Origin: Serratia plymuthica
GTDB taxonomy: Bacteria; Pseudomonadota; Gammaproteobacteria; Enterobacterales; Enterobacteriaceae
Length of the DNA: 64,000 nt
Reading direction: 5' to 3'
NCBI RefSeq assembly: GCF_018336935.1
Contig: NZ_CP068771.1
Location: 2,480,001 to 2,544,000, forward strand
Position numbers and translations under genes: made by a program. Below the pieces are notes generated by a model that was not told where the DNA came from, did not search any database, and saw nothing but the letters and a program-made list of their open reading frames with translations. Below, piece by piece: positions 1 to 64,000 of this stretch; within the stretch, counting starts at the first letter, position 1, and each line of letters opens with the position of its first letter.

Positions 1-2
1 TC

Positions 3-596
3 GTTTACGCGCAGGACGGCAAAAACTTCGAGCTGCGCCCGCGTATTCTGACGCTGGCCCACGCCTATCTCGGCTCGACGCCGTTGGCCAAGGCCACCCA
101 GCCGGTACTGAAACACATCAGCCAATTGCTGAATGAATCCTGTTCCATCGCCACGCTGGACGGCGACAATATTTTGTATATCGCCCGCGCCTCCGCCGAA
201 CGCATCATGACTATCGATCTGAACATAGGCAGCCGGCTGCCGGCGTTCGCCACCTCGATGGGGCGCGTGCTGCTGAGCCATTTGCCGGCGGATAAGCGGG
301 ATGATTACCTGCAACGCATCACCCTGATGCGCTATACGCAGTACACCATCGGTTCCATCGACAAACTGCGTGAAGAGCTGGATAAGGTCCGCGCGCAGGG
401 TTATGCGATTAACGATCAGGAACTGGAAATCGGCCTGCGTTCCATTGCCGTGCCGATCATGTCGGCCAACGGCAGCGTCACCGCCGCGTTAAACGTCGGC
501 GTACAGGCCGGCCACGTTCCGGTAAGCGAATTGACCGAGCGCATCCTGCCGATCCTGCTCGAAGGTGCGCAAGAGCTTTCGCTGCTGACGCACTAA
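3..596 (+). CDS. IclR-family transcriptional regulator, C-terminal part (cut by window start)
   Basis: The reading frame is open from the first bases, so the start and most of the winged helix lie outside the window. What remains is the end of the DNA-binding part (about residues 1-30 here) followed by a full IclR effector-binding domain. Typical features are the conserved [15 protein letters not shown] block, the later [18 protein letters not shown] stretch and the [10 protein letters not shown] block. The sequence is closest in feel to the PcaR/PobR branch, which senses aromatic acids, but the ligand cannot be read from the sequence. The gene is convergent with dsdA and overlaps its last 4 bases, so it is not an obvious divergent regulator of dsdA. 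Its target probably lies to the left of the window. Confidence 0.85.
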
Positions 597-1930
597 CCGG
601 CCTCGTGCGCACTGGCCAGATATTTCGCCATCTCCGCCTCTGGCACCATGCCGCCGCCGGTAGCCCATACCAGGTGAGTGGCCTGGTTCATCTGCTGTTC
701 GTCCAGCCCGCGTTCGGCCAGCCACTCAGAGTTAGCCGCCACGCGCCACGGCCCCGCCATGCCCGCCAGCGCTGAAGGCTCCAGTTGAATGTGCTCCTGG
801 CGATCCAACAGCCCAAGCAGCGCGAACATCTCGCGATCGCTTAAGGTGTAAAAAGCGCTGAGCAGGCGCTCCATGGCGCGGCCAACAAAGCCGGAAGCGC
901 GCCCAACCGCCAGCCCGTCCGCGGCGGTTTGATTATCGATGCCCAGATCCTGAACCGCGATCCGATCATGCAGCCCGGTATAGACCCCAAGCAGCATGCA
1001 CGGCGAGTGCGTCGGTTCGGCAAAGATGCAGTGAACGTGGTCGCCAAAGGCCAGTTTCAACCCGAAAGCCACTCCGCCCGGCCCGCCGCCGACGCCGCAG
1101 GGCAGATAGACAAACAGCGGGTGCTGCGCGTCAACCGGAATGCCGCGCTCGGCGAACTGCCGCTTCAGGCGGCCACCGGCCACCGCATAACCGAGAAACA
1201 GCGTTTGCGAGTTTTCGTCATCGATAAAAAAGCAGCTCGGATCGCCCGCTGCCTGCAGGCGGCCCTGCTCAACGGCGACGCCGTAATCTTGCTGGTACTC
1301 GATCACGTTGACGCCATTGTCGCGCAGCTTCTGCTTTTTCCATTCGCGCGCGTCCGCCGACATGTGTACGCTAACGCTGAATCCCAACCTGGCGCTGATA
1401 ATACCGATAGACATCCCCAGATTGCCGGTTGACCCCACGGCAATGCGGTAACGGCTGAAAAACTGGCGGAACTCCTCCGAGAACAGCTTGCCGTAGTCGT
1501 CCGTAAGCTGTAACAACCCCGCCTCCAGCGCCAGTTTTTCCGCATGCGCCAGCACCTCATAGATGCCCCCGCGCGCCTTGATTGAACCGGAAATCGGCAG
1601 ATGGCTGTCTTTTTTCAGCAGCAAATGGCCACCGAGCCTCAGCCCATAGCGCTGGTCGAGCGCAGCTTGCATCGCCGGAATGGCGACAACCTCGGATTCG
1701 ATCACGCCGTTGGCGGCCCGGGTTTCCGGGAAAGCGGCGCTCAGGTAGGGAGCGAAACGCGCCAGCCGCCGCTCCGCGTCGGCGACGTCGTCGGCGCCCA
1801 ATCCGACGTACGGCAACCCCGCCTGCACAGTCGTTGCACGCGGGTTGAACCAGGTTATCGGGTTGAGGTCGATCAGGTCTTGCACCAAAGGGAATTGCGT
1901 AACCCACTGCTGAATCTGTGATTTATCCAT
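593..1930 (-). CDS. dsdA: D-serine ammonia-lyase (D-serine dehydratase)
   Basis: This PLP enzyme deaminates D-serine to pyruvate and ammonia in the cytoplasm, which allows detoxification and use of D-serine. The protein has 445 residues, close to the usual 440-445. It carries the SGSIKARGG motif with the PLP-binding lysine, the glycine-rich phosphate cup ([12 protein letters not shown]) and the conserved [13 protein letters not shown] loop, all typical of DsdA. The ATG at 1930 has only a weak GAGA ribosome site. No dsdX permease or dsdC regulator is next to it, unlike the E. coli dsdCXA cluster. Its 3' end overlaps the convergent IclR gene by 4 bases. Confidence 0.93.
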
Positions 1931-2062
1931 TATAATTCTCTACGCTACCTAACCGTTTCCCCTAGGGTGCAGCGATTCGCCGGCGCTGACAAATGATAAA
2001 AACTCAGCCTTGCGTGAACGGCATTAATGCAAAAACTGATTTTTGTTGCGCGGCTAGCCTAC

Positions 2063-2755
2063 CTATGACCCCAGCGCGGTCCCAAACAGCAGGCCAACGC
2101 CGGAGGAAACCGCCATCGCCAGCGCGCTCCAGAACAGGATACGCACTATGCCCGGGCGGATCGGTGCGCCGCCTGCCCTGGCGGCAACACCCCCGAGAAT
2201 GCCCAAAGACACCAGTGCGGAGACCACGATGGCCGGAATGGTCCATGCGAGCGGTGCCAGCACCGCGACCAATAACGGCAGCAGCGCCCCGACGGAAAAG
2301 CTCAACGCCGAGGCCAGCGCCGCCTGCAACGGCCGCGCCGTGGTGATGGCCGAAATCCCCAATTCATCGCGGGCATGGGCTCCCAACGCATCATGAGCCA
2401 TCAGTTTTTCCGCCACCTGTTTGGCCAACGCCAAATCCAACCCGCGATGCACATAAATAGATGTCAGTTCACGGTGCTCGCCCGGGTAATCGCTGAGCAA
2501 CTCCGACTGCTCCTCCGCCAGAGCGGCCTTTTCCGTATCCGCCTGCGATGATACCGAAACGTATTCGCCGGTAGCCATCGACATCGCGCCGGCAACCAGC
2601 CCTGCAATGCCGGCCAGCAAAATGCCGCCGTGCGCCGCATTGGCCGCCGCCACGCCGAGCAACAGGCTGGCCGTCGAGACAATCCCGTCGTTTGCGCCCA
2701 GCACCGCCGCCCGGAGCCAACCTATATTCTCAATGCTGTGCCGCTCTTTGTGCAT
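2063..2755 (-). CDS. VIT1/CCC1-family membrane carrier
   Basis: This is a 230-residue membrane protein of the VIT1/CCC1 family, whose members carry Fe2+ or Mn2+ in plants and fungi. The start shows the family signature LRAAVLGANDGIVSTASLLLG in the first transmembrane segment. It is followed by the AGAMSMATGEYVSVSSQ segment, an acidic cytoplasmic section rich in E and D (about residues 75-130, the metal-binding region in the family), and three C-terminal transmembrane segments. AAGGA lies 9 bases before the ATG. It is the third gene of a minus-strand run with the VOC and DUF1428 genes. A role in divalent metal export is inferred from the family; the metal is unknown. Confidence 0.85.
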   Translation of the reverse strand: MHKERHSIENIGWLRAAVLGANDGIVSTASLLLGVAAANAAHGGILLAGIAGLVAGAMSMATGEYVSVSSQADTEKAALAEEQSELLSDYPGEHRELTSIYVHRGLDLALAKQVAEKLMAHDALGAHARDELGISAITTARPLQAALASALSFSVGALLPLLVAVLAPLAWTIPAIVVSALVSLGILGGVAARAGGAPIRPGIVRILFWSALAMAVSSGVGLLFGTALGS

Positions 2756-2783
2756 CAGGCCCGTCCTTGTCGTGGGGGAAAAG

Positions 2784-3254
2784 TTAACCGCGAGCCGCCG
2801 CTTCCAGCCCGGCGATATCCAGTTTTACCATCTGCAACATAGCTTCAGTCACCCGTTTCACCTTCGCGCTGTCGGGGTCGCTCATCAACTCACCCAGCCG
2901 CTGGGGAACAATCTGCCAGCTCAGCCCCCAGCGATCGCGCAACCAGCCGCACTGCTCTATGGTGCCGCCTTCGCTTAACGCTTCCCACAGCCGATCCACT
3001 TCAGCCTGATCCGCGCATTCGACCATAATCGAAAAACTGTGATTGAAAGCATCGAGCGGGCCGGCTTCAATCGCCGCATAGCGCTGATCGCCGAGGGTAA
3101 AGGCCGCCAGTTTTACGCTGCCTGCGGGGCCGCTCGGGGTATCGGCGGGCAAGGTGGAGCTCCAGGTCAGGGAGGAACCGGGGATCAGCGCTATGTAACA
3201 ACGCAGCGCCGCTTCCATGTCTTTTTCAAACCACAGGTGTTGTGTGATCTTCAT
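2784..3254 (-). CDS. VOC-family protein (PhnB / 3-demethylubiquinone methyltransferase-like fold)
   Basis: This is a 156-residue protein with the glyoxalase/VOC fold of the PhnB type. It begins with KITQHLWFEKDMEAALRCY, has the FTLGDQRYAAIEAGP strand and the SFSIMVECADQAEVDRLWEAL block, and ends with a WQIVPQRLGEL segment. Proteins of this group are small dimers of mostly unknown function. I chose the ATG at 3254, not the upstream in-frame start at 3278, because GGAGGG lies directly before it and the protein then starts with the family N-terminus. It is 13 bases downstream of the DUF1428 gene and probably cotranscribed with it. No substrate can be assigned. Confidence 0.85.
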   Translation of the reverse strand: MKITQHLWFEKDMEAALRCYIALIPGSSLTWSSTLPADTPSGPAGSVKLAAFTLGDQRYAAIEAGPLDAFNHSFSIMVECADQAEVDRLWEALSEGGTIEQCGWLRDRWGLSWQIVPQRLGELMSDPDSAKVKRVTEAMLQMVKLDIAGLEAAARG

Positions 3255-3267
3255 CGCACCCTCCCCG

Positions 3268-3621
3268 CTACGCGTCAATGATAGGTTCGAAACCGCCGAA
3301 AATCATGCGTTTGCCGTCAAACGGCATCTGATCGCCCAGCGCCTTCATGCGCGGATCGTTCATCATTTTCTCGTTGGCGGCGTCGCGCACCGCTTTTGAG
3401 GGATATTCGATCCAGCTGAAAACCACCACTTCATCGGCCCCGGCTTTCACCGCACCGCGAAAATCGGTGAGTTTACCTTCGGGCACGTCGTTACCCCAAC
3501 ATTCGACGATCCGCGTCGCGCCGAACTCTTTAAACAAGGGTGCGGCCGTGGCGGCCAGTTTCAGGTACGCCTCCTTATTGGCGGCAGGTACCGCGACAAC
3601 AAAGCCATCAACATAGTTCAT
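3268..3621 (-). CDS. DUF1428-family protein (YbaA-like)
   Basis: This 117-residue protein matches the DUF1428 (YbaA-like) family, a small dimeric alpha-beta barrel fold of unknown function. Recognisable blocks are NYVDGFVVAVPAANKEAY at the start, VECWGNDVPEGKLTDF in the middle and KMMNDPRMK near the end. The ATG at 3621 has a strong AGGAGG ribosome site (3630-3636), which rules out the longer open frame beginning at 3714. It is the first gene of the run with the VOC and VIT1 genes. DUF1428 and VOC genes are both often stress-linked, but nothing here shows a function. Confidence 0.85.
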   Translation of the reverse strand: MNYVDGFVVAVPAANKEAYLKLAATAAPLFKEFGATRIVECWGNDVPEGKLTDFRGAVKAGADEVVVFSWIEYPSKAVRDAANEKMMNDPRMKALGDQMPFDGKRMIFGGFEPIIDA

Positions 3622-3737
3622 GAGATGATTCCTCCTGTCCGTTCGGACATCAGGTAGGGCGCAAGCGACATTGCCCACGCTCCCTTTCATTTTAGCCCCC
3701 TTGGTCGGGGTCAACCATGAACGACAAACGGTGGATT

Positions 3738-5180
3738 TCAGTGGTCGCTGTAAATCGGCGGGGATATTTCTGGCGTGGCGACGCGGTTGCGGCCGCCATT
3801 TTTGGCTTTGTAGACTGCCATGTCGGCAATTTTCAACAGATTATCAAGGCTTTGCTCTGTACCGCCGAGGCAGGTAACCATACCTATGCTAACGGTGATT
3901 TGCAGATGATTGCCGGCGGGCATGGCGATCGATTCGATTTCCACCCGCCGGCGCAAACGTTCGGCCAGATACAGCGCATCCTGCTGGCGCTCGAGAAGCG
4001 CAACGATCGCGAACTCCTCCCCGCCCATACGGCCAAACAGATCGGAATCGCGCAGATCGCCGGCAATGGCGCGGGTAAAGGAAATCAGTGCGGCGTCACC
4101 GCCGGAGTGCCCAAAGCGATCGTTGATGGATTTGAAGTAGTCGATGTCCAGCATCATGACGCAAACCTGCTCGCCTTTTTGGGTGAGCAACCGCGCGCCG
4201 CGCTGCATAAAGGCATTGCGCGTCAGCACATGGGTCAGAGCGTCATGGTTCGCCACGTGTTCCAACTGCCGCAGCAGCGCATTACGGGCGAAATTCATGC
4301 TGGCGATCGCAATCGGCCCCAGCGCCAACAGCGCTACCCCAAGCCGCATCGACACGGTGTTCTGCAGCGCCTTCATATCGACGTTAATGGCGATCAGCCC
4401 CAAATCGATGGCCAAATGGCACCATAAAACGTAGATCAGCACCACCACCAGGGTGGAGAACAGTGAAAACGACATCGCCAGCCACAGCAGGATCGGTATG
4501 GGGAAAATCACGGCGCCAGGCCCGCCAATCAGGATACTGCCAACGCAAGCCAGCACCAGCAGGATAAGAACCGCCAGTTTTCTGCCGGTGTTATACCACC
4601 CGTGCCGCCGGGTAATGCCCTGAGCCATACCACGCAGATAGGCTCGCCAATCCGCAGGAAAAGCCAGGATAAACGGCATCAACGTAATGTAATTGGTAAA
4701 TTCCGAAGACATCCACAGCGCCAGAGCGGGGAAATATTCGCGATCAAACAACAGCACCGAGGCCAAGGCACCTATTACCCCGGTGACGGCGGCGCTGACC
4801 AGACAAATGGCAAACAGATAAACGCTGGATGACGTGCGTTCCAGCGTTCTGACCTGCGGCGGCACGCGCTTAAACAACTGATACCCCACCACGACGCCGG
4901 CAATATTGGCGCAGTTCAGCAGCAGGGCTTTGTCGAGCGCGCTGCCGGTGAGCAGATCTGCCGTCAAATACCCCAACATCGCCATCGCCCAGCCTAAACG
5001 GCTGACAAGTTTCGGATAACGAACGAACACCGCCAGCAACACCGCATTGCCCGGCCAAAATGCCGCCAGAAAGCCAATGGGCCGGCTCTCGATACCGAAG
5101 AGGCAGGCGGCGAACACCAGTATAAAGACGGTGAGCGCAGGCCGTAATGTTGTGGTGTCAGGTGACGGGATGGTGTGCAT
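3738..5180 (-). CDS. Membrane diguanylate cyclase (MASE1 + GGDEF)
   Basis: This is a predicted inner-membrane enzyme that makes cyclic di-GMP from GTP. Residues 13-300 form eight or so hydrophobic segments of MASE1 type, with the typical WPGNAVLLAVF segment near residue 42. Residues 305-465 form the GGDEF domain. The active-site motif is an intact GGEEF (386-390), preceded five residues earlier by RDSD (377-380), which is a complete RxxD inhibitory site. The enzyme should therefore be active and feedback-inhibited. There is no EAL domain. The signal sensed by MASE1 is not known. It is separated from neighbours by a 115-base gap downstream and about 400 bases upstream and is probably monocistronic. 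Confidence 0.9.
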   Translation of the reverse strand: MHTIPSPDTTTLRPALTVFILVFAACLFGIESRPIGFLAAFWPGNAVLLAVFVRYPKLVSRLGWAMAMLGYLTADLLTGSALDKALLLNCANIAGVVVGYQLFKRVPPQVRTLERTSSSVYLFAICLVSAAVTGVIGALASVLLFDREYFPALALWMSSEFTNYITLMPFILAFPADWRAYLRGMAQGITRRHGWYNTGRKLAVLILLVLACVGSILIGGPGAVIFPIPILLWLAMSFSLFSTLVVVLIYVLWCHLAIDLGLIAINVDMKALQNTVSMRLGVALLALGPIAIASMNFARNALLRQLEHVANHDALTHVLTRNAFMQRGARLLTQKGEQVCVMMLDIDYFKSINDRFGHSGGDAALISFTRAIAGDLRDSDLFGRMGGEEFAIVALLERQQDALYLAERLRRRVEIESIAMPAGNHLQITVSIGMVTCLGGTEQSLDNLLKIADMAVYKAKNGGRNRVATPEISPPIYSDH

Positions 5181-5487
5181 CTTGCTTCCAGAGCGTTCAA
5201 AGAATACGGATAAAAACCTGCCAACATGATGAGGGGCGACAACCGATTCATCATACCTGAGGATGCGCGTGAAAAATGAGCGGCCAGAGTGGCATTATTG
5301 CGACTTTCACAGGTCCGATCACCTGTTAATTGAAGGTTTGGCAAAAATATTTATAGATCAACTGTAGCGCCAAATGGGGCAATACACCCGCCTTCCCGCA
5401 AACCAGGATCAAGGCAGAAAACGTTGGCGTGGATTCTTGCAGCGGAGCCACACAGACTGAGCCTGTGGCCATGATGTTCAGACCTTT

Positions 5488-5509
5488 GGCGCCGTTTATC
5501 AACGGCGCC
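5488..5509. terminator. Perfect 9-bp hairpin (terminator-like)
   Basis: The arms GGCGCCGTT (5488-5496) and AACGGCGCC (5501-5509) pair perfectly around a TATC loop. On the plus strand it is followed by TTGTTG, a weak U tract. No gene ends here, so it may end an unseen transcript or be an unrelated palindrome. Confidence 0.4.
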
Positions 5510-5560
5510 TTGTTGTGGCGGATTTTCCCGTCATTTCAACGCCTCTTGCGGTGCATGACA

Positions 5561-5578
5561 AAACCGGGCCAGCGGCCC
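5561..5578 (-). terminator. Rho-independent terminator after the metNIQ-type operon
   Basis: Read on the minus strand, GGGCC-GCT-GGCCC (5578-5566) is followed by GGTTTTGT. It starts 2 bases after the metI stop codon, the expected place for a terminator of the operon. Confidence 0.6.
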
Positions 5579-5579
5579 A

Positions 5580-6251
5580 CTAACGCCGATGCGCCAGCGA
5601 GCGGACCAGGCGATCGCCCAGGGTTTGCACGCCCTGCACCAGGAGCACCAAAATAATCACCGTCGCGATCATCACCTGATTGTTGAAACGTTGATAACCA
5701 TAACGGATCGCCAGATCGCCTAATCCGCCGCCGCCGATCACGCCGGCCATGGAGGAAAAACCAATCAGCATCACCACCGTCAGCGTCAGCCCGGCCAACA
5801 GCGTCGGCAAGGCTTCCGGCAGCAGCACTTTAAAAATGACGTGGCGCACATTGCCGCCCATCGACAAAATCGCCTCGACCCGCCCTTTTTCCACCTCATC
5901 CAGCGCCGACTCGACGATGCGCGCAAAGAATGGAAAAGCGCCAATGGTGATCGGCACTACCGCCGCGGAGCTACCTAACGTGGTGCCGATAATCAGCCGG
6001 GTTAACGGGATCAAGGCTATCAACAGCACCACAAACGGCAGCGAGCGCCCCAGATTGACGATTGCGCCCAGCGCCCCGTTGATGCGCGGTGCGGGCAAGA
6101 TGCCCTGCTTGCGGGTGATAAACAGCACCACGCCAAGCGGCAGACCGAGCAATAAGGTAAACAGCGACGCCAGCGCCACCATATACAAGGTTTCGCCGGT
6201 GGCGTTCAGCACCAGCGCCAGAAGATCTTCCCAGGGCAATTGGTTTCTCAT
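5580..6251 (-). CDS. metI: Methionine-type ABC transporter permease (MetI-like)
   Basis: This is a 223-residue inner-membrane permease with five to six hydrophobic segments, the usual size of MetI. The binding-protein-dependent transport signature (EAA loop) is [17 protein letters not shown]. The end carries the MetI-specific [17 protein letters not shown] block. The start overlaps the end of the ATPase gene by 4 bases (ATGA), so translation is coupled. With MetN and MetQ it would import D/L-methionine or a related sulfur compound. It is probably a paralogue of the housekeeping metNIQ, so the true substrate may differ. Confidence 0.88.
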
Positions 6252-7228
6252 AGCAATTCGGCCCTCACGCCCCGTTGATTGAGGAACGCCACCACTTCCG
6301 CCAAAGGCAAACCACCCTGCGGCGATCGCAACCCCACCCGGAAACGGCCGACGCTCTGGCCGGCAATCAGTTCAACGCCCCCGCCCAGCAGCGTAACGTC
6401 CACCGCATGGCGCTGCGCCAGTTCGCTGAGCACCGGCGAGGCGCGCACGCTGTCGAAAAATGTCAGCTCCGCCACCTGGGTTTCCGGCGCCACCGGCGTC
6501 AGGCAACCCGGCAACAACGCCTGCCCCAGCGGCGATGCCGGGTCCGCCAGCAGCTCGCCAATCGGCCCCCATTCAACCACCCGCCCGGCGGCCAGCAGCG
6601 CCGCATGGTCACAAATGGCCTTCACCACGTCCAGTTCGTGGGTGATCAGCACAATGGTTAATCCCAACTGGCGGTTGATGTCTTTCAACAAGGCAAGAAT
6701 AGAGGCGGTGGTTTCCGGATCCAGCGCGCTGGTCGCCTCATCGGAAAGCAAATAGTCCGGCCGGGCCGCCAGCGCCCGGGCGATACCGACGCGCTGTTTC
6801 TGCCCGCCTGACAGCTGAGAAGGAAAAGCGCGTGCCTTGTCGTTCAGCCCGACCAGATCGAGCAGTTCAGCGGCGCGGCGAAGGCGTTCCGCACGGGGTA
6901 CGCCGGCGATCTCCAGCGGCAAGGTGATGTTATCCCGTACGTTGCGGGCATGCAGCAGATTGAACCCCTGAAATATCATGCCGATACGTTGGCGCTGGCG
7001 CCGCAGTTCCGCTTCGCTCAGTTGGGTCAGATCGCGCCCGTCCATCAAAATGCGGCCCGTGCTGGGCCGCTCCAGCAAATTAAGGCAGCGGATCAGGGTG
7101 CTCTTGCCCGCGCCGCTGCGGCCGATAATGCCGAACACCGAGCCGTCGTTAATGGTAAGCGACACCTGTTCCAGCGCCGGCGTTTCACCGGCGCCGTAGG
7201 TTTTACCAAGCCGTTCTACGACAATCAT
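6248..7228 (-). CDS. metN: Methionine-type ABC transporter ATPase (MetN-like)
   Basis: This is a 326-residue ATP-binding subunit. It has Walker [10 protein letters not shown] (about residues 37-45), Q-loop [10 protein letters not shown], signature [16 protein letters not shown], Walker [15 protein letters not shown] and the H-loop ITHELDVVK. The C-terminal part (about 245-326) is the NIL/ACT domain that in MetN binds methionine for transinhibition. Walker B has SDEA where most MetN have CDEA. The gene starts inside the stop codon of the upstream metQ (TGATG) and ends overlapping metI, so the three genes form one tightly coupled operon. Confidence 0.9.
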
Positions 7229-8040
7229 CAGCCGGCGTCCGCAGGTGCCACGGGGATCACCGAGCCCTGATATTTTTGCTGAATGAATTTGGCCACCTCT
7301 GGCGACTGCAAATCTTTGGCCAGTTGCCTGATGCGCGGATCGTTCTCCAGTTGCGGTGTCGTGACCAGAATATTGGCATAGGGATTATTTTTCGGACTTT
7401 CCAGCCCCAGCGCGTCCCTGGCTGGCGTAAGCCCGGCCTCCAGCGCATAGTTGCCGTTAATTACCGCCAAATCGACGTCATCCAATGCACGCGGGATCTG
7501 TGGCGATTCAATCTCCAGTATCTTGAGGTGTTTGGGGTTGTTGGCAATGTCTTTTGGCGTTGCCTGATCCTTGGCCGGATCGTTAAAACCGGCTTTCAGG
7601 GTAATCAGCTCTTGCGCCTGCAGCAGGTACAGCGCCCGGCTGAGGTTAGTGACGTTATTGGGCACCGCCACCTTGGCGTTGTCCGGCACCTCGCTCAGCT
7701 TTTTATACTTGCTCGAGTAGATGCCCAGCGGTTCGATATGCACGCTGGCCGCCACGGCGAATTTTGTGCCCAGCGCCTGTTCCTGCGAATGCAGATAAGG
7801 CAGGTGCTGGAAGTAGTTGGCATCCACGTCGCCGTGCGCCAACAGCTCATTGGAATTCACGCCGTTACCGATCTCAATCACCTTCAGTTTCAGCTGTGGA
7901 TCAATTTTCTGCACGTAGGCCAGGATCTCCGCATGGGGCACCGGATCGGCCGCCACCCGCAGCGGTTCCGCCGCCAGCAGAGAGGCCGGTAGCGCCAGCA
8001 CCGTCAGCAGAGCCAAACGGGAAATCGTCGTTTTAAACAT
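7228..8040 (-). CDS. metQ: NlpA-family substrate-binding protein (MetQ-like)
   Basis: This is a 270-residue periplasmic binding protein of the NlpA/MetQ family, first gene of the operon. The blocks [24 protein letters not shown] and [16 protein letters not shown] are family marks. The signal peptide ([17 protein letters not shown]) has no lipobox cysteine, unlike E. coli MetQ, so the protein is probably soluble in the periplasm. I chose the ATG at 8040 because the signal peptide starts there; GGGGGTG lies just before it. The ligand could be methionine or another sulfur-containing compound. An inverted repeat in the upstream region (8078-8096) may be the operator. Confidence 0.87.
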
Positions 8041-8077
8041 GGTCACCCCCAATGAAAGATCAAAACTCTGCGCCGGT

Positions 8078-8096
8078 TAAGAACCGTACGTTCTTA
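8078..8096. promoter_or_regulatory. Inverted repeat upstream of metQ-type gene, possible operator
   Basis: TAAGAAC (8078-8084) and GTTCTTA (8090-8096) are perfect 7-base arms around CGTAC, 38 bases before the metQ start. It does not resemble the MetJ box AGACGTCT, which supports a different regulator from that of the core metNIQ operon. No regulator gene is adjacent. Confidence 0.4.
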
Positions 8097-8287
8097 TTTA
8101 TGGTCATTTGATGCCATAAAGTAATAAAAAATTAGCACCAAGCCTTCGCGCGTCACCAATACCGTTCCGTTATAAGGTATTAATAATTATAATATTATTA
8201 ATGAATTAGCTTTGCCGAAAATGGCATATGGGATCCTTTCCTTCATTGCTACGCTGGCAGCCTCGTTCCCCGCAGGCTGGCGCTCTC

Positions 8288-8359
8288 ATGGATTATTATC
8301 TCGGCATCGACATAGGTACTTCGAAGATCACAGGTCTATCGGATACAGGCTCTGCATAA
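8288..8359 (+). pseudogene. Relic of the start of a sugar-kinase-like (ASKHA) gene
   Basis: The ATG at 8288 opens a 23-codon frame whose first 16 residues, MDYYLGIDIGTSKITG, are the phosphate-1 motif that begins FGGY-type carbohydrate kinases and related ASKHA ATPases. It then runs into non-homologous sequence and stops at 8357-8359. No further kinase sequence follows in any frame that I can see. I read it as a truncated remnant left when the surrounding AT-rich patch was inserted or decayed; expression as a peptide cannot be excluded. The rest of the 8041-8437 gap shows only the metQ operator candidate and AT-rich sequence. Confidence 0.4.
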
Positions 8360-8437
8360 AATCGGAGTCTGAGAAAAATAATTTTTACATCCAACAATTC
8401 CGGTTTATATTAATTAGACCTTATTTTGGATATGCCT

Positions 8438-8890
8438 ATGAAATTGATAGAAAGTGAAGTTCGCGACGTAATTTCAGGAAAAAACGTCACCATCATCAGA
8501 CCTGCCAATGTTTATGGGTGTGAGCTCAGGGATGATGTATTCATTGGCCCTTTCGTTGAGATTCAAAAAGGGTGTGTAATTGGAAGTGGAAGCCGAATCC
8601 AATCACACACATTTATTTGTGAAAACGTAACATTAGGTCAGAACTGCTTTATTGGTCATAACGTAACATTCGCAAACGATCTGTTTCGTTCAGGAGCTCC
8701 GGACCCGCTGCCGAATAACTGGATCACCATTACCCTTGGAGATTCGGTCACTGTGGGCAGCGGGGCCACTATTCTATCACCATTTATATGCAGTGGTTCC
8801 GTCATTGGTGCAGGTTCCGTCGTGGTTAAACAGATCGAGATAAAAGGAATTTATGCAGGGAACCCAGCAAGACTGATTCGACCATTATGA
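8438..8890 (+). CDS. Hexapeptide-repeat acyltransferase (left-handed beta-helix)
   Basis: This is a 150-residue protein made largely of hexapeptide repeats, for example VFIGPFVEIQKGCVIG, CFIGHNVTFANDLF and VTVGSGATILSPFIC. It ends with the typical VVKQIEIKGIYAGNPARLIR. The pattern matches the trimeric LbH N- or O-acetyltransferases used on sugars in polysaccharide synthesis (WlbB/FdtC type), with GHNVTFAND in the active-site loop region. GGA lies 7 bases before the ATG at 8438, favouring it over the ATG at 8432. Base composition is lower in GC than the flanks, and no other glycan gene is near, suggesting transfer. A strong terminator follows directly. The acceptor sugar is unknown. Confidence 0.8.
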   Translation: MKLIESEVRDVISGKNVTIIRPANVYGCELRDDVFIGPFVEIQKGCVIGSGSRIQSHTFICENVTLGQNCFIGHNVTFANDLFRSGAPDPLPNNWITITLGDSVTVGSGATILSPFICSGSVIGAGSVVVKQIEIKGIYAGNPARLIRPL

Positions 8891-8895
8891 AAAGA

Positions 8896-8920
8896 AAAAG
8901 GGCCTATTATGGCCCTTTTT
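8896..8920. terminator. Bidirectional rho-independent terminator
   Basis: AAAAGGGCC (8896-8904) pairs with GGCCCTTTT (8911-8919) around TATTAT, with a T run on the plus strand and A run on the left. It ends the acyltransferase transcript and could serve the minus strand too. Confidence 0.8.
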
Positions 8921-9021
8921 ATCAGAGGTATGTTTGCGAATATGGCAGGTGTGCGGAAATGGACTCCTGAGGTTCTATACCTACTGCAACCTTATATTCA
9001 GCGTCAGTGATATCACCTTTT

Positions 9022-9327
9022 CTAAGCAATGTAGTCAGGCATAATTTTATCGAGATAAGAGATGAATTCTGAATAACTCATGCGGTTCAATATCCACCTA
9101 CCAAAATAGGAATGCATCATATCATTCGGGCCTATCCGGAACTGTCTTGGCAGGTAGAAGCCCATTTTTTTCACCGAAATACTCACTGTGTTTGCATAGG
9201 GCACAAGGTCTGAAACAATATCAGCTCCACTGACACTACCATCTATGATGAGAATATTATTTCCTTTAAATTTCTCCGGCTTGTGGTATTTCCTTGAATA
9301 CCGGTTATGGTTAGTTAAAAAGCGGGA
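9022..9327 (-). pseudogene. Remnant of a flavin-containing monooxygenase (FMO-like)
   Basis: The minus-strand frame is open from an in-frame stop at 9328-9330 to the stop at 9022 and encodes about 101 residues without a proper start. The line HNRYSRKYHKPEKFKG followed by NNILIIDGSVSGADIVSDL and NTVSISVKK matches the FMO layout: the HxxxY...P..F.GK segment, then the second (NADPH) Rossmann motif, then the VSIS strand. The FAD-binding half is absent, the GxGxxG is reduced to DGSVSG, and the C-terminus is shorter than in active FMOs. The only start in the shorter version is a GTG at 9204 with no ribosome site. It is best read as a decayed fragment in the AT-rich patch. Confidence 0.5.
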
Positions 9328-9346
9328 TTATTCCGTACGACGAAAA

Positions 9347-9390
9347 TGCGGCCGGTGCGGCTCTCCATTGACACAACGGCCCCGGCCGCA
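9347..9390 (-). terminator. Hairpin downstream of the GH13 gene
   Basis: TGCGGCCGG (9347-9355) and CCGGCCGCA (9382-9390) form 9-base perfect arms with a 26-base loop, 10 bases after the stop of the alpha-glucosidase gene. On the minus strand it is followed by TTTTCG. It probably ends the glycosidase operon. Confidence 0.5.
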
Positions 9391-9400
9391 CAGCGAGTCT

Positions 9401-11074
9401 CTATGCCTGATAAATCCGCGTCTCGTAAGGGCGTAGCCGCTGCGGCTCTCCGTTCTGCGGGTAATTGCCCAACCGCAGTTGCCAACCGTCCAGCGTCAGA
9501 TGTTGGGGATCAACCTGCTGCGGTTCGCCGCTCAGGTTGCACAGCACCAGCAGTTGCCGGTCATCCAGGGTGCGGGTATAGGCGTAAATATGCCGATGTT
9601 CGGCCAGCAGCAATCGATAGCGGCCATACAGCAGCGCCGGGGTTTGTTTGCGCAGCCGGATCAGCGCACGGTAGAAATTCAGCACCGAGTCCGGCTCTCC
9701 ACTTTGGCGCGCCACGTTGATATCGCGGTAGTTGGCGTTAAGCGCAAACCAGGGCGTTGCGGCGCTAAAGCCGCCGTTAGGCCCGTCGTTCCATGGCATC
9801 GGCGTGCGTGAGTTATCACGCGAACTGCGGCGCAGAATCGCCAGGATCCGATCCTCATCCATTCCCTGTCGGCGCAGCTCGGCGGCGCGATTTTTGGTGG
9901 CGACGTCGTTAAAGTCATCCAGGCCGGCAAAATGGGTGTTGGTCATGCCCAGTTCCTGCCCCTGATAAATAAACGGCGTTCCCTGCATCAGAAAATACAG
10001 CGCGGCAATGGCGGTGGCGCTTTCGCGTTGGTAGCGCCCGTCGTCCCCCCATTTCGACACCACGCGCGGAATATCGTGGTTCTCGACGTACAGCGCGTTC
10101 CAGCCCTTGCCCTCCAGCAATGTCTGCCAGCGGGTGAAAATGTTTTTCAGGCCGAGCAAATCCAGCCCGGCATCCGGCGCCTGCTGATTGGCGGTTTCCC
10201 ACAGCTTGACGTGCTCGAACTGGAAAATCATGTTCAAGCGGCCATGCCGCTCTCCCACCCACTCCTCCCCCTGTTCCGCCGAGGCGCCGTTCATTTCCCC
10301 CACCGTCATGATGTCGTAGCGGTTAAACACCTGTTCGCACATCTCATCGACATAATCCAGCAGCCCATCGTAGTTGAGATGCCGTTCGAACGACGGCACG
10401 TAACGCAGCCCGTGCGGGTTCGGCATGTCGGTCAGTCCCGGCTGTTTTTTCATATGGCAGATGGCGTCGATACGGAAACCGTCGATGCCCTTATCCAGCC
10501 ACCAACGCATCATGTCGTACAGCGCTGCGCGTACCTGCGGGTTCTCCCAGTTCAGATCCGGCTGGCGCTCGGAGAACAGATGCAGAAAGTATTGTTCGCT
10601 GCCAGGATGGTACTTCCAGGCAGAGCCGTTGAAAATGCTCTCCCAGTTATTGGGTTCCGCGCCGTTTTTGCCGTCGCGCCAGATATACCAGTCGCGCCTG
10701 GCGCTGGATTTGGATGAACGGGATTCAATAAACCACGGATGTTCGTCCGACGTGTGGTTCACCACCAGATCGAGTATCAGCCGCATGCCGCGCGCATGCG
10801 CCTCCGCCAGCAGGCGATCAAAGTCCGCCATAGTGCCGAACTCGGTCATAATCGCCTGATAGTCGCTGATATCGTAGCCATTGTCGTCGTTCGGCGAGCG
10901 ATACATCGGGCAGATCCACAGAGCGTCTACGCCCAGCCACTGCAAATAGTCCAGCCGCGCGGTAATGCCGTTCAGATCGCCAATGCCGTCACCGTTGGAA
11001 TCCATAAAGCTGCGCGGGTAGATTTGATAAACCACCGCCTCTTTCCACCATCGCGCCGTTTGCGCACCGCTCAT
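9401..11074 (-). CDS. palZ: GH13 alpha-glucosidase (oligo-1,6-glucosidase / palatinase-like)
   Basis: This 557-residue cytoplasmic glycoside hydrolase of family 13 (oligo-1,6-glucosidase group) cleaves alpha-glucosides. The N-terminus WWKEAVVYQIYPRSF is diagnostic. The catalytic residues are in DGFRIDAICHM (nucleophile Asp), TVGEMNG (acid/base Glu) and YVENHDIPR (transition-state Asp). The ATG at 11074 has AAGGAAG upstream and fits the family N-terminus better than the longer frame from 11146. It is the last gene of the operon. A GH13 plus a GH4 with an ABC importer and a LysR regulator matches the palatinose cluster of Erwinia rhapontici, where the GH13 is PalZ; the symbol rests on that arrangement and could be wrong if the substrate is another alpha-glucoside. 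Confidence 0.85.
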   Translation of the reverse strand: MSGAQTARWWKEAVVYQIYPRSFMDSNGDGIGDLNGITARLDYLQWLGVDALWICPMYRSPNDDNGYDISDYQAIMTEFGTMADFDRLLAEAHARGMRLILDLVVNHTSDEHPWFIESRSSKSSARRDWYIWRDGKNGAEPNNWESIFNGSAWKYHPGSEQYFLHLFSERQPDLNWENPQVRAALYDMMRWWLDKGIDGFRIDAICHMKKQPGLTDMPNPHGLRYVPSFERHLNYDGLLDYVDEMCEQVFNRYDIMTVGEMNGASAEQGEEWVGERHGRLNMIFQFEHVKLWETANQQAPDAGLDLLGLKNIFTRWQTLLEGKGWNALYVENHDIPRVVSKWGDDGRYQRESATAIAALYFLMQGTPFIYQGQELGMTNTHFAGLDDFNDVATKNRAAELRRQGMDEDRILAILRRSSRDNSRTPMPWNDGPNGGFSAATPWFALNANYRDINVARQSGEPDSVLNFYRALIRLRKQTPALLYGRYRLLLAEHRHIYAYTRTLDDRQLLVLCNLSGEPQQVDPQHLTLDGWQLRLGNYPQNGEPQRLRPYETRIYQA

Positions 11075-11090
11075 GTCATGCTTCCTTATG

Positions 11091-12206
11091 TTAATGCGCC
11101 TGTTCCGACGCCAAAATGCGAGGGAACGCGCGCCCCTGGCGGTCAAACAGGTAACAACACTCTACCGGCAGGCGCACGCCGACGGTTTCACCGGCCTGAA
11201 TGGTCGAGCGTTCGGGATTGCGCAGCACCCAGGGTTCCGCCGCGTTGCCGTTATCCAGATAGAGGTAGGTTTCGTTGCCCATATGCTCGACGAACATCAC
11301 CTCGCCCTGAAACTCGCACTGCGCCTGTTCGCCGCCGCGAATATGCTCTGGACGTATGCCGACGTTAACACTCTGGCCTTCCGCCGCCACCGGCGTGGCG
11401 ATCGGCAACACCAGCGCTTTGCCGTTGTCCAGTTCCACCACGCTCTGCCGCTCACCGGCCCGCCGCAGGATGGCCGGGATCAGGTTCATTTTCGGCGAGC
11501 CGATAAACTGGGCGACAAATTCGTTGGCCGGCCGATCGTAAAGCTCCAGCGGCGTTCCCACCTGCTCGACATGCCCTTTGTTGAGCACCACGATGCGGTC
11601 GGCCAGCGTCATGGCTTCGACCTGATCGTGAGTCACGTAAATAATGGTCGAACCCAGCCGTTTATGCAGCGAGGCCACTTCCATGCGCATTTGTACGCGC
11701 AGCGATGCGTCGAGGTTGGACAAAGGCTCATCGAACAAAAACAGCTTAGGTTCGCGCACGATGGCGCGGCCAATCGCCACCCGCTGGCGTTGCCCGCCGG
11801 ACAAATCCTTCGGACGCCGCTCCAGCAAGGGTTCAAGCTGCAAAATGCGGGCGCTTTCGCGCACCCGGCGGTCGATCTCCTCCACCGAATGGCCGGCCAG
11901 TTCCAGCGCAAACGCCATGTTTTTGTAGACGCTCATGTGCGGATAGAGCGCGTAAGATTGGAACACCATGCCGATACCGCGCTCGGCCGGCGTATCGTCA
12001 TTGACGTAGTTGCCATCGATATACATGCCGCCGCTGCTGATCTCCTCCAGCCCGGCGATCATGCGCAGCAACGTCGATTTGCCGCAGCCGGAAGGCCCGA
12101 CGATCACCACGAACTCCCCGCTGTTGATCTGCAGATCCAGCGACTTGATCACCTCTGCGTTAGCGCCATAGCGTTTTTGCAGTTTTTCCAGCGTTAATTG
12201 CGCCAT
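11091..12206 (-). CDS. palK: Carbohydrate ABC transporter ATPase (MalK/UgpC-like)
   Basis: This is a 371-residue ATP-binding subunit of the carbohydrate uptake group. Motifs are Walker [11 protein letters not shown]-loop [13 protein letters not shown], signature [16 protein letters not shown], Walker [13 protein letters not shown] and the H-loop [15 protein letters not shown]. The C-terminal third (about 240-371) is the TOBE/MalK regulatory domain. GGGAGG precedes the ATG at 12206. It sits 61 bases after the GH4 gene and 16 before the GH13 gene. It should energise the two permeases encoded upstream. The symbol is taken from the palatinose cluster by gene order only. Confidence 0.9.
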
Positions 12207-12267
12207 ATTCCTCCCGAACCCCAGGTAGTTGCATTCAACGGGGCGCAAACGCGCCCCGCCATCCGGC

Positions 12268-13629
12268 TTATTTCAGGTAATCGAGCCACGGCCCCTGGCG
12301 TGAGATCATCACGTCCACCAGCTCCGGTATCGCGCGGCACTTATCGTTGACCGAATCGACCAGCAGCGCCTGGATAACCAGGTCGCGCGAGCCTTCAATC
12401 ACTGCGTCGGCGGTCAGATCGTGAATCGCAATCTGGTTGCTCAACAGGCCGCCGATGCCCGCAGGCATGTCGACCTTGATGCCGTGTACGCCCTTGCGGT
12501 CGATAATCGCCGGGACTTCGACGGCAATAAACGCCGGCAGCTGCTTGATAAAACCCTGGTTCGGAATGTTGACCGCAGACTCTTCATAACCGGAATCGGT
12601 GAGGATCCCTTCCATGATCGGCACCACGCGTTCTTTCAGCTTCAGTTCGATTTTTGGCTGCACATGCCCCAGATAGTTGCGGTAGAAGGTGTAGAAATCG
12701 AGGATGCCGCGGTGATCGCTGACTTCGCTGGCCCAGCGGATGTACTCGCCAAAGTGGCTGTCGCCGGTGATCGGCAAATGGTGAAACTTCTCCAGGATCT
12801 CTTTGAACAGCGTGCGGTCCGCCCACGGATAGGCGCTGTCTTTACCGCCCAGCGCATCGCGTTCGGTGCTGCCTTCCGTCTCCACCAGTTTGCCGTGATT
12901 GCGGGTGTAAGCCAGAATGTCGCTGTAGCCCGGCAGGCGGGAGAAATAGTCCGGCGCCTTGGCGCGTACGTCGGCGTAAGCGTCTTTGCCGCTGTCTTTA
13001 TAGCTGGCCTCCAGCAACACGCTGAAGTGGTTCAGCCCGGCTGCGCGCAGGCTGAGGTTGTCGAAGGAGGTGCCGAGCATTTCCGGCAGATAACGCTCAA
13101 GTGAGGCGATTTCATGGCACATGCCGACAAAATTGAGCTGCGGGAAACGGCGATGCACGGTGGTGCAAATGCGGCTCATCGGGTTCGAGTAGTTGAATAC
13201 CCAGGCGTTCGGGCAAATCTCCGCCACGTCGGCGCAGATGTCGAGGATCGGTGGAATGATGCGCAGCGAGTGGAACAGCCCGCCGGGGCCACCGTTTTCG
13301 CCATACACCTGCTGAATGCCGTACTGCTGCGGGATCTGCCAGTCGAGATCCCAGAGTGCAAAGCGGTCGCCCACTTCAATGGAGATAATCACGAACTCCG
13401 CTCCGCTCAACGCGGTTTTGCGGTCGGTGGTGGCGCTGACGATAAACGGCAGATCTTCCGCAGCCAGGAAGTCACGGGCGGTTTTCTCGGTCACGGCCAG
13501 CGAGGCCGGGTTGATGTCATGCAGCACAATTTCACTGCCGTACAGCGTCTTGCTCTGGAAGATATCGCCCAGGGTGCCGTAGCCGAATTGCGCGCTGCCT
13601 GCGCCCACTAAAACGATTTTTGTAGCCAT
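12268..13629 (-). CDS. palQ: GH4 NAD-dependent alpha-glucosidase
   Basis: This is a 453-residue family 4 glycoside hydrolase, which uses NAD+ and a divalent metal in an oxidation-elimination mechanism. The N-terminal Rossmann motif is [11 protein letters not shown] (residues 7-17). The metal site motif is CHEI at 171-174; in GH4, CHE marks alpha-glucosidases while CHS marks alpha-galactosidases and CDMP or CN(V/I)P mark phospho-glycosidases. [15 protein letters not shown] (146-160) is the conserved NP...T block. It therefore most likely hydrolyses an unphosphorylated alpha-glucoside brought in by the ABC system of the same operon. The counterpart in Erwinia rhapontici is PalQ. Confidence 0.87.
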
Positions 13630-13661
13630 TGCATTTCTCCTGCTTCAGGGTTAATCGAAAA

Positions 13662-14507
13662 TCAGCCTTTTACTGCGCCGTTGGTTAATCCGCTGACGAT
13701 GCGGCGCTGGAAAATCAGAACCAGCACGATGATCGGCAGTGTGACGATGACCGAGGCCGCCATGATGGTGCCCCAGGGGAGTTCGAACTGAGAAGCGCCC
13801 TGCAGCATGCCGATCGCCACCGGCACGGTGCGCTTGCCGCTGGAGATGACAAAGGTCAGGGCGAACATGAATTCATTCCAGGCGCCGATAAACGCCAGCA
13901 GCCCGGTGGTCACCAACGACGGCCCCATGATGGGCGCGAAGATGCGGGTAATGATGGTCCAGGTGTTGGCGCCGTCGACGATCGCCGCCTCTTCCAGCTC
14001 CACCGGGATCGCCTTCATAAAGGTGGTCAGCACCCAGACGGTAAACGGCAGCGAAAAGGTGGTGTAGGAGAGCACCAACGCGCCCAGCGAATCGTACAGC
14101 CCCATAAAACGCACCAGTTCGAACATGCCGGACAGCACCGCCACCTGGGGGAACATCGAGACGCACAAAATGGTGAACAGCAGATATTTGCGGCCGCGAA
14201 AACTGATGCGCGCCAGCGCGAAGGCGGCGGTAATCGACACCAGCAGGCAGATGCCCACCGTCAGCGTTGCCACGACGATCGAGTTCAACAAGCTGCGGGC
14301 GATGCCGTTATCCACCAACGCCGTCAGGTAGTTGCCCCACTGCGGCACCCCCGGCAGGTAAGCGACCTGGAACAGGCTGCCCCCCGAACGCAGCGAGGTG
14401 ATCAGCGCGTAGTAAAAGGGAAACAAACAGATGACGCTGGCCAGCGCGGCACCGGCGAAAATCAGCGCCTTATGGCCGTACTTTTGCTGTTGGCGAGTCA
14501 GTTTCAT
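13662..14507 (-). CDS. Carbohydrate ABC transporter permease (MalG-like)
   Basis: This is a 281-residue inner-membrane protein with six hydrophobic segments. The EAA loop that contacts the ATPase is VELEEAAIVDGANTWTIITR. The protein starts with a short cytoplasmic lysine/arginine-rich tail followed by the first transmembrane segment, as in MalG-type permeases. Its start overlaps the end of the MalF-like gene by 4 bases (ATGA), so both permease subunits are translated together. It forms the pore for the alpha-glucoside importer with its partner. Confidence 0.9.
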   Translation of the reverse strand: MKLTRQQQKYGHKALIFAGAALASVICLFPFYYALITSLRSGGSLFQVAYLPGVPQWGNYLTALVDNGIARSLLNSIVVATLTVGICLLVSITAAFALARISFRGRKYLLFTILCVSMFPQVAVLSGMFELVRFMGLYDSLGALVLSYTTFSLPFTVWVLTTFMKAIPVELEEAAIVDGANTWTIITRIFAPIMGPSLVTTGLLAFIGAWNEFMFALTFVISSGKRTVPVAIGMLQGASQFELPWGTIMAASVIVTLPIIVLVLIFQRRIVSGLTNGAVKG

Positions 14508-15496
14508 GCGCGTTTCTCCTTGTCGTTCAGGCGGCCCAGCGTGAGGAAACAGGCGGCGATACCGGCCACCATCATGAACACCAGCACCGAAGCGGCCGAG
14601 CCGGAGCCCATTTCCTGATAGCTGACCATGCGGTCGCGGGCATAGCCGGACACCGAGATGGTGGCTTCACTGTTGGAGGTCAACACATAGATCAGGTCGA
14701 ATACCCGCAGCGCATCCATCACCCGGAAAATCAACGCGACGATCATCGCCGGCATGATCAATGGCAACGTGATGCGCCGGAACCGCTGCCAGGCGTTTGC
14801 CCCGTCCACCCGTGCGGCTTCGTACAGATCGCCCGGGATAAGCTGCAACGCGGCCAGCAGCATCAGCGCCATAAACGGCGTGGTTTTCCAGACGTCCGCA
14901 ATCACCACCGCCCACATCGACAGCCCCGGCTCGGCGACCCAGGCCAGCGGCGCGGCGATAACCCCCGACTTGAGCAGCAGATCGTTCACCACGCCGTACT
15001 GATCGTGGAACATCCAGCCCCACATCTTGGCGGAGACGATGGTTGGAATCGCCCAGGGCACCAAAATGGCGGTGCGCACCAGCCCCTGGCCGCGAAATTT
15101 CTGGTTCATCAGCAGCGCCAGCAGCATGCCGAACACCAGCTCCAGCGATACCGACAGCAGGCTGAAACGCAGCGTATTGCCCACCGCCTGCCACCACTGC
15201 GGATCCGCCAGTACGCCGTACGCGTGTTCGCCCCCGGTCAGATCCAGATAGTTGGCGAAGCCGACAAAGCGGTATTCATCCGGCGCATCCAGCATGGCGT
15301 CGGTAAAGCTGTAAAACAGGGTTCGCAGCAGCGGCCAGCCGGCAACCGCCGCCAGCAGCAACATTGCCGGCGCCACCAACAGCCAGGCGATGCGGCTGCG
15401 GCGCTGGCGGTGATTAAGCTTGCTGCGTCTGACCGGCTTCACTGCCGCCGGAGCGGGCGTGGCCGTCAGGGTTAAGCTGTGTGTATCGCGTTTCAT
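14504..15496 (-). CDS. Carbohydrate ABC transporter permease (MalF-like)
   Basis: This is a 330-residue permease with six transmembrane segments. A basic N-terminal tail (SKLNHRQRRSRIAWLLVAPA) leads into the first segment, and a large periplasmic section follows, as is common for the MalF/UgpA group. The EAA loop is DLYEAARVDGANAWQRFRRI. It lies between the binding-protein gene, 43 bases upstream, and the MalG-like gene, which it overlaps by 4 bases. Confidence 0.9.
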   Translation of the reverse strand: MKRDTHSLTLTATPAPAAVKPVRRSKLNHRQRRSRIAWLLVAPAMLLLAAVAGWPLLRTLFYSFTDAMLDAPDEYRFVGFANYLDLTGGEHAYGVLADPQWWQAVGNTLRFSLLSVSLELVFGMLLALLMNQKFRGQGLVRTAILVPWAIPTIVSAKMWGWMFHDQYGVVNDLLLKSGVIAAPLAWVAEPGLSMWAVVIADVWKTTPFMALMLLAALQLIPGDLYEAARVDGANAWQRFRRITLPLIMPAMIVALIFRVMDALRVFDLIYVLTSNSEATISVSGYARDRMVSYQEMGSGSAASVLVFMMVAGIAACFLTLGRLNDKEKRA

Positions 15497-15539
15497 GCAT
15501 CAGACTCCGGGCCGTTAATGGGGGGAAATTGCACTGCCT

Positions 15540-16805
15540 TCAACGCCATCCTCTGGCTTTAATCCGCTCCAGCCGCTGCTGTAAATCCGCCACCTCCGTG
15601 ACACCGTCACTGTCACCGCGCAATACATTGAAAGTGGCGTTGTAAATGGCTTTCGAGACCTGCGCATACTGCCTTTTGGTCTGCGACGCCGGGCGCGGCA
15701 TCGCCTGCGAGAAGATGCCCTTGAAGTCCGCCAGATACGGCGCCTGCGCCAACACCTTGGGATCCTCATACAGCGCGGTGCGCGACGGCGCCCAGCCCAT
15801 CAGCGCCAGCGCCCTTTTCTGCGATTCGGCGTCGCTGACGATTTTCAGCAGCGCTATCGCCGCCGTGGGGTTTTTGGTGTAGGCGCTGATCGCCCACTGC
15901 CAGCCCCCCAGCGCGCTGACCGAGTTGCCGTCCGCGCCCTTTGGCAGCGGCAGCACGCCGACCTTACCTTTGATTACGCTGCTGCTGTCCTGCGCCAGCA
16001 CGTAGGCGTAAGGCCAGTTGCGCATAAACAGTGCGTCGCCGTTCTGGAATACCGCGCGGGACTCTTCCTCCATGTAACCCAGCACGCCCTTCGGCGAAAT
16101 AGTGCCGATCCAGCTGGCGGCCCTGTTCAACGCCTGCGCCGCCTGCGGGTTATTGATGGTGATGTTGCCGTTGGCGTCGATAAATCCCCCGCCGTTCTGC
16201 GAGGCCACCCATTCCAGCGCGTTGCAGGTCAGCCCTTCGTAGGACTTGCCCTGGAACACCAGCCCCCAGAAATTCTTATGGCCCGCCTGGCGTTCGCCCT
16301 GCTGAATGCGGGTGGCGATGCGCGTCAGTTCATCCCAGGTGACCGGCGGCTGTTCGCCGTACTTTTCCAACAGATCTTTGCGGTAATAGAGCGCGCCGGT
16401 GTCCAGATAAGCCGGAACCGCCTTGACCCGGCCATTGACCACGTTGTTCTGCCAGGCGGCGGGGAAAAAATCCTGCCGGATATCGCTCACGCTGTCGGTC
16501 AGATCCAACAGGTGCTTGTTCAGCACGCCGATCCACACGGTATCGGCCTGAAACAAATCAATGGCGCTGGAATCTTTGGCGGCAAACAACTGCTGAAACA
16601 GCGACAGCTTTTCGTCGGAGGCGCGGGGAAGATCGATAAACTCCAGGGTATGGCCGGTCTGAGCCTCAAAGCGCTGCTTAATCTCATTGCAGAACTGACG
16701 GCCCTCTTTGCTGGGCGCGCATTCCATCCGCAAGGTATCGGCCAGCGCCTGGCCGGACATCAGCGCCAGTGCGGCGGCGACCATACTCGGTATCAATTTT
16801 CTCAT
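15540..16805 (-). CDS. Extracellular solute-binding protein for sugars (family 1)
   Basis: This 421-residue protein is the first gene of the operon. The N-terminus MRKLIPSMVAAALALMSG with a QALAD cleavage site is a Sec signal peptide without lipobox cysteine, so the mature protein is periplasmic. The blocks DLFQADTVWIGVLNKHLLDL and VPAYLDTGALYYRKDLLEK are typical of family 1 sugar-binding proteins. I chose the ATG at 16805 because GAGAGGAC precedes it and the signal peptide starts there. The ligand is predicted to be a di- or oligosaccharide with alpha-glucosidic linkage, by its companion GH4 and GH13 enzymes. Confidence 0.88.
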   Translation of the reverse strand: MRKLIPSMVAAALALMSGQALADTLRMECAPSKEGRQFCNEIKQRFEAQTGHTLEFIDLPRASDEKLSLFQQLFAAKDSSAIDLFQADTVWIGVLNKHLLDLTDSVSDIRQDFFPAAWQNNVVNGRVKAVPAYLDTGALYYRKDLLEKYGEQPPVTWDELTRIATRIQQGERQAGHKNFWGLVFQGKSYEGLTCNALEWVASQNGGGFIDANGNITINNPQAAQALNRAASWIGTISPKGVLGYMEEESRAVFQNGDALFMRNWPYAYVLAQDSSSVIKGKVGVLPLPKGADGNSVSALGGWQWAISAYTKNPTAAIALLKIVSDAESQKRALALMGWAPSRTALYEDPKVLAQAPYLADFKGIFSQAMPRPASQTKRQYAQVSKAIYNATFNVLRGDSDGVTEVADLQQRLERIKARGWR

Positions 16806-16850
16806 TGCGTCCTCTCTGGTGGCGGCTGGGAATACCGGCATATCCCCGTG

Positions 16851-16963
16851 ATACTTGAAGCTGCATGTGTTGGCTGCACCCGCGCCCCCCAGTCACTTAG
16901 TGACTAAGCTCCTGGGGATTTACGGCCTTGCCGCCTTGATGCAACGCCAATTATTTTGGGTAT
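16851..16963. repeat. Serratia-type intergenic palindromic repeat
   Basis: The element runs from ATACTTGAAGCTGCATG to CAATTATTTTGGGTAT. Its ends are loosely inverted copies of each other. The centre holds a cruciform: CCCCAG (16887-16892) with CTGGGG (16912-16917), and inside it AGTCAC (16891-16896) with GTGACT (16900-16905). From memory, elements beginning with this TACTTGAAGCTGCA-type end and carrying a CCCCAGTCACTTA core are scattered through Serratia genomes. No second copy is present in this window. It lies between the binding-protein gene and the divergent LysR gene. Confidence 0.55.
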
Positions 16964-17019
16964 GGCAGCAAAACTATCGGACGCGGGTCATTGGCGGAAA
17001 TCGTTTTTTGCCGCTACGA

Positions 17020-17036
17020 TATAGAAACTTTCTATA
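17020..17036. promoter_or_regulatory. Perfect palindrome in front of the LysR gene
   Basis: TATAGAAA-C-TTTCTATA is a perfect 8-1-8 palindrome ending 15 bases before the LysR start codon, in the shared control region with the divergent glycosidase operon. Its position suits binding by the regulator or repression of its own gene. Confidence 0.5.
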
Positions 17037-17051
17037 CCACTAGCGGAAAAC

Positions 17052-17987
17052 ATGATCGTGGACAAAATTCTGCGGCAGTTTATCGAAGTTGCGATGTTCA
17101 AAAATGTGAGTCATGCAGCAAACAAGCTGTGCCTGAGCCAGCCGACGCTGACCCACAACATGAAGAAACTGGAAGAGAATCTGGGGGTGCCACTGCTGGA
17201 GCGCACGTCTACCGGGGTTAACACCACCGAATACGGCGATCTGCTGCTGGAACAGGCGCAGATGATGCAGCGCATTTATGACAACACGCTGATCAAGCTG
17301 GCGTTTATCAAGGCGCGCCAGGAGCAGAGCCTGCGCATGGGCACTGGCCACGCCTGGTGGTATATGTTCGTGCGCGACAGCTTTAATGCCTACCGCAACC
17401 TGCACCCCACGGTGAATATTCATATCGATCTGGGTAACCACCTGCGCCTGATGGATCTGCTGCTGGGCGGGGATATCGATATGTTTATCGGTCATGAAAT
17501 TCAGGGGTTGAACCCCAAGGCCGGCATCAGCTTTTTGCCGCTGTTCGCCACCACCGACAGCATGTTCGTCCGCCGCGGGCATCCGCTGGCGGGCCGGCAG
17601 GTTGGGCCGGACGAATTACTGGATTACCCCTGCGTGGAACTGACGCCGGACGAAAGCCGCTATCAACATATGGTGGAAGACATGCAGCCGAAGAGGCTCG
17701 CGCGTAACCGGCTGCATCTGGCGGAACGGGTGATTTGCTCGACTAACTCGATGATGTCGGCGGTGGACATGATCAACGATTCTGATGCGGTGATGCTGGC
17801 TTATCCCACCTGCATGGCGGGTTATTTCGCCGACTACGGCATTGTGCCGCTGAAAACGACGCAGGAAAGCCTGCGTTGCACGGTAGGCATTTACCTGATG
17901 CGCGAAAAGGCGGATGCGCCCCATGTGGTGCAGATGCAGGCGTTGATGCGTCAGCATCTGGAGCAGATCCGCCCTCTGTTGCTGTAG
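17052..17987 (+). CDS. palR: LysR-type regulator, divergent from the alpha-glucoside operon
   Basis: This is a 311-residue LysR-type protein. The N-terminal helix-turn-helix is FKNVSHAANKLCLSQPTLTH (about residues 17-36), followed by the linker helix LEENLGVPLLERTSTGV and a LysR substrate domain from about residue 90. It is transcribed away from the ABC/GH4/GH13 operon with about 250 bases between them, the classic layout for a LysR activator and its target. In Erwinia rhapontici the palatinose cluster is also under a LysR protein, PalR; the symbol is borrowed on that basis. The ATG at 17052 has a weak GGAAAA ribosome site and follows the palindrome at 17020-17036. Confidence 0.8.
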   Translation: MIVDKILRQFIEVAMFKNVSHAANKLCLSQPTLTHNMKKLEENLGVPLLERTSTGVNTTEYGDLLLEQAQMMQRIYDNTLIKLAFIKARQEQSLRMGTGHAWWYMFVRDSFNAYRNLHPTVNIHIDLGNHLRLMDLLLGGDIDMFIGHEIQGLNPKAGISFLPLFATTDSMFVRRGHPLAGRQVGPDELLDYPCVELTPDESRYQHMVEDMQPKRLARNRLHLAERVICSTNSMMSAVDMINDSDAVMLAYPTCMAGYFADYGIVPLKTTQESLRCTVGIYLMREKADAPHVVQMQALMRQHLEQIRPLLL

Positions 17988-18257
17988 TTATTTCTCGCCG
18001 GTCACTGCGATCAACGCCTGATACAAGGGCCGGGCGTTGCCTGGCCCCACCACCAGTTGAAACTCGGGGGTGTGGCGCGACGTTTCCACCTCCAGCAACG
18101 CCTTAACCCCATCCAGAGCCTCAATCCCCGACCGATCCAACCGGCTGCCATCGCGCAGTTCCGCCCTGATGCGGCTGGCGCAGTATCGCAATTTGATCAG
18201 ATTGTCCGCCCCGCCGAATGCCGCCAACACCGATGCCGCCAGCTTTTGCTTTTCCAT
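17988..18257 (-). CDS. Stand-alone PTS EIIB domain (glucose family)
   Basis: This is an 89-residue soluble protein with the EIIB fold of the glucose/sucrose PTS family. It begins with KLAASVLAAFGGADNLIKL and has the phosphorylation-site cysteine in RYCASRIR. The usual GlcB-type pattern is C-x-T-R-L-R, so T is replaced by S here. No EIIC or EIIA domain is nearby, although whole PTS permeases normally carry this domain as one of three. AGGAGG precedes the ATG at 18257. The stop codon abuts that of the convergent LysR gene with no spacer. The role could be regulatory, or as a partner of an EIIC encoded elsewhere. Confidence 0.75.
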   Translation of the reverse strand: MEKQKLAASVLAAFGGADNLIKLRYCASRIRAELRDGSRLDRSGIEALDGVKALLEVETSRHTPEFQLVVGPGNARPLYQALIAVTGEK

Positions 18258-18449
18258 TATGCCTCCTGAGAGAGTTTGCCACATGCCGCTGCAGCATAGG
18301 CCCGGTCGCCGGGCAAAGTGAAATTGATTTCGGCCGGGAGGATATAGAGTGAATCTATGGCGAACAAAAAAACGGCAATCATTGATATCCCTGCGCCACC
18401 GGCGGCGCTATGGTAGACCCTGAGTTCACAGAATAACCAGGGACCGCAG

Positions 18450-18533
18450 ATGAACCGATTAATCTGGGCTATCGTTATATCATTACTGATCGTCTGCATG
18501 CTGCTCTACATCATGACCGGCGCCAAGGTCTGA
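18450..18533 (+). CDS. 27-residue single-pass membrane protein
   Basis: The ATG at 18450 opens a 27-codon frame, MNRLIWAIVISLLIVCMLLY followed by IMTGAKV and TGA. It is one hydrophobic segment of about 20 residues with a basic residue at each end. AGGGA lies 8 bases upstream. The small lipoprotein gene starts 70 bases further on, on the same strand, so the two may be cotranscribed. I do not recognise the family. The composition (start, ribosome site, membrane segment, clean stop) makes it a good candidate for a real small protein, but length alone cannot prove it. Confidence 0.45.
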   Translation: MNRLIWAIVISLLIVCMLLYIMTGAKV

Positions 18534-18603
18534 AGCCCGACGCGACGTTCGGCAAGGGTATCCGCGGTAATGCACGGCAGTGAGATTGCTCGAGGAGAGT
18601 GAA

Positions 18604-18777
18604 ATGAAAGCGATAATCCCTGCGATGTTGATTTTTGTCCTTTCCGGCTGTATTGGCAGAGGTGGCCCGCAGGACGTGCCGCCACCGCCGGTACATAATG
18701 ATCCGCAGACCTGCAATAACTCATCCGCCAGCGCCAACAGCGACTGTTCGCAATCGGTAGTGCCGCCGATGCACTGA
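18604..18777 (+). CDS. Small lipoprotein, 57 residues
   Basis: The protein begins MKAIIPAMLIFVLSGCIGRG, a lipoprotein signal with the lipobox LSGC (cysteine at residue 16). The mature part is only about 42 residues, rich in proline, asparagine and serine, with two more cysteines (CNNSSASANSDC) that could form a disulfide. GAGGAG lies 8 bases before the ATG at 18604; the longer frame from 18580 is not needed. A glycine at +2 after some isoleucine gives no Asp inner-membrane retention signal, so outer-membrane location is likely. Function unknown. Confidence 0.65.
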   Translation: MKAIIPAMLIFVLSGCIGRGGPQDVPPPPVHNDPQTCNNSSASANSDCSQSVVPPMH

Positions 18778-18786
18778 TCGGCGGAC

Positions 18787-18819
18787 TGGCGGGCCACCGA
18801 GAAACGCGCCGGCCCGCCA
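18787..18819. terminator. Hairpin between convergent lipoprotein and MscS-type genes
   Basis: TGGCGGGCC (18787-18795) pairs perfectly with GGCCCGCCA (18811-18819). It lies 9 bases after the lipoprotein stop and 14 bases beyond the end of the channel gene, so it may serve both strands, although neither side has a strong T run. Confidence 0.5.
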
Positions 18820-18833
18820 CCCTCCGGCAAAGG

Positions 18834-21257
18834 TTAAGAAGACTGTTCTTCTTCGTTGGCCAGATTCTTCGCCTGCTGCTTCATAAACACCACTTCCTGC
18901 GGGCTGGACATATTGACCCGTTGCGCGCGCAGCAGTTTAAGAATATTAAACAGCAATTCGCTTTTGGTGGCGCCGACCATGCGCGGGCTGGCAACGTAGC
19001 CGGTCACGCTGAGGATGATGCCTTCCGGGCCGAGCTGGCTGAAACGGACATAAGGCGCCGGCGTTTCCTGAATGGCGTCATACTCCTGATAGGCGCTGAG
19101 CAGGATATTGCGCACCTGCTCAGGATCGATATCCGTCGGGAAGGTCAACGCGATGGTCACCACGCCCTGGGCGTTGCCCATGGTGGCGTTACGTACGTTC
19201 TGCGAGATCAGTTGCGAGTTGGGCACGATCATCGTCGAACGGTCGCTGAGTTGGATTTCGGTGGCGCGGATGTTAATCCGGCGCACGTCACCCTCTACGC
19301 CGCCGATACCGATCATATCGCCGACTTTCACCGGCCGTTCCGTCAGCAGGATCATGCCGGAAATAAAGTTCTTCACGATCTCTTGCAAACCAAAACCGAT
19401 ACCGACCGACAACGCACTGACAATCCACGCCAGGTTACTCCACTGGATGCCCAGCGCCGCCAGGGTAATCAGGATCAGCAGCACATAACCCACGTTGCTG
19501 AACAGCGTGACCAAGGATGCGCGGATACCGATATCCGAAATGGTTTTCGGCAACAGTTCATGGCTCAGCCAACGCTGGGTCACCCGCATGATATAGATGC
19601 CGATGGCCAGGCATATTACCGCGTTGATCAGGTTGCCGGGCACGATGTGCAGGCTCTTCAGCCCTTCGCCACTCAGAATGGCGATAATCTTGTCCAACAG
19701 CGAATTAGGCGTGGTGGTGCCGAAGGTGCCGTTAAACAGTGCGACAATCATCAGTAACAGCAAAGAACATTTGGCGATGGCGGTGAAGATTATCGCCAGC
19801 TGCTCCAAATGACGGTCCTTGAAGTTCAATGACTTCTTGAGCATTTTGCCGCTGGCGGTTTGCGGCGAGAAAATCGCGCCGCACAGATCGACGGCAAACA
19901 GCAGCAGGAAATAGAACGCCATTAGCACCAGGGCGATCCAGATCACCTGATAGGTCAGGAAACGGGCGAAAGCGATATAACCGATCAGCAGCGAGAACAG
20001 GATCACCAGCGAGCCAACCAACGTGCCCATGTGCAGCAACCCGCTGATGGTGGAACGTTTCTCGACGTGTTCACCCTGTTGCTCCAGCTTGCGGCGGATG
20101 CGTTGGGCGTGCAGCGGCATCGCCAGCAGCACCATGCCGATCAATCCGGCCACCAGGCCATTGCCGAAAATGGTCGCGGCCAGGCTGGCGCTCACCACGT
20201 TATTGATTTGTTCAATGGTACCGAATGCCAGCGCCAACCCAGCCAGCAACGGCGAGAAGAAACGCAGGCCGGAGGCGACGGCGTCGTCCAGCGAGGCCAA
20301 ACGCCATGACGGGCGGTTAAGCGAAAGCGTCGCACGGCCCAGTCCGGCGATCAGCGCGCAGAAGATCCCCAGCCGATTAAACCCCTCGGCGAAATCCTCC
20401 AGCATGGGCGGCAGCGGCTGCACGCGGGTAAAGGTGAGATACACCAGATTCAACGCGATGCTGGTGGTGATGACCGTGACGCTGACGGTCACCATCGCCA
20501 TAAAGCTGCGGCGCAAACGCCCGTCCGGCAGATAACGAATGCTCACCCAGGCCAGGAAACGTTCGGAGAAATAACGCCCCCATGACCAGATAACGACCGC
20601 CAATAGCAGCAGGCCAAGGGTGCCGTAGCGCCATTCCTCCTGCCAACTGGCATCCCACGCCTCTTTCATGGCGACATTGAACTGATCCAGCCGCTGTGCG
20701 TCATCGTCCGTAGGTTGCACGATCGGCGACCAGAATTTGCCCCCCAATACGCTGCCGGTATTTAGCGCCAGCTGGGTTTTGAACGCCACCCGGCGCATAT
20801 CACCGATTTGCTGCCCCAGATCCAGCACACCGGCTTTCATCTCTTGCGCGCGTTTTACCGCATCATCCAGCTGCTTTTTGCTGTTATTCAACGCGTTGCG
20901 CTGTTGTACCACGGCTGCGGTTTCAGGCATCGAACCGGCGGCGGGTTGCGGGCCCAGGACGTCCAGCTGCCCCTGCAGCTTTTCCTGCGCCGGTTGCAGG
21001 TCGGTTGCCAGTTTTTCCAGCCCCGCGGCCAGCTCGTCGGTGGTCTGCCTCAGCTTAATGAGCTGGGTGTCGTTGCTGGCCTTGGAGACCTGCTGTTTGA
21101 TGCTATCCAACTGTTTTTGGTAATTTTTCAACGCGGTGGCGGCATCCGGCGCGCTGATGGCAACAGGGTCATCCTGAGCGGCAACGCTGGTCAGCGGCGC
21201 CAACTGCAACCCAAACAGCAGGAACAGGAAAAGAATGATCTGACGGGGTTTTAACAT
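18834..21257 (-). CDS. Large MscS-family mechanosensitive channel (DUF3772-containing)
   Basis: This is an 807-residue inner-membrane channel. After a signal sequence (residues 1-27, ending SVAAQD) comes a periplasmic coiled-coil-rich section (about 30-170, KNYQKQLDSIKQQVSK...), which corresponds to the DUF3772 domain. About ten hydrophobic segments then lead to the MscS pore and vestibule near the C-terminus: WIVSALSVGIGFGLQEIVKN, followed by LTERPVKVGDMIGIGGVEGD. This type releases solutes upon hypo-osmotic stress. I preferred the ATG at 21257, which places the signal peptide at the start; the open frame reaches back to 21299. The long N-terminal domain resembles MscK/MscM but the DUF3772 type is a separate group. 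Confidence 0.87.
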   Translation of the reverse strand: MLKPRQIILFLFLLFGLQLAPLTSVAAQDDPVAISAPDAATALKNYQKQLDSIKQQVSKASNDTQLIKLRQTTDELAAGLEKLATDLQPAQEKLQGQLDVLGPQPAAGSMPETAAVVQQRNALNNSKKQLDDAVKRAQEMKAGVLDLGQQIGDMRRVAFKTQLALNTGSVLGGKFWSPIVQPTDDDAQRLDQFNVAMKEAWDASWQEEWRYGTLGLLLLAVVIWSWGRYFSERFLAWVSIRYLPDGRLRRSFMAMVTVSVTVITTSIALNLVYLTFTRVQPLPPMLEDFAEGFNRLGIFCALIAGLGRATLSLNRPSWRLASLDDAVASGLRFFSPLLAGLALAFGTIEQINNVVSASLAATIFGNGLVAGLIGMVLLAMPLHAQRIRRKLEQQGEHVEKRSTISGLLHMGTLVGSLVILFSLLIGYIAFARFLTYQVIWIALVLMAFYFLLLFAVDLCGAIFSPQTASGKMLKKSLNFKDRHLEQLAIIFTAIAKCSLLLLMIVALFNGTFGTTTPNSLLDKIIAILSGEGLKSLHIVPGNLINAVICLAIGIYIMRVTQRWLSHELLPKTISDIGIRASLVTLFSNVGYVLLILITLAALGIQWSNLAWIVSALSVGIGFGLQEIVKNFISGMILLTERPVKVGDMIGIGGVEGDVRRINIRATEIQLSDRSTMIVPNSQLISQNVRNATMGNAQGVVTIALTFPTDIDPEQVRNILLSAYQEYDAIQETPAPYVRFSQLGPEGIILSVTGYVASPRMVGATKSELLFNILKLLRAQRVNMSSPQEVVFMKQQAKNLANEEEQSS

Positions 21258-21568
21258 AAATTCAGTGCTCGGCAATGGCATGATAGACAGACGAAACAAA
21301 CGGGCCGGTATTGATTATTTACCGGCCCGCTTGGTTAAGCATAAACTGGGATTATAATAGCTGCTTAATCTCAGCTTAAATATCAGTATTATTCCCATTC
21401 AGCACGATTATTTATGCTGCTGCGTCACCGCGCACAACGCCACCTGAAATCTGGCCGCTTTGGGTCGTTAGCCCACTGATAACCCGAGTTATTGGGTGGT
21501 GGCGTATTCTGAAGAATAACCCTATACTCAGCTCACCTATTAACCAACATTATAAAAGGAGGATTACT
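21258..21568. other. Intergenic region between the MscS-type gene and the ABC-F leader
   Basis: The region holds a strong hairpin at 21301-21329 in the 5' leader of the channel gene and, on the right, a plus-strand promoter candidate with a TATACT -10 element about 40 bases before the leader peptide at 21569. I see no protein gene in it. Confidence 0.4.
21301..21329. promoter_or_regulatory. Strong hairpin in the leader of the MscS-type gene
   Basis: CGGGCCGGTA (21301-21310) and TACCGGCCCG (21320-21329) pair perfectly over 10 bases. Read on the minus strand it is followed by TTTGTTTCG and lies 44 bases before the channel start. It may be a terminator or attenuator in the channel's leader, or the end of an upstream minus-strand transcript. 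Confidence 0.4.
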
Positions 21569-21652
21569 ATGCCGATGTGTGAATTGTTCTTTTACTCACA
21601 CTTCTATAGTAATTGCCGCTGCTCAAGCATTACCGGTATCGTGCTGCGATAA
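21569..21652 (+). CDS. Possible 27-residue leader peptide of the ABC-F gene
   Basis: A 27-codon frame, beginning MPMCELFFYSHFY and ending SITGIVLR, has an excellent ribosome site: AAAGGAGG lies 6 bases before the ATG. It ends 114 bases before the ABC-F start. The sequence between is full of hairpins, some of which use bases inside the peptide's own reading frame. This is the layout of leader-peptide attenuation, which controls several antibiotic-resistance ABC-F genes in other bacteria. The residues (four aromatic in a short run) do not match a leader I know. It could alternatively be a free-standing small gene. Confidence 0.5.
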   Translation: MPMCELFFYSHFYSNCRCSSITGIVLR

Positions 21653-21748
21653 CCCAGGCTTGAGCGAAGCTTACTAAAATCTGAGTCCCTTCCCTCCGGC
21701 TTACCGGGTTGTCGTCAGCGATGTTTGACGATAGGCATTTGCATGCCT
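21621..21748 (+). promoter_or_regulatory. Series of RNA hairpins between leader peptide and ABC-F gene
   Basis: Four stems can be seen. GCTCAAGC (21621-21628, inside the leader peptide frame) pairs with GCTTGAGC (21658-21665) and encloses a smaller stem around GGTATCG/CGATAACC that spans the leader stop codon. TCGTCA (21712-21717) pairs with TGACGA (21726-21731). AGGCAT (21733-21738) pairs with ATGCCT (21743-21748), ending 18 bases before the ABC-F start. A ribosome stalled on the leader would open the first stem. No strong T run is present, so any control would more likely act on translation. Confidence 0.4.
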
Positions 21749-21766
21749 GTAACTCTCGAGTAAGCA

Positions 21767-23494
21767 ATGAGCACATTATTATCTGCACAATCCGTCGGTT
21801 ACGACAACGCGTTCGGCCCACTGCTGGCTGAGGTTTCCTTCGGCCTGAAAAAAGGCGATCGCATCGGTTTAATCGGCCACAACGGCTGCGGCAAAAGCAC
21901 CCTGCTTAAAATCCTCAGCGGCGCCCTGCCCGCCAGTACCGGCAGCGTTACCCTCTCTCACCAATGCCTGATGGCGCGAGTGGAACAACATCTTCCCGCC
22001 GAATTGCATGGCTGCACCCTGCTGGATGCGGTACTGGCGCGCCTGCCGGAAAACCAGCGCGCCTGCGAAAGTTGGCAGGCGGAAGTCCTGTTGACCAGCC
22101 TGGGGTTTGCTGCGTCCTGCTGGACACTGACCGCCGGCACCCTGAGCGGCGGCCAGCATACCCGCCTGCTGCTGGCGCGTGCGCTGATCCGCCGGCCGGA
22201 CCTGCTGTTGCTGGATGAACCCAGCAACCATCTGGATCTGCCGACGCTGTTGTGGCTGGAGCGGTTCCTGCAAAACTGGTCGGGCAGCTTCGTGCTGGTT
22301 TCCCACGACCGCTACCTGCTGGACAAGGTGACCAACTGCACCTGGATCCTGCGCGACAAAACCCTGCAGTTCTTCCGCTTGCCCTGCTCTGCGGCGCGTC
22401 AGGCGCTGGCGGAGAAGGATGCGGCGGATACGCATCGCCGCCAGGCGGAGCAAAAGGAGATCGACCGGGTGGAAAAAAGCGCCCAGCGGCTGGCGGTCTG
22501 GGGACGGGTGTACGACAACGAGGATCTGGCCCGCAAGGCCAAACAGATGGAAAAACGGGTCGACCGCCTGAAAGAAGATCAAACGCAACTGACGGCCGCT
22601 ACCCAGTGGCGGCTCCGGCTGCGGGGCGAAGCCCTGGACGCCGATCGCCTGTTGGCCCTGCCGCAGCTGGATGTACGCCCGGCAGCCGATGCACCGGTGC
22701 TGTTTCGCCTGGCGCACCTGCGGGTGAAAAGCGGCGATCGCATCGCCATCGTTGGCCGTAACGGCTGCGGTAAATCCTCGCTGTTGCAGCATCTGTGGCG
22801 GGAATACCAAAGCGCCGTTTCCGGTGAGGTGGTATTTCACCCCAGGGTGCGCATCGGGTATTACGATCAGAGCCTCCAGCAGTTGCAGGATGGCGATACG
22901 CTGAGCGAGGCGTTGACGCACTTCGCTCCGCTGACCGAAGAGCAGCGCAAAATGGCGCTGATTGGTGCCGGTTTCCCTTACCTGCGCCATCAGCAGCGGA
23001 TCGGCACCCTGAGCGGCGGCGAGCGTTCGCGCCTGCTGTTTGTCGGCCTGACGCTGGCCAACCATTCGCTGTTGCTGCTCGACGAGCCGACCAACCATCT
23101 GGACATGGAAGGCAAAGAGGAGCTGGCGGAAACCCTGCGTGAGTTTGCCGGCGCGGTGATGCTGGTCACTCACGACCGGATGTTGATAGAAAACAGCTGT
23201 AACCGCTTCTGGCTGATTGATCATCAACGCCTGGAAGAGTGGCAGGAGCTGGACCCGGTCTATGCCCGGCTGGCGGAAGAACCCGGTGCCGAGCCAGCAG
23301 CGGCCAGGCAAACCGCCGCCGGCGACAGCGACGGCTTACACCATGACGAAGAGCGGTTGTTGGCCTGCCTGTTCGAACTCGAGGCTAAACTGCAGGAGGA
23401 TTTGGCGCGTAAAACCAGCCACCAAAAACCGGCGTTGCAACGGCAATGGCGCAACGAAATTGCTGAAATCACCGTCCTGCTGAAGCTAGACTGA
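21767..23494 (+). CDS. ABC-F family ATPase (ribosome-associated type)
   Basis: This is a 575-residue protein with two ABC ATPase domains and no membrane segments, the hallmark of the ABC-F family that acts on ribosomes. Domain 1 has Walker A GHNGCGKST, signature LSGGQHTRLLLARAL and Walker B LLLLDEPSNHLD. Domain 2 has Walker A GRNGCGKSS, signature LSGGERSRLLFVGLTL and LLLLDEPTNHLD. Between them is a charged linker (about residues 210-275). The C-terminus ends in a short acidic and basic helix. It is neither clearly EttA nor Uup nor YheS by the blocks I can compare. The possible leader-peptide arrangement upstream suggests induction by a ribosome-targeting signal. Confidence 0.88.
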   Translation: MSTLLSAQSVGYDNAFGPLLAEVSFGLKKGDRIGLIGHNGCGKSTLLKILSGALPASTGSVTLSHQCLMARVEQHLPAELHGCTLLDAVLARLPENQRACESWQAEVLLTSLGFAASCWTLTAGTLSGGQHTRLLLARALIRRPDLLLLDEPSNHLDLPTLLWLERFLQNWSGSFVLVSHDRYLLDKVTNCTWILRDKTLQFFRLPCSAARQALAEKDAADTHRRQAEQKEIDRVEKSAQRLAVWGRVYDNEDLARKAKQMEKRVDRLKEDQTQLTAATQWRLRLRGEALDADRLLALPQLDVRPAADAPVLFRLAHLRVKSGDRIAIVGRNGCGKSSLLQHLWREYQSAVSGEVVFHPRVRIGYYDQSLQQLQDGDTLSEALTHFAPLTEEQRKMALIGAGFPYLRHQQRIGTLSGGERSRLLFVGLTLANHSLLLLDEPTNHLDMEGKEELAETLREFAGAVMLVTHDRMLIENSCNRFWLIDHQRLEEWQELDPVYARLAEEPGAEPAAARQTAAGDSDGLHHDEERLLACLFELEAKLQEDLARKTSHQKPALQRQWRNEIAEITVLLKLD

Positions 23495-23501
23495 CCCTCA
23501 C

Positions 23502-23523
23502 AGGCCGCCTGTTCTGGCGGCCT
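23502..23523 (+). terminator. Terminator after the ABC-F gene
   Basis: AGGCCGCC (23502-23509) pairs with GGCGGCCT (23516-23523) around TGTTCT, followed by TATTAT, 8 bases after the stop codon. Confidence 0.7.
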
Positions 23524-23559
23524 TATTATCCCCGCTACAGGCTTGCCGGGGGCGCTTGA

Positions 23560-23922
23560 TCAAATCCAGACATCGTTGACCGCCGTGCGCTCTCCCCGTT
23601 CGTCACCGGTGTTCAACACGCCGCGAGGTTCGATAAGCATCAGTTGGGTTTCGATCTCGGCAGAGGTTTTGTGTTCGATGCCGCGCGGGACCACATACAT
23701 CTCTCCCGCATTGACCAGCACATGGCCATCGCGAAAATCAATGCGTAAAACGCCGTCCAACACCATAAGGGTTTCATCGGTGTCGGCATGCGTATGCCAG
23801 ACGAAGTCTCCCTGAATTTTGACCACTTTAAACTGATAGTCATTCATCTCGGCAATCACCTTCGGCTGCCATTGTTCAGAAAACAGAGAGAGTTTATGAG
23901 CGAAATTAATAGGTTGATGCAT
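23560..23922 (-). CDS. Cupin-domain protein
   Basis: This is a 120-residue single-domain cupin. Motif 1 is WHTHADTDETLMVLDG, with the two histidines and the glutamate that bind a metal. Motif 2 is GEMYVVPRGIEHKT. Proteins like this are small sensors or enzymes (isomerases, dioxygenases) and the substrate cannot be deduced. It lies downstream of an AraC-type gene on the same strand, with 80 bases between them, so the two could share control. The protein has no signal peptide. Confidence 0.8.
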   Translation of the reverse strand: MHQPINFAHKLSLFSEQWQPKVIAEMNDYQFKVVKIQGDFVWHTHADTDETLMVLDGVLRIDFRDGHVLVNAGEMYVVPRGIEHKTSAEIETQLMLIEPRGVLNTGDERGERTAVNDVWI

Positions 23923-24002
23923 TTTCAGGCTCCTTGGTTAACAGGAACCCAGCATAGTTGCCCCAGCGGGCGGCAATCTTGAATGATTGTGCAACTTCTG
24001 GC

Positions 24003-24815
24003 TCAACTTCCGTTGATAAACCTCAGCCAGCGGCCAGGAGAAACGCCAAAATTGCTGATGAATTGGCGCGTCATGTGGCTTTGATCCGCAAATCCTGCAT
24101 CGATTGCAATATCGGCCAGATGATGGCCCGCCAACATCCGCCGTCTGCAATGTTCGAGACGGCGCATAGTGACGTAGCGGTAAGGACTGGTGCCAAACAG
24201 CACCCGAAAATCCCGGCTCAGACTCCAGCGATCTCGGCCGCTGATCACAGCCAGCTCATCCAGGGTAATATTTTTATCGAAACAGGAATGGATATATTCC
24301 CTTGCCCTTTCAGCCGCCTGGTAGTCAAACGCTCGCCGTTGATAACGCTGCCCCCCGACAGTGGCCAGGGTCTGCGCCAGGTCATAAAGCGCATCCTCTT
24401 CCTCAAGCGTTTCAAAGGGATCGTCCATGGCCCTGAGCAAGGGTTGAGCCGCGGCAAAGAGCCTTGGGTCATCGGAAAGACCGCCCGGAATAAAGGGCAA
24501 CGGCTTGCCGCCGAGTATCTTTTGGATCAATGCAGGTTCGATATAAACCATGCGGTATTGAAACCCCGCTTGCGTACCCGCCTCTCCGTCATGTAGCTCA
24601 TCCGGATGCAATACCAGGGTGCCGCCGGGCAAGCTATGGCGCCTGCCGCCGCGATAGTTGAAACTTTGCACACCGGACAACGTGCGGCCGATGGCGTAGG
24701 TATCGTGGCGATGGAGCTCATATCCGTGGCCGCCGAAAAAAGCTTCGATACGCTCAATTTGCAGTGGGGACCGGGCCGGTTTTACCCAATCTTGCAGGTT
24801 TTTACTTCGTGACAT
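24003..24815 (-). CDS. AraC-family transcriptional regulator
   Basis: This is a 270-residue regulator. The N-terminal half is an AraC-type cupin sensor (YELHRHDTYAIGRTLSGVQ, then LHPDELHDGEAG). The C-terminal half (about 165-270) carries the two helix-turn-helix motifs, with SGRDRWSLSRDFRVLFGTSP and then the HLADIAIDAGFADQSHMTRQF block. It is a paralogue of the regulator at 39228-40055; both share the HPDELH(D/T)GEA line, a group often found beside exporters or small metabolic genes. The likely targets are the downstream cupin gene or the divergent M24 peptidase gene, with 266 bases between the starts. Confidence 0.87.
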   Translation of the reverse strand: MSRSKNLQDWVKPARSPLQIERIEAFFGGHGYELHRHDTYAIGRTLSGVQSFNYRGGRRHSLPGGTLVLHPDELHDGEAGTQAGFQYRMVYIEPALIQKILGGKPLPFIPGGLSDDPRLFAAAQPLLRAMDDPFETLEEEDALYDLAQTLATVGGQRYQRRAFDYQAAERAREYIHSCFDKNITLDELAVISGRDRWSLSRDFRVLFGTSPYRYVTMRRLEHCRRRMLAGHHLADIAIDAGFADQSHMTRQFISNFGVSPGRWLRFINGS

Positions 24816-25081
24816 GGGGAGATACCTGCATCTGTCGAGACAACGAGACTCTATTGATAATCGTTAAAGATCGGGTTGGCTAGTAGTTCCCGTTAAAAAA
24901 GACCATTTAACACAATGAAATCGATATCCCGGCATTGACGGCGTTGGGGAAAAGCATTGTGCCGTAATCGCTACCTTTCCTGTCTATTGGTGCCAAGTAT
25001 TGCCGCCGCATTTTATTTATGATGGGACTAAGCACGCTGGGATATTGGCCCTGATATTGAACATTCCGCGAGGAGAAAAAC

Positions 25082-26308
25082 ATGGCTGCAGGTATTGGCG
25101 GTTGCACGCCGCAACAGGCTCTGGAACAGTTGCAACCCTTAACGGACAACCCGCCCGCAATCGCCGGCGGCGAGTATCGACAACGCATTCGGCACGCGCA
25201 GCGTCTGATGCGCGAAAACGACATTGATGCCTGTTATATCAATGCCGGCAACAATCTACTGTATTTTACCGGGACCTCTTGGTCGCCCAGCGAACGTATG
25301 GTGGGCGCAGTGATCCCGGCCGAAGGTGAAATCGCTTATATTGCGCCCTGGTTTGAGATAGGCACCTTCAAAGATGCGCAAGTCATCGAAGCCGAAATAT
25401 TCAGCTGGCATGAGGAGGAAGATCCCTACCAGCTGTTCTTCACCCTGCTGGCGTCTTATGGGCTGACGGGCGCGGGCAGGCGGCGCAAGGTGGCGATTTG
25501 CGAAACCGCGTCGGTAACGCTGTTCCTCGGCCTGCAGCAGTACGCCGGCGATATTGAACTGATCGGCGCACAAACCATCACCGGTCACTGCCGCAGCCGC
25601 AAATCGGCGACGGAAATCGCACTGATGCAGACTGCGAATAACATTACCCTGAGAGTACAGCAGGCGGCGGCCAGCATTTTGCACCCGGGTATCACCGCCA
25701 GCGAACTCATCGATTTCGTTGATAAAGCCCACCGCAAAATGGGCACCACCGGCTCTTACTTCTGTATTGCACTCTTCGGTTCCGATAGCGCATTCCCGCA
25801 TGGTGTGAAAGAACCCAAGCCTCTGCGGGACAACGATATCGTGCTACTGGATACCGGTTGCCGATATAAGGGATATTTGTCCGATATCACCCGCACCTAT
25901 GTGTACGGCGAACCCAACGCCCGCCAACGTTTCGCCTGGCAAGCGGAGCATGAAGCGCAGGCTGCGGCGTTTGCCGTTATCGCGCCTGGCGTGCCCTGCC
26001 ATAAAGTGGACGACGCGGCACGCGAAGTCCTGGCCTCTCATGGCTTCGGGCCGGATTATCAGTTGCCGGGCTTGCCGCATCGCACCGGACACGGTATCGG
26101 GCTGGACATTCATGAAGCGCCGTATCTGGTCCGCAAACGGCAGGAACAGCTCGATGTTGGCATGTGTGCCAGCATCGAACCCATGCTATGTCTACCTGGC
26201 GAGTTCGGCATCCGCCTTGAGGATCATTTTTACGTTACTGAAGGCGGAGCACACTGGTTTACCCCGCCGGCAAAATCCCTCGATGATCCTTTCGATCTGG
26301 CATCCTGA
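25082..26308 (+). CDS. M24-family metallopeptidase (Xaa-Pro dipeptidase-like)
   Basis: This 408-residue protein has a creatinase/prolidase N-terminal domain (about 30-165) and a pita-bread catalytic domain (about 180-395). All five metal ligands are present: D257 in LLDTGCRY, D268 in LSDITRTY, H337 in HRTGHGIGLD, E366 in ASIEPML and E380 in GIRLEDHF. It should be an active cytosolic dinuclear metallopeptidase removing or splitting Xaa-Pro dipeptides, or a related amidinohydrolase. The ATG at 25082 has GCGAGGAG seven bases upstream. It stands alone, divergent from the AraC gene. Confidence 0.88.
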   Translation: MAAGIGGCTPQQALEQLQPLTDNPPAIAGGEYRQRIRHAQRLMRENDIDACYINAGNNLLYFTGTSWSPSERMVGAVIPAEGEIAYIAPWFEIGTFKDAQVIEAEIFSWHEEEDPYQLFFTLLASYGLTGAGRRRKVAICETASVTLFLGLQQYAGDIELIGAQTITGHCRSRKSATEIALMQTANNITLRVQQAAASILHPGITASELIDFVDKAHRKMGTTGSYFCIALFGSDSAFPHGVKEPKPLRDNDIVLLDTGCRYKGYLSDITRTYVYGEPNARQRFAWQAEHEAQAAAFAVIAPGVPCHKVDDAAREVLASHGFGPDYQLPGLPHRTGHGIGLDIHEAPYLVRKRQEQLDVGMCASIEPMLCLPGEFGIRLEDHFYVTEGGAHWFTPPAKSLDDPFDLAS

Positions 26309-26347
26309 CCTCTGCCTTGCGGCCACCCACCGTCGCCGCATGCAGGC

Positions 26348-27724
26348 TCACAAAGCGGGTTTGATCGGCTCCACGTGCCCTACCGCCCGCGAAATGGTGG
26401 GATAAAGCGCCCGCAGTTGGCGTTCTATGCGGTCCACCGCGTCGTGAGCCGCCACAATGGATGCTGCCGGCGACACCCGGCAATGGAAATTGACGATAAT
26501 ACCGTCCGCCGTTTTGCGCGCCCGAATGTTATGCACGTCCTGCACCATATCCCCCTTCTCCACCGCAGTTCGCAAGATCTGGCGAATGTTTGCCAGTTCA
26601 TCCGGCTCTACGTCCTTACTGGCGACCCAGTGGTGCATTTGCGGTTCAAGGTGAGTTTCGATTTCCGTGTCTTCGCCGATGGCCTGGCGCAGCAGGTTTT
26701 CAATCTCGCTGGCGATATCGTGCGCCTGCGCCACGCTGGCGCTGGCCGGCACAGCCAGATCCATGCTGATCGACATGCGTTCCGGCAGTTGCTGCAACGC
26801 CACGTTTTGCACCACCGCGCCGTGATTGGCGGCAATCACCCGGATACGGGTCGCCATGTCCTCATCGCTGCGGGTTTGCGGGTTGGCAATCACCGTGGCT
26901 TCGGCATGGGCATACTGCCGCTCCAGACGCTCGGCGATGGACTGCTTCAGCGCGTTGATGCGCTCCAGCGGCAAGGTGCGACAGACGGCGACGGTCACCT
27001 CGATAAACAGGGCTGCACCGGCGTTGCGAATGCGGATATTCTCGGTCGCCAGTATCGCCGGAAAACTATCCAGCAACGCGCCGATCTCCTCTTTGGTACC
27101 GGCGGGCGCGGTATCCATCAGCGAATCGAACGAACGTTTACCCAGTTTCAGGGCTGCGACCACGATAAAACAGGCCACGATCAACGCCGCAATCGCATCT
27201 GCGCGGCCGAACCCCAGTAACACAAATACCATCCCCAGCAGCACCACGGCTGAAGACAGCATGTCGGAGAAGAAGTGCAGCGCGTCGGCCTCCAGCGCCG
27301 CGCTGTCGGTGGCCTTCGCCACGCGATTCAGCGCCCTGACGCGGAAATAGTCGACCACAATCGAGATCAACAGTACCGCAATCACTACCGGCGCGGCGAC
27401 GATTTCATGCGCCTGCCCCAGCAGGCTGGTACCGGCCTCGTAAACAATCCAGCCCGCCGCGCCCAACAGCAGCAGCACTTCAAACAACGCCGCCAGATTT
27501 TCGACCTTGCCGTGACCAAAGTGGTGGTCCTCATCGGCCGGTTTGTCGCTGATGCGCACCGCCAGCCAGGTAATGCTGGTGGCGACAAAATCGGTGAAAG
27601 AGTGTATTCCTTCGGAAATAAGGCCAATACTGCCGGTAAAAATGCCTGCAGTAAATTTCCCGGTTGCCAATAGTCCGCTGGCTATCATCGAGTTTCTGGC
27701 AACGGACTGTTTTTCATTTTTCAT
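26348..27724 (-). CDS. CDF-family divalent cation exporter with extended C-terminus
   Basis: This 458-residue cation diffusion facilitator has six transmembrane segments in residues 1-200. The metal-site motifs are HSFTDF in segment 2 and LHFFSDML in segment 5, with an HHFGHGKVEN loop between. The cytoplasmic part is about 250 residues, far longer than the 90 or so in E. coli FieF, and appears to hold two consecutive ferredoxin-like CDF domains (about 205-285 and 370-450) joined by another section. The ATG at 27724 is preferred, with a GTG at 27736 as alternative. It lies in the magnesium-linked gene run. The exported metal is unknown; Fe, Zn, Mn or Mg are all possible. Confidence 0.85.
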   Translation of the reverse strand: MKNEKQSVARNSMIASGLLATGKFTAGIFTGSIGLISEGIHSFTDFVATSITWLAVRISDKPADEDHHFGHGKVENLAALFEVLLLLGAAGWIVYEAGTSLLGQAHEIVAAPVVIAVLLISIVVDYFRVRALNRVAKATDSAALEADALHFFSDMLSSAVVLLGMVFVLLGFGRADAIAALIVACFIVVAALKLGKRSFDSLMDTAPAGTKEEIGALLDSFPAILATENIRIRNAGAALFIEVTVAVCRTLPLERINALKQSIAERLERQYAHAEATVIANPQTRSDEDMATRIRVIAANHGAVVQNVALQQLPERMSISMDLAVPASASVAQAHDIASEIENLLRQAIGEDTEIETHLEPQMHHWVASKDVEPDELANIRQILRTAVEKGDMVQDVHNIRARKTADGIIVNFHCRVSPAASIVAAHDAVDRIERQLRALYPTISRAVGHVEPIKPAL

Positions 27725-27749
27725 AATACGGCTCACATTCCTGGGGAAT

Positions 27750-27929
27750 TTATTTTTTCATTTTCGCAGACAATTGCCAGACAAAAGCAACCAGCAGCAT
27801 ACTACCCGAGAATGTCAGCATTAAACTAGTCAGGAATTCTGATTTTCCGGTTGAATAAAAATAAATCTCATTAACACCCACAGAGATCATTAAAATGGCA
27901 TAAAGCAAACCAAGAATAAAAATAATCAT
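27750..27929 (-). CDS. 59-residue membrane protein in the magnesium locus
   Basis: The ATG at 27929 opens a 59-codon frame ending in TAA at 27750. It has two hydrophobic segments: IIFILGLLYAILMISVGV (about 2-19) and SLMLTFSGSMLLVAFVW (about 35-51), with an NEIYFYSTGKSEF loop and a C-terminal KMKK, giving a two-pass protein. A weak GAGTG ribosome site precedes it. It lies between the MgtS homologue and the CDF gene on the same strand, 25 bases from the latter. I do not recognise the family. Its position suggests a small regulator or partner of the neighbouring transporters, which is inference only. Confidence 0.6.
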   Translation of the reverse strand: MIIFILGLLYAILMISVGVNEIYFYSTGKSEFLTSLMLTFSGSMLLVAFVWQLSAKMKK

Positions 27930-27977
27930 TATCGTTTCACTCGTTAAAACCGCAGGCGGCGGTCAGCGTTTATCGGT

Positions 27978-28014
27978 ATCCTCCCCGTCGTAAATAAAGC
28001 ACTTCGGGGAGGAT
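27978..28014. promoter_or_regulatory. 10-bp inverted repeat between mgtS and the 59-residue gene
   Basis: ATCCTCCCCG (27978-27987) and CGGGGAGGAT (28005-28014) pair perfectly around a 17-base AT-rich loop. On the minus strand it lies between two cotranscribed genes and may stabilise the upstream message or attenuate the downstream one. Confidence 0.45.
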
Positions 28015-28040
28015 GCATTCTGGCGGTTCTTCAACGTTCA

Positions 28041-28133
28041 TTAATCATCCCATTTGGTGCTCATATAGGCGGCCAACAGGCCCAGCGAGCTGATGATGCT
28101 CAGAAATCCTACAAAAATCGTCATATTTCCCAT
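28041..28133 (-). CDS. mgtS: MgtS-like 30-residue membrane protein
   Basis: The frame encodes 30 residues: MGNMTIFVGFLSIISSLG, then LLAAYMSTKWDD. It aligns over its length with the 31-residue E. coli MgtS (formerly YneM) as I remember it, sharing GNM near the start, F and L in the hydrophobic part, and the hallmark end LAAY-x-S-x-KWDD. MgtS binds and stabilises the Mg2+ transporter MgtA and also affects PitA. The ribosome site GAGGAAG lies 8 bases before the ATG. The gene lies 143 bases downstream of the MgtE-type gene on the same strand, a setting different from E. coli, and fits a function in magnesium supply. Confidence 0.8.
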   Translation of the reverse strand: MGNMTIFVGFLSIISSLGLLAAYMSTKWDD

Positions 28134-28147
28134 TATTACTTCCTCAG

Positions 28148-28204
28148 TTAACGGTTATCGATAAAAACCTCTTTAATTAAAAAGTGGGTTAAAGGATTGT
28201 TCAT
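28148..28204 (-). CDS. Possible 18-residue peptide upstream of mgtS
   Basis: ATG at 28204, MNNPLTHFLIKEVFIDNR, TAA at 28148. A perfect AAGGAGG (28218-28224) lies 13 bases upstream, a little far from the start codon. The stop is 14 bases before mgtS. It could be a small coupling or leader peptide for mgtS, or a chance frame behind an otherwise unexplained ribosome site. Confidence 0.3.
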   Translation of the reverse strand: MNNPLTHFLIKEVFIDNR

Positions 28205-28242
28205 TGCTATTAACGCGCCTCCTTGTTGGGTGAGATAAAATG

Positions 28243-28269
28243 TCCGCTCCGGCAGCGACACGAAGCGGA
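28243..28269 (-). terminator. Hairpin after the MgtE-type gene
   Basis: On the minus strand TCCGCT (28269-28264) pairs with AGCGGA (28248-28243), followed by CATTTTATC, starting 8 bases after the mgtE stop. It is a weak terminator candidate that may allow partial read-through into mgtS. Confidence 0.4.
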
Positions 28270-28276
28270 TTTCGGT

Positions 28277-29299
28277 TTAAATATTCAGAATGTGCTGGGC
28301 AATTTTGAAATAGATAATCAGGCCTGTGCCATCGATAAAGGTGGCGATAAAGGGTGCAGACACTACCGCCGGATCGATCCCCACTCTTTTCAGCAACATA
28401 GGGATAATCGAGGACACAATCGCGCTCCAGACGGTTATCGCCACCAACGACAGGCTGACGACCATCGTCACGTCCATTCCCACCCCCATGATCCAGGCGC
28501 GAACCCAGGCGGCGATACCGATAGTGGCGGCGATCAGCAGCGAGGTGGACACCTCTTTGCGGATCACCGCGCCCAGATTGCGCAGGCTGACCTCGCCCAG
28601 CGCCATGGCGCGTACCAGCGTGGAGGTGATCTGCGTACCGCTGTTACCACCGGTGCCAATCAGCAACGGGATGAAGAACGCCAGGGCGATCGCCGCTTCC
28701 AGTTGGTCTTCAAACGCTTTCAGTACGTTGCCGGTGTAGGCTTCGGCGACAAACAGCATCAGCAACCAAACCGAACGTTTACGCCACAGCGCCCAGGGGC
28801 TGGTTTCCAGATAGGGCTTGTCCAGCGGCAGGCTGGCACCCTGTCGCTGCGCATCCTCGGTATTTTCATCCTCAATCAGCCGGGCGATCTCTTTTTCCCC
28901 CAATACCCCGACCAGGGTTTTATTCACCACCACCGGCACCACGTCCAGCCCGCCCTTGCCCAATAAATGGGCAACGTCATTACGATCGTCGTCGGGCGAT
29001 ACCTGGAAATAGCTGTGGTTGATCATTACCCCAACGGCTTTATCATCGTCCGCGCACTGCAGCAATTTTTTAACCGATAGCGTGCCGCGCAATTGATAAT
29101 CGTCGGCGGTGACAAACAGCTGGGTCGGAATTTCGTCCGTTTTAAGCTGTGAAAGAAAATATTCCTTGGCTTTATTGACCGTCATATTACCGGGGACGGT
29201 AATGAAATTGGCGTTCATATAGCCGGCTACCGAAGATTCGTCGAGAGTTTCGGTATGGGCCAGCGCCGGGGATGAGTAATTTTGATGTGACTTCATCAT
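28277..29299 (-). CDS. mgtE: MgtE-type magnesium transporter, short form
   Basis: This 340-residue protein lacks the MgtE N domain of about 120 residues. Residues 20-145 look like the paired CBS domains (SVAGYMNANFITVPGNMTV ... VVPVVVNKTLVGVLGEKEIA). Residues 165-340 contain the five-helix MgtE pore, with the signature FFIPLLIGTGGNSGTQ and later SAPFIATFIDGTGLIIYF; the latter has the conserved aspartate for Mg2+ selection. Full MgtE closes when Mg2+ binds its N and CBS domains; loss of N may alter gating. AGGGAC lies before the ATG at 29299 (ATG at 29296 is also possible). It is preceded by an M-box riboswitch, which supports Mg2+ as the substrate. Confidence 0.88.
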   Translation of the reverse strand: MMKSHQNYSSPALAHTETLDESSVAGYMNANFITVPGNMTVNKAKEYFLSQLKTDEIPTQLFVTADDYQLRGTLSVKKLLQCADDDKAVGVMINHSYFQVSPDDDRNDVAHLLGKGGLDVVPVVVNKTLVGVLGEKEIARLIEDENTEDAQRQGASLPLDKPYLETSPWALWRKRSVWLLMLFVAEAYTGNVLKAFEDQLEAAIALAFFIPLLIGTGGNSGTQITSTLVRAMALGEVSLRNLGAVIRKEVSTSLLIAATIGIAAWVRAWIMGVGMDVTMVVSLSLVAITVWSAIVSSIIPMLLKRVGIDPAVVSAPFIATFIDGTGLIIYFKIAQHILNI

Positions 29300-29354
29300 G
29301 TTAGTCCCTATTTCTGTTTAAACTTCAACAGCGAATCGCATAGGGGCGTTAACC

Positions 29355-29545
29355 ACAGAGGGAGTGCAGACAGCCTATCTCCGCGTCCAGGTTTTAGCAC
29401 TATACAACGTATCTGATGTATTTATCAGAAGTTACCTTGGGCTAAACCTTAATCCGATAAAGCCTGTCTTAACCTTGGGCATCTCTCGATGTCGTCAGAT
29501 CAGTAACCTGTGTTTGTATAGGAGCCTCGCCAAACGAGATACTGC
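29355..29545 (-). ncRNA. M-box (ykoK) magnesium riboswitch
   Basis: Read on the minus strand, the leader carries the conserved M-box blocks in order. These are GGCGAGGCTCCTATAC (about 29532-29517), ACACAGG with ACTGAT, then ACATCGAGAGATGCCCAAGG (about 29494-29475), TAAGACAGGC, the GTGCTAAAACC block (29400-29390) and GGAGATAGGCTG (29382-29371). These match the RNA fold that senses Mg2+ and shuts off transporter genes when Mg2+ is plentiful. The MgtE-type gene begins about 55 bases downstream. I could not see a clear terminator in the short expression platform, so translation control or Rho action is possible. Boundaries are approximate. Confidence 0.85.
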
Positions 29546-29562
29546 ATATAAACTACGGGGGC

Positions 29563-29568
29563 ATTATA
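29563..29568 (-). promoter_or_regulatory. -10 element upstream of the M-box
   Basis: The minus strand reads CGTCTATAATGCC, a perfect TATAAT about 20 bases before the first M-box block. No good -35 box is visible at the right spacing, so the promoter may need an activator. From here to about 29797 on the plus strand I see only AT-rich sequence and an imperfect hairpin (29747-29769). Confidence 0.45.
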
Positions 29569-29797
29569 GACGCGATTTTTTCACGGCAGAGGTAAATCTG
29601 GCCAACCGTTTATGAAACATTTAGAAAAAACAATTTTAACCACGAAGACAATAAAAATGCCCCCCCATTATTAGGATATCGACGAGCGATAATGGACCTA
29701 TTGTTGTCGTATATTGCCCAGGAACAAAATACCCTAAATGACCTTAATGCCTGCCATAATGGCGGGCATGGATTTATAGCGGCTGGAACAGCGTCAG

Positions 29798-30058
29798 TTG
29801 CAACCCGGCCGGCGCTTCCAGCCGATTATTGCAATCTTCCCCAGACTGGCCGCTTTGGCGCAGCGAGTTTGGCCCGGCCAACTGAGGGTGCGACACGCGC
29901 TGAATGGCGGTCTGCTGGTGGCGCCATTCGGGCACTCGCTGGCGGGCGCCGCGCATTATTTTGTCAGCAACCCCGACGGCAAGCACGGCCGCGCCGTAGC
30001 GCAACTGGCAGACTGGTTTGAGAGTGAGATGGCGGATCCTGAGAAGGCGAGCACGTGA
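29798..30058 (+). pseudogene. Relic of a LysR-type regulator (C-terminal end)
   Basis: The frame ends with LLVAPFGHSLAGAAHYFVS followed by NPDGKHGRAVAQLADWFESE, which matches the last strand and helix of GcvA-type LysR substrate domains (pattern L...PF....YY.V.P......A...F..W). Nothing resembling the rest of a LysR protein lies upstream in this frame, and the related frame from 29692 reads the same bases out of phase, suggesting frameshift decay. There is no ribosome site at the first ATG. I read it as the tail of a lost regulator gene. Confidence 0.45.
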
Positions 30059-30074
30059 GGGAATATTTTCAACT

Positions 30075-30120
30075 GCCTGAATACGCTAGACATGAGGCAA
30101 TCAGTTCAGAGTATTCAGGC
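30075..30120. repeat. 10-bp inverted repeat
   Basis: GCCTGAATAC (30075-30084) and GTATTCAGGC (30111-30120) are perfect arms, 26 bases apart, following the LysR relic and 70 bases before the sfu promoter. Role unknown; it may be an old terminator or a recombination scar. Confidence 0.35.
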
Positions 30121-30187
30121 TGAAGCTTAATTTTTCCTTAGGGCGAGTTAATTTATGAGCGAATGCAAAAAATAATTTAATACGAAT

Positions 30188-30206
30188 CGTTTTCACTATC
30201 ATTATG
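30188..30206. promoter_or_regulatory. Fur-box-like site upstream of sfuA
   Basis: Read on the minus strand the site is CATAATGATAGTGAAAACG, which agrees with the 19-base Fur consensus GATAATGATAATCATTATC over its left half and some of the right. It lies about 85 bases before sfuA, consistent with iron repression of the operon, as known for S. marcescens sfu. Confidence 0.6.
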
Positions 30207-30290
30207 ACTGTTCTTAGCTACAATCGGGCCTGCTTGCGCTCACCAGGCGATATTCGCTTTTCTTCTTCGACCTCTAAAAAGGATAACAGT

Positions 30291-31307
30291 ATGAAGCTGC
30301 GTCTTTCTTCTCTGGGCCCCGTTGCCCTGCTCGCCTCATCAATGATGCTGGCGTTTTCCGCCCATGCGGCTTCTGCCGATGACGGCATCGTTATTTATAA
30401 CGCCCAGCACGAGAACCTGGTGAAATCCTGGGTGGATGGCTTCACCAAAGACACCGGCATCAAGGTGACTTTGCGTAACGGCGGTGACAGCGAGCTGGGC
30501 AACCAACTGGTGCAGGAAGGCAGCGCGTCCCCTGCCGACGTTTTCCTGACGGAGAACTCCCCGGCAATGGTCTTGGTGGACAACGCCAAGCTGTTTGCCC
30601 CGCTGGATGCAGCGACGCTGGCGCAGGTCGAACCGCAGTACCGCCCGCAGCATGGCCGCTGGATCGGCATCGCCGCCCGTTCAACCGTATTCGTCTACAA
30701 CCCGGCGAAACTGACCGAAGCGCAATTGCCTAAATCGCTGCTGGACCTGGCCAAGCCTGAATGGAAAGGCCGTTGGGCCGCGTCGCCATCCGGTGCGGAC
30801 TTCCAGGCGATCGTCAGCGCGCTGCTGGAGCTGAAAGGCGAGAAAGCCACGCTGGAATGGCTGAAAGCGATGAAAACCAACTTCACCGCCTATAAGGGCA
30901 ACAGCACGGTGATGAAAGCGGTCAATGCCGGCCAGATCGACAGCGGCGTGATCTATCACTATTATCCGTTCGTCGACGGCGCCAAGACCGGCGAAAACAG
31001 CAAAAACGTCAAACTTTATTACTTCAAACACCAGGATCCGGGCGCGTTCGTCAGCACCTCCGGCGGCGGCGTACTGGCTTCCAGCAAACACCAACAACAG
31101 GCTCAGGCCTTCGTGAAGTGGATCACCGGCAAGAATGGCCAGGACATTCTGCGTACCAATAACGCCTTCGAATATGCGGTAGGCGTGAACGCAGCGTCCA
31201 ATCCTAAACTGGTGCCGCTGAAAGAGCTGGACGCGCCGAAAATCGACGCTTCGCAGTTGAACGGTAAAAAAGCAGTTGAACTGATGACCGAGGCCGGGCT
31301 GCTGTAA
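30291..31307 (+). CDS. sfuA: Periplasmic iron(III)-binding protein SfuA
   Basis: This 338-residue binding protein delivers ferric iron to the SfuBC transporter. The signal peptide [20 protein letters not shown]... ends at HAASADD. The mature start [19 protein letters not shown] and the paired tyrosines in [12 protein letters not shown] (iron ligands in this family) are characteristic. It closely resembles the SfuA of Serratia marcescens as I remember it, with scattered substitutions. The ATG at 30291 has AAGGA and begins the signal peptide, so the longer frame from 30204 is rejected. It is the first gene of sfuABC, behind a Fur-like site. Confidence 0.95.
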
Positions 31308-31332
31308 GCCGGTTTTAGAGAGCTTTTACCTT

Positions 31333-32916
31333 ATGTCGAATATTGGCCTTAACGCCACCGGCGCCACGCCATGTTATACCACTACCCGGCGGCATCAGCG
31401 GCCGGGGGTGTTTATCGTGGCGGCCGCCCTTTTACTCTCCCTGTTGGCCCTGTTGCCGCTGGGGTTTGTCGTCAGCGTGGCGTTTGAAACCGGCTGGCAG
31501 ACGGTAAAAGCTCTGGTATTCCGCCCCCGGGTGGCCGAACTGTTGCTCAACACCCTGTTACTGGTGGTCTTCACGCTGCCCATTTGCGCCATTCTGGGGG
31601 TCACACTGGCGTGGCTGACGGAGCGCAGCACGCTGCCGGGCCGCCGCATCTGGTCGCTGCTGGCGACCGCGCCGCTGGCGGTTCCGGCATTCGTGCAAAG
31701 CTATGCCTGGATCAGCCTGGTACCCTCGATGCATGGGCTGGGCGCCGGGGTGTTCATTTCGGTCCTCGCCTACTTCCCGTTTATTTATCTGCCGGCCGCA
31801 GCGGTGCTGCGCCGCCTGGATCCCGGCATTGAAGACGTCGCCACTTCGCTCGGCACCCGCCCCTTGGCGGTGTTTTTCCGCGTGGTGTTGCCGCAGCTCA
31901 AACTGGCGACCTGGGGCGGATCGTTACTGATCGCGCTGCATCTGCTGGCGGAGTACGGCCTGTACGCCATGATCCGTTTTGACACCTTCACCACCGCCAT
32001 TTTCGATCAGTTCCAGTCCACCTTTAACGGCCCGGCCGCCAATATGCTGGCCGGGGTGCTGGTGCTGTGCTGCCTGGGCTTACTGCTGCTGGAGGCCGCC
32101 AGCCGAGGCCGCGCGCGTTATGCCCGCGTCGGTTCCGGCAGCGCCCGCAGCCAAACCCCCTACCGCCTGGGGCCGGTAACGACTCTGCTTGCCCTGTTAC
32201 TGCCTTTGAGCCTTAGCGCGCTGGCGCTGGGCGTGCCCTTTATCACCCTGGCGCGCTGGCTGACGCTGGGCGGGATTGAGGTCTGGCGCAATGCGGATTT
32301 ACTGCCCGCATTGCTGCAAACGCTGTCGCTGGCCGCCAGCGGTGCGTTGCTGATCACGCTGTGCGCCATCCCGATGGCCTGGTTGTCGGTTCGTTATCCG
32401 GCGCGGCTGTATCGGCTGCTGGAAGGCTGCAATTACGTCACCAGTTCGCTGCCCGGCATCGTGGTGGCGCTGGCCCTGGTGACCATTACCATCCACAGCT
32501 TCCGGCCGATTTATCAGACGGAAATCACTCTGCTGTTGGCCTACTTGCTGATGTTTATGCCCCGGGCCTTGATCAACCTGCGTGCAGGTATTGCCCAGGC
32601 GCCGGTGGAGTTGGAAAACGTGGCGCGCAGCCTTGGCCGTTCGCCGGCGCAGGCGTTGTGGAGCACCACTTTGCGGCTGGCCGCCCCCGGCGCGGCTGCC
32701 GGTGCAGCCTTGGTGTTTCTGGCGATAACCAATGAGCTGACCGCGACGCTGTTGCTGGCGCCGAACGGGACCCGCACGCTGGCGACCGGTTTCTGGGCGC
32801 TGACCAGCGAGATAGACTACGTGGCGGCCGCACCTTACGCACTGATTATGGTGGCGTTATCGCTGCCATTGACCTGGCTTCTTTATTCTCAATCTAAACG
32901 CACGGCGGGATTATGA
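31333..32916 (+). CDS. sfuB: Iron(III) ABC transporter permease SfuB
   Basis: This 527-residue inner-membrane permease is a fused double-domain type with about twelve transmembrane segments. Each half carries an EAA-like loop: [20 protein letters not shown] (about 160-180) and [20 protein letters not shown] (about 420-440). The size and duplicated structure fit FbpB/SfuB. It starts 25 bases after sfuA and overlaps sfuC by 4 bases (ATGA). It forms the iron pore with the SfuC ATPase. Confidence 0.93.
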
Positions 32917-33950
32917 GCACGCTTCAACTGCAGGGTATCGGTAAGTCCTATAATTCGGTCAAGGTGCTGGAGCACGTGGATTTGCAGGTGGCGCAGGGCA
33001 GCCGCACCGCGATTGTCGGCCCTTCCGGCTCGGGAAAAACCACCTTGCTGCGCATTATCGCCGGCTTTGAAATACCGGACAGCGGCCAGGTTATCTTGCA
33101 AGGCCAGCCGATGGCCAATGGCAGCGGCTGGGTACCGGCGCATCTGCGCGGCATTGGCTTTGTACCGCAGGACGGCGCGCTGTTCCCGCACTTTACCGTG
33201 GCCGGGAATATCGGTTTCGGCCTGAAGGGCAGCAAGCGTGACAAGCAGCGGCATGTTGATGCGTTGATGGACATGGTGGCGCTGGATCGGCGGCTGGGCG
33301 CGCTGTGGCCGCATGAGCTTTCCGGCGGGCAACAGCAGCGGGTGGCACTGGCGCGCGCGCTGTCTCAGCAACCCAAGCTGATGCTGTTGGACGAACCCTT
33401 CTCCGCCCTGGATACCGGCCTGCGCGCCGCAACCCGTAAAGCGGTGGCGGAACTGCTGGCGGAAGCCAGGGTGGCGTCCATTCTGGTGACCCACGATCAG
33501 ACGGAAGCGCTGTCGTTTGCCGATCAGGTCGCGGTGATGCGCAATGGCCGGCTGGCGCAGGTGGGCCCGCCGCAGGATCTCTATCTGCGACCGGTGGATG
33601 AACCGACCGCCACCTTCCTGGGGGAAACCCTGGTGCTTTCGGCCAAACTTGAACACGGCTGGGCCGATTGCGTTCTGGGCCGGATTGCGGTGGACGATCG
33701 CCACCGCCAGGGACCTGCCCGCATTATGCTGCGCCCGGAACAGATCCAAATCAGCCTGTCCGAGCCGGCTCAGCAGGGCCAGGCGGTGGTCACCAGCATC
33801 GATTTCGCCGGTTTTGTCTCGACCCTCAACCTGCGCATGAGCGGCAGCGACGCCGCTATCGAAATAAAAACCGTCAGCCGCGAAGGCATCCGCGCCGGTT
33901 CCCAAGTCTGCCTGAATATCATCGGGCAGGCGCATATCTTTGCCGGGTAA
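32913..33950 (+). CDS. sfuC: Iron(III) ABC transporter ATPase SfuC
   Basis: This 345-residue ATPase of the Fbp group has Walker [11 protein letters not shown]-loop [12 protein letters not shown], signature [15 protein letters not shown], Walker [13 protein letters not shown] and the H-loop [14 protein letters not shown]. The C-terminal 100 residues form the regulatory domain found in FbpC-type proteins. Its start overlaps the end of sfuB. It completes the sfuABC ferric iron importer, which works without a siderophore in the cytoplasmic-membrane step. Confidence 0.93.
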
Positions 33951-33955
33951 CCTTC

Positions 33956-33975
33956 CGGGGCGGTTCGCCGCCCCG
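33956..33975 (+). terminator. Hairpin after sfuC
   Basis: CGGGGCGG (33956-33963) pairs with CCGCCCCG (33968-33975) around a stable TTCG loop, 5 bases after the stop. The T run is missing, so termination may be partial. Confidence 0.55.
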
Positions 33976-34115
33976 ATCATTCAGGCTCCACCTATCGCAG
34001 CCATTGCTTAGTAAATCCCCCTTCATCAACTACGATTATTCTGTGACCGATTCATTCCCTTTACAGGTCAAGAAGGTAACCCATTGAGGATTATCATAAT
34101 TATTCATACTATTTA

Positions 34116-34138
34116 AGCCGCCCTTCTTTAACGCGGCT
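34116..34138 (+). promoter_or_regulatory. Hairpin just before the EF-G paralogue
   Basis: AGCCGC (34116-34121) and GCGGCT (34133-34138) enclose an 11-base loop and end 3 bases before the AAAGG ribosome site of the gene at 34153. It could modulate its translation or be the end of an upstream transcript. Confidence 0.35.
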
Positions 34139-34152
34139 AAGAAAGGTTAATT

Positions 34153-36258
34153 ATGGCACGTACTACCCCTATCGAACGCTACCGCAATATCGGCATCTCG
34201 GCGCACATTGATGCCGGCAAAACCACCACCACCGAGCGGATTCTGTTTTACACCGGGGTCAGTCACAAGCTGGGGGAAGTGCACGACGGTGCGGCCACCA
34301 TGGACTGGATGGAGCAGGAACAAGAGCGCGGCATCACCATTACCTCGGCGGCGACCACCTGCTTCTGGAACGGCATGCAGCATAATTATCCGCAGCACCG
34401 CATCAATATTATCGATACCCCAGGACACGTTGACTTTACCATCGAGGTCGAGCGCTCAATGCGCGTGCTGGACGGTGCGGTCATGGTCTATGACTCGGTG
34501 GGCGGCGTACAGCCGCAGTCAGAAACCGTCTGGCGGCAGGCCAATAAATATAAAGTGCCGCGGCTGGCTTTCGTCAACAAAATGGACCGCGTCGGCGCCG
34601 ACTTCTTCCGCGTGCGCAAAATGATGATCGAGCGTTTGAAAGCCAATCCGGTGCCTATCGTCATCCCGATTGGCGCCGAAGACCACTTCACCGGCGTGGT
34701 GGACTTGGTGCGCATGAAGGCCATCCTGTGGGACGAAGCCTCGCAGGGCATGAGTTTCAGCTTTGAAGAGATCCCGGCCGAGCTACGCGATTCCGCGCAG
34801 GAATGGCGGGATAAAATGATCGAGGCCGCGGCCGAAGGCTCGGAAGAGCTGATGGACAAATACCTCAACCAGCAACCGCTGAGCGAAGAAGAGATTGTTC
34901 GCGGCCTGCGCCTGCGCACCATAGCCGGTGAAATCCAGCCGATGCTGTGCGGCTCGGCCTTCCGCAACAAGGGCGTACAGCGCATGCTCGACGCGGTGAT
35001 CGAACTGATGCCCTCGCCGCTCGACGTGCCGCCGATGGAAGGCCATGACGAGCACGACAATATCGTTATCCGCCACGCCGCCGACGACGAAAAATTCTCG
35101 GCGCTGGCGTTCAAGCTGATGACCGATCCCTTTGTGGGCCAACTGACCTTCATACGGGTCTATTCCGGCGTGCTGGCCAAAGGCAACAGTGTCTATAACC
35201 CGATCAAAGACAAAAAAGAGCGCATTGGCCGCATCGTGCAGATGCACGCCAACGATCGCAAAGAGGTCGAAGAACTGCACGCCGGCGATATCGCCGCCTG
35301 CGTGGGGCTGAAAGACGTCACCACCGGCGACACCCTGTGCGACCCTAACGCCATTATCACGCTGGAGAAAATGGTGTTCCCGGAACCGGTGATTGCGCAG
35401 GCGATCGAACCCAAGACCAAGGCCGACCAGGAAAAAATGGGCATCGCGCTGCAACGCCTCACCTCCGAGGATCCTTCGTTCCGCGTTCGCACCGACGAAG
35501 ACTCCGGTCAGACCATTATTTACGGCATGGGCGAGCTGCACCTGGAAATTATCGTCGATCGCATGCGCCGTGAATTTGGCGTGGCGACCACCACCGGCAA
35601 ACCGCAGGTGTCTTACCGCGAAACCATCCGCAAACGCGTGGTCGACGTGGAGGGCAAATTTGTGCGGCAGTCCGGCGGTAAAGGCCAATATGGTCACGTG
35701 GTGTTAACGGTGGAACCGAACGAACCGGGTAAAGGCTTCGAGTTCTTCGATGAAATCAAGGGCGGCGTGATCCCGGGCGAATATATACCTGCGGTAAAAA
35801 AAGGCCTGCTGGAGGCGCTGAACAACGGCGTGCTGGCCGGCTATCAGATGGTTGACGTCAAGGTGCATCTGACCTTCGGCTCATACCACGACGTCGACTC
35901 CTCTGAGCAAGCCTTCCGCATGGCGGCGATCTTTGGCTTTAGAGAGGCCTGCCGCGAGGCTGACCCGGTGATCCTGGAGCCGATCATGGCGGTAGAGGTG
36001 GAAACGCCGGAAGACTATGCCGGCAGCGTGATGGGCGATCTGTCGTCGCGGCGCGGTCTGGTACAGGGCATGGAGGATATCCCCGGCGGCGGCGGCAAGG
36101 AGATCCGCGCCAAGGTGCCGCTGTCCGAGATGTTTGGTTACTCGACCACCCTGCGCTCGATGTCCCAGGGCCGCGCGACCTACACCATGGAGTTCAGCCA
36201 CTACGCCGAAGCGCCGCGCAACGTGGCCGAAGAGATCATTCACCACAGTAAACGTTAA
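34153..36258 (+). CDS. fusA: Elongation factor G, second copy
   Basis: This is a full-length EF-G of 701 residues. All GTPase motifs are intact: G1 AHIDAGKTT (about 17-25), G2 region [12 protein letters not shown]3 DTPGHVDF, G4 [10 protein letters not shown] and G5 near CGSAF. Domains IV and V follow, including [16 protein letters not shown] and [11 protein letters not shown]. Thus it should translocate ribosomes, or split them with RRF. It is not in a str operon: neighbours are sfuC and a drug/metabolite permease, and there is no rpsG or tufA. It is therefore likely to be an extra EF-G (fusA2) expressed separately. Whether it replaces EF-G1 under some condition or confers tolerance to an inhibitor is unknown. 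Confidence 0.92.
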
Positions 36259-36268
36259 GCTGTTCACC

Positions 36269-36290
36269 GCCTGCCGCGTAAGCGGCAGGC
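36269..36290. terminator. Hairpin between convergent genes
   Basis: GCCTGCCGC (36269-36277) pairs with GCGGCAGGC (36282-36290) around GTAA, between the EF-G stop and the end of the EamA gene. It probably acts on both strands, though no long T run follows. Confidence 0.55.
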
Positions 36291-36291
36291 G

Positions 36292-37257
36292 TCACTCGTT
36301 CTCTGCCAACCGCACTATCACCGGCTGCGGTTTGATGCGCATCGCGTACACCACCCCGATCATCAGACAGGCGATACCGCACAGCGTCAACAGCGGCGGC
36401 CACGTCTGGCGCAGCATGAAGGTGTAGGCCAGCCCCGCCAGAATTTCGAAGACGATCAGTGGCCCCACCAGCACCGTCGGCAGGCGCTGGCTCGCCTCAT
36501 TCCAGCACAGCGCGCCAATCCACGAACACAGTATGCCGATGGCAATCATCAACGAGACAAACACCCCCGGCCGTGGCCCAAACGGCAGCGCGAACGCCGG
36601 TTGAGTAAGGGCCAACTGGCCGCAAACCAACAGGTAGCCCGCCAACGCCAACGGCAAGGTAACGACCCCCTGCGCCGTCGCCCAGGTGGCCGGCCTCTGG
36701 TCTGGATTTTCCCGCAGCCAGCGGGCATTGCGCAGCGGGAACCAGGTCCAGCAGGCCACCGCCAACAGCGCCAGCCCCAAACCGCTGATATAGCGCCAGA
36801 GATCGAGCGGTGCCGCATTGCCCTTCAGTTCGGCGACGTTGACGAATGCCAGCCCGCAAGCGATCAAAACCAGCGCCGGCGTTAGCTTCCGCCAGGAAAG
36901 TCGCCCGTCATGACGGCTGTAGAACAGGTTGGCGGTCACCGAAATCACCACCGGCAACGTGCCGATAATCATGGTGGACACCGGCGCACCGGTGCGTTGA
37001 ATGGCGCTGGCAAGGCACAGGTAATACAGCAGGTTGCCGATCGCCGTCAGTTTGAGCGCCTCGAGCCAGTCTTTACGCTGCAGCTTTTTCAACCGGCGAC
37101 GATCGAGCCACGCCAACGGCAAGGCGATCAGGCCAAAGGCCAGGTAGCGCCCGGTGGACTGTAACGCTGCAGGATATTCGGGGATTAATACCGGTCCGAC
37201 AAAAATCAGCCCCCACATCAGCCCGGCAGAGAGGGCAAATAACACGCCAACAAACAT
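36292..37257 (-). CDS. EamA/DMT-family permease
   Basis: This 321-residue protein has ten hydrophobic segments in two EamA repeats. The start MFVGVLFALSAGLMWGLIFV is typical of the drug/metabolite transporter superfamily. GGAG precedes the ATG at 37257, so the longer frame from 37305 is not used. The N-terminal repeat contains PLAWLDRRRLKKLQRKDW, the usual cytoplasmic loop between segments 2 and 3. The substrate (an amino acid, metabolite or drug) cannot be predicted. Confidence 0.85.
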   Translation of the reverse strand: MFVGVLFALSAGLMWGLIFVGPVLIPEYPAALQSTGRYLAFGLIALPLAWLDRRRLKKLQRKDWLEALKLTAIGNLLYYLCLASAIQRTGAPVSTMIIGTLPVVISVTANLFYSRHDGRLSWRKLTPALVLIACGLAFVNVAELKGNAAPLDLWRYISGLGLALLAVACWTWFPLRNARWLRENPDQRPATWATAQGVVTLPLALAGYLLVCGQLALTQPAFALPFGPRPGVFVSLMIAIGILCSWIGALCWNEASQRLPTVLVGPLIVFEILAGLAYTFMLRQTWPPLLTLCGIACLMIGVVYAMRIKPQPVIVRLAENE

Positions 37258-37390
37258 AGTGACTCCATCAACCCGTGAATGCATTTCAGGGGCAGCGTAG
37301 CGCAATCCACGGTGGCGATATTGTAGCAGGTTGCTGTTTTAGCGGGTCGACCTGGGAAACTACGTCAAGCCTGTTTTTTATGGCGATATT

Positions 37391-38053
37391 TTAGCCGGTC
37401 TGAGTCGTTCTCTTCGTTGGCTGATCTGATGAACCGAAAGCCAGGCATAGAGTATGAGTCTTGATGTCTACAGGCCAGGCCGCAATACATTGTTCAAGTT
37501 TGGCGCGATTGTCTGCGAAGAGCGCACGAATCCCCTCCTCATAGCCAGGCAAGTCTCCGGCGATCGCCTGCATGAACTGATAAGCAGCCTCATGAGCTGC
37601 CCGTTTTTGTTCACGCGCCCCCTCCGAATGCATGGCTTCGTCTACCAGACGCCTGAGTATAGCGGATGCGCTGCCGGGCCGGGCGGTTAGCCAATCCCAT
37701 TGACTTGGCAGCAAGGTTACCTCGCGAGCAACGACACCTAATTTTGGCCGACCCCGTCCTTTCGATTCGGCGGAATCGTCTTCCTGCGTATCTCCCGACT
37801 TGTCCCGGCGGGTGGCATAACGCCCCGTGAATTGTTGGGGAGGACAGGAAAGCCTCTCTACGACGTCGGCATCGGACCCTCGCAGGTCCAAGTCGATCAC
37901 GCCGCCTGTCATATCATCAAAAACAAGAAATGTTCTTAACGATCCCTTCTCGATCTCATTTTTAACGGCAAGTGCAACCTCAACCAACGGACCTGAGAAC
38001 AGCAACTGTTGATCACCAAAGGCTGTCGACGCCTTCGACAGGTATTCAGACAT
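37391..38053 (-). CDS. DUF2239-family protein
   Basis: This is a 220-residue soluble protein of the DUF2239 family, function unknown. Recognisable blocks are TFLVFDDMTGGVIDLDLRG near residue 40, GRPKLGVVAREVTLLPSQW in the middle, and the helical HEAAYQFMQAIAGDLPGYEEG segment. The GRPKLGVVAREVTLLP stretch resembles short arm-type DNA-contacting segments but that is speculation. A low-complexity section (about 80-100) is rich in D, E and S. It is divergent from a GIY-YIG/MarR gene pair, and an operator-like motif in front of its start is also found twice before that pair. Confidence 0.75.
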   Translation of the reverse strand: MSEYLSKASTAFGDQQLLFSGPLVEVALAVKNEIEKGSLRTFLVFDDMTGGVIDLDLRGSDADVVERLSCPPQQFTGRYATRRDKSGDTQEDDSAESKGRGRPKLGVVAREVTLLPSQWDWLTARPGSASAILRRLVDEAMHSEGAREQKRAAHEAAYQFMQAIAGDLPGYEEGIRALFADNRAKLEQCIAAWPVDIKTHTLCLAFGSSDQPTKRTTQTG

Positions 38054-38084
38054 GCATTCAACCTCAATGGGATGTTAAGGGGCC

Positions 38085-38108
38085 TTAATATACCCGGATA
38101 AAATTAAT
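38085..38108. promoter_or_regulatory. Operator-like motif before the DUF2239 gene
   Basis: ATACCCGGATAAAATT (about 38089-38104) lies 36 bases upstream of the DUF2239 start. It is nearly identical to the inverse of the copy at 38325-38338 (AATACCCGGATAATATT on the minus strand). The shared motif suggests common control by the MarR protein encoded at 38765. Confidence 0.5.
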
Positions 38109-38297
38109 AGTAAATATTATGAAGACAGTTTCATTCTGATTGGTCGCCTTTTTGACGACATCCGCAAAACTTGCAACGACCGGTGGCTTATAACAGCAGC
38201 AAATTCAAACTGTAACCCCATTTACCGGTGATGAGAGGCCCTCTTCCAGCGGCTCGCCGTCAACCCCAAATTTTCATGCGGCATAGCGATAGGTATA

Positions 38298-38342
38298 TTT
38301 ACCCGGGTATTATTGACACGTAATATTATCCGGGTATTATTC
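38298..38342. promoter_or_regulatory. Two operator-like repeats before the GIY-YIG/MarR genes
   Basis: TTTACCCGGGTATTATT (38298-38314), whose core TACCCGGGTA is a perfect palindrome, and TATTATCCGGGTATTATT (38324-38341) are near copies spaced 26 bases apart, about 60-105 bases before the start at 38403. They sit where a promoter would be, fitting binding by a MarR dimer at each copy. Confidence 0.5.
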
Positions 38343-38402
38343 GTGAAAATGCATATCGCTGACAACAACGCCATGACTTACCTGAAACCAAGAGGAGGGA
38401 TA

Positions 38403-38765
38403 ATGACAGACAAACAAGCGCTGAAACGGCAGTACCTGGACACGAAAACCCGGGCAGGGGTGTATGCGATCCGTAACAAGATCACGGGGCGAGTATTAGT
38501 TGCAGGCAGTGCTAACGTTCAGGGAACACTCAACCGGCACCGTTTTGAACTGCGATATGCACAACATCGGAACATGAGACTCGCGCAGGATTGGGTCGAG
38601 CATGGTGAGAGTAACTTTCTCTTTGAGGTACTCGACATGGTTAAAGCCAGTGAAGATCCCGCTTTCGATGCCGCGCGGGAATTGGAAATGTTGGTGAGCC
38701 TGTGGCGCCAGGAAATCCACTGCCCCGACCAACTTAGCTACGACGAACCCGGAAGGAAGCCTTAA
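38403..38765 (+). CDS. GIY-YIG-like protein
   Basis: This is a 120-residue protein whose first half matches the GIY-YIG nuclease fold: AGVYAIRNKITGRVLVAGSA (about 19-38), then the conserved arginine in NRHRFELRYAQ and the glutamate in FLFEVLDMV. In true nucleases the second tyrosine lies in a YIG/YVG block; here it reads VAG, so the second catalytic tyrosine is missing and activity is doubtful. GAGGAGG precedes the ATG at 38403, which is chosen over the frame from 38313. The last base of its stop codon is the first base of the MarR start (TAATG), so the two are translationally coupled. Confidence 0.75.
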   Translation: MTDKQALKRQYLDTKTRAGVYAIRNKITGRVLVAGSANVQGTLNRHRFELRYAQHRNMRLAQDWVEHGESNFLFEVLDMVKASEDPAFDAARELEMLVSLWRQEIHCPDQLSYDEPGRKP

Positions 38766-39181
38766 TGAACGCAAATCTCGATTTTTGTTTGGCGTTATAT
38801 CGTGCTCAGGCCAATCTGCAACTTAAGCTTGACGATGAATTGGGCACATATCATGGCATCAGCTTCAGTGACTTTACGCTACTGAATGTTATCGCGCGAT
38901 CGGACGGCGATCGGGTAAAGATATCAGTACTCGGGGAGCAGATGGGTAAACCGCAATCAGCCGTAGTGCGTCAATTGATCGTTCTCGAAAAAATTGGCCT
39001 CGTAGCACGCGACAGCACCGATGGGCTTCGTCAGGTCGTGCTTCGCGCGCCCGGCCGTGTATTGGTGAACGTGGCGCGTGAAACTGCAGCGAGTGTTGGC
39101 ACAAAAGCTCTCGAGTCATTTACCCCGGCAATGGTGGCAACTGTTTTCGCCGCAATGGTGACGCTGGCAGACGCGCCTTAA
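38765..39181 (+). CDS. MarR-family winged-helix regulator
   Basis: This is a 138-residue protein with the MarR layout: a helical dimer arm at the start (LDFCLALYRAQANLQLKLDD), the winged helix in about residues 35-95 (FSDFTLLNVIARSDGDRVKI, then LGEQMGKPQSAVVRQLIVLE) and a C-terminal dimer helix. The recognition helix is QSAVVRQLIVLEKIGL, followed by the wing RDSTDGLRQVVL. It is coupled to the GIY-YIG-like gene. The repeated ACCCGG motifs in front of this pair and of the divergent DUF2239 gene are likely binding sites. Confidence 0.8.
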   Translation: MNANLDFCLALYRAQANLQLKLDDELGTYHGISFSDFTLLNVIARSDGDRVKISVLGEQMGKPQSAVVRQLIVLEKIGLVARDSTDGLRQVVLRAPGRVLVNVARETAASVGTKALESFTPAMVATVFAAMVTLADAP

Positions 39182-39227
39182 AGTCATTAATCCTGTCATG
39201 CACTAACCAGCGTATAAATGGCGATAC

Positions 39228-40055
39228 TTAGCGAGCCATGACCTGTTTTTGATAGCGCACGGGCGTGACACCGTAACGGTTGGCGAAAGCGCGGGTTAAA
39301 TGCGCCTGATCGGTTAGCCCGGCTGCGGCGGCTACCTGCGCGGCCGGCATGCCGCGCCCCAGCATCAGCTTGGCTTGCGCAAGGCGGATCGCCATCAGCA
39401 TCTGCTGGGGCGATACATGGTATTCGGCTTTGAATTTGCGCAAAAAATGATACGGACTGAGCGACACCAACGCCGCCAACTGATCCAGCGTAATAGCGGC
39501 GGAAAAGTTATCGCGCAGGTAGGTTTTGACGATGTCGAAACGGTGCGCCGGCTCATCTTTCAGCGGCCGGGCGGTACGCGCGTGGGGGCGGAAAATCGCC
39601 ACCACTTGCAGCAGCAGGTCGTCGATCGTCATCGGATCCCGGGCTTGCCACAGAGCGGCCAGCGTCGCCGATAGTTGCCGCGCCGCCTGCGGATCCTGGC
39701 GTACCGCATCGGTAAACCAAAACCCCTGCTCGCCGGACAGCAGCTCCAGCGCCCCGGGTTCAAGATAGAGCATCCGATAATTCCAGCCGCCGGCCGTTTC
39801 CGCCTCGCCGGTGTGCAGCTCATCCGGGTTCATCAGCACCAGCGAACCCGGTGCCGCCAGATGCTGCGCGCCACGATAACGGAAGCGCTCGGCGCCGACA
39901 TCGACGGTGCCGATGGCGAAAGCGTCGTGGGTATGCGGTTCGAAGACATAGCGCTCGATATGGGCGTGGTAAAGCTCTACGCCCGGCAGTTGCGGCAACT
40001 GCCGGAACTGTGCGCAATCTTTTTCGAAGGGGAACTGCTGTGGAACACCCTGCAC
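39228..40055 (-). CDS. AraC-family transcriptional regulator
   Basis: This 275-residue regulator has an N-terminal sensor domain of cupin type (EPHTHDAFAIGTVDVGAE; NPDELHTGEAETAGG) and a C-terminal pair of helix-turn-helix motifs (ALVSLSPYHFLRKFKAEYHV; AQVAAAAGLTDQAHLTRAF). The start codon is GTG at 40055 with GGAGG just upstream; no ATG fits. It is a paralogue of the regulator at 24003-24815. It is divergent from the aldehyde dehydrogenase gene, with 235 bases between, and may control it. The gap contains a small palindrome GGGTA-TTT-TACCC (40183-40195). Confidence 0.86.
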   Translation of the reverse strand: MQGVPQQFPFEKDCAQFRQLPQLPGVELYHAHIERYVFEPHTHDAFAIGTVDVGAERFRYRGAQHLAAPGSLVLMNPDELHTGEAETAGGWNYRMLYLEPGALELLSGEQGFWFTDAVRQDPQAARQLSATLAALWQARDPMTIDDLLLQVVAIFRPHARTARPLKDEPAHRFDIVKTYLRDNFSAAITLDQLAALVSLSPYHFLRKFKAEYHVSPQQMLMAIRLAQAKLMLGRGMPAAQVAAAAGLTDQAHLTRAFANRYGVTPVRYQKQVMAR

Positions 40056-40290
40056 GCAACCTCCATCGCCTGCGCCCTACCGCCTTGCATCAAGGCCGAA
40101 TCTGGCTTGTATGATAGTCAAACCCACGCCGTTTGAGTAGTGCGCAACGCGGTTCCCTGGACGATCGCGCTCATTCGGCGTAGGGTATTTTACCCATCGC
40201 CCGGCGCCTGTTGATCGGCACCGGCGGGTTTGATTATCCTGCCGCAGAGCAGGAAAACGGTGTTTAACTCCCTGAAAGTAAGAGGCAACA

Positions 40291-41724
40291 ATGTATCCAG
40301 ATACTCAACTCTATATTGACGGACAATGGCGCGGCGCAGTTGCCGGCAAAACCATGCCGGTCACCAACCCCGCAACCGGTGAGGTAATCGGCAACGTGGC
40401 GCACGCCGCACAGGCCGATCTCGATCTGGCGCTGGCCGCTACCGAACGCGGTTTTAAACTCTGGCGCGACACCTCCGCCTATCAGCGCGCCATCCTGATG
40501 CGTAAAGCCGCCGCCTTGCTGCGCGAACGCGCAGACTCTGTCGCCGCCATCATGACGCAGGAACAGGGTAAACCGGTGGCGCAGGCCAAGGTTGAGATCC
40601 TTAACTCGGCGGACGTCATCGACTGGTTTGCCGGCGAAGCCAGCCGCACCTACGGCCAAATCATCCCTGCCCGCAGCCGCGACGTTCAACAGCAAACCCT
40701 TAAGCTGCCGGTCGGCCCGGTTGCCGCCTTTACGCCGTGGAACTTCCCGATCAACCAGATCGTGCGCAAGCTGTCCGCCGCACTGGCCGCCGGTTGCTCG
40801 ATCATCATCAAAGGCCCGGAAGAAACCCCGGCCTCACCGGCAGAGCTGATCAGAGCCTTTGCCGACGCAGGCATCCCGGCCGGCGTGATAGCGCTGGTGT
40901 ACGGCACCCCGGCGGACATCTCCGAATACCTGATCCCGCACCCGACCATTCGCAAGATCTCGTTCACCGGCTCCACCCGCGTGGGCAAACATCTGGCAGC
41001 GCTGGCCGGGCAGCATATGAAAAAGGCCACCATGGAGCTGGGCGGCCACGCGCCGGTGTTGATTTTTGACGATGCCGATCTCGACGCCGCCGCCAAAGAG
41101 CTGGCACTGGCCAAGTTCCGCAACGCCGGCCAGGTCTGTATCGCCCCAACCCGCTTCCTGATCCAGCAAGGCGTCTATGAAGCCTTTGTAGAGAAATTCA
41201 CCGTAGCGGTGCGCGACATCAAACTGGGCAACGGATTGGATGAGGGCGTGACCATGGGGCCAATGGTGCTGGAGCGCAGCGTCGCCGCCATCGATGCCTT
41301 CGTGAAGGACGCCATCGACCAGGGCGCCAAGGCCAGCACCGGCGGCAACCGTCTGCCGGGCAGCGGCAACTTCTTTGAGCCAACGGTGCTGCGCGACGTC
41401 CCGCTGAGCGCGCGAGCGATGTCCGAAGAGCCGTTTGGCCCGGTCGCCCTGCTGCGTCCGTTTGCCACCTACGAGGAAGCGATCGCCGAGGCTAACCGCC
41501 TGCCTTACGGTCTGGCGGCCTATGCCTATAGCCGCAGCATCGCCACGGTAACCGCGCTGGGGCGCGATGTGGAAAGCGGCATGCTCAGCATCAACCATAT
41601 CGGTTTCGGCCTGCCTGAGACGCCGTTTGGCGGGGTGAAAGACTCCGGTCACGGCACCGAAGGCGGCAGCGAGGCGATCGAATCCTATCTGGAGACCCGC
41701 TTCGTCACCGTCGCCGGCCGTTAA
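40291..41724 (+). CDS. NAD(P)-dependent aldehyde dehydrogenase (succinate-semialdehyde type)
   Basis: This 477-residue enzyme oxidises an aldehyde to the acid. The cofactor site has [13 protein letters not shown], the FTGSTRVGK loop, the general base glutamate in [10 protein letters not shown] and the catalytic cysteine in [11 protein letters not shown] (about residue 285). The C-terminal block [19 protein letters not shown] is typical of the SSADH (GabD) and lactaldehyde dehydrogenase branch. No GABA permease or transaminase is near, so the aldehyde is uncertain. GTAAGAGG lies before the ATG at 40291. Control by the divergent AraC regulator is plausible. Confidence 0.88.
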
Positions 41725-41805
41725 ACTCCCATAGCCGGAAACGCCAATGCCCCGCAATCCACATGCGGGGCATTAATCACACCAGATGCCGCATTCAGCA
41801 CCCGA

Positions 41806-42711
41806 TTAAACGGCCTTGTCGAACAGCACCCGCGCCGCCGGGGTTAACCCCAGCATATGAATGCAGGCATGCACCATGCCCGGCAGCCGCTCGCAGCGCA
41901 CCGCCACCCCGTCCTCACGCAACCGCTGCGCATACTGCTCGGCCTCATCGCGTAACGGATCGTACTCGCAGCTCAGAATGGTCGCCGGCGGCAACCGCCC
42001 CAGGGTGATTGCATGCAGGGGTTCGGCGTAAGGGTCGCGCGGTTTCCCCTCTTTACCCAAATACGTCGCCCAGCAAAACGTCATCACTTCCCGGGTCAAG
42101 AAATACCCCTGCGCGTAGTCGTCGTAACTGGCGGTATTCATCGCGCCGCTCAGCGCCGGATACAGCAACAGCTGATGCTCGATTTGCGGCCCTGCGCGGT
42201 CGCGGGCCAGCAACGCCACGGCCGCCGCCAGATTGCCGCCTGCGCTGTCGCCGCCAACCGCGATGCGCCCGGCGATAATCCCCAGCGCATCCGCCTGCTC
42301 AGCCACTGCGCACAATGCCTGGTAAAAATCCTCCAGCGGCCGAGGGAACGGATGCTCCGGCGCCAGCCGGTAATCGACCGACAGGATCAACCGGCCCGTG
42401 GCATTGGCCAGCGCCTGGCAAGGCCGGTCATACAGCGCCAACGACCCCAGGCACCAGCCGCCGCCGTGGGCGTACAGCATGGCCGGCAAGGGGCCTTCCC
42501 CCGCGCCCAGCGGTAAATAGGCGCGAATGGCGATTTCATGGCCGTCGTTGGCGGTGACCGTAAAATCCCGCACGCCGCCGCCGGCTTCAGCTTCGCCCTG
42601 CAACTGCAACAACCCAGCCTCGGCGGCGGCGCGCATCTCGGCCAGGGAGGCGGGTGCCGCCGCACCTGCCGTATCCGCCAGAAAACGGGCAATCTGCGTA
42701 TCAAGCGGCAT
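41806..42711 (-). CDS. Alpha/beta hydrolase, hormone-sensitive-lipase type (GDXG)
   Basis: This 301-residue esterase has the HSL oxyanion-hole motif HGGGWCLGS (about 80-88) and the nucleophile motif GDSAGGNLA with the catalytic serine. It also has the aspartate in CEYDPLRDE and the histidine in GMVHACIHML. It is expected to act on short acyl esters or lactones. The ATG at 42711 lies inside the end of the preceding hydrolase gene (11-base overlap), so the longer frame from 42852 is rejected. It is third in a minus-strand run: isomerase-like, hydrolase, hydrolase. Confidence 0.85.
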   Translation of the reverse strand: MPLDTQIARFLADTAGAAAPASLAEMRAAAEAGLLQLQGEAEAGGGVRDFTVTANDGHEIAIRAYLPLGAGEGPLPAMLYAHGGGWCLGSLALYDRPCQALANATGRLILSVDYRLAPEHPFPRPLEDFYQALCAVAEQADALGIIAGRIAVGGDSAGGNLAAAVALLARDRAGPQIEHQLLLYPALSGAMNTASYDDYAQGYFLTREVMTFCWATYLGKEGKPRDPYAEPLHAITLGRLPPATILSCEYDPLRDEAEQYAQRLREDGVAVRCERLPGMVHACIHMLGLTPAARVLFDKAV

Positions 42712-43597
42712 CGGTCTGCGCCTCTGACAGGAAAGACACCACCAGCGCGATAAACGCCTCGTGACACTCTTCGGTAATGAAATGACCGCAGCCGGCGACC
42801 GTCTCACCCCGCAGATCCACGGCGTTATCCCGCAACGTGACAAAAGGCGCATCGCCAGTGGCGTGCTCTGCGCCGATGGTCATCACCGGCATTTCGAGCC
42901 GGCTCTCGGCACGCCGCTGGTTTTGCCGCACGGTCTCGGGAATGGCGCGGTAGTAATCAAAGCCGGCGCGCAGGCTGCCCGGTGCGGAATAAGCGGCGAT
43001 ATAGGTCTCTGCAGCCACCCGATCGCGGCGATAAGACCAGCGGTTAAAGATGTAGCCGAGATACTCCCTCTCGCGCCCCAGCGTCAACGCCTCCGGCAGA
43101 TCCGCCAGTTGGTTGAACATGAAATGCCACAGGAAGATGTTTTGGTCCGGCGCCACAAAAATCGGCGGTGCGGGGGCCAGCCCTGGGATCACCGCTTCGG
43201 TCAGCACCAGTCTTTCCACCGCCTGTGGATAGTCGCTGGCCATCGCATAACCGATCCACATGCCAATATCGTGGCCGACCAACGCATAACTCGGGTGCCC
43301 AAGCTGCAGCATGGTCTGGTGCAGCACGGCGGCGACGCTGCCGGTGTCGTAACCGCCGGTGGGTTTATCCGAATCGCCGATGCCCGGCGGATCCACCGCA
43401 ATCGCCTTAAAGCCGGCCGCTGCCAGCGCCTGCATCACATAGCGCCAGGTATACCAGGTCTGCGGCCAGCCGGGGATCAACAATACCGGCCGGCCTTCGC
43501 CGAGGGTGACGCAGTGAATGCGGTTGCCGTTGACCCGTGCATAGACGTGTTCGGGTTCAGGTCCATTCAGCATGGACCCGTTATTTTGCATTTTCAT
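42701..43597 (-). CDS. Alpha/beta hydrolase, epoxide-hydrolase/dehalogenase type
   Basis: This is a 298-residue hydrolase. It has the oxyanion motif LLIPGWPQTWYTWR and the nucleophile elbow VGHDIGMWIGY, where the nucleophile is Asp, not Ser, as in epoxide hydrolases and haloacid or haloalkane dehalogenases. The catalytic histidine is in AGCGHFITEE. The cap domain lies between about residues 135-215. GGAG precedes the ATG at 43597. It is 29 bases after the isomerase-like gene and overlaps the next hydrolase, suggesting one pathway for an unknown substrate, regulated by the divergent TetR protein. Confidence 0.85.
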   Translation of the reverse strand: MKMQNNGSMLNGPEPEHVYARVNGNRIHCVTLGEGRPVLLIPGWPQTWYTWRYVMQALAAAGFKAIAVDPPGIGDSDKPTGGYDTGSVAAVLHQTMLQLGHPSYALVGHDIGMWIGYAMASDYPQAVERLVLTEAVIPGLAPAPPIFVAPDQNIFLWHFMFNQLADLPEALTLGREREYLGYIFNRWSYRRDRVAAETYIAAYSAPGSLRAGFDYYRAIPETVRQNQRRAESRLEMPVMTIGAEHATGDAPFVTLRDNAVDLRGETVAGCGHFITEECHEAFIALVVSFLSEAQTDAA

Positions 43598-43626
43598 GGG
43601 TGTTCTCCGTGGTGGAATAGCGTGGC

Positions 43627-44682
43627 TCAGCGCAGGCCGAGCAAAGTATTGATCTGTTGTTGGTCGACCGGCGCGCCGGCAAAGTCATCAAACACCTTGT
43701 CGGTGACGTTGATGATATGGTCGCGGATAAAAGCCGCCCCTTCACGGGCGCCGTCCTGCGGGTGCTTGAGGCAGCATTCCCATTCCAGCGTCGCCCAACC
43801 GGCGTAGCCGTGTTGCGTCAGCCGGGAGAAAATGCCTTTGAAATCCACCTGGCCGTCGCCCAGCGAGCGGAAACGCCCGGCGCGTTCGGTCCACGACTGG
43901 TAACCGCCATAGATGCCCTGCCGCCCGGTCGGGTTGAACTCGGCGTCCTTGACGTGGAACATGCGGATAAAGTCTTTATAGATATCGATGTAATCCAGGT
44001 AGTTCAGCTGTTGCAGCACGAAGTGGCTCGGATCGAACAGGATCTGGCAGCGCGGGTGACCGCCGACGCGCTGATGGAACATTTCAAACGTCACGCCGTC
44101 GTGCAGGTCTTCACTGGGGTGAATTTCATAACACAGGTTCACGCCCTGCTCGTCGCAGGCATTCAGCACCGGCAACCAGCGTTTCGCCAGTTCATCGAAC
44201 GCCGTCTCGATCAACCCGGCCGGGCGCTGCGGGAACGGGAACAGATAGGGCCACGCCAACGAACCGGAAAAAGTGCCCATGTCGCTCAGCCCCAACCGCG
44301 CGGAAGCTTTGGCCGCCAACAGCAGCTGTTGCCGCGCCCATTCGCCGCGAGCCTGCGGGTTGCCGTGCAGCGCCGGCGGCGCAAAGCTGTCGCACAGCGC
44401 GTCATAAGCCGGGTGCACCGCCATCAACTGACCAAAAATGTGGGTGGTCAGTTCACTGACGACCAGCCCCTTGTCTGCCAGCATGCCGATCAGTTCATCG
44501 CAGTAAGTCTGGCTTTCCGCGGCGGTAGCCAAATCGAACAAGCGGCGATCCCATGCGGGGATTTGCAGCGCTTTAAAACCGGTGTCCGCCGCCCATTGCG
44601 CAATGGCGGGCAGGCTGTTGAAGGGGGCGGTATCGTCACTGAATTGTGCGAGATGCAGGCTTGGACCTTTCAAGGTTTTCAT
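43627..44682 (-). CDS. Sugar phosphate isomerase/epimerase-like TIM barrel protein
   Basis: This 351-residue protein matches the xylose-isomerase-like TIM barrel family (IolE/IolI/Hyi group). Metal-binding residues typical of the fold can be seen in NLCYEIHPSEDLHDG, CQILFDPSHFVLQQ and MFHVKDAEFNPTG, which provide Glu, Asp/His and His. It is the first gene of a run with two alpha/beta hydrolases and is divergent from a TetR gene with a strong operator in between. The combination suggests breakdown of a sugar or polyol ester or lactone, but no substrate can be named. Confidence 0.85.
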   Translation of the reverse strand: MKTLKGPSLHLAQFSDDTAPFNSLPAIAQWAADTGFKALQIPAWDRRLFDLATAAESQTYCDELIGMLADKGLVVSELTTHIFGQLMAVHPAYDALCDSFAPPALHGNPQARGEWARQQLLLAAKASARLGLSDMGTFSGSLAWPYLFPFPQRPAGLIETAFDELAKRWLPVLNACDEQGVNLCYEIHPSEDLHDGVTFEMFHQRVGGHPRCQILFDPSHFVLQQLNYLDYIDIYKDFIRMFHVKDAEFNPTGRQGIYGGYQSWTERAGRFRSLGDGQVDFKGIFSRLTQHGYAGWATLEWECCLKHPQDGAREGAAFIRDHIINVTDKVFDDFAGAPVDQQQINTLLGLR

Positions 44683-44690
44683 CGTAAACT

Positions 44691-44720
44691 CCTATTGGTT
44701 GTCGATTGACAAACAATAGG
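44691..44720. promoter_or_regulatory. Near-perfect 30-bp palindrome, TetR operator candidate
   Basis: CCTATTGGTTGTC (44691-44703) and GACAAACAATAGG (44708-44720) are inverted copies with one mismatch in 13, around GATT. It lies 9 bases before the isomerase-like gene and about 100 bases before the divergent TetR gene, the expected place for an operator controlling both. Confidence 0.7.
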
Positions 44721-44823
44721 CTTAAATGAATCCTGCAGCAAGCAGATTTTAGAAATTCGTTGGCGTCGGGGGCGATTTAAGCGATCCTATCCCACTGAAT
44801 GACAGGCAAACAGGAGCCGACCG

Positions 44824-45411
44824 ATGGCAGGCAGACCACGCGAATTCGACCGTGAACAGGCATTACTGAAGGCACGGGATCTCTTCTGGCGCCAGGGATA
44901 CGAAGGCACCTCGATGTCGGATCTGGTGGCCGAACTGGGTATCGCCTCCGCGCGTATTTACAAGGCGTTCGGTTCGAAGGAATTGCTGTTCCGCGAAGCC
45001 ATCGCCAGCTACGAAAGCCATGAAGGCGGCTTTGCCGAGCGCGCGTTCAGTGAGGAAACCGGCGTGCGGGCGGCGATAAAGCGCCTGCTGGAAGACGCGG
45101 TGGCGCTCTATAGCCGCGCCGATCTGCCGCAGGGTTGCATGGTGGTCTCCTCCGCCGCCAGCGTCAGCGCTGAAAACAGCGGCATCAAAACCTGGCTGGC
45201 GGAACACCGCCTGCTGCGTACCCAGGGCATTATTGAGCGGCTGCGGCTGGCGGTGCAAAACGGGGAGCTGCCGGCGGATACCGACGCGGACAGCCTCGGC
45301 GATTACTTCGCGGTCTTTTTGCACGGGCTATCGATACAAGCACGTGACGGCGTCACAAAAGAGCGATTGCTGGCGGCAGTTGACGTGGCGTTGTCCGCGC
45401 TGGGCGATTAA
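44824..45411 (+). CDS. TetR/AcrR-family repressor
   Basis: This 195-residue regulator has the TetR helix-turn-helix at about residues 10-55: REFDREQALLKARDLFWRQG, then TSMSDLVAELGIASARIYKAF with GSKELLF. The C-terminal ligand domain begins near residue 75 and contains PQGCMVVSSAAS, a feature of the AcrR branch often annotated TetR_C_11. It is divergent from the isomerase/hydrolase genes with the strong palindrome between. Its stop codon overlaps that of the convergent cupin gene by 4 bases. Confidence 0.87.
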   Translation: MAGRPREFDREQALLKARDLFWRQGYEGTSMSDLVAELGIASARIYKAFGSKELLFREAIASYESHEGGFAERAFSEETGVRAAIKRLLEDAVALYSRADLPQGCMVVSSAASVSAENSGIKTWLAEHRLLRTQGIIERLRLAVQNGELPADTDADSLGDYFAVFLHGLSIQARDGVTKERLLAAVDVALSALGD

Positions 45412-45713
45412 TTCTCGGGTAAATCGACAATCACCAGCGTGCCGTGGCTGCCCGCCAATACGCGGTGCGGCACGCCGGCCATGGCCTGATACAGTTGCCC
45501 GGCGTTCACCGTAATTTCTTCGCCCTGCACCGCCAACCGCAGTTGGCCTTCAATCACCAGCAGCGCCTCATGGTATTCGTGAACCTCATCGTCAATGGCG
45601 CGCTGATCCATTCGCAGCACTTTGATATTGGCCGAACCGACGCGCCCCAGGATGCTGGAACGCCATGCCTGCGGCAAACCGGCCGCCAAAGCAACAAGAT
45701 CGAACTGTGACAT
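45408..45713 (-). CDS. Small cupin-domain protein
   Basis: This is a 101-residue cupin-like protein. The stretch EVHEYHEALLVIEGQLRLAV is cupin motif 1 with H-x-x-x-E..., and GQLYQAMAGVPHRVLAG is motif 2. A metal site is possible but only part of the usual H-x-H pair is present (HEYHEAL). GAGGG precedes the ATG at 45713, and the frame from 45740 is not needed. Function unknown. Confidence 0.75.
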   Translation of the reverse strand: MSQFDLVALAAGLPQAWRSSILGRVGSANIKVLRMDQRAIDDEVHEYHEALLVIEGQLRLAVQGEEITVNAGQLYQAMAGVPHRVLAGSHGTLVIVDLPEN

Positions 45714-45812
45714 AAACCCTCGGAGCAAAGCCGCGCACATCGCGCCACCGCACTATAGCCTGCGCCATGCTTGCGGCTAAATAACCGTTGCTTTTAACCT
45801 ATAGCCAGACCG

Positions 45813-47693
45813 TCACACCGGCACCCGGCGGCTGATCTCAACCACCTGATCGCTGGGGAGGTAGTAGTAATCCGTCACGTGCATGCCGTTACGCACCATC
45901 AACGCAAAGATACTGCGCTGCCACGCCGGTAACCTGTCGTTGTCTTCGCGGCGCACCACGGTTTCATGCCCCAGATAGTAGGTGGCATCGTCAAAATTAA
46001 ACCCGGTTTTCTGCGCCTCGGCGTGGTGCAATAACCGGGGGATGTTCGGCCGCTCCATAAAGCCGTAACTGGCCACGCCGCACCAGAAGCCCGGTGACTG
46101 TTGCCGCATCACCAACCGCTCGGCATTCGCCACGCGCGGTTCGTTCACGATCATGATGTTCAGCGTCAATACATCGGTGTGCAACGAGCCGTTACGTTTG
46201 ACGTGCCATTTCATCACCGGCGGCGTGCCATTCATACTACGCGTAAGAAATATCGCCGTACCCGGTACCCGAGGAATGGCCTGCGCTTCGATCTGCGCCA
46301 GGAAATCCGCCAGCGGCATGCTCTTTTCACCCAGAGTGCGTGAAGCTGCCGCCACGCCGCGATGCCAGATCAGCATCACGCCATAAACCAGGCTGGCCAG
46401 CAGCAACGGTACATAGCCGCCCTGCATCACCTTGCTGAGGTTTGCCAACAGGAAACTGAGATCGACGATAAAGAAGCCTCCCGCAACCAGCAAACTGGTG
46501 ACCCTTCCCCAGCGCCACACTTCACGCATCGCCACAAACAGCAAACCGCTGGTCATGATCATGGTAAGCGAAACGGCGATGCCGTAAGCGGCGGCAAGGT
46601 TATCGGAGGATTTGAAGAACACCGTCAGAAAGACCGTCACCGTCATCAGCAACCAGTTGATGGCGCCGATGTAAATTTGGCCGTAGCTCTCCTCGGTGGT
46701 TTGCTTCACCCGCAGGCGCGGCAACCAGCCAAGCTGAATCGCCTGACGGGTCATGGAAAAGGCCCCGCTGATGATCGCCTGGCTGGCGATGATGGTGGCC
46801 AGAGTGGCCAGGATCACCAGCGGGATTTGCAGCATCGGCGGACACAGGCGGAAGAAGATATTTTGAGTGACGTCCGCGCCAGAAAGAATTAGCGCGGCCT
46901 GCCCGGCATAGTTCAGCAACAGGCTGGGGAAAACGATGCCAAACCAGGCGAGCCAGATCGGCTTTTTGCCGAAGTGCCCCATATCGGCGTACAACGCTTC
47001 TGCGCCGGTAACGCAGAGGAAAACACCGCCCAGCACCAGAAAACTGGTCACCCCGTTTGAAAACAGGAAATCAATGCCATACAGAGGATTCAATGCCATC
47101 AGCACCGTAGGGTGCTGGATAATGCCCCAGATGCCCAACGCCGCGATGGAAAAAAACCACAGCGCCATAATCGGGCCAAACACCTTGCCGATACGTGCAG
47201 TGCCCAGCGGCTGAATGGCGAACAAGCTGACCAGGATCACCACCGCCGCAGGTAAAATATAGGGCTGCGATTCAGGCAGAACAATGTTCAACCCTTCCAG
47301 CGCCGACAAGACCGAGATCGCCGGGGTGATCGCCCCATCACCATAAATCAGCGCCGCACCGAACAGGCCGGCGAACACCACCATCGGCCGGGCGCTCTTC
47401 TTGCTGACCAGCAGCGACATCAGCGCCATAATCCCGCCCTCGCCGCGGTTATCGATCCGCATGGCGAACATGGCGTATTTGAGCGAGGTCACTATCACCA
47501 GCGTCCAGAAAATCAGCGACAACAAGCCGAGGATCACCGGGGCGGACGGCGCATCGCCAGACAGATAAAGCACGGTTTTCAGCGTATACAGCGGGCTGGT
47601 GCCTATATCGCCGAACACCACGCCCAACGCGCCGCCGGCCAGCAGCGGCAGACTCATTTTTGGCGTTTGTTCCAGCTCGTTTTCTGCAGTCAT
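45813..47693 (-). CDS. kup: Low-affinity potassium transporter Kup
   Basis: This 626-residue membrane protein of the KUP/HAK family has twelve hydrophobic segments in residues 20-460 and a cytoplasmic C-terminal domain. The start LPLLAGGALGVVFGDIGTSPLYTLKT is the family signature, and VTGAEALYADMGHFGK and PPMLQIPLVILATLATIIASQ are further conserved blocks. It imports K+ with H+ and is important at low pH. AGGA lies 7 bases before the ATG at 47693; the ATG at 47714 is less well supported. It stands alone. Confidence 0.95.
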   Translation of the reverse strand: MTAENELEQTPKMSLPLLAGGALGVVFGDIGTSPLYTLKTVLYLSGDAPSAPVILGLLSLIFWTLVIVTSLKYAMFAMRIDNRGEGGIMALMSLLVSKKSARPMVVFAGLFGAALIYGDGAITPAISVLSALEGLNIVLPESQPYILPAAVVILVSLFAIQPLGTARIGKVFGPIMALWFFSIAALGIWGIIQHPTVLMALNPLYGIDFLFSNGVTSFLVLGGVFLCVTGAEALYADMGHFGKKPIWLAWFGIVFPSLLLNYAGQAALILSGADVTQNIFFRLCPPMLQIPLVILATLATIIASQAIISGAFSMTRQAIQLGWLPRLRVKQTTEESYGQIYIGAINWLLMTVTVFLTVFFKSSDNLAAAYGIAVSLTMIMTSGLLFVAMREVWRWGRVTSLLVAGGFFIVDLSFLLANLSKVMQGGYVPLLLASLVYGVMLIWHRGVAAASRTLGEKSMPLADFLAQIEAQAIPRVPGTAIFLTRSMNGTPPVMKWHVKRNGSLHTDVLTLNIMIVNEPRVANAERLVMRQQSPGFWCGVASYGFMERPNIPRLLHHAEAQKTGFNFDDATYYLGHETVVRREDNDRLPAWQRSIFALMVRNGMHVTDYYYLPSDQVVEISRRVPV

Positions 47694-47761
47694 CGGACAT
47701 TCCTGTTGGCCCATTACACTCTATTCAGGATAGTCAATTCAGGCAGTTAGCGCGCATATCT

Positions 47762-48673
47762 TTATTGGCCTGCGGCCTCGCGCAGCAACCATTTCTGCAG
47801 GTTCAGCCCTTCTTGCGACAGCTCGCTGTCTGCCCGTACGCACAGGTAATAATCGCGGCCATCGTCAATCGGCCTGTCAAACAACTTAACCAGCTCGCCG
47901 CTGTTCAGATAGGGTTCGATCAGCGGCTCGCGCATCAGGGCGCAGCCCAGCCCCGACTGCACCGCCGCCAGCGTCAGCAGGCCATCCTCGAACATCGGCC
48001 CGGTGCTGCGCAGCGGCCGCCTGACGCCGGCCTGCTGGAACCACTGCATCCAGGTATTGCGTTCTTCGTCGTGCAACAACGGCAGCGGCAAAAGTTGATC
48101 CGGCGTATCCAGCAGCCCGTGCAGCCTGATAAAACTGCGGCTGCACACCGGCACCATTTTGCCGGACATCAGCTTTTCGCTGCGATAGCCGGTCCATTGC
48201 CCCACGCCAAAGCGAATCGACATATCGGCGGCGTCGCTCAGATAGTTGCGGTGATTGGCGTACACAACGTTGATGTCGATATCGGGATTCTCGCGCAGAA
48301 AACCGTGCAAACGCGGAATAAACCAGCCCATGCCGAACAGCGGGATCAGGCTGATGGTCACCTGCCGGGAAGCCGATTGCTCACGCACATGCTCCGTCGC
48401 CTGGCGCAACACGTTAAACGCCGAGCGGATCGAGCGGTAATACTCGCGCCCTTCGCTGCGCAGGATCAGGTTGCGGCCCTGCCGTTCGGTGAGCGGCATT
48501 TGCAGAAAAGCCTCCAGCGTTTTGAGCTGATGGCTGACGGCCGAAGGCGAGATCGCAAGCTCCTTCGCTGCCGCGGTAATGCTGCCCAGGCGGGCGATAG
48601 CCTCGAACGCCCTTACAGCGCGCAGCGGCGGATCGTTCGGCAGCAGCGCCTCGTATTCTTCTGTTTTTTTCAT
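47762..48673 (-). CDS. LysR-type regulator, divergent from the ABC/ATC operon
   Basis: This 303-residue LysR protein has the helix-turn-helix LGSITAAAKELAISPSAVSH (about 30-49), the linker helix LEAFLQMPLTERQGRN and a substrate domain from about residue 95. The branch with PPLRAVRAFEAIARLGSI is the GcvA/AmpR-like group. The ATG at 48673 is chosen because the product then starts at the family position; it has no strong ribosome site. About 170 AT-rich bases separate it from the ABC operon, and control of that operon is expected. Confidence 0.87.
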   Translation of the reverse strand: MKKTEEYEALLPNDPPLRAVRAFEAIARLGSITAAAKELAISPSAVSHQLKTLEAFLQMPLTERQGRNLILRSEGREYYRSIRSAFNVLRQATEHVREQSASRQVTISLIPLFGMGWFIPRLHGFLRENPDIDINVVYANHRNYLSDAADMSIRFGVGQWTGYRSEKLMSGKMVPVCSRSFIRLHGLLDTPDQLLPLPLLHDEERNTWMQWFQQAGVRRPLRSTGPMFEDGLLTLAAVQSGLGCALMREPLIEPYLNSGELVKLFDRPIDDGRDYYLCVRADSELSQEGLNLQKWLLREAAGQ

Positions 48674-48844
48674 ATATTGACTATTTTGGTAAAAAATCGG
48701 CTGCGGGTTGAAATTAATATACAAATAAATCAATAAATTAAAAACACACATTTTTTATATAAGAAATTATTTTTCCGTATTTTACAATTTTTTTAAATTC
48801 TCTACTGTGAGCCTCCTGAATCATTATTTTCGGGACTCCCTCCT

Positions 48845-49795
48845 ATGGATACGCTGGTACAGCAGACCGTCAACGGACTGATGCTCGGCAGTATTTATGC
48901 GCTGATCGCCCTGGGCTACACCATGGTGTACGGCATTTTGCGCATTATCAATTTCGCCCACGGCGACGTGCTGATGGTCGGCGCGCTGAGCGCCCTGTCT
49001 GCCATCGGCGTGTTGCAGCATCATTTTCCCTCCCTGTCGCCGTACTGGGTACTGTTGCTGGCGACGGCGTTCGCCATGGCGATCTGCGCGCTGGTGTCGA
49101 TGGGCATCGAACGCCTGGCCTATCGCCGCTTGCGCAATGCCCCGCGCCTGGCGCCGTTGATCAGCGGTATTGGCGTCTCGCTGCTGCTGCAAACGTTGGC
49201 GATGCTGATCTGGTCGCGCAATCCGTTGATGTTCCCGCAACTGCTGCCCATGTCCCCCATCGCCTTGACCCAGGGCAGCGCCGGGCATGCACCGGCGGTG
49301 ATCACCGGCACCGGTATCGCCACGCTGGTTGTCGCCGTGTTGGTGATGGCCGGGCTGCTGTTGCTGGTCGAACACTCGCGTTTTGGCCGCGCGATGCGCG
49401 CCACGGCGGAAAACCCGCAGGTCGCCGGCCTGATGGGCATCGATCCCAACCGGGTGATCGTGTTGACCTTCGCTCTCGGCGGCGCGCTGGCGGCGGTAGC
49501 GGGCATTATGATGGCCAGCAACTACGGCAACGCCGGCTTCTCCATGGGCTTTCTTCCTGGCATCAAGGCGTTTACCGCCGCGGTGCTGGGCGGTATCGGC
49601 AACCTGCGCGGCGCCATGCTCGGCGGACTATTGCTGGGGCTATTTGAATCCCTGGGTACCGGTTATCTCGGCGAACTGACCGGCGGCACCTTCGGCAGCA
49701 ATTATCAGGACGTTTTCGCCTTCCTGATTCTGATTGCGGTGATGGTATTACGCCCATCCGGGCTGCTGGGCGAGCGCGTCGCCACCCGCGCCTGA
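48845..49795 (+). CDS. Branched-chain-type ABC permease (LivH-like)
   Basis: This 316-residue inner-membrane permease with eight or so hydrophobic segments starts with TLVQQTVNGLMLGSIYALIA, the LivH signature. Other blocks are NFAHGDVLMVG and GAVLGGIGNLRG-like VLGGIGNLRGAMLGG. It begins an operon of LivHMGF-type genes followed by a binding protein and two catabolic enzymes. The ribosome site is poor (CTCCCTCCT before the ATG), so initiation may be low or mRNA-structure dependent. The substrate is inferred from the downstream genes, not branched-chain amino acids. Confidence 0.9.
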   Translation: MDTLVQQTVNGLMLGSIYALIALGYTMVYGILRIINFAHGDVLMVGALSALSAIGVLQHHFPSLSPYWVLLLATAFAMAICALVSMGIERLAYRRLRNAPRLAPLISGIGVSLLLQTLAMLIWSRNPLMFPQLLPMSPIALTQGSAGHAPAVITGTGIATLVVAVLVMAGLLLLVEHSRFGRAMRATAENPQVAGLMGIDPNRVIVLTFALGGALAAVAGIMMASNYGNAGFSMGFLPGIKAFTAAVLGGIGNLRGAMLGGLLLGLFESLGTGYLGELTGGTFGSNYQDVFAFLILIAVMVLRPSGLLGERVATRA

Positions 49796-49804
49796 GGAGA
49801 TAAA

Positions 49805-50917
49805 ATGACCGTTCTGACCACCAATCTGCAAACCGCCACCCCAGGCCGCGCCAGGCTCGGCGTCGCGCTGTTCATGCTCGGCCTGCTGCTGGCTCCCTGG
49901 CTGGCCGGGGCCGCCGGCGGCAACTACTGGGTGCGGGTGATCGACTTCGCGCTGCTGTATCTGATGCTGGCTCTGGGGCTGAATATCGTCGTCGGTCTGA
50001 CCGGCCTGCTGGACATGGGGTTTATCGCCTTTTACGCGGTCGGCGCCTATCTGACCGCGCTGCTGTCATCGCCGCACCTGACCGAACAGTTTCCGCTGCT
50101 TCTGCACTGGTTTCCGGATGGCTTGCATCTGTCGATTCTGCTGCTGATACCGTTGTCCGCCGTGTTGGCGGCGCTGTGCGGCATCCTGCTCGGCGCACCG
50201 ACGCTGCGTCTGCGCGGCGACTATCTGGCGATCGTCACGCTGGGCTTTGGCGAAATCGTGCGCATTCTGATGCGCAATCTCGACCGCCCGGTCAATATCA
50301 CCAACGGCCCAAAGGGCATTTCCGGCATCGATCCGGTCAGCCTGTTCGGCCTGAAGTTTTCCGGCATGCATGAGTGGTTCGGCATCCGTTTCTCCTCGCT
50401 GTATTTGTATTACTACCTGTTCGCCGCCCTGCTGCTGGCGATCCTGTTTATCTGCCTGCGCCTGCAACATTCGCGGGTCGGCCGCGCCTGGACCGCCATC
50501 CGCGAAGATGAGGACGCCGCGCGGGCGATGGGCATCAACACCCGTAACTTCAAGCTGCTGGCGTTCGCCATCGGCGCCACTTTCGGCGGCATCGCCGGCG
50601 CGCTATTTGCCGCATTCCAGGGGTTCGTCTCACCGGAATCCTTCACCTTGCAAGAATCGATAGCCGTACTGGCGATGGTGGTGCTGGGCGGCATGGGCCA
50701 CATTCCCGGCGTGATCCTCGGCGCCTTGCTGCTGGCGGCGCTGCCTGAACTGCTGCGCAGCACCATGGGGCCGCTGCAACAGGCCCTGTTCGGCCAGGTG
50801 TGGGTCGATCCGGAAATTATCCGCCAACTGTTCTACGGCCTGGCGCTGATTCTGGTCATGCTGTATCGCCCGGCTGGCCTGTGGCCGGCGCGTCATCAAT
50901 CGGGAGCTGCATCATGA
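49805..50917 (+). CDS. Branched-chain-type ABC permease (LivM-like)
   Basis: This 370-residue permease of the LivM group has GLNIVVGLTGLLDMGFIAFYAVGAYL near residue 60, the GAPTLRLRGDYLAIVTLGFGEI block and the C-terminal VLGGMGHIPGVILGALLL. It starts 9 bases after the LivH-like gene, with GAGGAG upstream, and overlaps the LivG-like gene by 4 bases. It forms the pore together with the LivH-like subunit. Confidence 0.9.
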   Translation: MTVLTTNLQTATPGRARLGVALFMLGLLLAPWLAGAAGGNYWVRVIDFALLYLMLALGLNIVVGLTGLLDMGFIAFYAVGAYLTALLSSPHLTEQFPLLLHWFPDGLHLSILLLIPLSAVLAALCGILLGAPTLRLRGDYLAIVTLGFGEIVRILMRNLDRPVNITNGPKGISGIDPVSLFGLKFSGMHEWFGIRFSSLYLYYYLFAALLLAILFICLRLQHSRVGRAWTAIREDEDAARAMGINTRNFKLLAFAIGATFGGIAGALFAAFQGFVSPESFTLQESIAVLAMVVLGGMGHIPGVILGALLLAALPELLRSTMGPLQQALFGQVWVDPEIIRQLFYGLALILVMLYRPAGLWPARHQSGAAS

Positions 50918-51684
50918 CGCCATTGCTCGCCCTTAACCACGTCAGTAAACGCTTTGGCGGGCTGACCGCCGTGGATGACGTCAGCATGAGTATCCGCCGG
51001 GGGGAAATCTACGGGCTGATCGGGCCGAACGGCGCCGGTAAAACCACCTGCTTCAATCTGATTACCGGCCTGTACCGCGCCGATGGCGGCGAGTTCCGCC
51101 TGCTGGATCGTCGCTACAAACCGCAGGCGATCGACCAAGTCGTGCAGGCCGGCATCGCCCGCACCTTCCAGAACCTGCGGCTGTTCAACGAGATGAGCGT
51201 ACTGGAAAACGTGATGGTGGGCTGCCATGTGCGCACCCGCAACGGTCTGTGGGCGGCGATTTCACGCCACCGCCGCGCCCGTGAGGAAGAACAGGCAACG
51301 CGGGAGAAATCCCACGCGCTGCTGGAGTACGTCGGCATCAGTCAGTTTGCCCACTACCGCGCCGGCGATCTTTCCTACGGCCACCAGCGGCGGCTGGAAA
51401 TTGCCCGGGCGCTGGCAACCGATCCGCAATTATTGGCGCTGGATGAACCGGCCGCCGGCATGAACGCCGCAGAGAAAGTGGCGCTGCGCGAGCTGCTGCA
51501 ACGCATTCGCGAAAGCGGCAAAACCCTGCTGCTGATAGAGCACGACGTCAAACTGGTGATGGGGTTGTGCGACCGCCTGACGGTGCTCGACTACGGCAAA
51601 GTCATCGCCGAAGGCGAACCGGCGCAGGTAAGGCGCGAACCGGCGGTGATCCGGGCTTATCTGGGAGGATCTGCGCATGTCTGA
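50914..51684 (+). CDS. Branched-chain-type ABC ATPase (LivG-like)
   Basis: This 256-residue ATPase has Walker A GPNGAGKTT, the Q-loop ARTFQNLRLF, the LivG-type signature LSYGHQRRLEIARAL, Walker B LLALDEPAAGMN and the H-loop LLLIEHDVKLVM. The start ATG at 50914 overlaps the LivM-like stop (ATGA), and the end overlaps the LivF-like start by 8 bases. The longer frame from 50800 reads through the LivM gene and is rejected. Confidence 0.92.
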   Translation: MTPLLALNHVSKRFGGLTAVDDVSMSIRRGEIYGLIGPNGAGKTTCFNLITGLYRADGGEFRLLDRRYKPQAIDQVVQAGIARTFQNLRLFNEMSVLENVMVGCHVRTRNGLWAAISRHRRAREEEQATREKSHALLEYVGISQFAHYRAGDLSYGHQRRLEIARALATDPQLLALDEPAAGMNAAEKVALRELLQRIRESGKTLLLIEHDVKLVMGLCDRLTVLDYGKVIAEGEPAQVRREPAVIRAYLGGSAHV

Positions 51685-52390
51685 ACCTTTACTGTCAGTC
51701 AAACGGCTGAAAGTGTCTTACGGCGGCATCCATGCGGTAAAAGGCATCGATTTCACGGTTAATCACGGCGAGCAGGTGACGTTGATCGGGGCCAACGGCG
51801 CGGGCAAAACCTCCAGCCTGCGTGCGTTGACCGGCCTGCAACCCTTTGAAGGAGACATTCTGTTCGACGGCCGGTCCATTCGCGGAGTTCCTCCGCATCG
51901 GCTGCTGCAACAGGGGCTGGTGATGGTGCCGGAAGGCCGCGGCATTTTCGCCCGCATGACGGTGCTGGAGAATTTGCAGCTTGGCGCTTACTCCCGCCGC
52001 GACAAACCGGCGGTACGGCAGGATCTGGAGCGGGTTTGCGCCCTTTTCCCACGCCTGCGCGAACGGCTGCGGCAACAAGCCGGGCTGCTCTCCGGCGGCG
52101 AACAACAGATGGTGGCGATGGGCCGTGCGCTGCTCAGCCGGCCACGTCTGCTGGTGCTGGATGAGCCGTCAATGGGCCTGGCGCCGATCGTGGTCGACGC
52201 CATTTTTGACGTGATCAAAACCCTTGCCAGTGACGGCGTCACGCTATTGCTGGTGGAACAGAATGCCCGGCTGGCGCTGGAATCGACCGATCGCGCCTAC
52301 GTGCTGGACAGCGGCAGCCTGAGCCACAGCGGCCGGTCTGCCGGCATGCTCGACGATGAAAAAATCAAACAAGCCTATCTGGGCGAATAG
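51677..52390 (+). CDS. Branched-chain-type ABC ATPase (LivF-like)
   Basis: This 237-residue ATPase has Walker A GANGAGKTS, the block LVMVPEGRGIFARMTVLENL, signature LSGGEQQMVAMGRAL and Walker B LLVLDEPSMGLAP followed by LLLVEQNARLALE. All are LivF-type. The gene overlaps the LivG-like gene and is followed after 34 bases by the binding-protein gene. Confidence 0.92.
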   Translation: MSEPLLSVKRLKVSYGGIHAVKGIDFTVNHGEQVTLIGANGAGKTSSLRALTGLQPFEGDILFDGRSIRGVPPHRLLQQGLVMVPEGRGIFARMTVLENLQLGAYSRRDKPAVRQDLERVCALFPRLRERLRQQAGLLSGGEQQMVAMGRALLSRPRLLVLDEPSMGLAPIVVDAIFDVIKTLASDGVTLLLVEQNARLALESTDRAYVLDSGSLSHSGRSAGMLDDEKIKQAYLGE

Positions 52391-52424
52391 CCGTTTTTAC
52401 TTTTAACCGCACCGGGAGTTTTAC

Positions 52425-53588
52425 ATGAACAAGATAACTCGCTTTAAGCCGCTGGCCCTGGCCGCCGCCGTTCTGGCTACCCTTGGCGCCGCCGCGCCTG
52501 CGCAGGCCGCCGACACCATTCTGATCGGTCTGGCCGGCCCGCTGACCGGCCCTTCCGCCCGTATCGGCAAGGATCTGGAAAACGGCGCTCAGTTGGCGAT
52601 CGCCGATGCCAACGCCCAGAAGCCGACGCTGAACGGCAAACCTGTCACCTTTAAACTGCTTTCCGAAGACGACCAGTCCGACCCGCGCACCGCCGTTGCA
52701 GTCGCGCAGCGCCTGGTGGACGAAGGCGTCGCCGGCGTGGTCGGCCACTGGAATACCGGTACCAGCATCCCGGCGGCACGCATTTATCACGATGCCGGCA
52801 TTGCCCAGGTTGCCCCTGTTGCCACAGGCCATGCCTATACTCAACAGGGGTTTGATACCAGCTTCCGCGTGATGGGCCATGATGACGACGGCGGTAATTA
52901 CGCCGGTGAATATGCCGTCAAGGTGCTGAAAGCCAAACGCATTGCGGTAATCGACGATCGCACCGCGTTCGGCCAGGGGCTGGCGGACGAGTTTATCAAG
53001 TCGCTGGCGGCGCAGGGCATACAGCCGGTAGCGCGTGAATACGTCGATGACAAAACCGTCGATTTCAGCGCGGTGCTGACCACCGTTCGCAGCAAGAATG
53101 CCGATCTGATCTTCTTCGGCGGCGTGGATTCACAGGCGGCACCGCTGGCCCGCCGCATCAAACAGCTGGGCATGAACGCTCAACTGATGGGCGCCGGCGG
53201 CTTCGTCAGCCAAACCTTCCTGACGCTGGCGCAGAAAGAAGGCGAAGGCGTGGTGGCGCTGGAACCGGGCCTGCCGCTGGAGCGGATGCCGGGCGGCAAA
53301 GCCTTTGAGCAGGCTTACCGCGACCGCTACAAGACCCACATCGAACTGCATGCGCCGTTCGCCTATGACGCCACCCGGGTATTGATTGCCGCCATCGAGC
53401 AGGCAGGATCCGCCAATCCGGCCGATTATCTGCCGAAACTGCGCGCCATTCATTATCAGGGCGTCACCGGCAGCATCGCATTCGATCCGCAGGGCAACCT
53501 GCAACAGCCAAGCTTCACCCTCTACAAGGTGGTCGACGGCAAATGGCAGCCGCAGAGCGTGTTGGGCGGCGCTAAAACACAACAATAA
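52425..53588 (+). CDS. Branched-chain-type ABC substrate-binding protein (LivJ-like)
   Basis: This 387-residue periplasmic binding protein has a signal peptide with a long hydrophobic core (ALAAAVLATLGAAAPAQA, cleavage before AADTILIG). The mature start ILIGLAGPLTGPSARIGKD is the LivJ/LivK signature. The later VVGHWNTGTSIPAARIYHDA block matches the ligand loop of this family. AACCGGGAG precedes the ATG. Its gene lies between the importer ATPases and the ATC-catabolic genes, so the ligand is likely L-2-amino-thiazoline-4-carboxylate or a related carbamoyl-cysteine. Confidence 0.88.
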   Translation: MNKITRFKPLALAAAVLATLGAAAPAQAADTILIGLAGPLTGPSARIGKDLENGAQLAIADANAQKPTLNGKPVTFKLLSEDDQSDPRTAVAVAQRLVDEGVAGVVGHWNTGTSIPAARIYHDAGIAQVAPVATGHAYTQQGFDTSFRVMGHDDDGGNYAGEYAVKVLKAKRIAVIDDRTAFGQGLADEFIKSLAAQGIQPVAREYVDDKTVDFSAVLTTVRSKNADLIFFGGVDSQAAPLARRIKQLGMNAQLMGAGGFVSQTFLTLAQKEGEGVVALEPGLPLERMPGGKAFEQAYRDRYKTHIELHAPFAYDATRVLIAAIEQAGSANPADYLPKLRAIHYQGVTGSIAFDPQGNLQQPSFTLYKVVDGKWQPQSVLGGAKTQQ

Positions 53589-53606
53589 AGCAAGGGGAGC
53601 AAGGTG

Positions 53607-54098
53607 ATGAGCTGTGCAAAAAACGAATTGGGCATTCTGGCCCGTCGGCGTATCGAGGCCGAGATCATCAAACCGATCTACCAGATTCTGGTGCGCGAGA
53701 TCGGCAAAGAGCGCGCGCAGGCGGTGATTGGCGAAGCCATTGAAAACGCCGCCATCGATGCGGGCAAGCAGTTTGCCGCGCAGGAGCCGAATGGCGCCGA
53801 TTTGCAGAGTTTCGCCGCCTTGCAGTATCTGTGGGAAAAAGACGACGCGCTGCAGGTTAAAGTGATCCATCAAGACGAGCAGCAGTTCGACTATAACGTC
53901 ACCCGCTGCCGCTATGCCGAGATGTATCACGAGATGGGGCTGGGGGAGATTGGCCATCTGCTGTCCTGCGCCCGCGACAGCCAGTTTATCGTCGGTTATG
54001 CGCCGGACGTCGAGCTGCAACGCACCCAAACCATTATGTCCGGCGCGCCCTGCTGCGATTTCCGCTATGCCGTAAAACCGTCGGGAGAGAAAAAATGA
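53607..54098 (+). CDS. atcB: L-2-amino-thiazoline-4-carboxylic acid (ATC) hydrolase
   Basis: This 163-residue protein matches the ATC hydrolase family (AtcB), which opens the thiazoline ring of ATC to give N-carbamoyl-L-cysteine in Pseudomonas. The family features are a helical N-terminus (ARRRIEAEIIKPIYQIL), the VTRCRYAEMYHEMGLGEIGH block and the C-terminal CCDFRYAVK stretch. The ATG at 53607 follows GGGGAG with good spacing; GTG at 53604 is an alternative. It overlaps the next gene by 4 bases. With that carbamoylase it would convert ATC to L-cysteine. Confidence 0.8.
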   Translation: MSCAKNELGILARRRIEAEIIKPIYQILVREIGKERAQAVIGEAIENAAIDAGKQFAAQEPNGADLQSFAALQYLWEKDDALQVKVIHQDEQQFDYNVTRCRYAEMYHEMGLGEIGHLLSCARDSQFIVGYAPDVELQRTQTIMSGAPCCDFRYAVKPSGEKK

Positions 54099-55321
54099 TC
54101 CCTCAGGTTAACGGCGAACGTCTGTGGCAAAGCCTGCTCGATATGGCGCAGTTCGGCGCCATCCCGAAAGACGGTGTCACCCGGCTGGCGCTGAGCGAGG
54201 AAGATCGTCAGGCGCGCGATCAATTGCGTGCCTGGGCGCTGGACGCGGGATGCAGCGTGCGGGTCGATCGCATGGGCAATATGTTTTTGCGCCGCGAAGG
54301 CTCCCACCCGGAACTGGCGCCGGTCGTCACCGGCTCCCACGTCGACTCCCAGCCCAACGGCGGGCGCTTTGACGGCATCTATGGCGTGCTGGCCGGATTG
54401 GAAGTGATCCGCACCCTGAACGATCGTCAGATTGCTACCGAGCGCGCGCTGGAGGTGGTTAACTGGACCAACGAGGAAGGTGCCCGCTTCGCCCCGGCGA
54501 TGATCGCCTCCGGCGTGTTTGCCGGCGTGTTCGATGAAGAATATGGCCTGTCGCGCCGCGATGCGCAGGGCGTCAGCATCGGCGAAGCGCTGAAGCACAT
54601 CGGTTATGACGGCGCAGATCCGGTCGGCGGCAGTCCTATCCACGCCGCCTTTGAGCTGCATATCGAACAAGGCCCGATCCTCGAGGCGGAAAACATCGAG
54701 ATTGGCGTGGTGACCAGCGCGCAGGGCCAGCGCTGGTACGAGTTGGAGATCATCGGTTTCAGCGCCCATGCGGGCACCACGCCGATGGAACGGCGTCGCG
54801 ACGCCCTGCTCGGCTTTGCCGCCATGGTCACGGCGGTCAATCAGATCGGCCTGGATTTCATGCCGGATGCGCGTGCCACGGTAGGCATGGCGCAAATCAC
54901 CCCCAACTCGCGCAATGTGGTGCCGGGCAAGGTGTTTTTCAGCGTCGAGTTCCGTCATCCGCAGGAGGCGGTGCTGGAACAGATGGAGCAGCGATTGCTG
55001 GCGGCGGTCGCAGAGGTGGATGCCGGCACCTTGAGCGCTCATGCCGAACGCATCTTCCAGTATCGGCCGATACGCTTTGATGAAAACTGTATCGACAGCG
55101 TGCGCCAGGCCGCGCAGGCGCTGGGGTATTCGCACCGGGAGATGGTTTCCGGCGCGGGTCACGATGCCTGTTACCTGAGCCGGGTGGCCCCCACGGCGAT
55201 GATTTTTATTCCCTGCGTGGACGGCATCAGCCACAACGAGCTGGAAAATATTTCGCCCGCCTGGGCCACCGCCGGTGCCAATGTGCTGCTCAACGCGCTG
55301 CTGGCGCAAACGGGGCGCTGA
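54095..55321 (+). CDS. atcC: M20 amidohydrolase (N-carbamoyl-L-amino-acid / carbamoyl-cysteine hydrolase)
   Basis: This 408-residue enzyme of the allantoate amidohydrolase/hydantoinase branch of peptidase family M20 keeps the metal ligands. These are His and Asp in GSHVDSQPNGGRFDG, the glutamates in NWTNEEGARF, His in FELHIEQGPILE and His in SGAGHDACYL. The dimerisation domain spans about 210-320. In Pseudomonas the homologous AtcC hydrolyses N-carbamoyl-L-cysteine to L-cysteine, CO2 and ammonia. Here it overlaps the ATC hydrolase gene by 4 bases (ATGA). The pair explains the importer upstream. Confidence 0.85.
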   Translation: MIPQVNGERLWQSLLDMAQFGAIPKDGVTRLALSEEDRQARDQLRAWALDAGCSVRVDRMGNMFLRREGSHPELAPVVTGSHVDSQPNGGRFDGIYGVLAGLEVIRTLNDRQIATERALEVVNWTNEEGARFAPAMIASGVFAGVFDEEYGLSRRDAQGVSIGEALKHIGYDGADPVGGSPIHAAFELHIEQGPILEAENIEIGVVTSAQGQRWYELEIIGFSAHAGTTPMERRRDALLGFAAMVTAVNQIGLDFMPDARATVGMAQITPNSRNVVPGKVFFSVEFRHPQEAVLEQMEQRLLAAVAEVDAGTLSAHAERIFQYRPIRFDENCIDSVRQAAQALGYSHREMVSGAGHDACYLSRVAPTAMIFIPCVDGISHNELENISPAWATAGANVLLNALLAQTGR

Positions 55322-55328
55322 TCTCCCC

Positions 55329-55350
55329 GCCCCGGTTAACCTGCCGGGGC
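55329..55350 (+). terminator. Hairpin after the ABC/ATC operon
   Basis: GCCCCGG (55329-55335) pairs with CCGGGGC (55344-55350) around TTAACCTG, 7 bases after the carbamoylase stop. It is followed by AATAACAAAA and lacks a T run, so termination strength is uncertain. Confidence 0.5.
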
Positions 55351-55361
55351 AATAACAAAAA

Positions 55362-55387
55362 AATATTCAACAAACCGGTTGAATATT
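55362..55387. promoter_or_regulatory. ArsR-type operator upstream of the ArsR gene
   Basis: AATATTCAAC (55362-55371) and GTTGAATATT (55378-55387) are perfect 10-base arms around AAACCG. A related half repeat, TATATTCAACC with TGGTTAAA, overlaps the start codon at 55414. Both suit autoregulation by the ArsR protein. Confidence 0.65.
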
Positions 55388-55413
55388 CACCTCGCTGTTC
55401 TATATTCAACCAT

Positions 55414-55761
55414 ATGGTTAAATTATCTTCCTCACAGCTGGACGCCATTTTCCACGCGCTTTCCGACCCAACGCGCCGCGCTATTTTGCGTGCGCTGGCT
55501 GACGGCGAGCACAGCATTGGTGAACTGGCCGCGCCGTTGCAGATGTCGTTTGCCGGCGCCTCCAAGCATATCAAAGCACTGGAGCTTGCCGGTCTGGTGC
55601 AGCGAACCGTGCAGGGAAGAAACCATATCTGCCGGCTTGAACCCGGGCCAATGGCGCAGGCCATGCAATGGCTGCAAACCTACGAGCATTTCTGGACAGA
55701 ACGGCTGGACGCGCTGGAAGTCGCGCTGCGACAGCCTGAACAGTATCCTCCCAAGGAGTGA
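55414..55761 (+). CDS. ArsR-family transcriptional regulator
   Basis: This 115-residue winged-helix repressor is of the ArsR type often paired with SRPBCC proteins. The core is FHALSDPTRRAILRALADGE, followed by SIGELAAPLQMSFAGASKHIKALE, with recognition helix SFAGASKHIKALE. No metal-binding cysteines of the classical CxC box are present, so it probably does not sense metals. It is 3 bases before the SRPBCC gene and is controlled by the inverted repeat at 55362-55387 in all likelihood. Confidence 0.88.
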   Translation: MVKLSSSQLDAIFHALSDPTRRAILRALADGEHSIGELAAPLQMSFAGASKHIKALELAGLVQRTVQGRNHICRLEPGPMAQAMQWLQTYEHFWTERLDALEVALRQPEQYPPKE

Positions 55762-55764
55762 ACC

Positions 55765-56298
55765 ATGAACGACTACGGTATGATTATTGAAACCGGCACG
55801 CTGCGCATTCAGCGGCTGCTGCCAGGCCCGATCGAGCGGGTCTGGGCCTACCTGACGGAATCCGACAAACGCGCCACCTGGCTGGCCGCCGGCGTGATGA
55901 CGCTGGAAAAAGGCGCTGCGGTGGAGCTGGTATTTCGCAATTCGGAACTGACGGGCGAACACGAGCAGACCCCCGCCAAATACAAGCAAAGCGACTGCAA
56001 CGGCAAACACCTCGGTCATATCACCTGCCTTTTCCCGCCGCGGCTGTTGAGCTTTACCTGGGCGGAACAGGAGCAGGGTCGCCCTTCCGAAGTGACGTTT
56101 GAACTGACCGAACAGGACAACGCCGTGCTGCTGACGGTCACCCACCGACGCCTGGCTAACCGCGACGACATGCTGAGCGTGGCCGGCGGCTGGCACACCC
56201 ATCTCGATATCCTGCTGGACCGCCTGCACGATCGCCAGCCGCGCCCGTTCTGGAGCACTCACGCCAGGCTGGAAGAAGAGTACCGGGCGAGACTGTAA
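55765..56298 (+). CDS. SRPBCC/AHSA1-family protein
   Basis: This 177-residue protein with the START-like SRPBCC fold has GTLRIQRLLPGPIERVWAYLTE at the start, a cavity-forming VELVFRNSEL region and the C-terminal helix GGWHTHLDILLDRL. Such proteins bind small hydrophobic molecules and are often encoded with an ArsR regulator, as here (3 bases apart). The role is unknown. Its stop codon abuts the end of the convergent zntB gene. Confidence 0.85.
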   Translation: MNDYGMIIETGTLRIQRLLPGPIERVWAYLTESDKRATWLAAGVMTLEKGAAVELVFRNSELTGEHEQTPAKYKQSDCNGKHLGHITCLFPPRLLSFTWAEQEQGRPSEVTFELTEQDNAVLLTVTHRRLANRDDMLSVAGGWHTHLDILLDRLHDRQPRPFWSTHARLEEEYRARL

Positions 56299-57327
56299 TC
56301 AGCTTTCATCCCGGCGTCTGAACGCCAGATAACCGGTGATCAACGTAAAACCGCCGACCAGCAACACCAGCAGAATAAATCCGTGGTGATTGCTGGCCAG
56401 CGGGATCCCCCCCACGTTCATGCCGAAGAAACCGGCGACGATGTTAATCGGCAGCGCCAGCACGGTGATCACCGTCAGGGTGTACAGCGTACGGTTGTTC
56501 TGCTCCATCTGCTTGGCGCCGATCTCCTCTTGCAGCAGGCGAATGCGCTCGGTCAGGCTGGCCAGATCGTTCAGCACCACGGTGAACTCTTCGGTGAACT
56601 GCCGCAGATCCTGCACCACGTCCCGGCTTAGCCAGGCCGGTGGCCGGTTCAGCAGGCGGAACAGCGCGGCCGGCTCCGGCGCCAGCAGGCGCTGAAAACG
56701 CAACAGCATGCGGCGCATGCGACCCAGTTCGGTGCGGTTGCGTTTCACATGGTTACTCAGCAGGCGATCTTCAATGGTGTCGACATACTGGTTGGCCTGC
56801 CGCACCACCTGCTCCAGCACATCTTCCTGTTCTTCCAGCAAATGCGCCAACAGCTCGGTGGACGAGGCCAGTTGCAACGGCCCCAGACGACTCAGCAGCC
56901 GTTCGATCAACCGCAGCGGCTTGTGGCGCACGGTAACCACCAGCCCGCTGCGGCAATACAACCACAGCGTGGCGATCTCCGGGTTATTTTCTTTGGGGTG
57001 GAAAATCACGTCGTTGAGCACCGCAAACAGGTCATCCCCTTGCCGTTCTATGCGCGTGGTGTGTGAGCCGTGGCGGATTTCGTCGAAGAAAAAATCGGAA
57101 ATCGCGAAGTGATTTTTCAGCCATTTTTCTGCCGCCGCATGGTTCAGATTGAGGTGCAGCCAGATAAACCCTTCGCCCGGCGACAGAGCCTGGTAAGCCT
57201 GGCAGGCCTGCTGCGAAGAGACGCGCAGCGGCGGTTCTCCCGTGCGGAACACGTGGCCGTAAATCAGCCCGGTAACTTCATCGTCAAAATCGAGCTTGTG
57301 CATTTTATCCGCAACCGTCTGAACCAT
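56299..57327 (-). CDS. zntB: Zinc transporter ZntB (CorA family)
   Basis: This 342-residue protein of the CorA superfamily has a long cytoplasmic part (about 1-280) and two transmembrane helices at the C-terminus. The signature GMN appears in FFGMNVGGIPL, where most CorA read GMNF, and the rest of the protein fits ZntB, which exports or moves Zn2+. The protein ends in the basic tail FRRRDES. The ATG at 57327 is used; an internal ATG at 57303 is a lesser alternative. It is convergent with the SRPBCC gene with no spacer. Confidence 0.92.
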   Translation of the reverse strand: MVQTVADKMHKLDFDDEVTGLIYGHVFRTGEPPLRVSSQQACQAYQALSPGEGFIWLHLNLNHAAAEKWLKNHFAISDFFFDEIRHGSHTTRIERQGDDLFAVLNDVIFHPKENNPEIATLWLYCRSGLVVTVRHKPLRLIERLLSRLGPLQLASSTELLAHLLEEQEDVLEQVVRQANQYVDTIEDRLLSNHVKRNRTELGRMRRMLLRFQRLLAPEPAALFRLLNRPPAWLSRDVVQDLRQFTEEFTVVLNDLASLTERIRLLQEEIGAKQMEQNNRTLYTLTVITVLALPINIVAGFFGMNVGGIPLASNHHGFILLVLLVGGFTLITGYLAFRRRDES

Positions 57328-57436
57328 AAATCTTTATCCCGAATAACCGCATTAATCAATAAACCAGACTCAGCCTTTATATCAATCTTTAAATATCAAC
57401 GTTAATTATTTTCACTTTTCCAGATGATTAATATTA

Positions 57437-57454
57437 CCGTCATAAAAAAGTCAC
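57437..57454 (+). promoter_or_regulatory. Pho box upstream of the pit-ppk2 genes
   Basis: CCGTCATAAAAAAGTCAC matches the 18-base PhoB consensus CTGTCATAAAACTGTCAC at 15 positions. Ten bases later comes AATACT as a possible -10 element. The match is on the same strand as the phosphate transporter gene, 77 bases before its start, so induction by phosphate starvation is likely. Confidence 0.7.
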
Positions 57455-57531
57455 ATTATTTCCCAATACTTTCATGGCAACGCCGTTCATCACCGTCAGT
57501 ATTCTAATGAAGTTTATCGGGAAGGTCCTTT

Positions 57532-59142
57532 ATGAGCGATAACAGCGCCGTTCAAGCAGGTGTTCCAACTGCGTCCAGCCTGCCAAAAATCTACCAAAAG
57601 AACAGTCGACTCACTGTTCTTTTTTTTGTTTTTTTATTAGTACTGGGGATCGCTTTTGCCGGAGTGAATCTATTTAACGACGTGACCGACGCCGGTGCGG
57701 TTTATACCAGCTATCTCCCTTTCCTTTTATTGGGGTTAGCGCTGCTTATTGCGCTGGGCTTTGAATTCGTTAATGGTTTTCACGATACCGCCAATGCGGT
57801 AGCCACCGTGATTTACACCCATTCACTGTCGCCGATGGTAGCGGTGGTCTGGTCGGGATTTTTCAACTTCCTCGGCGTCTTGCTCTCCAGCGGCGTAGTG
57901 GCGTTCGGCATCATTTCACTGCTGCCGGTTGAACTGATCCTGCAAGCCGGTACCGGTAACGGTTTTGCCATGGTTTATGCCCTGCTGTTCTCGGCGATTA
58001 TCTGGAACCTGGGCACCTGGTGGCTTGGGCTGCCTGCCTCCTCGTCACATACGCTGATTGGTTCCATCATCGGCGTGGGGGTGGCTAACGCCCTGATCCA
58101 CGGCCGCACCGGCACCAGCGGCGTGGACTGGGGACAGGCGATTAAAGTGGGCTATGCGTTGCTGCTTTCACCGGTGATCGGTTTTGTGTTTGCCGCCCTG
58201 CTGCTGCTGGCGTTGAAGATGTTCGTTAAAAACCGTCAGTTGTACACCGCCCCCAAAAATGATGCGCCGCCGCCGCTGTGGATCCGGGGTTTGCTGATCC
58301 TTACCTGTACCGGTGTCTCCTTCGCCCACGGCTCCAACGACGGGCAAAAAGGCATGGGCCTGATCATGCTGATCCTGGTCGGCACCATGCCGATCGCCTA
58401 TGCCCTGAACCGCTCGATGTCGCCGGAGCAAATCCCGCGCGTGGCCGCGTTGGCGGAGGTCACCAAAAACGATCTGTTGCGCCAATTCCCGGCGGTCAGC
58501 CAGATACCGCCGCGCGAGGTGCTTACCGGTTACGTACGTACCAACGAATTGACGCCGGAAGTGGTACCCGCGCTGGCGCAACTGACCGGCGCCATTGGCG
58601 ATCAGGTCCGCCAGTACGGTTCTGTCGACAAGATCCCGGCGCAGGCGGTGTCCAACACCCGTAACGATATGTATCTGGCATCGGAAACCATCAAGCACCT
58701 GAAAGCGGAAAAGCAGCTTCAGTTTTCCGCCGATTCACAGCGCAATCTGGATGCGTTGAAAGGCGATCTGGACAGCGCCACCCGCTTTATCCCGTTCTGG
58801 GTCAAGGTGGTGGTGGCGATTGCTCTCGGCCTTGGCACCATGGTCGGCTGGCGGCGCATCGTGGTTACCGTTGGGGAAAAAATCGGTAAAAGCCACCTGA
58901 CCTACGCCCAGGGCGCCAGCGCCGAGCTGGTGGCGATGACCACCATAGGTGCGGCGGATGCCTTCGGCCTGCCGGTTTCGACCACTCACGTGCTGTCTTC
59001 CGGTATCGCCGGCACCATGGCGGCCAACCGCTCCGGCCTGCAAATGTCGACCCTGCGCAACCTGCTGATGGCCTGGGTTCTGACGCTGCCGGCCTCAATA
59101 CTGCTTTCCGCCGGGCTGTACTGGGTTTTCACTCATTTTTAA
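57532..59142 (+). CDS. pit: Inorganic phosphate transporter, Pit family
   Basis: This 536-residue membrane protein of the PiT family has about ten transmembrane segments and a cytoplasmic domain (about 235-430). The family signatures are GFHDTANAVATVIYTHSLSP near residue 80 and FAHGSNDGQKGMGLIML near residue 265, and a second GAxxAF-type block near the end (GADAFGLPVSTTHV-like). It takes up phosphate, probably as a metal-phosphate complex, using the proton gradient. GGAAGG precedes the ATG at 57532. It is followed after 26 bases by ppk2, and both sit behind a Pho box, which is unusual because PitA is often constitutive. Confidence 0.9.
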   Translation: MSDNSAVQAGVPTASSLPKIYQKNSRLTVLFFVFLLVLGIAFAGVNLFNDVTDAGAVYTSYLPFLLLGLALLIALGFEFVNGFHDTANAVATVIYTHSLSPMVAVVWSGFFNFLGVLLSSGVVAFGIISLLPVELILQAGTGNGFAMVYALLFSAIIWNLGTWWLGLPASSSHTLIGSIIGVGVANALIHGRTGTSGVDWGQAIKVGYALLLSPVIGFVFAALLLLALKMFVKNRQLYTAPKNDAPPPLWIRGLLILTCTGVSFAHGSNDGQKGMGLIMLILVGTMPIAYALNRSMSPEQIPRVAALAEVTKNDLLRQFPAVSQIPPREVLTGYVRTNELTPEVVPALAQLTGAIGDQVRQYGSVDKIPAQAVSNTRNDMYLASETIKHLKAEKQLQFSADSQRNLDALKGDLDSATRFIPFWVKVVVAIALGLGTMVGWRRIVVTVGEKIGKSHLTYAQGASAELVAMTTIGAADAFGLPVSTTHVLSSGIAGTMAANRSGLQMSTLRNLLMAWVLTLPASILLSAGLYWVFTHF

Positions 59143-59168
59143 AACCGGGTTAACACGGAGAATCAATT

Positions 59169-60083
59169 ATGGCTATGCATGAATTTAACCGCGACGACAC
59201 CTTCAACCAGCGCCTGCTGCAGGAGTTTTATGACAGCTATGACGAGGAGCTGGAAATGGAGCTGGATGACCTGCGGTTTGACGACACCGAAGTGGACAGC
59301 GATCAGAAAAAGGCCTGGCGCAAACAGTATTTCCGCGAGCTGCTGCGGCTACAGGGTGAACTGGTGAAGCTGCAGGACTGGGTAATGCGCACCGGCCAGC
59401 GCGTGGTGATCCTGTTTGAAGGCCGCGACGCCGCCGGCAAAGGCGGGGTAATCAAGCGCATCACCCAGCGCCTGAACCCGCGCACCTGCCGCGTGGCCGC
59501 GCTGCCGGCACCGAACGACCGCGAGCGCACCCAATGGTATTTCCAGCGCTACATCGCCCATCTGCCGGCGGCGGGGGAAATCGTGCTGTTCGACCGCAGC
59601 TGGTACAACCGCGCCGGGGTGGAAAAAGTGATGGGTTTTTGCAACGACGAGGAATACGAAGAGTTTTTCCGCAGCGTGCCGGAATTTGAGAAAATGCTGA
59701 CGCGCAGCGGCATCAAAATCATCAAATACTGGTTCTCGATCACCGATGACGAGCAGGAACTGCGTTTCCTCAGCCGCATCCACGATCCGCTGAAGCAGTG
59801 GAAGCTCAGCCCGATGGATTTGGAGAGCCGCCGCCGCTGGGAAGACTACACCGAGGCCAAAGAGGTCATGTTAGCGCGCACTAACATTCCGGAAGCCCCC
59901 TGGTGGGTGGTTCAGGGCGTCGACAAGAAAAAGGCGCGGCTGAACTGCATCAGCCACCTGCTCCAGCAACTGCCTTACGAAGAGACCGAAGGCAACGTGA
60001 TCACCCTGCCGCCGCGCAAACGCAGCCCGGACTATAACCGCCATCCGGTGCCTGACGATATGGTAGTCCCTGAAGTGTATTGA
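59169..60083 (+). CDS. ppk2: Polyphosphate kinase 2 (PPK2), class I
   Basis: This 304-residue enzyme transfers phosphate between polyphosphate and a nucleoside diphosphate. The Walker A block is FEGRDAAGKGGVIKR and the Walker B/lid region is LFDRSWYNRAGVE. The size and single domain fit class I PPK2, which prefers ADP/GDP. The acidic N-terminus (EEMEMELDDLRFDDTE-type run) is a common feature. It is 26 bases from the phosphate transporter gene, so the pair may couple phosphate uptake to polyphosphate use or nucleotide supply under starvation. Confidence 0.9.
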   Translation: MAMHEFNRDDTFNQRLLQEFYDSYDEELEMELDDLRFDDTEVDSDQKKAWRKQYFRELLRLQGELVKLQDWVMRTGQRVVILFEGRDAAGKGGVIKRITQRLNPRTCRVAALPAPNDRERTQWYFQRYIAHLPAAGEIVLFDRSWYNRAGVEKVMGFCNDEEYEEFFRSVPEFEKMLTRSGIKIIKYWFSITDDEQELRFLSRIHDPLKQWKLSPMDLESRRRWEDYTEAKEVMLARTNIPEAPWWVVQGVDKKKARLNCISHLLQQLPYEETEGNVITLPPRKRSPDYNRHPVPDDMVVPEVY

Positions 60084-60092
60084 TTTTCCATC

Positions 60093-60114
60093 GGGGGATG
60101 GATTGCCATCCCCC
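60093..60114 (+). terminator. Hairpin after ppk2
   Basis: GGGGGATGG (60093-60101) pairs with CCATCCCCC (60106-60114) around ATTG, 9 bases after the stop. No T run follows. Confidence 0.5.
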
Positions 60115-60245
60115 TGCCTGACCTCATGATGAATACTCCGGTCTTTTGCCGGCATATTCGCCGCCTTCACCCTATTTTCTCCACATTTGCTGTGCAGACT
60201 CTTGCCGATATTTTTTAGACGTTTACGGTAAGAGCCTCGTTTGTC

Positions 60246-61079
60246 ATGTCCTTCTTTAATTGTGCTGTCCCTTTTTCTCTTCGGCGTTTTCGCGCCGTTA
60301 TCGTCCTTAGCCTGCTGTTGGTTATCTCCCAGGCGCAGGCCGCTCCCCCGTTGGTATTGCATTCAAAAGCCGTGCTGGTCGTCAATCAGCGTACCGGCAA
60401 AACGCTGTTCCAGAAACAGGCCAATCGCGCGTTACCCATTGCTTCACTGACCAAGCTGATGACCGCAATGGTGGCGCTGGATAGCCGCCGGCCGCTGGGC
60501 AATAAAATAAGGGTGACCGCCGCCGATCGCGATTTATTGAAGAAAACCCACTCGCGGTTGACCCTGGGTTCGTCACTCAGCCGCCGCGATATGTTGCACA
60601 TCGCGCTGATGTCCTCCGAGAACCGTGCGGCAGCCGCCCTAAGCCGTCATTACCCCGGCGGCCGCAAGGCGTTTGTGGCGAAAATGAATCAGAAGGCGCG
60701 CAGCATCGGCATGAAACACGCCCGTTTCTATGACCCCACCGGGCTGACGCCGCGCAACGTCGCCAGCGCCAACGATCTGCTTAAAATGGTCAATCACGCT
60801 TATCGCTATCAAAGCATTCGCCGTTTCAGCACCGATAAACAGCACGTTGTTTACCCCGGCCGCGGTCAACTGGTGTACCGCAGTTCCAACGGCCTGATCA
60901 ATAACCGCAACTGGGCAATCCAGTTGCAAAAAACAGGCTACACCAACGAGGCCGGTCACTGCGTGGTGATGAGAACCCTCATCAAAGGGCAGCCGGTCGT
61001 GATCATTCTGCTGGGTTCCCAACAGCGCTACGGCCACTATGCTGATGCGCTGCGTCTGAAAACCTGGCTGGAGTCCTGA
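60246..61079 (+). CDS. pbpG: D-alanyl-D-alanine endopeptidase (PBP7)
   Basis: This 277-residue periplasmic serine hydrolase of the DD-peptidase family has a signal peptide in residues 1-32 (ending SQAQAAPP). The three active-site motifs are intact: S67-L-T-K70, S124-E-N126 and K229-T-G231. It cleaves D-Ala-meso-DAP cross-links in peptidoglycan. The length fits PBP7, while PBP5-type carboxypeptidases are longer with a membrane anchor, absent here. It stands alone, with a strong basic N-terminal region before the signal peptide core. Confidence 0.92.
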   Translation: MSFFNCAVPFSLRRFRAVIVLSLLLVISQAQAAPPLVLHSKAVLVVNQRTGKTLFQKQANRALPIASLTKLMTAMVALDSRRPLGNKIRVTAADRDLLKKTHSRLTLGSSLSRRDMLHIALMSSENRAAAALSRHYPGGRKAFVAKMNQKARSIGMKHARFYDPTGLTPRNVASANDLLKMVNHAYRYQSIRRFSTDKQHVVYPGRGQLVYRSSNGLINNRNWAIQLQKTGYTNEAGHCVVMRTLIKGQPVVIILLGSQQRYGHYADALRLKTWLES

Positions 61080-61224
61080 ACGCTTGCGTAGCCTGGCTTA
61101 AACCGCGCTGCGCATATCTAAATCCGTTTTTTATCAATGGAATATCCTATCCCGAATCAGTATTAAGCCCTTTTCCTCCCGCATGGTATTTGTCATAAAT
61201 GATTGATGATAAAGGAGCAGGAAA

Positions 61225-62196
61225 ATGGCTTATGCCTTGAGCGTGTTGGATAAAAGTCCGATTGCCGAAGGAGAAAGCGCCGCCCAGGCGCTGACGCGTA
61301 CGCTGCATCTGGCGCAGCAGGCGGAAATCTGGGGCTATCGCCGTTTCTGGCTGGCTGAGCATCACAACACCCCGCAGCTCGCCTGCCCTTCGCCTGAAGT
61401 GTTGATCGCCTATTTGCTCGGGCAAACCTCACGCATTCGTATCGGCTCCGGCGGCGTCATGCTGCAACACTACAGCGCCTATAAAGTTGCGGAAAACTTC
61501 AACCTGCTGGCGACGCTCGCACCGGGCCGGGTGGATCTGGGCGTGGGGAAAGCCCCCGGCGGGCTGCCGCTCTCTACCCAGGCGTTGCAGGCCGCGCACG
61601 ACCAACAGAACAAGCCGGATTTTCCGCAGCAGTTGGCCCAGCTCAATGCTTATCTGAATGACGATGCGCAACCCGGTCTGAGCGCCACGCCGCAGCCTGA
61701 GCAAACCGCTCAACGCTTTTTGCTGGGCGCCAGTAGCGAAAGTGCTCAACTGGCCGCCGAACACGGCTGGGCGTTTGTTTTTGCCGCCCAGCTCAATGGC
61801 AATCCAGACGATATTCAGCGGGCGCTGGCGCACTATTGCGCGCAAAGCGGCGGCCGCAAAGCCTTGCTGGCGGTAGCGGCGATCGTCGCAGACACGGCCG
61901 CGCAGGCCAAAGAGTTGGCGGCCGGGATCCAGCAATACCGCGTACACGTGGCCGGCGGGCAGAGCGTGACGGTGGGCAGCCTGGAGCAGGCGGAGAGTTT
62001 TGTTCGGCAGGCCGGCGCGACCGATTACCGCATCGAGCCGCGCGAAAACTATATTCTGCTCGGCACTGCGCAGCAGGTGCGCCGGCAGTTGGACCAACTG
62101 CACCAGCAATATGGCGTGGAAGAGTTCGTTATTGATACGCCGGTCAGCCAACCCACCGCGCGCCTGGCCTCTTTGCAACTGCTGGCGCAGGGGTGA
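61225..62196 (+). CDS. LLM-class flavin-dependent oxidoreductase
   Basis: This 323-residue protein of the luciferase-like monooxygenase family (single-component-type, F420/FMN) begins YALSVLDKSPIAEGESAAQAL and has the RFWLAEHHNTPQLACPSPEV block and the RIRIGSGGVMLQHYSAYKVAE segment near the cofactor site. The closest annotated group is the MsnO8/LuxA-like oxidoreductases with unknown substrate. AAAGGAG precedes the ATG. No flavin reductase or sulfur-use gene is next to it. It is monocistronic by spacing (about 145 bases upstream). Confidence 0.86.
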   Translation: MAYALSVLDKSPIAEGESAAQALTRTLHLAQQAEIWGYRRFWLAEHHNTPQLACPSPEVLIAYLLGQTSRIRIGSGGVMLQHYSAYKVAENFNLLATLAPGRVDLGVGKAPGGLPLSTQALQAAHDQQNKPDFPQQLAQLNAYLNDDAQPGLSATPQPEQTAQRFLLGASSESAQLAAEHGWAFVFAAQLNGNPDDIQRALAHYCAQSGGRKALLAVAAIVADTAAQAKELAAGIQQYRVHVAGGQSVTVGSLEQAESFVRQAGATDYRIEPRENYILLGTAQQVRRQLDQLHQQYGVEEFVIDTPVSQPTARLASLQLLAQG

Positions 62197-62216
62197 TCGG
62201 GTCAGTCATTCCCCAG

Positions 62217-62240
62217 GCACGGGGCAAAGATACCCCGTGC
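62217..62240. terminator. Hairpin between convergent genes
   Basis: GCACGGGG (62217-62224) pairs with CCCCGTGC (62233-62240) around CAAAGATA, between the stop of the LLM gene and the end of the fusion hydrolase gene. It may end both transcripts; the T runs are short. Confidence 0.5.
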
Positions 62241-62277
62241 TACTGCGGCGGCTCATGCAGGGTAAGTGCTGATAATT

Positions 62278-63519
62278 TTATTTCAAACGCAGAAATTCGA
62301 CGATCGCGTCGGTCACATCCAGAGGAGATTCAATCGTCGGATGATGGCCCACATTGGCCAAGGTAAGCAGCGATGCTTCCGGGATAGCCGCAACCATTTC
62401 ACGACTGAGTTCAACGGGGGTGGCCGTATCATTGTCACCACAGATGACCAATGTCGGAACTCTGATATGGGGCAGCAAATCCAGGACATCGCCCCGGGTA
62501 AACACGGCGGCGTCGAGGGCAAGCGCCAGCCCTGCTCGATCGTGAGCCAGCATGACCTCCCTTTCCCGTATGACTTCAGCCGGATTTTTTAACCACCACG
62601 CCTCGCCATTGATATGGCGTTGGATAGCGGCGAATTCGGCCTCACGTTCTTGCTCCGTGCCATTTAAGAGAGTTTCACGCCGTTTTTGCCAGCTATTTAA
62701 CCGTTCAGGAAACTCTGCCCTGGCACTGGTTCCGATAAGCACCAATCCTGACAAGAGTTCCGAATAACGCGCAGCCAGCCTTATACCTATCATTCCGCCC
62801 TGGCTTTGGCCTACAAAGGTTATCTTTCCGAGAGACAGTTCTTGAAGCATCAAGGCCAAATCCCGGCAAAGATCGTCTAGCGTCCATCCGTCTGGGTTAT
62901 ATCCGCTCTGACCGTGTCCCGGCATGTCCAAAACAATACAGCGATATGATTCACTCAGGACCTCAACTTGCGCAGCGAAAGCGTCATGATTGACAAACAG
63001 GCCGTGGGCAAAAACCAGCGTCGGACCTTCGCCGCGATCCCAATAGCGATAAAGAGTGCCATTGACCTTAATTTGTTGGCGCGGCCACTCATCGGCGGGA
63101 TCAAAAGCGCGGCTAAGCAGCGCCGAATCTTCAAATATCTGATAACGAGTGATTTTTGATTGCGATACTTTAAAATGGATCACCATATCACTGCCCAGGG
63201 TATTCCCCGTACTCAAAACGGTATGCCGAAAACGCCCCAAAGCCAAAACGCTATCGTTATGTTCAATAAGTTCAGCAACCCTAAACTCCCTCGGTTGAAA
63301 ATTGCGTGGGAAGCTTTCCAACCATTGCTTCACCTGCATCGGGCCTTGCAATATTCCCACGGTAGAAACATTCAAATTACCATCTATGTGCCAGACAACG
63401 TTGTCATCCAGCAAAGTGATAACATCATGAATATTTCCTTGCGCAAAAGCCGAAAAATAGGCCTCTACGACTTTTGTAGGGCTCAGATTCGATGCTGTAC
63501 GGCTATCAAACAGTTCCAT
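62278..63519 (-). CDS. Fusion of a SnoaL-like domain and an alpha/beta hydrolase
   Basis: This 413-residue protein is made of two parts. Residues 10-130 form a SnoaL/NTF2-like cone (VVEAYFSAFAQGNIHDVITL, then VVWHIDGNLNVSTVGI and the FKVSQSKITRYQIFEDSALL strand). Residues 140-410 are an alpha/beta hydrolase with oxyanion motif LVFAHGLFVNHDAF, nucleophile elbow VGQSQGGMIGIRL and the ICGDNDTATPVELS acid site, ending with NVGHHPTIESP (catalytic His). SnoaL folds are usually separate proteins in polyketide pathways; their fusion to a hydrolase is uncommon. The ATG at 63519 gives the domain start. Divergent from a LysR gene. Confidence 0.8.
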   Translation of the reverse strand: MELFDSRTASNLSPTKVVEAYFSAFAQGNIHDVITLLDDNVVWHIDGNLNVSTVGILQGPMQVKQWLESFPRNFQPREFRVAELIEHNDSVLALGRFRHTVLSTGNTLGSDMVIHFKVSQSKITRYQIFEDSALLSRAFDPADEWPRQQIKVNGTLYRYWDRGEGPTLVFAHGLFVNHDAFAAQVEVLSESYRCIVLDMPGHGQSGYNPDGWTLDDLCRDLALMLQELSLGKITFVGQSQGGMIGIRLAARYSELLSGLVLIGTSARAEFPERLNSWQKRRETLLNGTEQEREAEFAAIQRHINGEAWWLKNPAEVIREREVMLAHDRAGLALALDAAVFTRGDVLDLLPHIRVPTLVICGDNDTATPVELSREMVAAIPEASLLTLANVGHHPTIESPLDVTDAIVEFLRLK

Positions 63520-63650
63520 TGGCAATACCTGTAAATAAAGGGTCGGTGAAATCACCCGTTGATATTAAAGTGGCTCAAAGTATATTTATTTCAAATTCAG
63601 AAAAAAACGAATAGAATTGAATAATTGTTTTCCATAAATAGAAAATAAGC

Positions 63651-64000
63651 ATGGCTGTAAACAACATGGACTGGAACGATTTACGTTTTTTTTTGAGTGT
63701 GGCCAGAACGCATAGCCTGACCAAAACAGCCTCTGAGCTCAACGTCAGCCAGTCGACGGTATCAAGAAGAATTGAAGCGATAGAAGCCAGCCTCCGAACT
63801 CACCTGTTCGTTCGCCATCAGACCGGGTATTTTTTGACAGATGCAGGGCAAGACGTTGTTAAATACGCTGAAGAGGTGGAAGAGAAAGTACTCTTGCTTG
63901 AAAGCAATATATCTGGCTCGGACCTCCGACCGGCGGGAACCGTACGCCTGGCAACGCCGGTAACGCTGGCAAGCCACTTGATTATTCCGGCACTGCCCCG
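63651..64000 (+). CDS. LysR-type regulator, N-terminal part (cut by window end)
   Basis: The ATG at 63651 (or 63666) begins a LysR frame that runs off the window end. The helix-turn-helix is LTKTASELNVSQSTVSRRIE, preceded by MDWNDLRFFLSVARTHS. It then has the linker helix with LFVRHQTGYFLTDAG. Its first 130 bases upstream are shared with the divergent SnoaL-hydrolase gene, which it may regulate. The full length and ligand domain cannot be judged. GC is lower than in most of the window. Confidence 0.85.
   Translation, partial: MAVNNMDWNDLRFFLSVARTHSLTKTASELNVSQSTVSRRIEAIEASLRTHLFVRHQTGYFLTDAGQDVVKYAEEVEEKVLLLESNISGSDLRPAGTVRLATPVTLASHLIIPALP

Follow-up and report, generated by a model that had tools for sequence, protein, structure and literature searches.

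A short gene in Serratia plymuthica encodes a homologue of the small protein MgtS and stands, together with the transporter gene mgtE, behind an M-box Mg2+ riboswitch. We think it probable, though well short of assured, that this is a canonical MgtS, which would stabilise MgtA and perhaps inhibit PitA, and that its expression has been rewired to the riboswitch. The protein, in other words, is already known, and it is the wiring that is new. By the window we mean the whole stretch of 64,000 nucleotides that was analysed, and the features in it that matter here are collected in Table 1.

Table 1. Features of the mgtS region, with positions counted from the first nucleotide of the window
Feature	Position	Strand	Remarks
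M-box (ykoK leader) Mg2+ riboswitch aptamer, RF00380	29372..29545	-	145.2 bits, gathering score 44, full length 1-169
Short-form mgtE, 340 aa	28277..29299	-	CBS domains and MgtE channel domain (Pfam)
Stem-loop between mgtE and leader ORF	28243..28269	-	no clear U tail; fold z -0.23, like shuffles
Leader ORF MNNPLTHFLIKEVFIDNR	28148..28204	-	18 codons and stop; upstream of mgtS
mgtS	28041..28133	-	30 codons and stop; single hydrophobic segment; C-terminal SxKWDD motif
mgtT-like mini-ORF MNVEEPPECILPEVLYLRRGGYR	27970..28041	-	ATG shares one base with mgtS stop codon; 23 codons
Strong hairpin ATCCTCCCC...GGGGAGGAT within mgtT-like ORF	27978..28014	-	-22.4 kcal/mol, z -2.9
orf59, 59-aa uncharacterised protein	27750..27929	-	two hydrophobic stretches
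CDF-family cation efflux transporter, 462 aa	26348..27736	-	last gene of apparent operon

Identity and conservation of mgtS

The preliminary description of this DNA had proposed a 30-codon minus-strand frame with a good ribosome site and a resemblance to E. coli MgtS, and on both points it was right. The frame translates as MGNMTIFVGFLSIISSLGLLAAYMSTKWDD (30 aa), and the last base of a GAGGA ribosome site lies 7 bases 5' of its ATG, while scores above the cut-offs of NCBIfam NF033842 small_MgtS, an equivalog model (8.2e-18, 64.2 bits, cut-off 35), and of Pfam PF22865 MgtS-like (37.6 bits, cut-off 27) confirm, at the level of sequence, a genuine MgtS homologue. Indeed, a chance frame is ruled out by these profile scores and by a pN/pS of 0.17 among the 21 distinct genes from 26 genomes of the genus, a sign of purifying selection, with 15 of the 25 variable sites at third positions. 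The gene is present in 26 of 30 genomes of the genus, which answers the suggestion in the same description that a lack of conservation among related Serratia would speak against it; the four genomes without it measure 3.6, 2.5, 1.9 and 1.5 Mb. In its own genome of 5.46 Mb it is a single copy, with no second mgtS found, and named relatives include Serratia marcescens, proteamaculans, plymuthica, quinivorans, grimesii, ureilytica, rubidaea and silvae. The remark that genes this short are easily missed by automatic annotation is only partly apt, because NCBI holds a curated model for MgtS.

The protein is 54.8% identical to MgtS of E. coli K-12 (b4599, 31 aa) over 31 aligned positions, and the likeness takes in profile, length, the single hydrophobic helix (hydropathy 2.29 across residues 6-22), the GNM start, the SxKWDD end and an mgtT-type mini-ORF overlapping the mgtS stop codon. 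Residues were counted only at loci having such a mini-ORF, and in the 44 distinct sequences from these F7 and W28 are invariant; outside them residue 7 is Tyr at four loci (L073, L074, L076 and L080) and Trp 28 has become Cys at one (L075). What differs is the neighbourhood, which reads ydeE-mgtS-mgtT-mgrR-dgcZ in E. coli and M-box-mgtE-mgtS-orf59-cdf in Serratia.

An apparent operon behind an M-box

The M-box, the short mgtE, mgtS, the 59-aa membrane ORF and the CDF transporter gene follow one another on the same strand, so ordered that mgtS would be the second full gene of an M-box-headed operon. The preliminary description overlooked the M-box, the leader ORF, orf59 and the mgtT-like mini-ORF. 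The adjacency of mgtS and mgtE had been noticed correctly: the neighbouring frame does match the Pfam MgtE and CBS models. Against TIGR00400 it scores 230.9 bits, just below the cut-off of 232.75, and since this alignment covers positions 130-448 of 450 the window MgtE is without the N-terminal part. None of the 26 mgtS loci in the genus lacks the M-box, and 25 also have a full-length mgtE. Among the named loci (L200-L217), which overlap the genome sample so that the two sets of counts are not independent, the M-box is present at 16 of 18 and absent in S. rubidaea NCTC12971 and Serratia sp. AKBS12.

A full-length aptamer before mgtE is shared with the known M-box, or ykoK leader, RF00380; the parts of the literature covered describe a Mg2+-sensing riboswitch preceding mgtE in B. 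subtilis (PMC3641672, PMC8844918), which was a positive control in our search. The difference from known M-box units is that mgtS lies within the downstream unit and, in five genomes (G433, G296, G725, G518 and G396), is its first full gene. We claim no expression platform for the window M-box, because the 83-base stretch in question folds no better than shuffles, and no Rfam leader reaches the gathering score at the genome's own two mgtA-type genes. In the stem-loop that separates mgtE from the leader ORF, two base pairs have changed on both sides across 26 distinct Serratia sequences, and a single sequence breaks one pair; this stem-loop could terminate a share of transcripts.

In E. coli, mgtS has a PhoP-type low-Mg2+ promoter. 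A PhoQ gene was found in the Serratia genome, but we rejected PhoP control of the window mgtS, as the coding strand, scanned with up to two mismatches allowed, showed no PhoP-box-like site between mgtE and mgtS or immediately 5' of the M-box. This is a difference in wiring and not in any feature of the protein. Of the 11 such sites in the whole window, against 5.6 expected, one lies at 28187-28203 on the other strand and one within the M-box, at 29458-29474. A comparison of mgtS leaders for a PhoP-like pattern (0 of 35 versus 23 of 54) is a mere hint, the pattern having been chosen by eye.

The leader ORF, with an AGGAGG that ends 13 bases before its ATG and a stop 14 bases 5' of mgtS, is exactly 57 nt long in all 26 genus genomes. 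As a conserved protein it is a weak candidate (pN/pS 0.70, a weak coding constraint), and the leader motif that it holds, GAGGTTTTTATCGA, accounts better for its conserved end. The pattern AGG-N2-8-TAT[C/A][G/A] occurs in 31 of 33 distinct leaders of the Serratia type, where shuffles give a mean of 1.2 and a maximum of 4, and in 18 of 52 of the E. coli type, where shuffles give a mean of 2.6 and a maximum of 7. This excess is inflated because the pattern was picked post hoc and the leaders are related. For E. coli, the part of PMC12350097 covered here mentions a weakly detected CDS58 upstream of mgtST.

Loci without an intact adjacent mgtE

The preliminary description inferred from adjacency that MgtS might act with MgtE, and this is not borne out, since five loci keep mgtS without an intact adjacent mgtE. 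Our family sample of 392 genomes holds 87 M-box sites in 80 genomes, and every site was inspected. At 81 of them mgtE lies within 700 bases 3' of the M-box on the same strand; at the other six the next gene is mgtS in four (G433, G296, G725 and G518), a porin in one and transposase-like ORFs, judged as such by eye, in one. The order is M-box, mgtS, orf59 in G433; M-box, a remnant equivalent to mgtE residues 22-57, mgtS, orf59, cdf in G296; M-box, mgtS, orf59, cdf in G725, whose leader shares 98.5% identity with the G296 leader; and M-box, mgtS, cdf, without orf59, in G518. An adjacent mgtE gave no tblastn match at E 0.01 in G725, G433 or G518, and for G433 and G518 this is why a loss is presumed. 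Within the genus of the window, G396 has an internally deleted mgtE, of which codons 1-31 and the 3' end survive, and keeps the M-box, the leader ORF, mgtS and orf59. The ends of this deletion differ from those in G296, and there have therefore been at least two independent losses.

Because these loci retain mgtS, the gene can dispense with an adjacent MgtE, though not necessarily with every MgtE. Some MgtE was found in all 14 genomes searched: G396, G433, G561, G443 and G493 each have one match, a long frame elsewhere in the genome, and in G296, G725 and G518 a short M-box-led mgtE also persists elsewhere. The idea of MgtE as an obligate partner is weakened by the losses next to mgtS, with the qualification that each of these 14 genomes has an MgtE somewhere. 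Serratia-type loci outside the genus, taken as those whose mgtS matches that of the window better than that of E. coli, number nine when G766, with its interrupted mgtS, is excluded; in the stretches examined, mgtE is intact at two, orf59 present at eight and cdf at five.

Several other arrangements were seen along the way. Both G434 (L161) and G562 (L167) carry a tandem pair of M-box-led short mgtE genes. In G766 (L196, about 2973-3062) an mgtS-like frame, recognised by eye, meets an in-frame stop ahead of the C-terminal motif and lies 3' of an M-box and mgtE and 5' of orf59 and cdf; here mgtS is apparently decaying while mgtE persists. In G716 (L198, C1:769000-774669) an M-box at 4001-4170(-) stands before a porin ORF at 2664-3773(-) (PF00267, 215.7 bits), which suggests Mg2+ control of outer-membrane entry.

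MgtA, PitA and the canonical function

An MgtA-type pump (E 1e-180) is found in 89 of 97 MgtS-positive genomes and in 128 of 295 MgtS-negative ones, and when MgtS is called at the Pfam cut-off the figures are 86 of 90 and 131 of the remaining 302. The Fisher p of 1e-18 for the first comparison counts genomes individually, regardless of ancestry or genome size, and both common descent and the presence of small genomes confound the association. Two MgtA-type pumps are present in the genome of the window, each of the 26 MgtS-positive genus genomes has at least two MgtA-type matches (one gene being split in G412), and the pump also occurs in G396, G433, G296, G725, G561, G443 and G493. The MgtS-positive genomes without it are G434, G441 (49% complete), G511, G518, G528, G547, G562 and G716, among which G518 keeps mgtS directly behind its M-box, with no MgtA at E 1e-180 and two MgtE genes elsewhere. 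PiT-family genes were present in four of four genomes tested, and one of the two in the genome of the window, a PF01384 phosphate transporter gene, lies in the window itself at 57772-59109(+). In a 2.5 Mb genus genome without mgtS, an MgtA-type match (G420:C1:1226807-1228384) has 13 internal stop codons.

In the parts of the literature covered, where MgtS is described in E. coli and Salmonella, the E. coli protein is reported to bind and stabilise MgtA (PMC10925321, PMC13209247), the stabilisation being against FtsH (PMC10925321, PMC13209247, PMC10710835), and inhibition of PitA is thought likely (PMC10710835). In the portion of PMC10925321 covered, cryo-EM maps of purified MgtA-MgtS are without density for MgtS, so that the binding site has not been directly seen. 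The same portions of PMC10710835 describe MgtR and MgtU of Salmonella, which are likewise short low-Mg2+ peptides acting on MgtA or MgtB; they are different proteins from MgtS, and we liken them to it by description only.

Taken with the function in E. coli, the co-occurrence with MgtA makes canonical MgtS action under new control the likeliest explanation. A drop in cytoplasmic Mg2+ would be expected to make the M-box allow expression, and the MgtS then produced, as a one-helix peptide of the inner membrane, would bind an MgtA-type P-type ATPase, shield that pump from FtsH and perhaps restrain PitA. The net outcome would be Mg2+ uptake together with Mg2+ retention, and the MgtE of the same operon would offer a parallel Mg2+ route and be no obligate partner of MgtS.

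Other explanations

What else might this arrangement mean? One answer, which we regard as unlikely, is that the adjacency to mgtE is incidental, with mgtS using its own promoter and the M-box being relevant to mgtE only. This would fit the stem-loop with some compensatory change between the two genes, the leader motif and ribosome site that mgtS has to itself, and three genomes (G443, G561 and G493) that keep mgtS and orf59 with no adjacent mgtE and without an M-box match even when the threshold is relaxed to E 1. However, promoter-like sites in the region are at chance level (4 against 3.2 expected), the gap is without a PhoP-box-like site on the coding strand, and in G433 mgtS comes first behind the M-box, the two being separated by a CCCGC/GCGGG stem and seven T that the terminator scan did not flag and that lie in a stretch folding no better than shuffles. 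A shift of partner in Serratia, by which MgtS would have switched to MgtE or added it, and would bind, protect or gate MgtE made from a shared mRNA, seems to us quite unlikely and the least probable of these answers. In 25 of the 26 genus genomes the two genes do lie side by side and are apparently co-transcribed, MgtE occurs somewhere in every genome searched for it, and G518 combines MgtS with two MgtE and no MgtA. Against this stand the five genomes that retain mgtS although the mgtE next to it is internally deleted, a remnant or missing, and the fact that of the 80 genomes with an M-box in our family sample only 12 have an mgtS match within 3 kb of it.

A third answer starts from orf59, the steadiest neighbour of mgtS at Serratia-type loci: MgtS and the orf59 product, two small membrane proteins, may form one unit acting on a transporter, be it MgtA, PitA or the CDF protein. 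The 59-aa ORF adjoins mgtS throughout the 26 genus genomes and at eight of the nine outside loci, of which two have an intact mgtE, and its pN/pS is the same 0.17 as that of mgtS; it has no Pfam or NCBIfam match above cut-off, and its named relatives are called hypothetical or uncharacterized. Yet E. coli-type loci, mostly with 1.5 kb of flank, gave no orf59 tblastn match at E 0.01, G518 does without it, and linkage is not interaction, all of which leads us to consider such a unit unlikely. The canonical MgtS under M-box control remains our preferred reading.

A mini-ORF on the mgtS stop codon

We call the next ORF mgtT-like purely for its position and start motif. It resembles E. coli MgtT (b4775, 34 aa, PF23498) in having an ATG whose first base is the final one of the mgtS stop codon, in its MN-acidic-Pro start and in the strong hairpin ahead; it differs in having 23 codons and no Pfam match at E 1, where E. 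coli MgtT scores 96.3 bits. We searched 108 loci, 81 of them distinct, and an ATG behind mgtS overlaps it by one base at 67, is directly adjacent at 4 and does neither at 10. Sixty-five of the 71 ORFs have an MN start, an acidic residue in codons 3-5 and a Pro in codons 6-8, and in nine the frame stops after 7-8 codons. These counts, and those of the leader motif and the PhoP-like leader pattern, exclude the G198 loci L008 and L070, which a simple identity search missed, the weak matches below the Pfam cut-off in G528 and G547, and seven second copies from the same genomes (L089 and L092-L097). Over codons 2-8 versus 9-13, pN/pS is 0.57 versus 1.03 at all loci, 0.54 versus 0.79 at E. coli-type and 0.69 versus 1.03 at Serratia-type loci, and the constraint is therefore moderate and clearest over the first eight codons. 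This suggests that the eight-codon acidic/Pro start is the most conserved part of MgtT. The window hairpin was equalled in stability by 1 of 200 shuffles, offers little variation for a pairing test and has no U tail; E. coli mgtT likewise enters a hairpin (z -3.8).

The mgtT start, with its acidic and Pro codons, also resembles that of MgtL, the E. coli mgtA leader (MEPDP start), with the difference that MgtL precedes mgtA and the mgtT-like ORF comes after mgtS. At the MgtL EPDP motif ribosomes drop off in low Mg2+, according to the part of PMC11282234 covered. Because of this resemblance one can imagine mgtT as chiefly a Mg2+-sensing mini-ORF rather than a protein, which would gate the mRNA downstream of mgtS through acidic/Pro ribosome drop-off and the hairpin, a reading that we consider unlikely. 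If it were true, ribosomes leaving mgtS would read Mg2+ again, the genes gated in Serratia would be orf59 and that of the CDF transporter, and the operon would be headed by an M-box and carry a ribosome-based Mg2+ sensor midway.

What the locus means

The portions of the open-licence literature covered, which include PMC10925321, PMC10710835, PMC13209247, PMC10384996 and PMC8844918, contain no mgtS beside mgtE or behind an M-box, and within the same limits we did not meet the M-box wiring, the natural losses of mgtE, the company of orf59 or the eight-codon mgtT core. The target transporter is known for few small proteins of bacteria, MgtS among them, and in Serratia the same peptide has been placed behind a riboswitch rather than in an E. 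coli-type locus. In addition, orf59 is an uncharacterised small membrane protein that accompanies mgtS more steadily than mgtE does, and the natural genomes in which the adjacent mgtE has gone and mgtS has been kept help to tell an operon neighbour from a protein partner.
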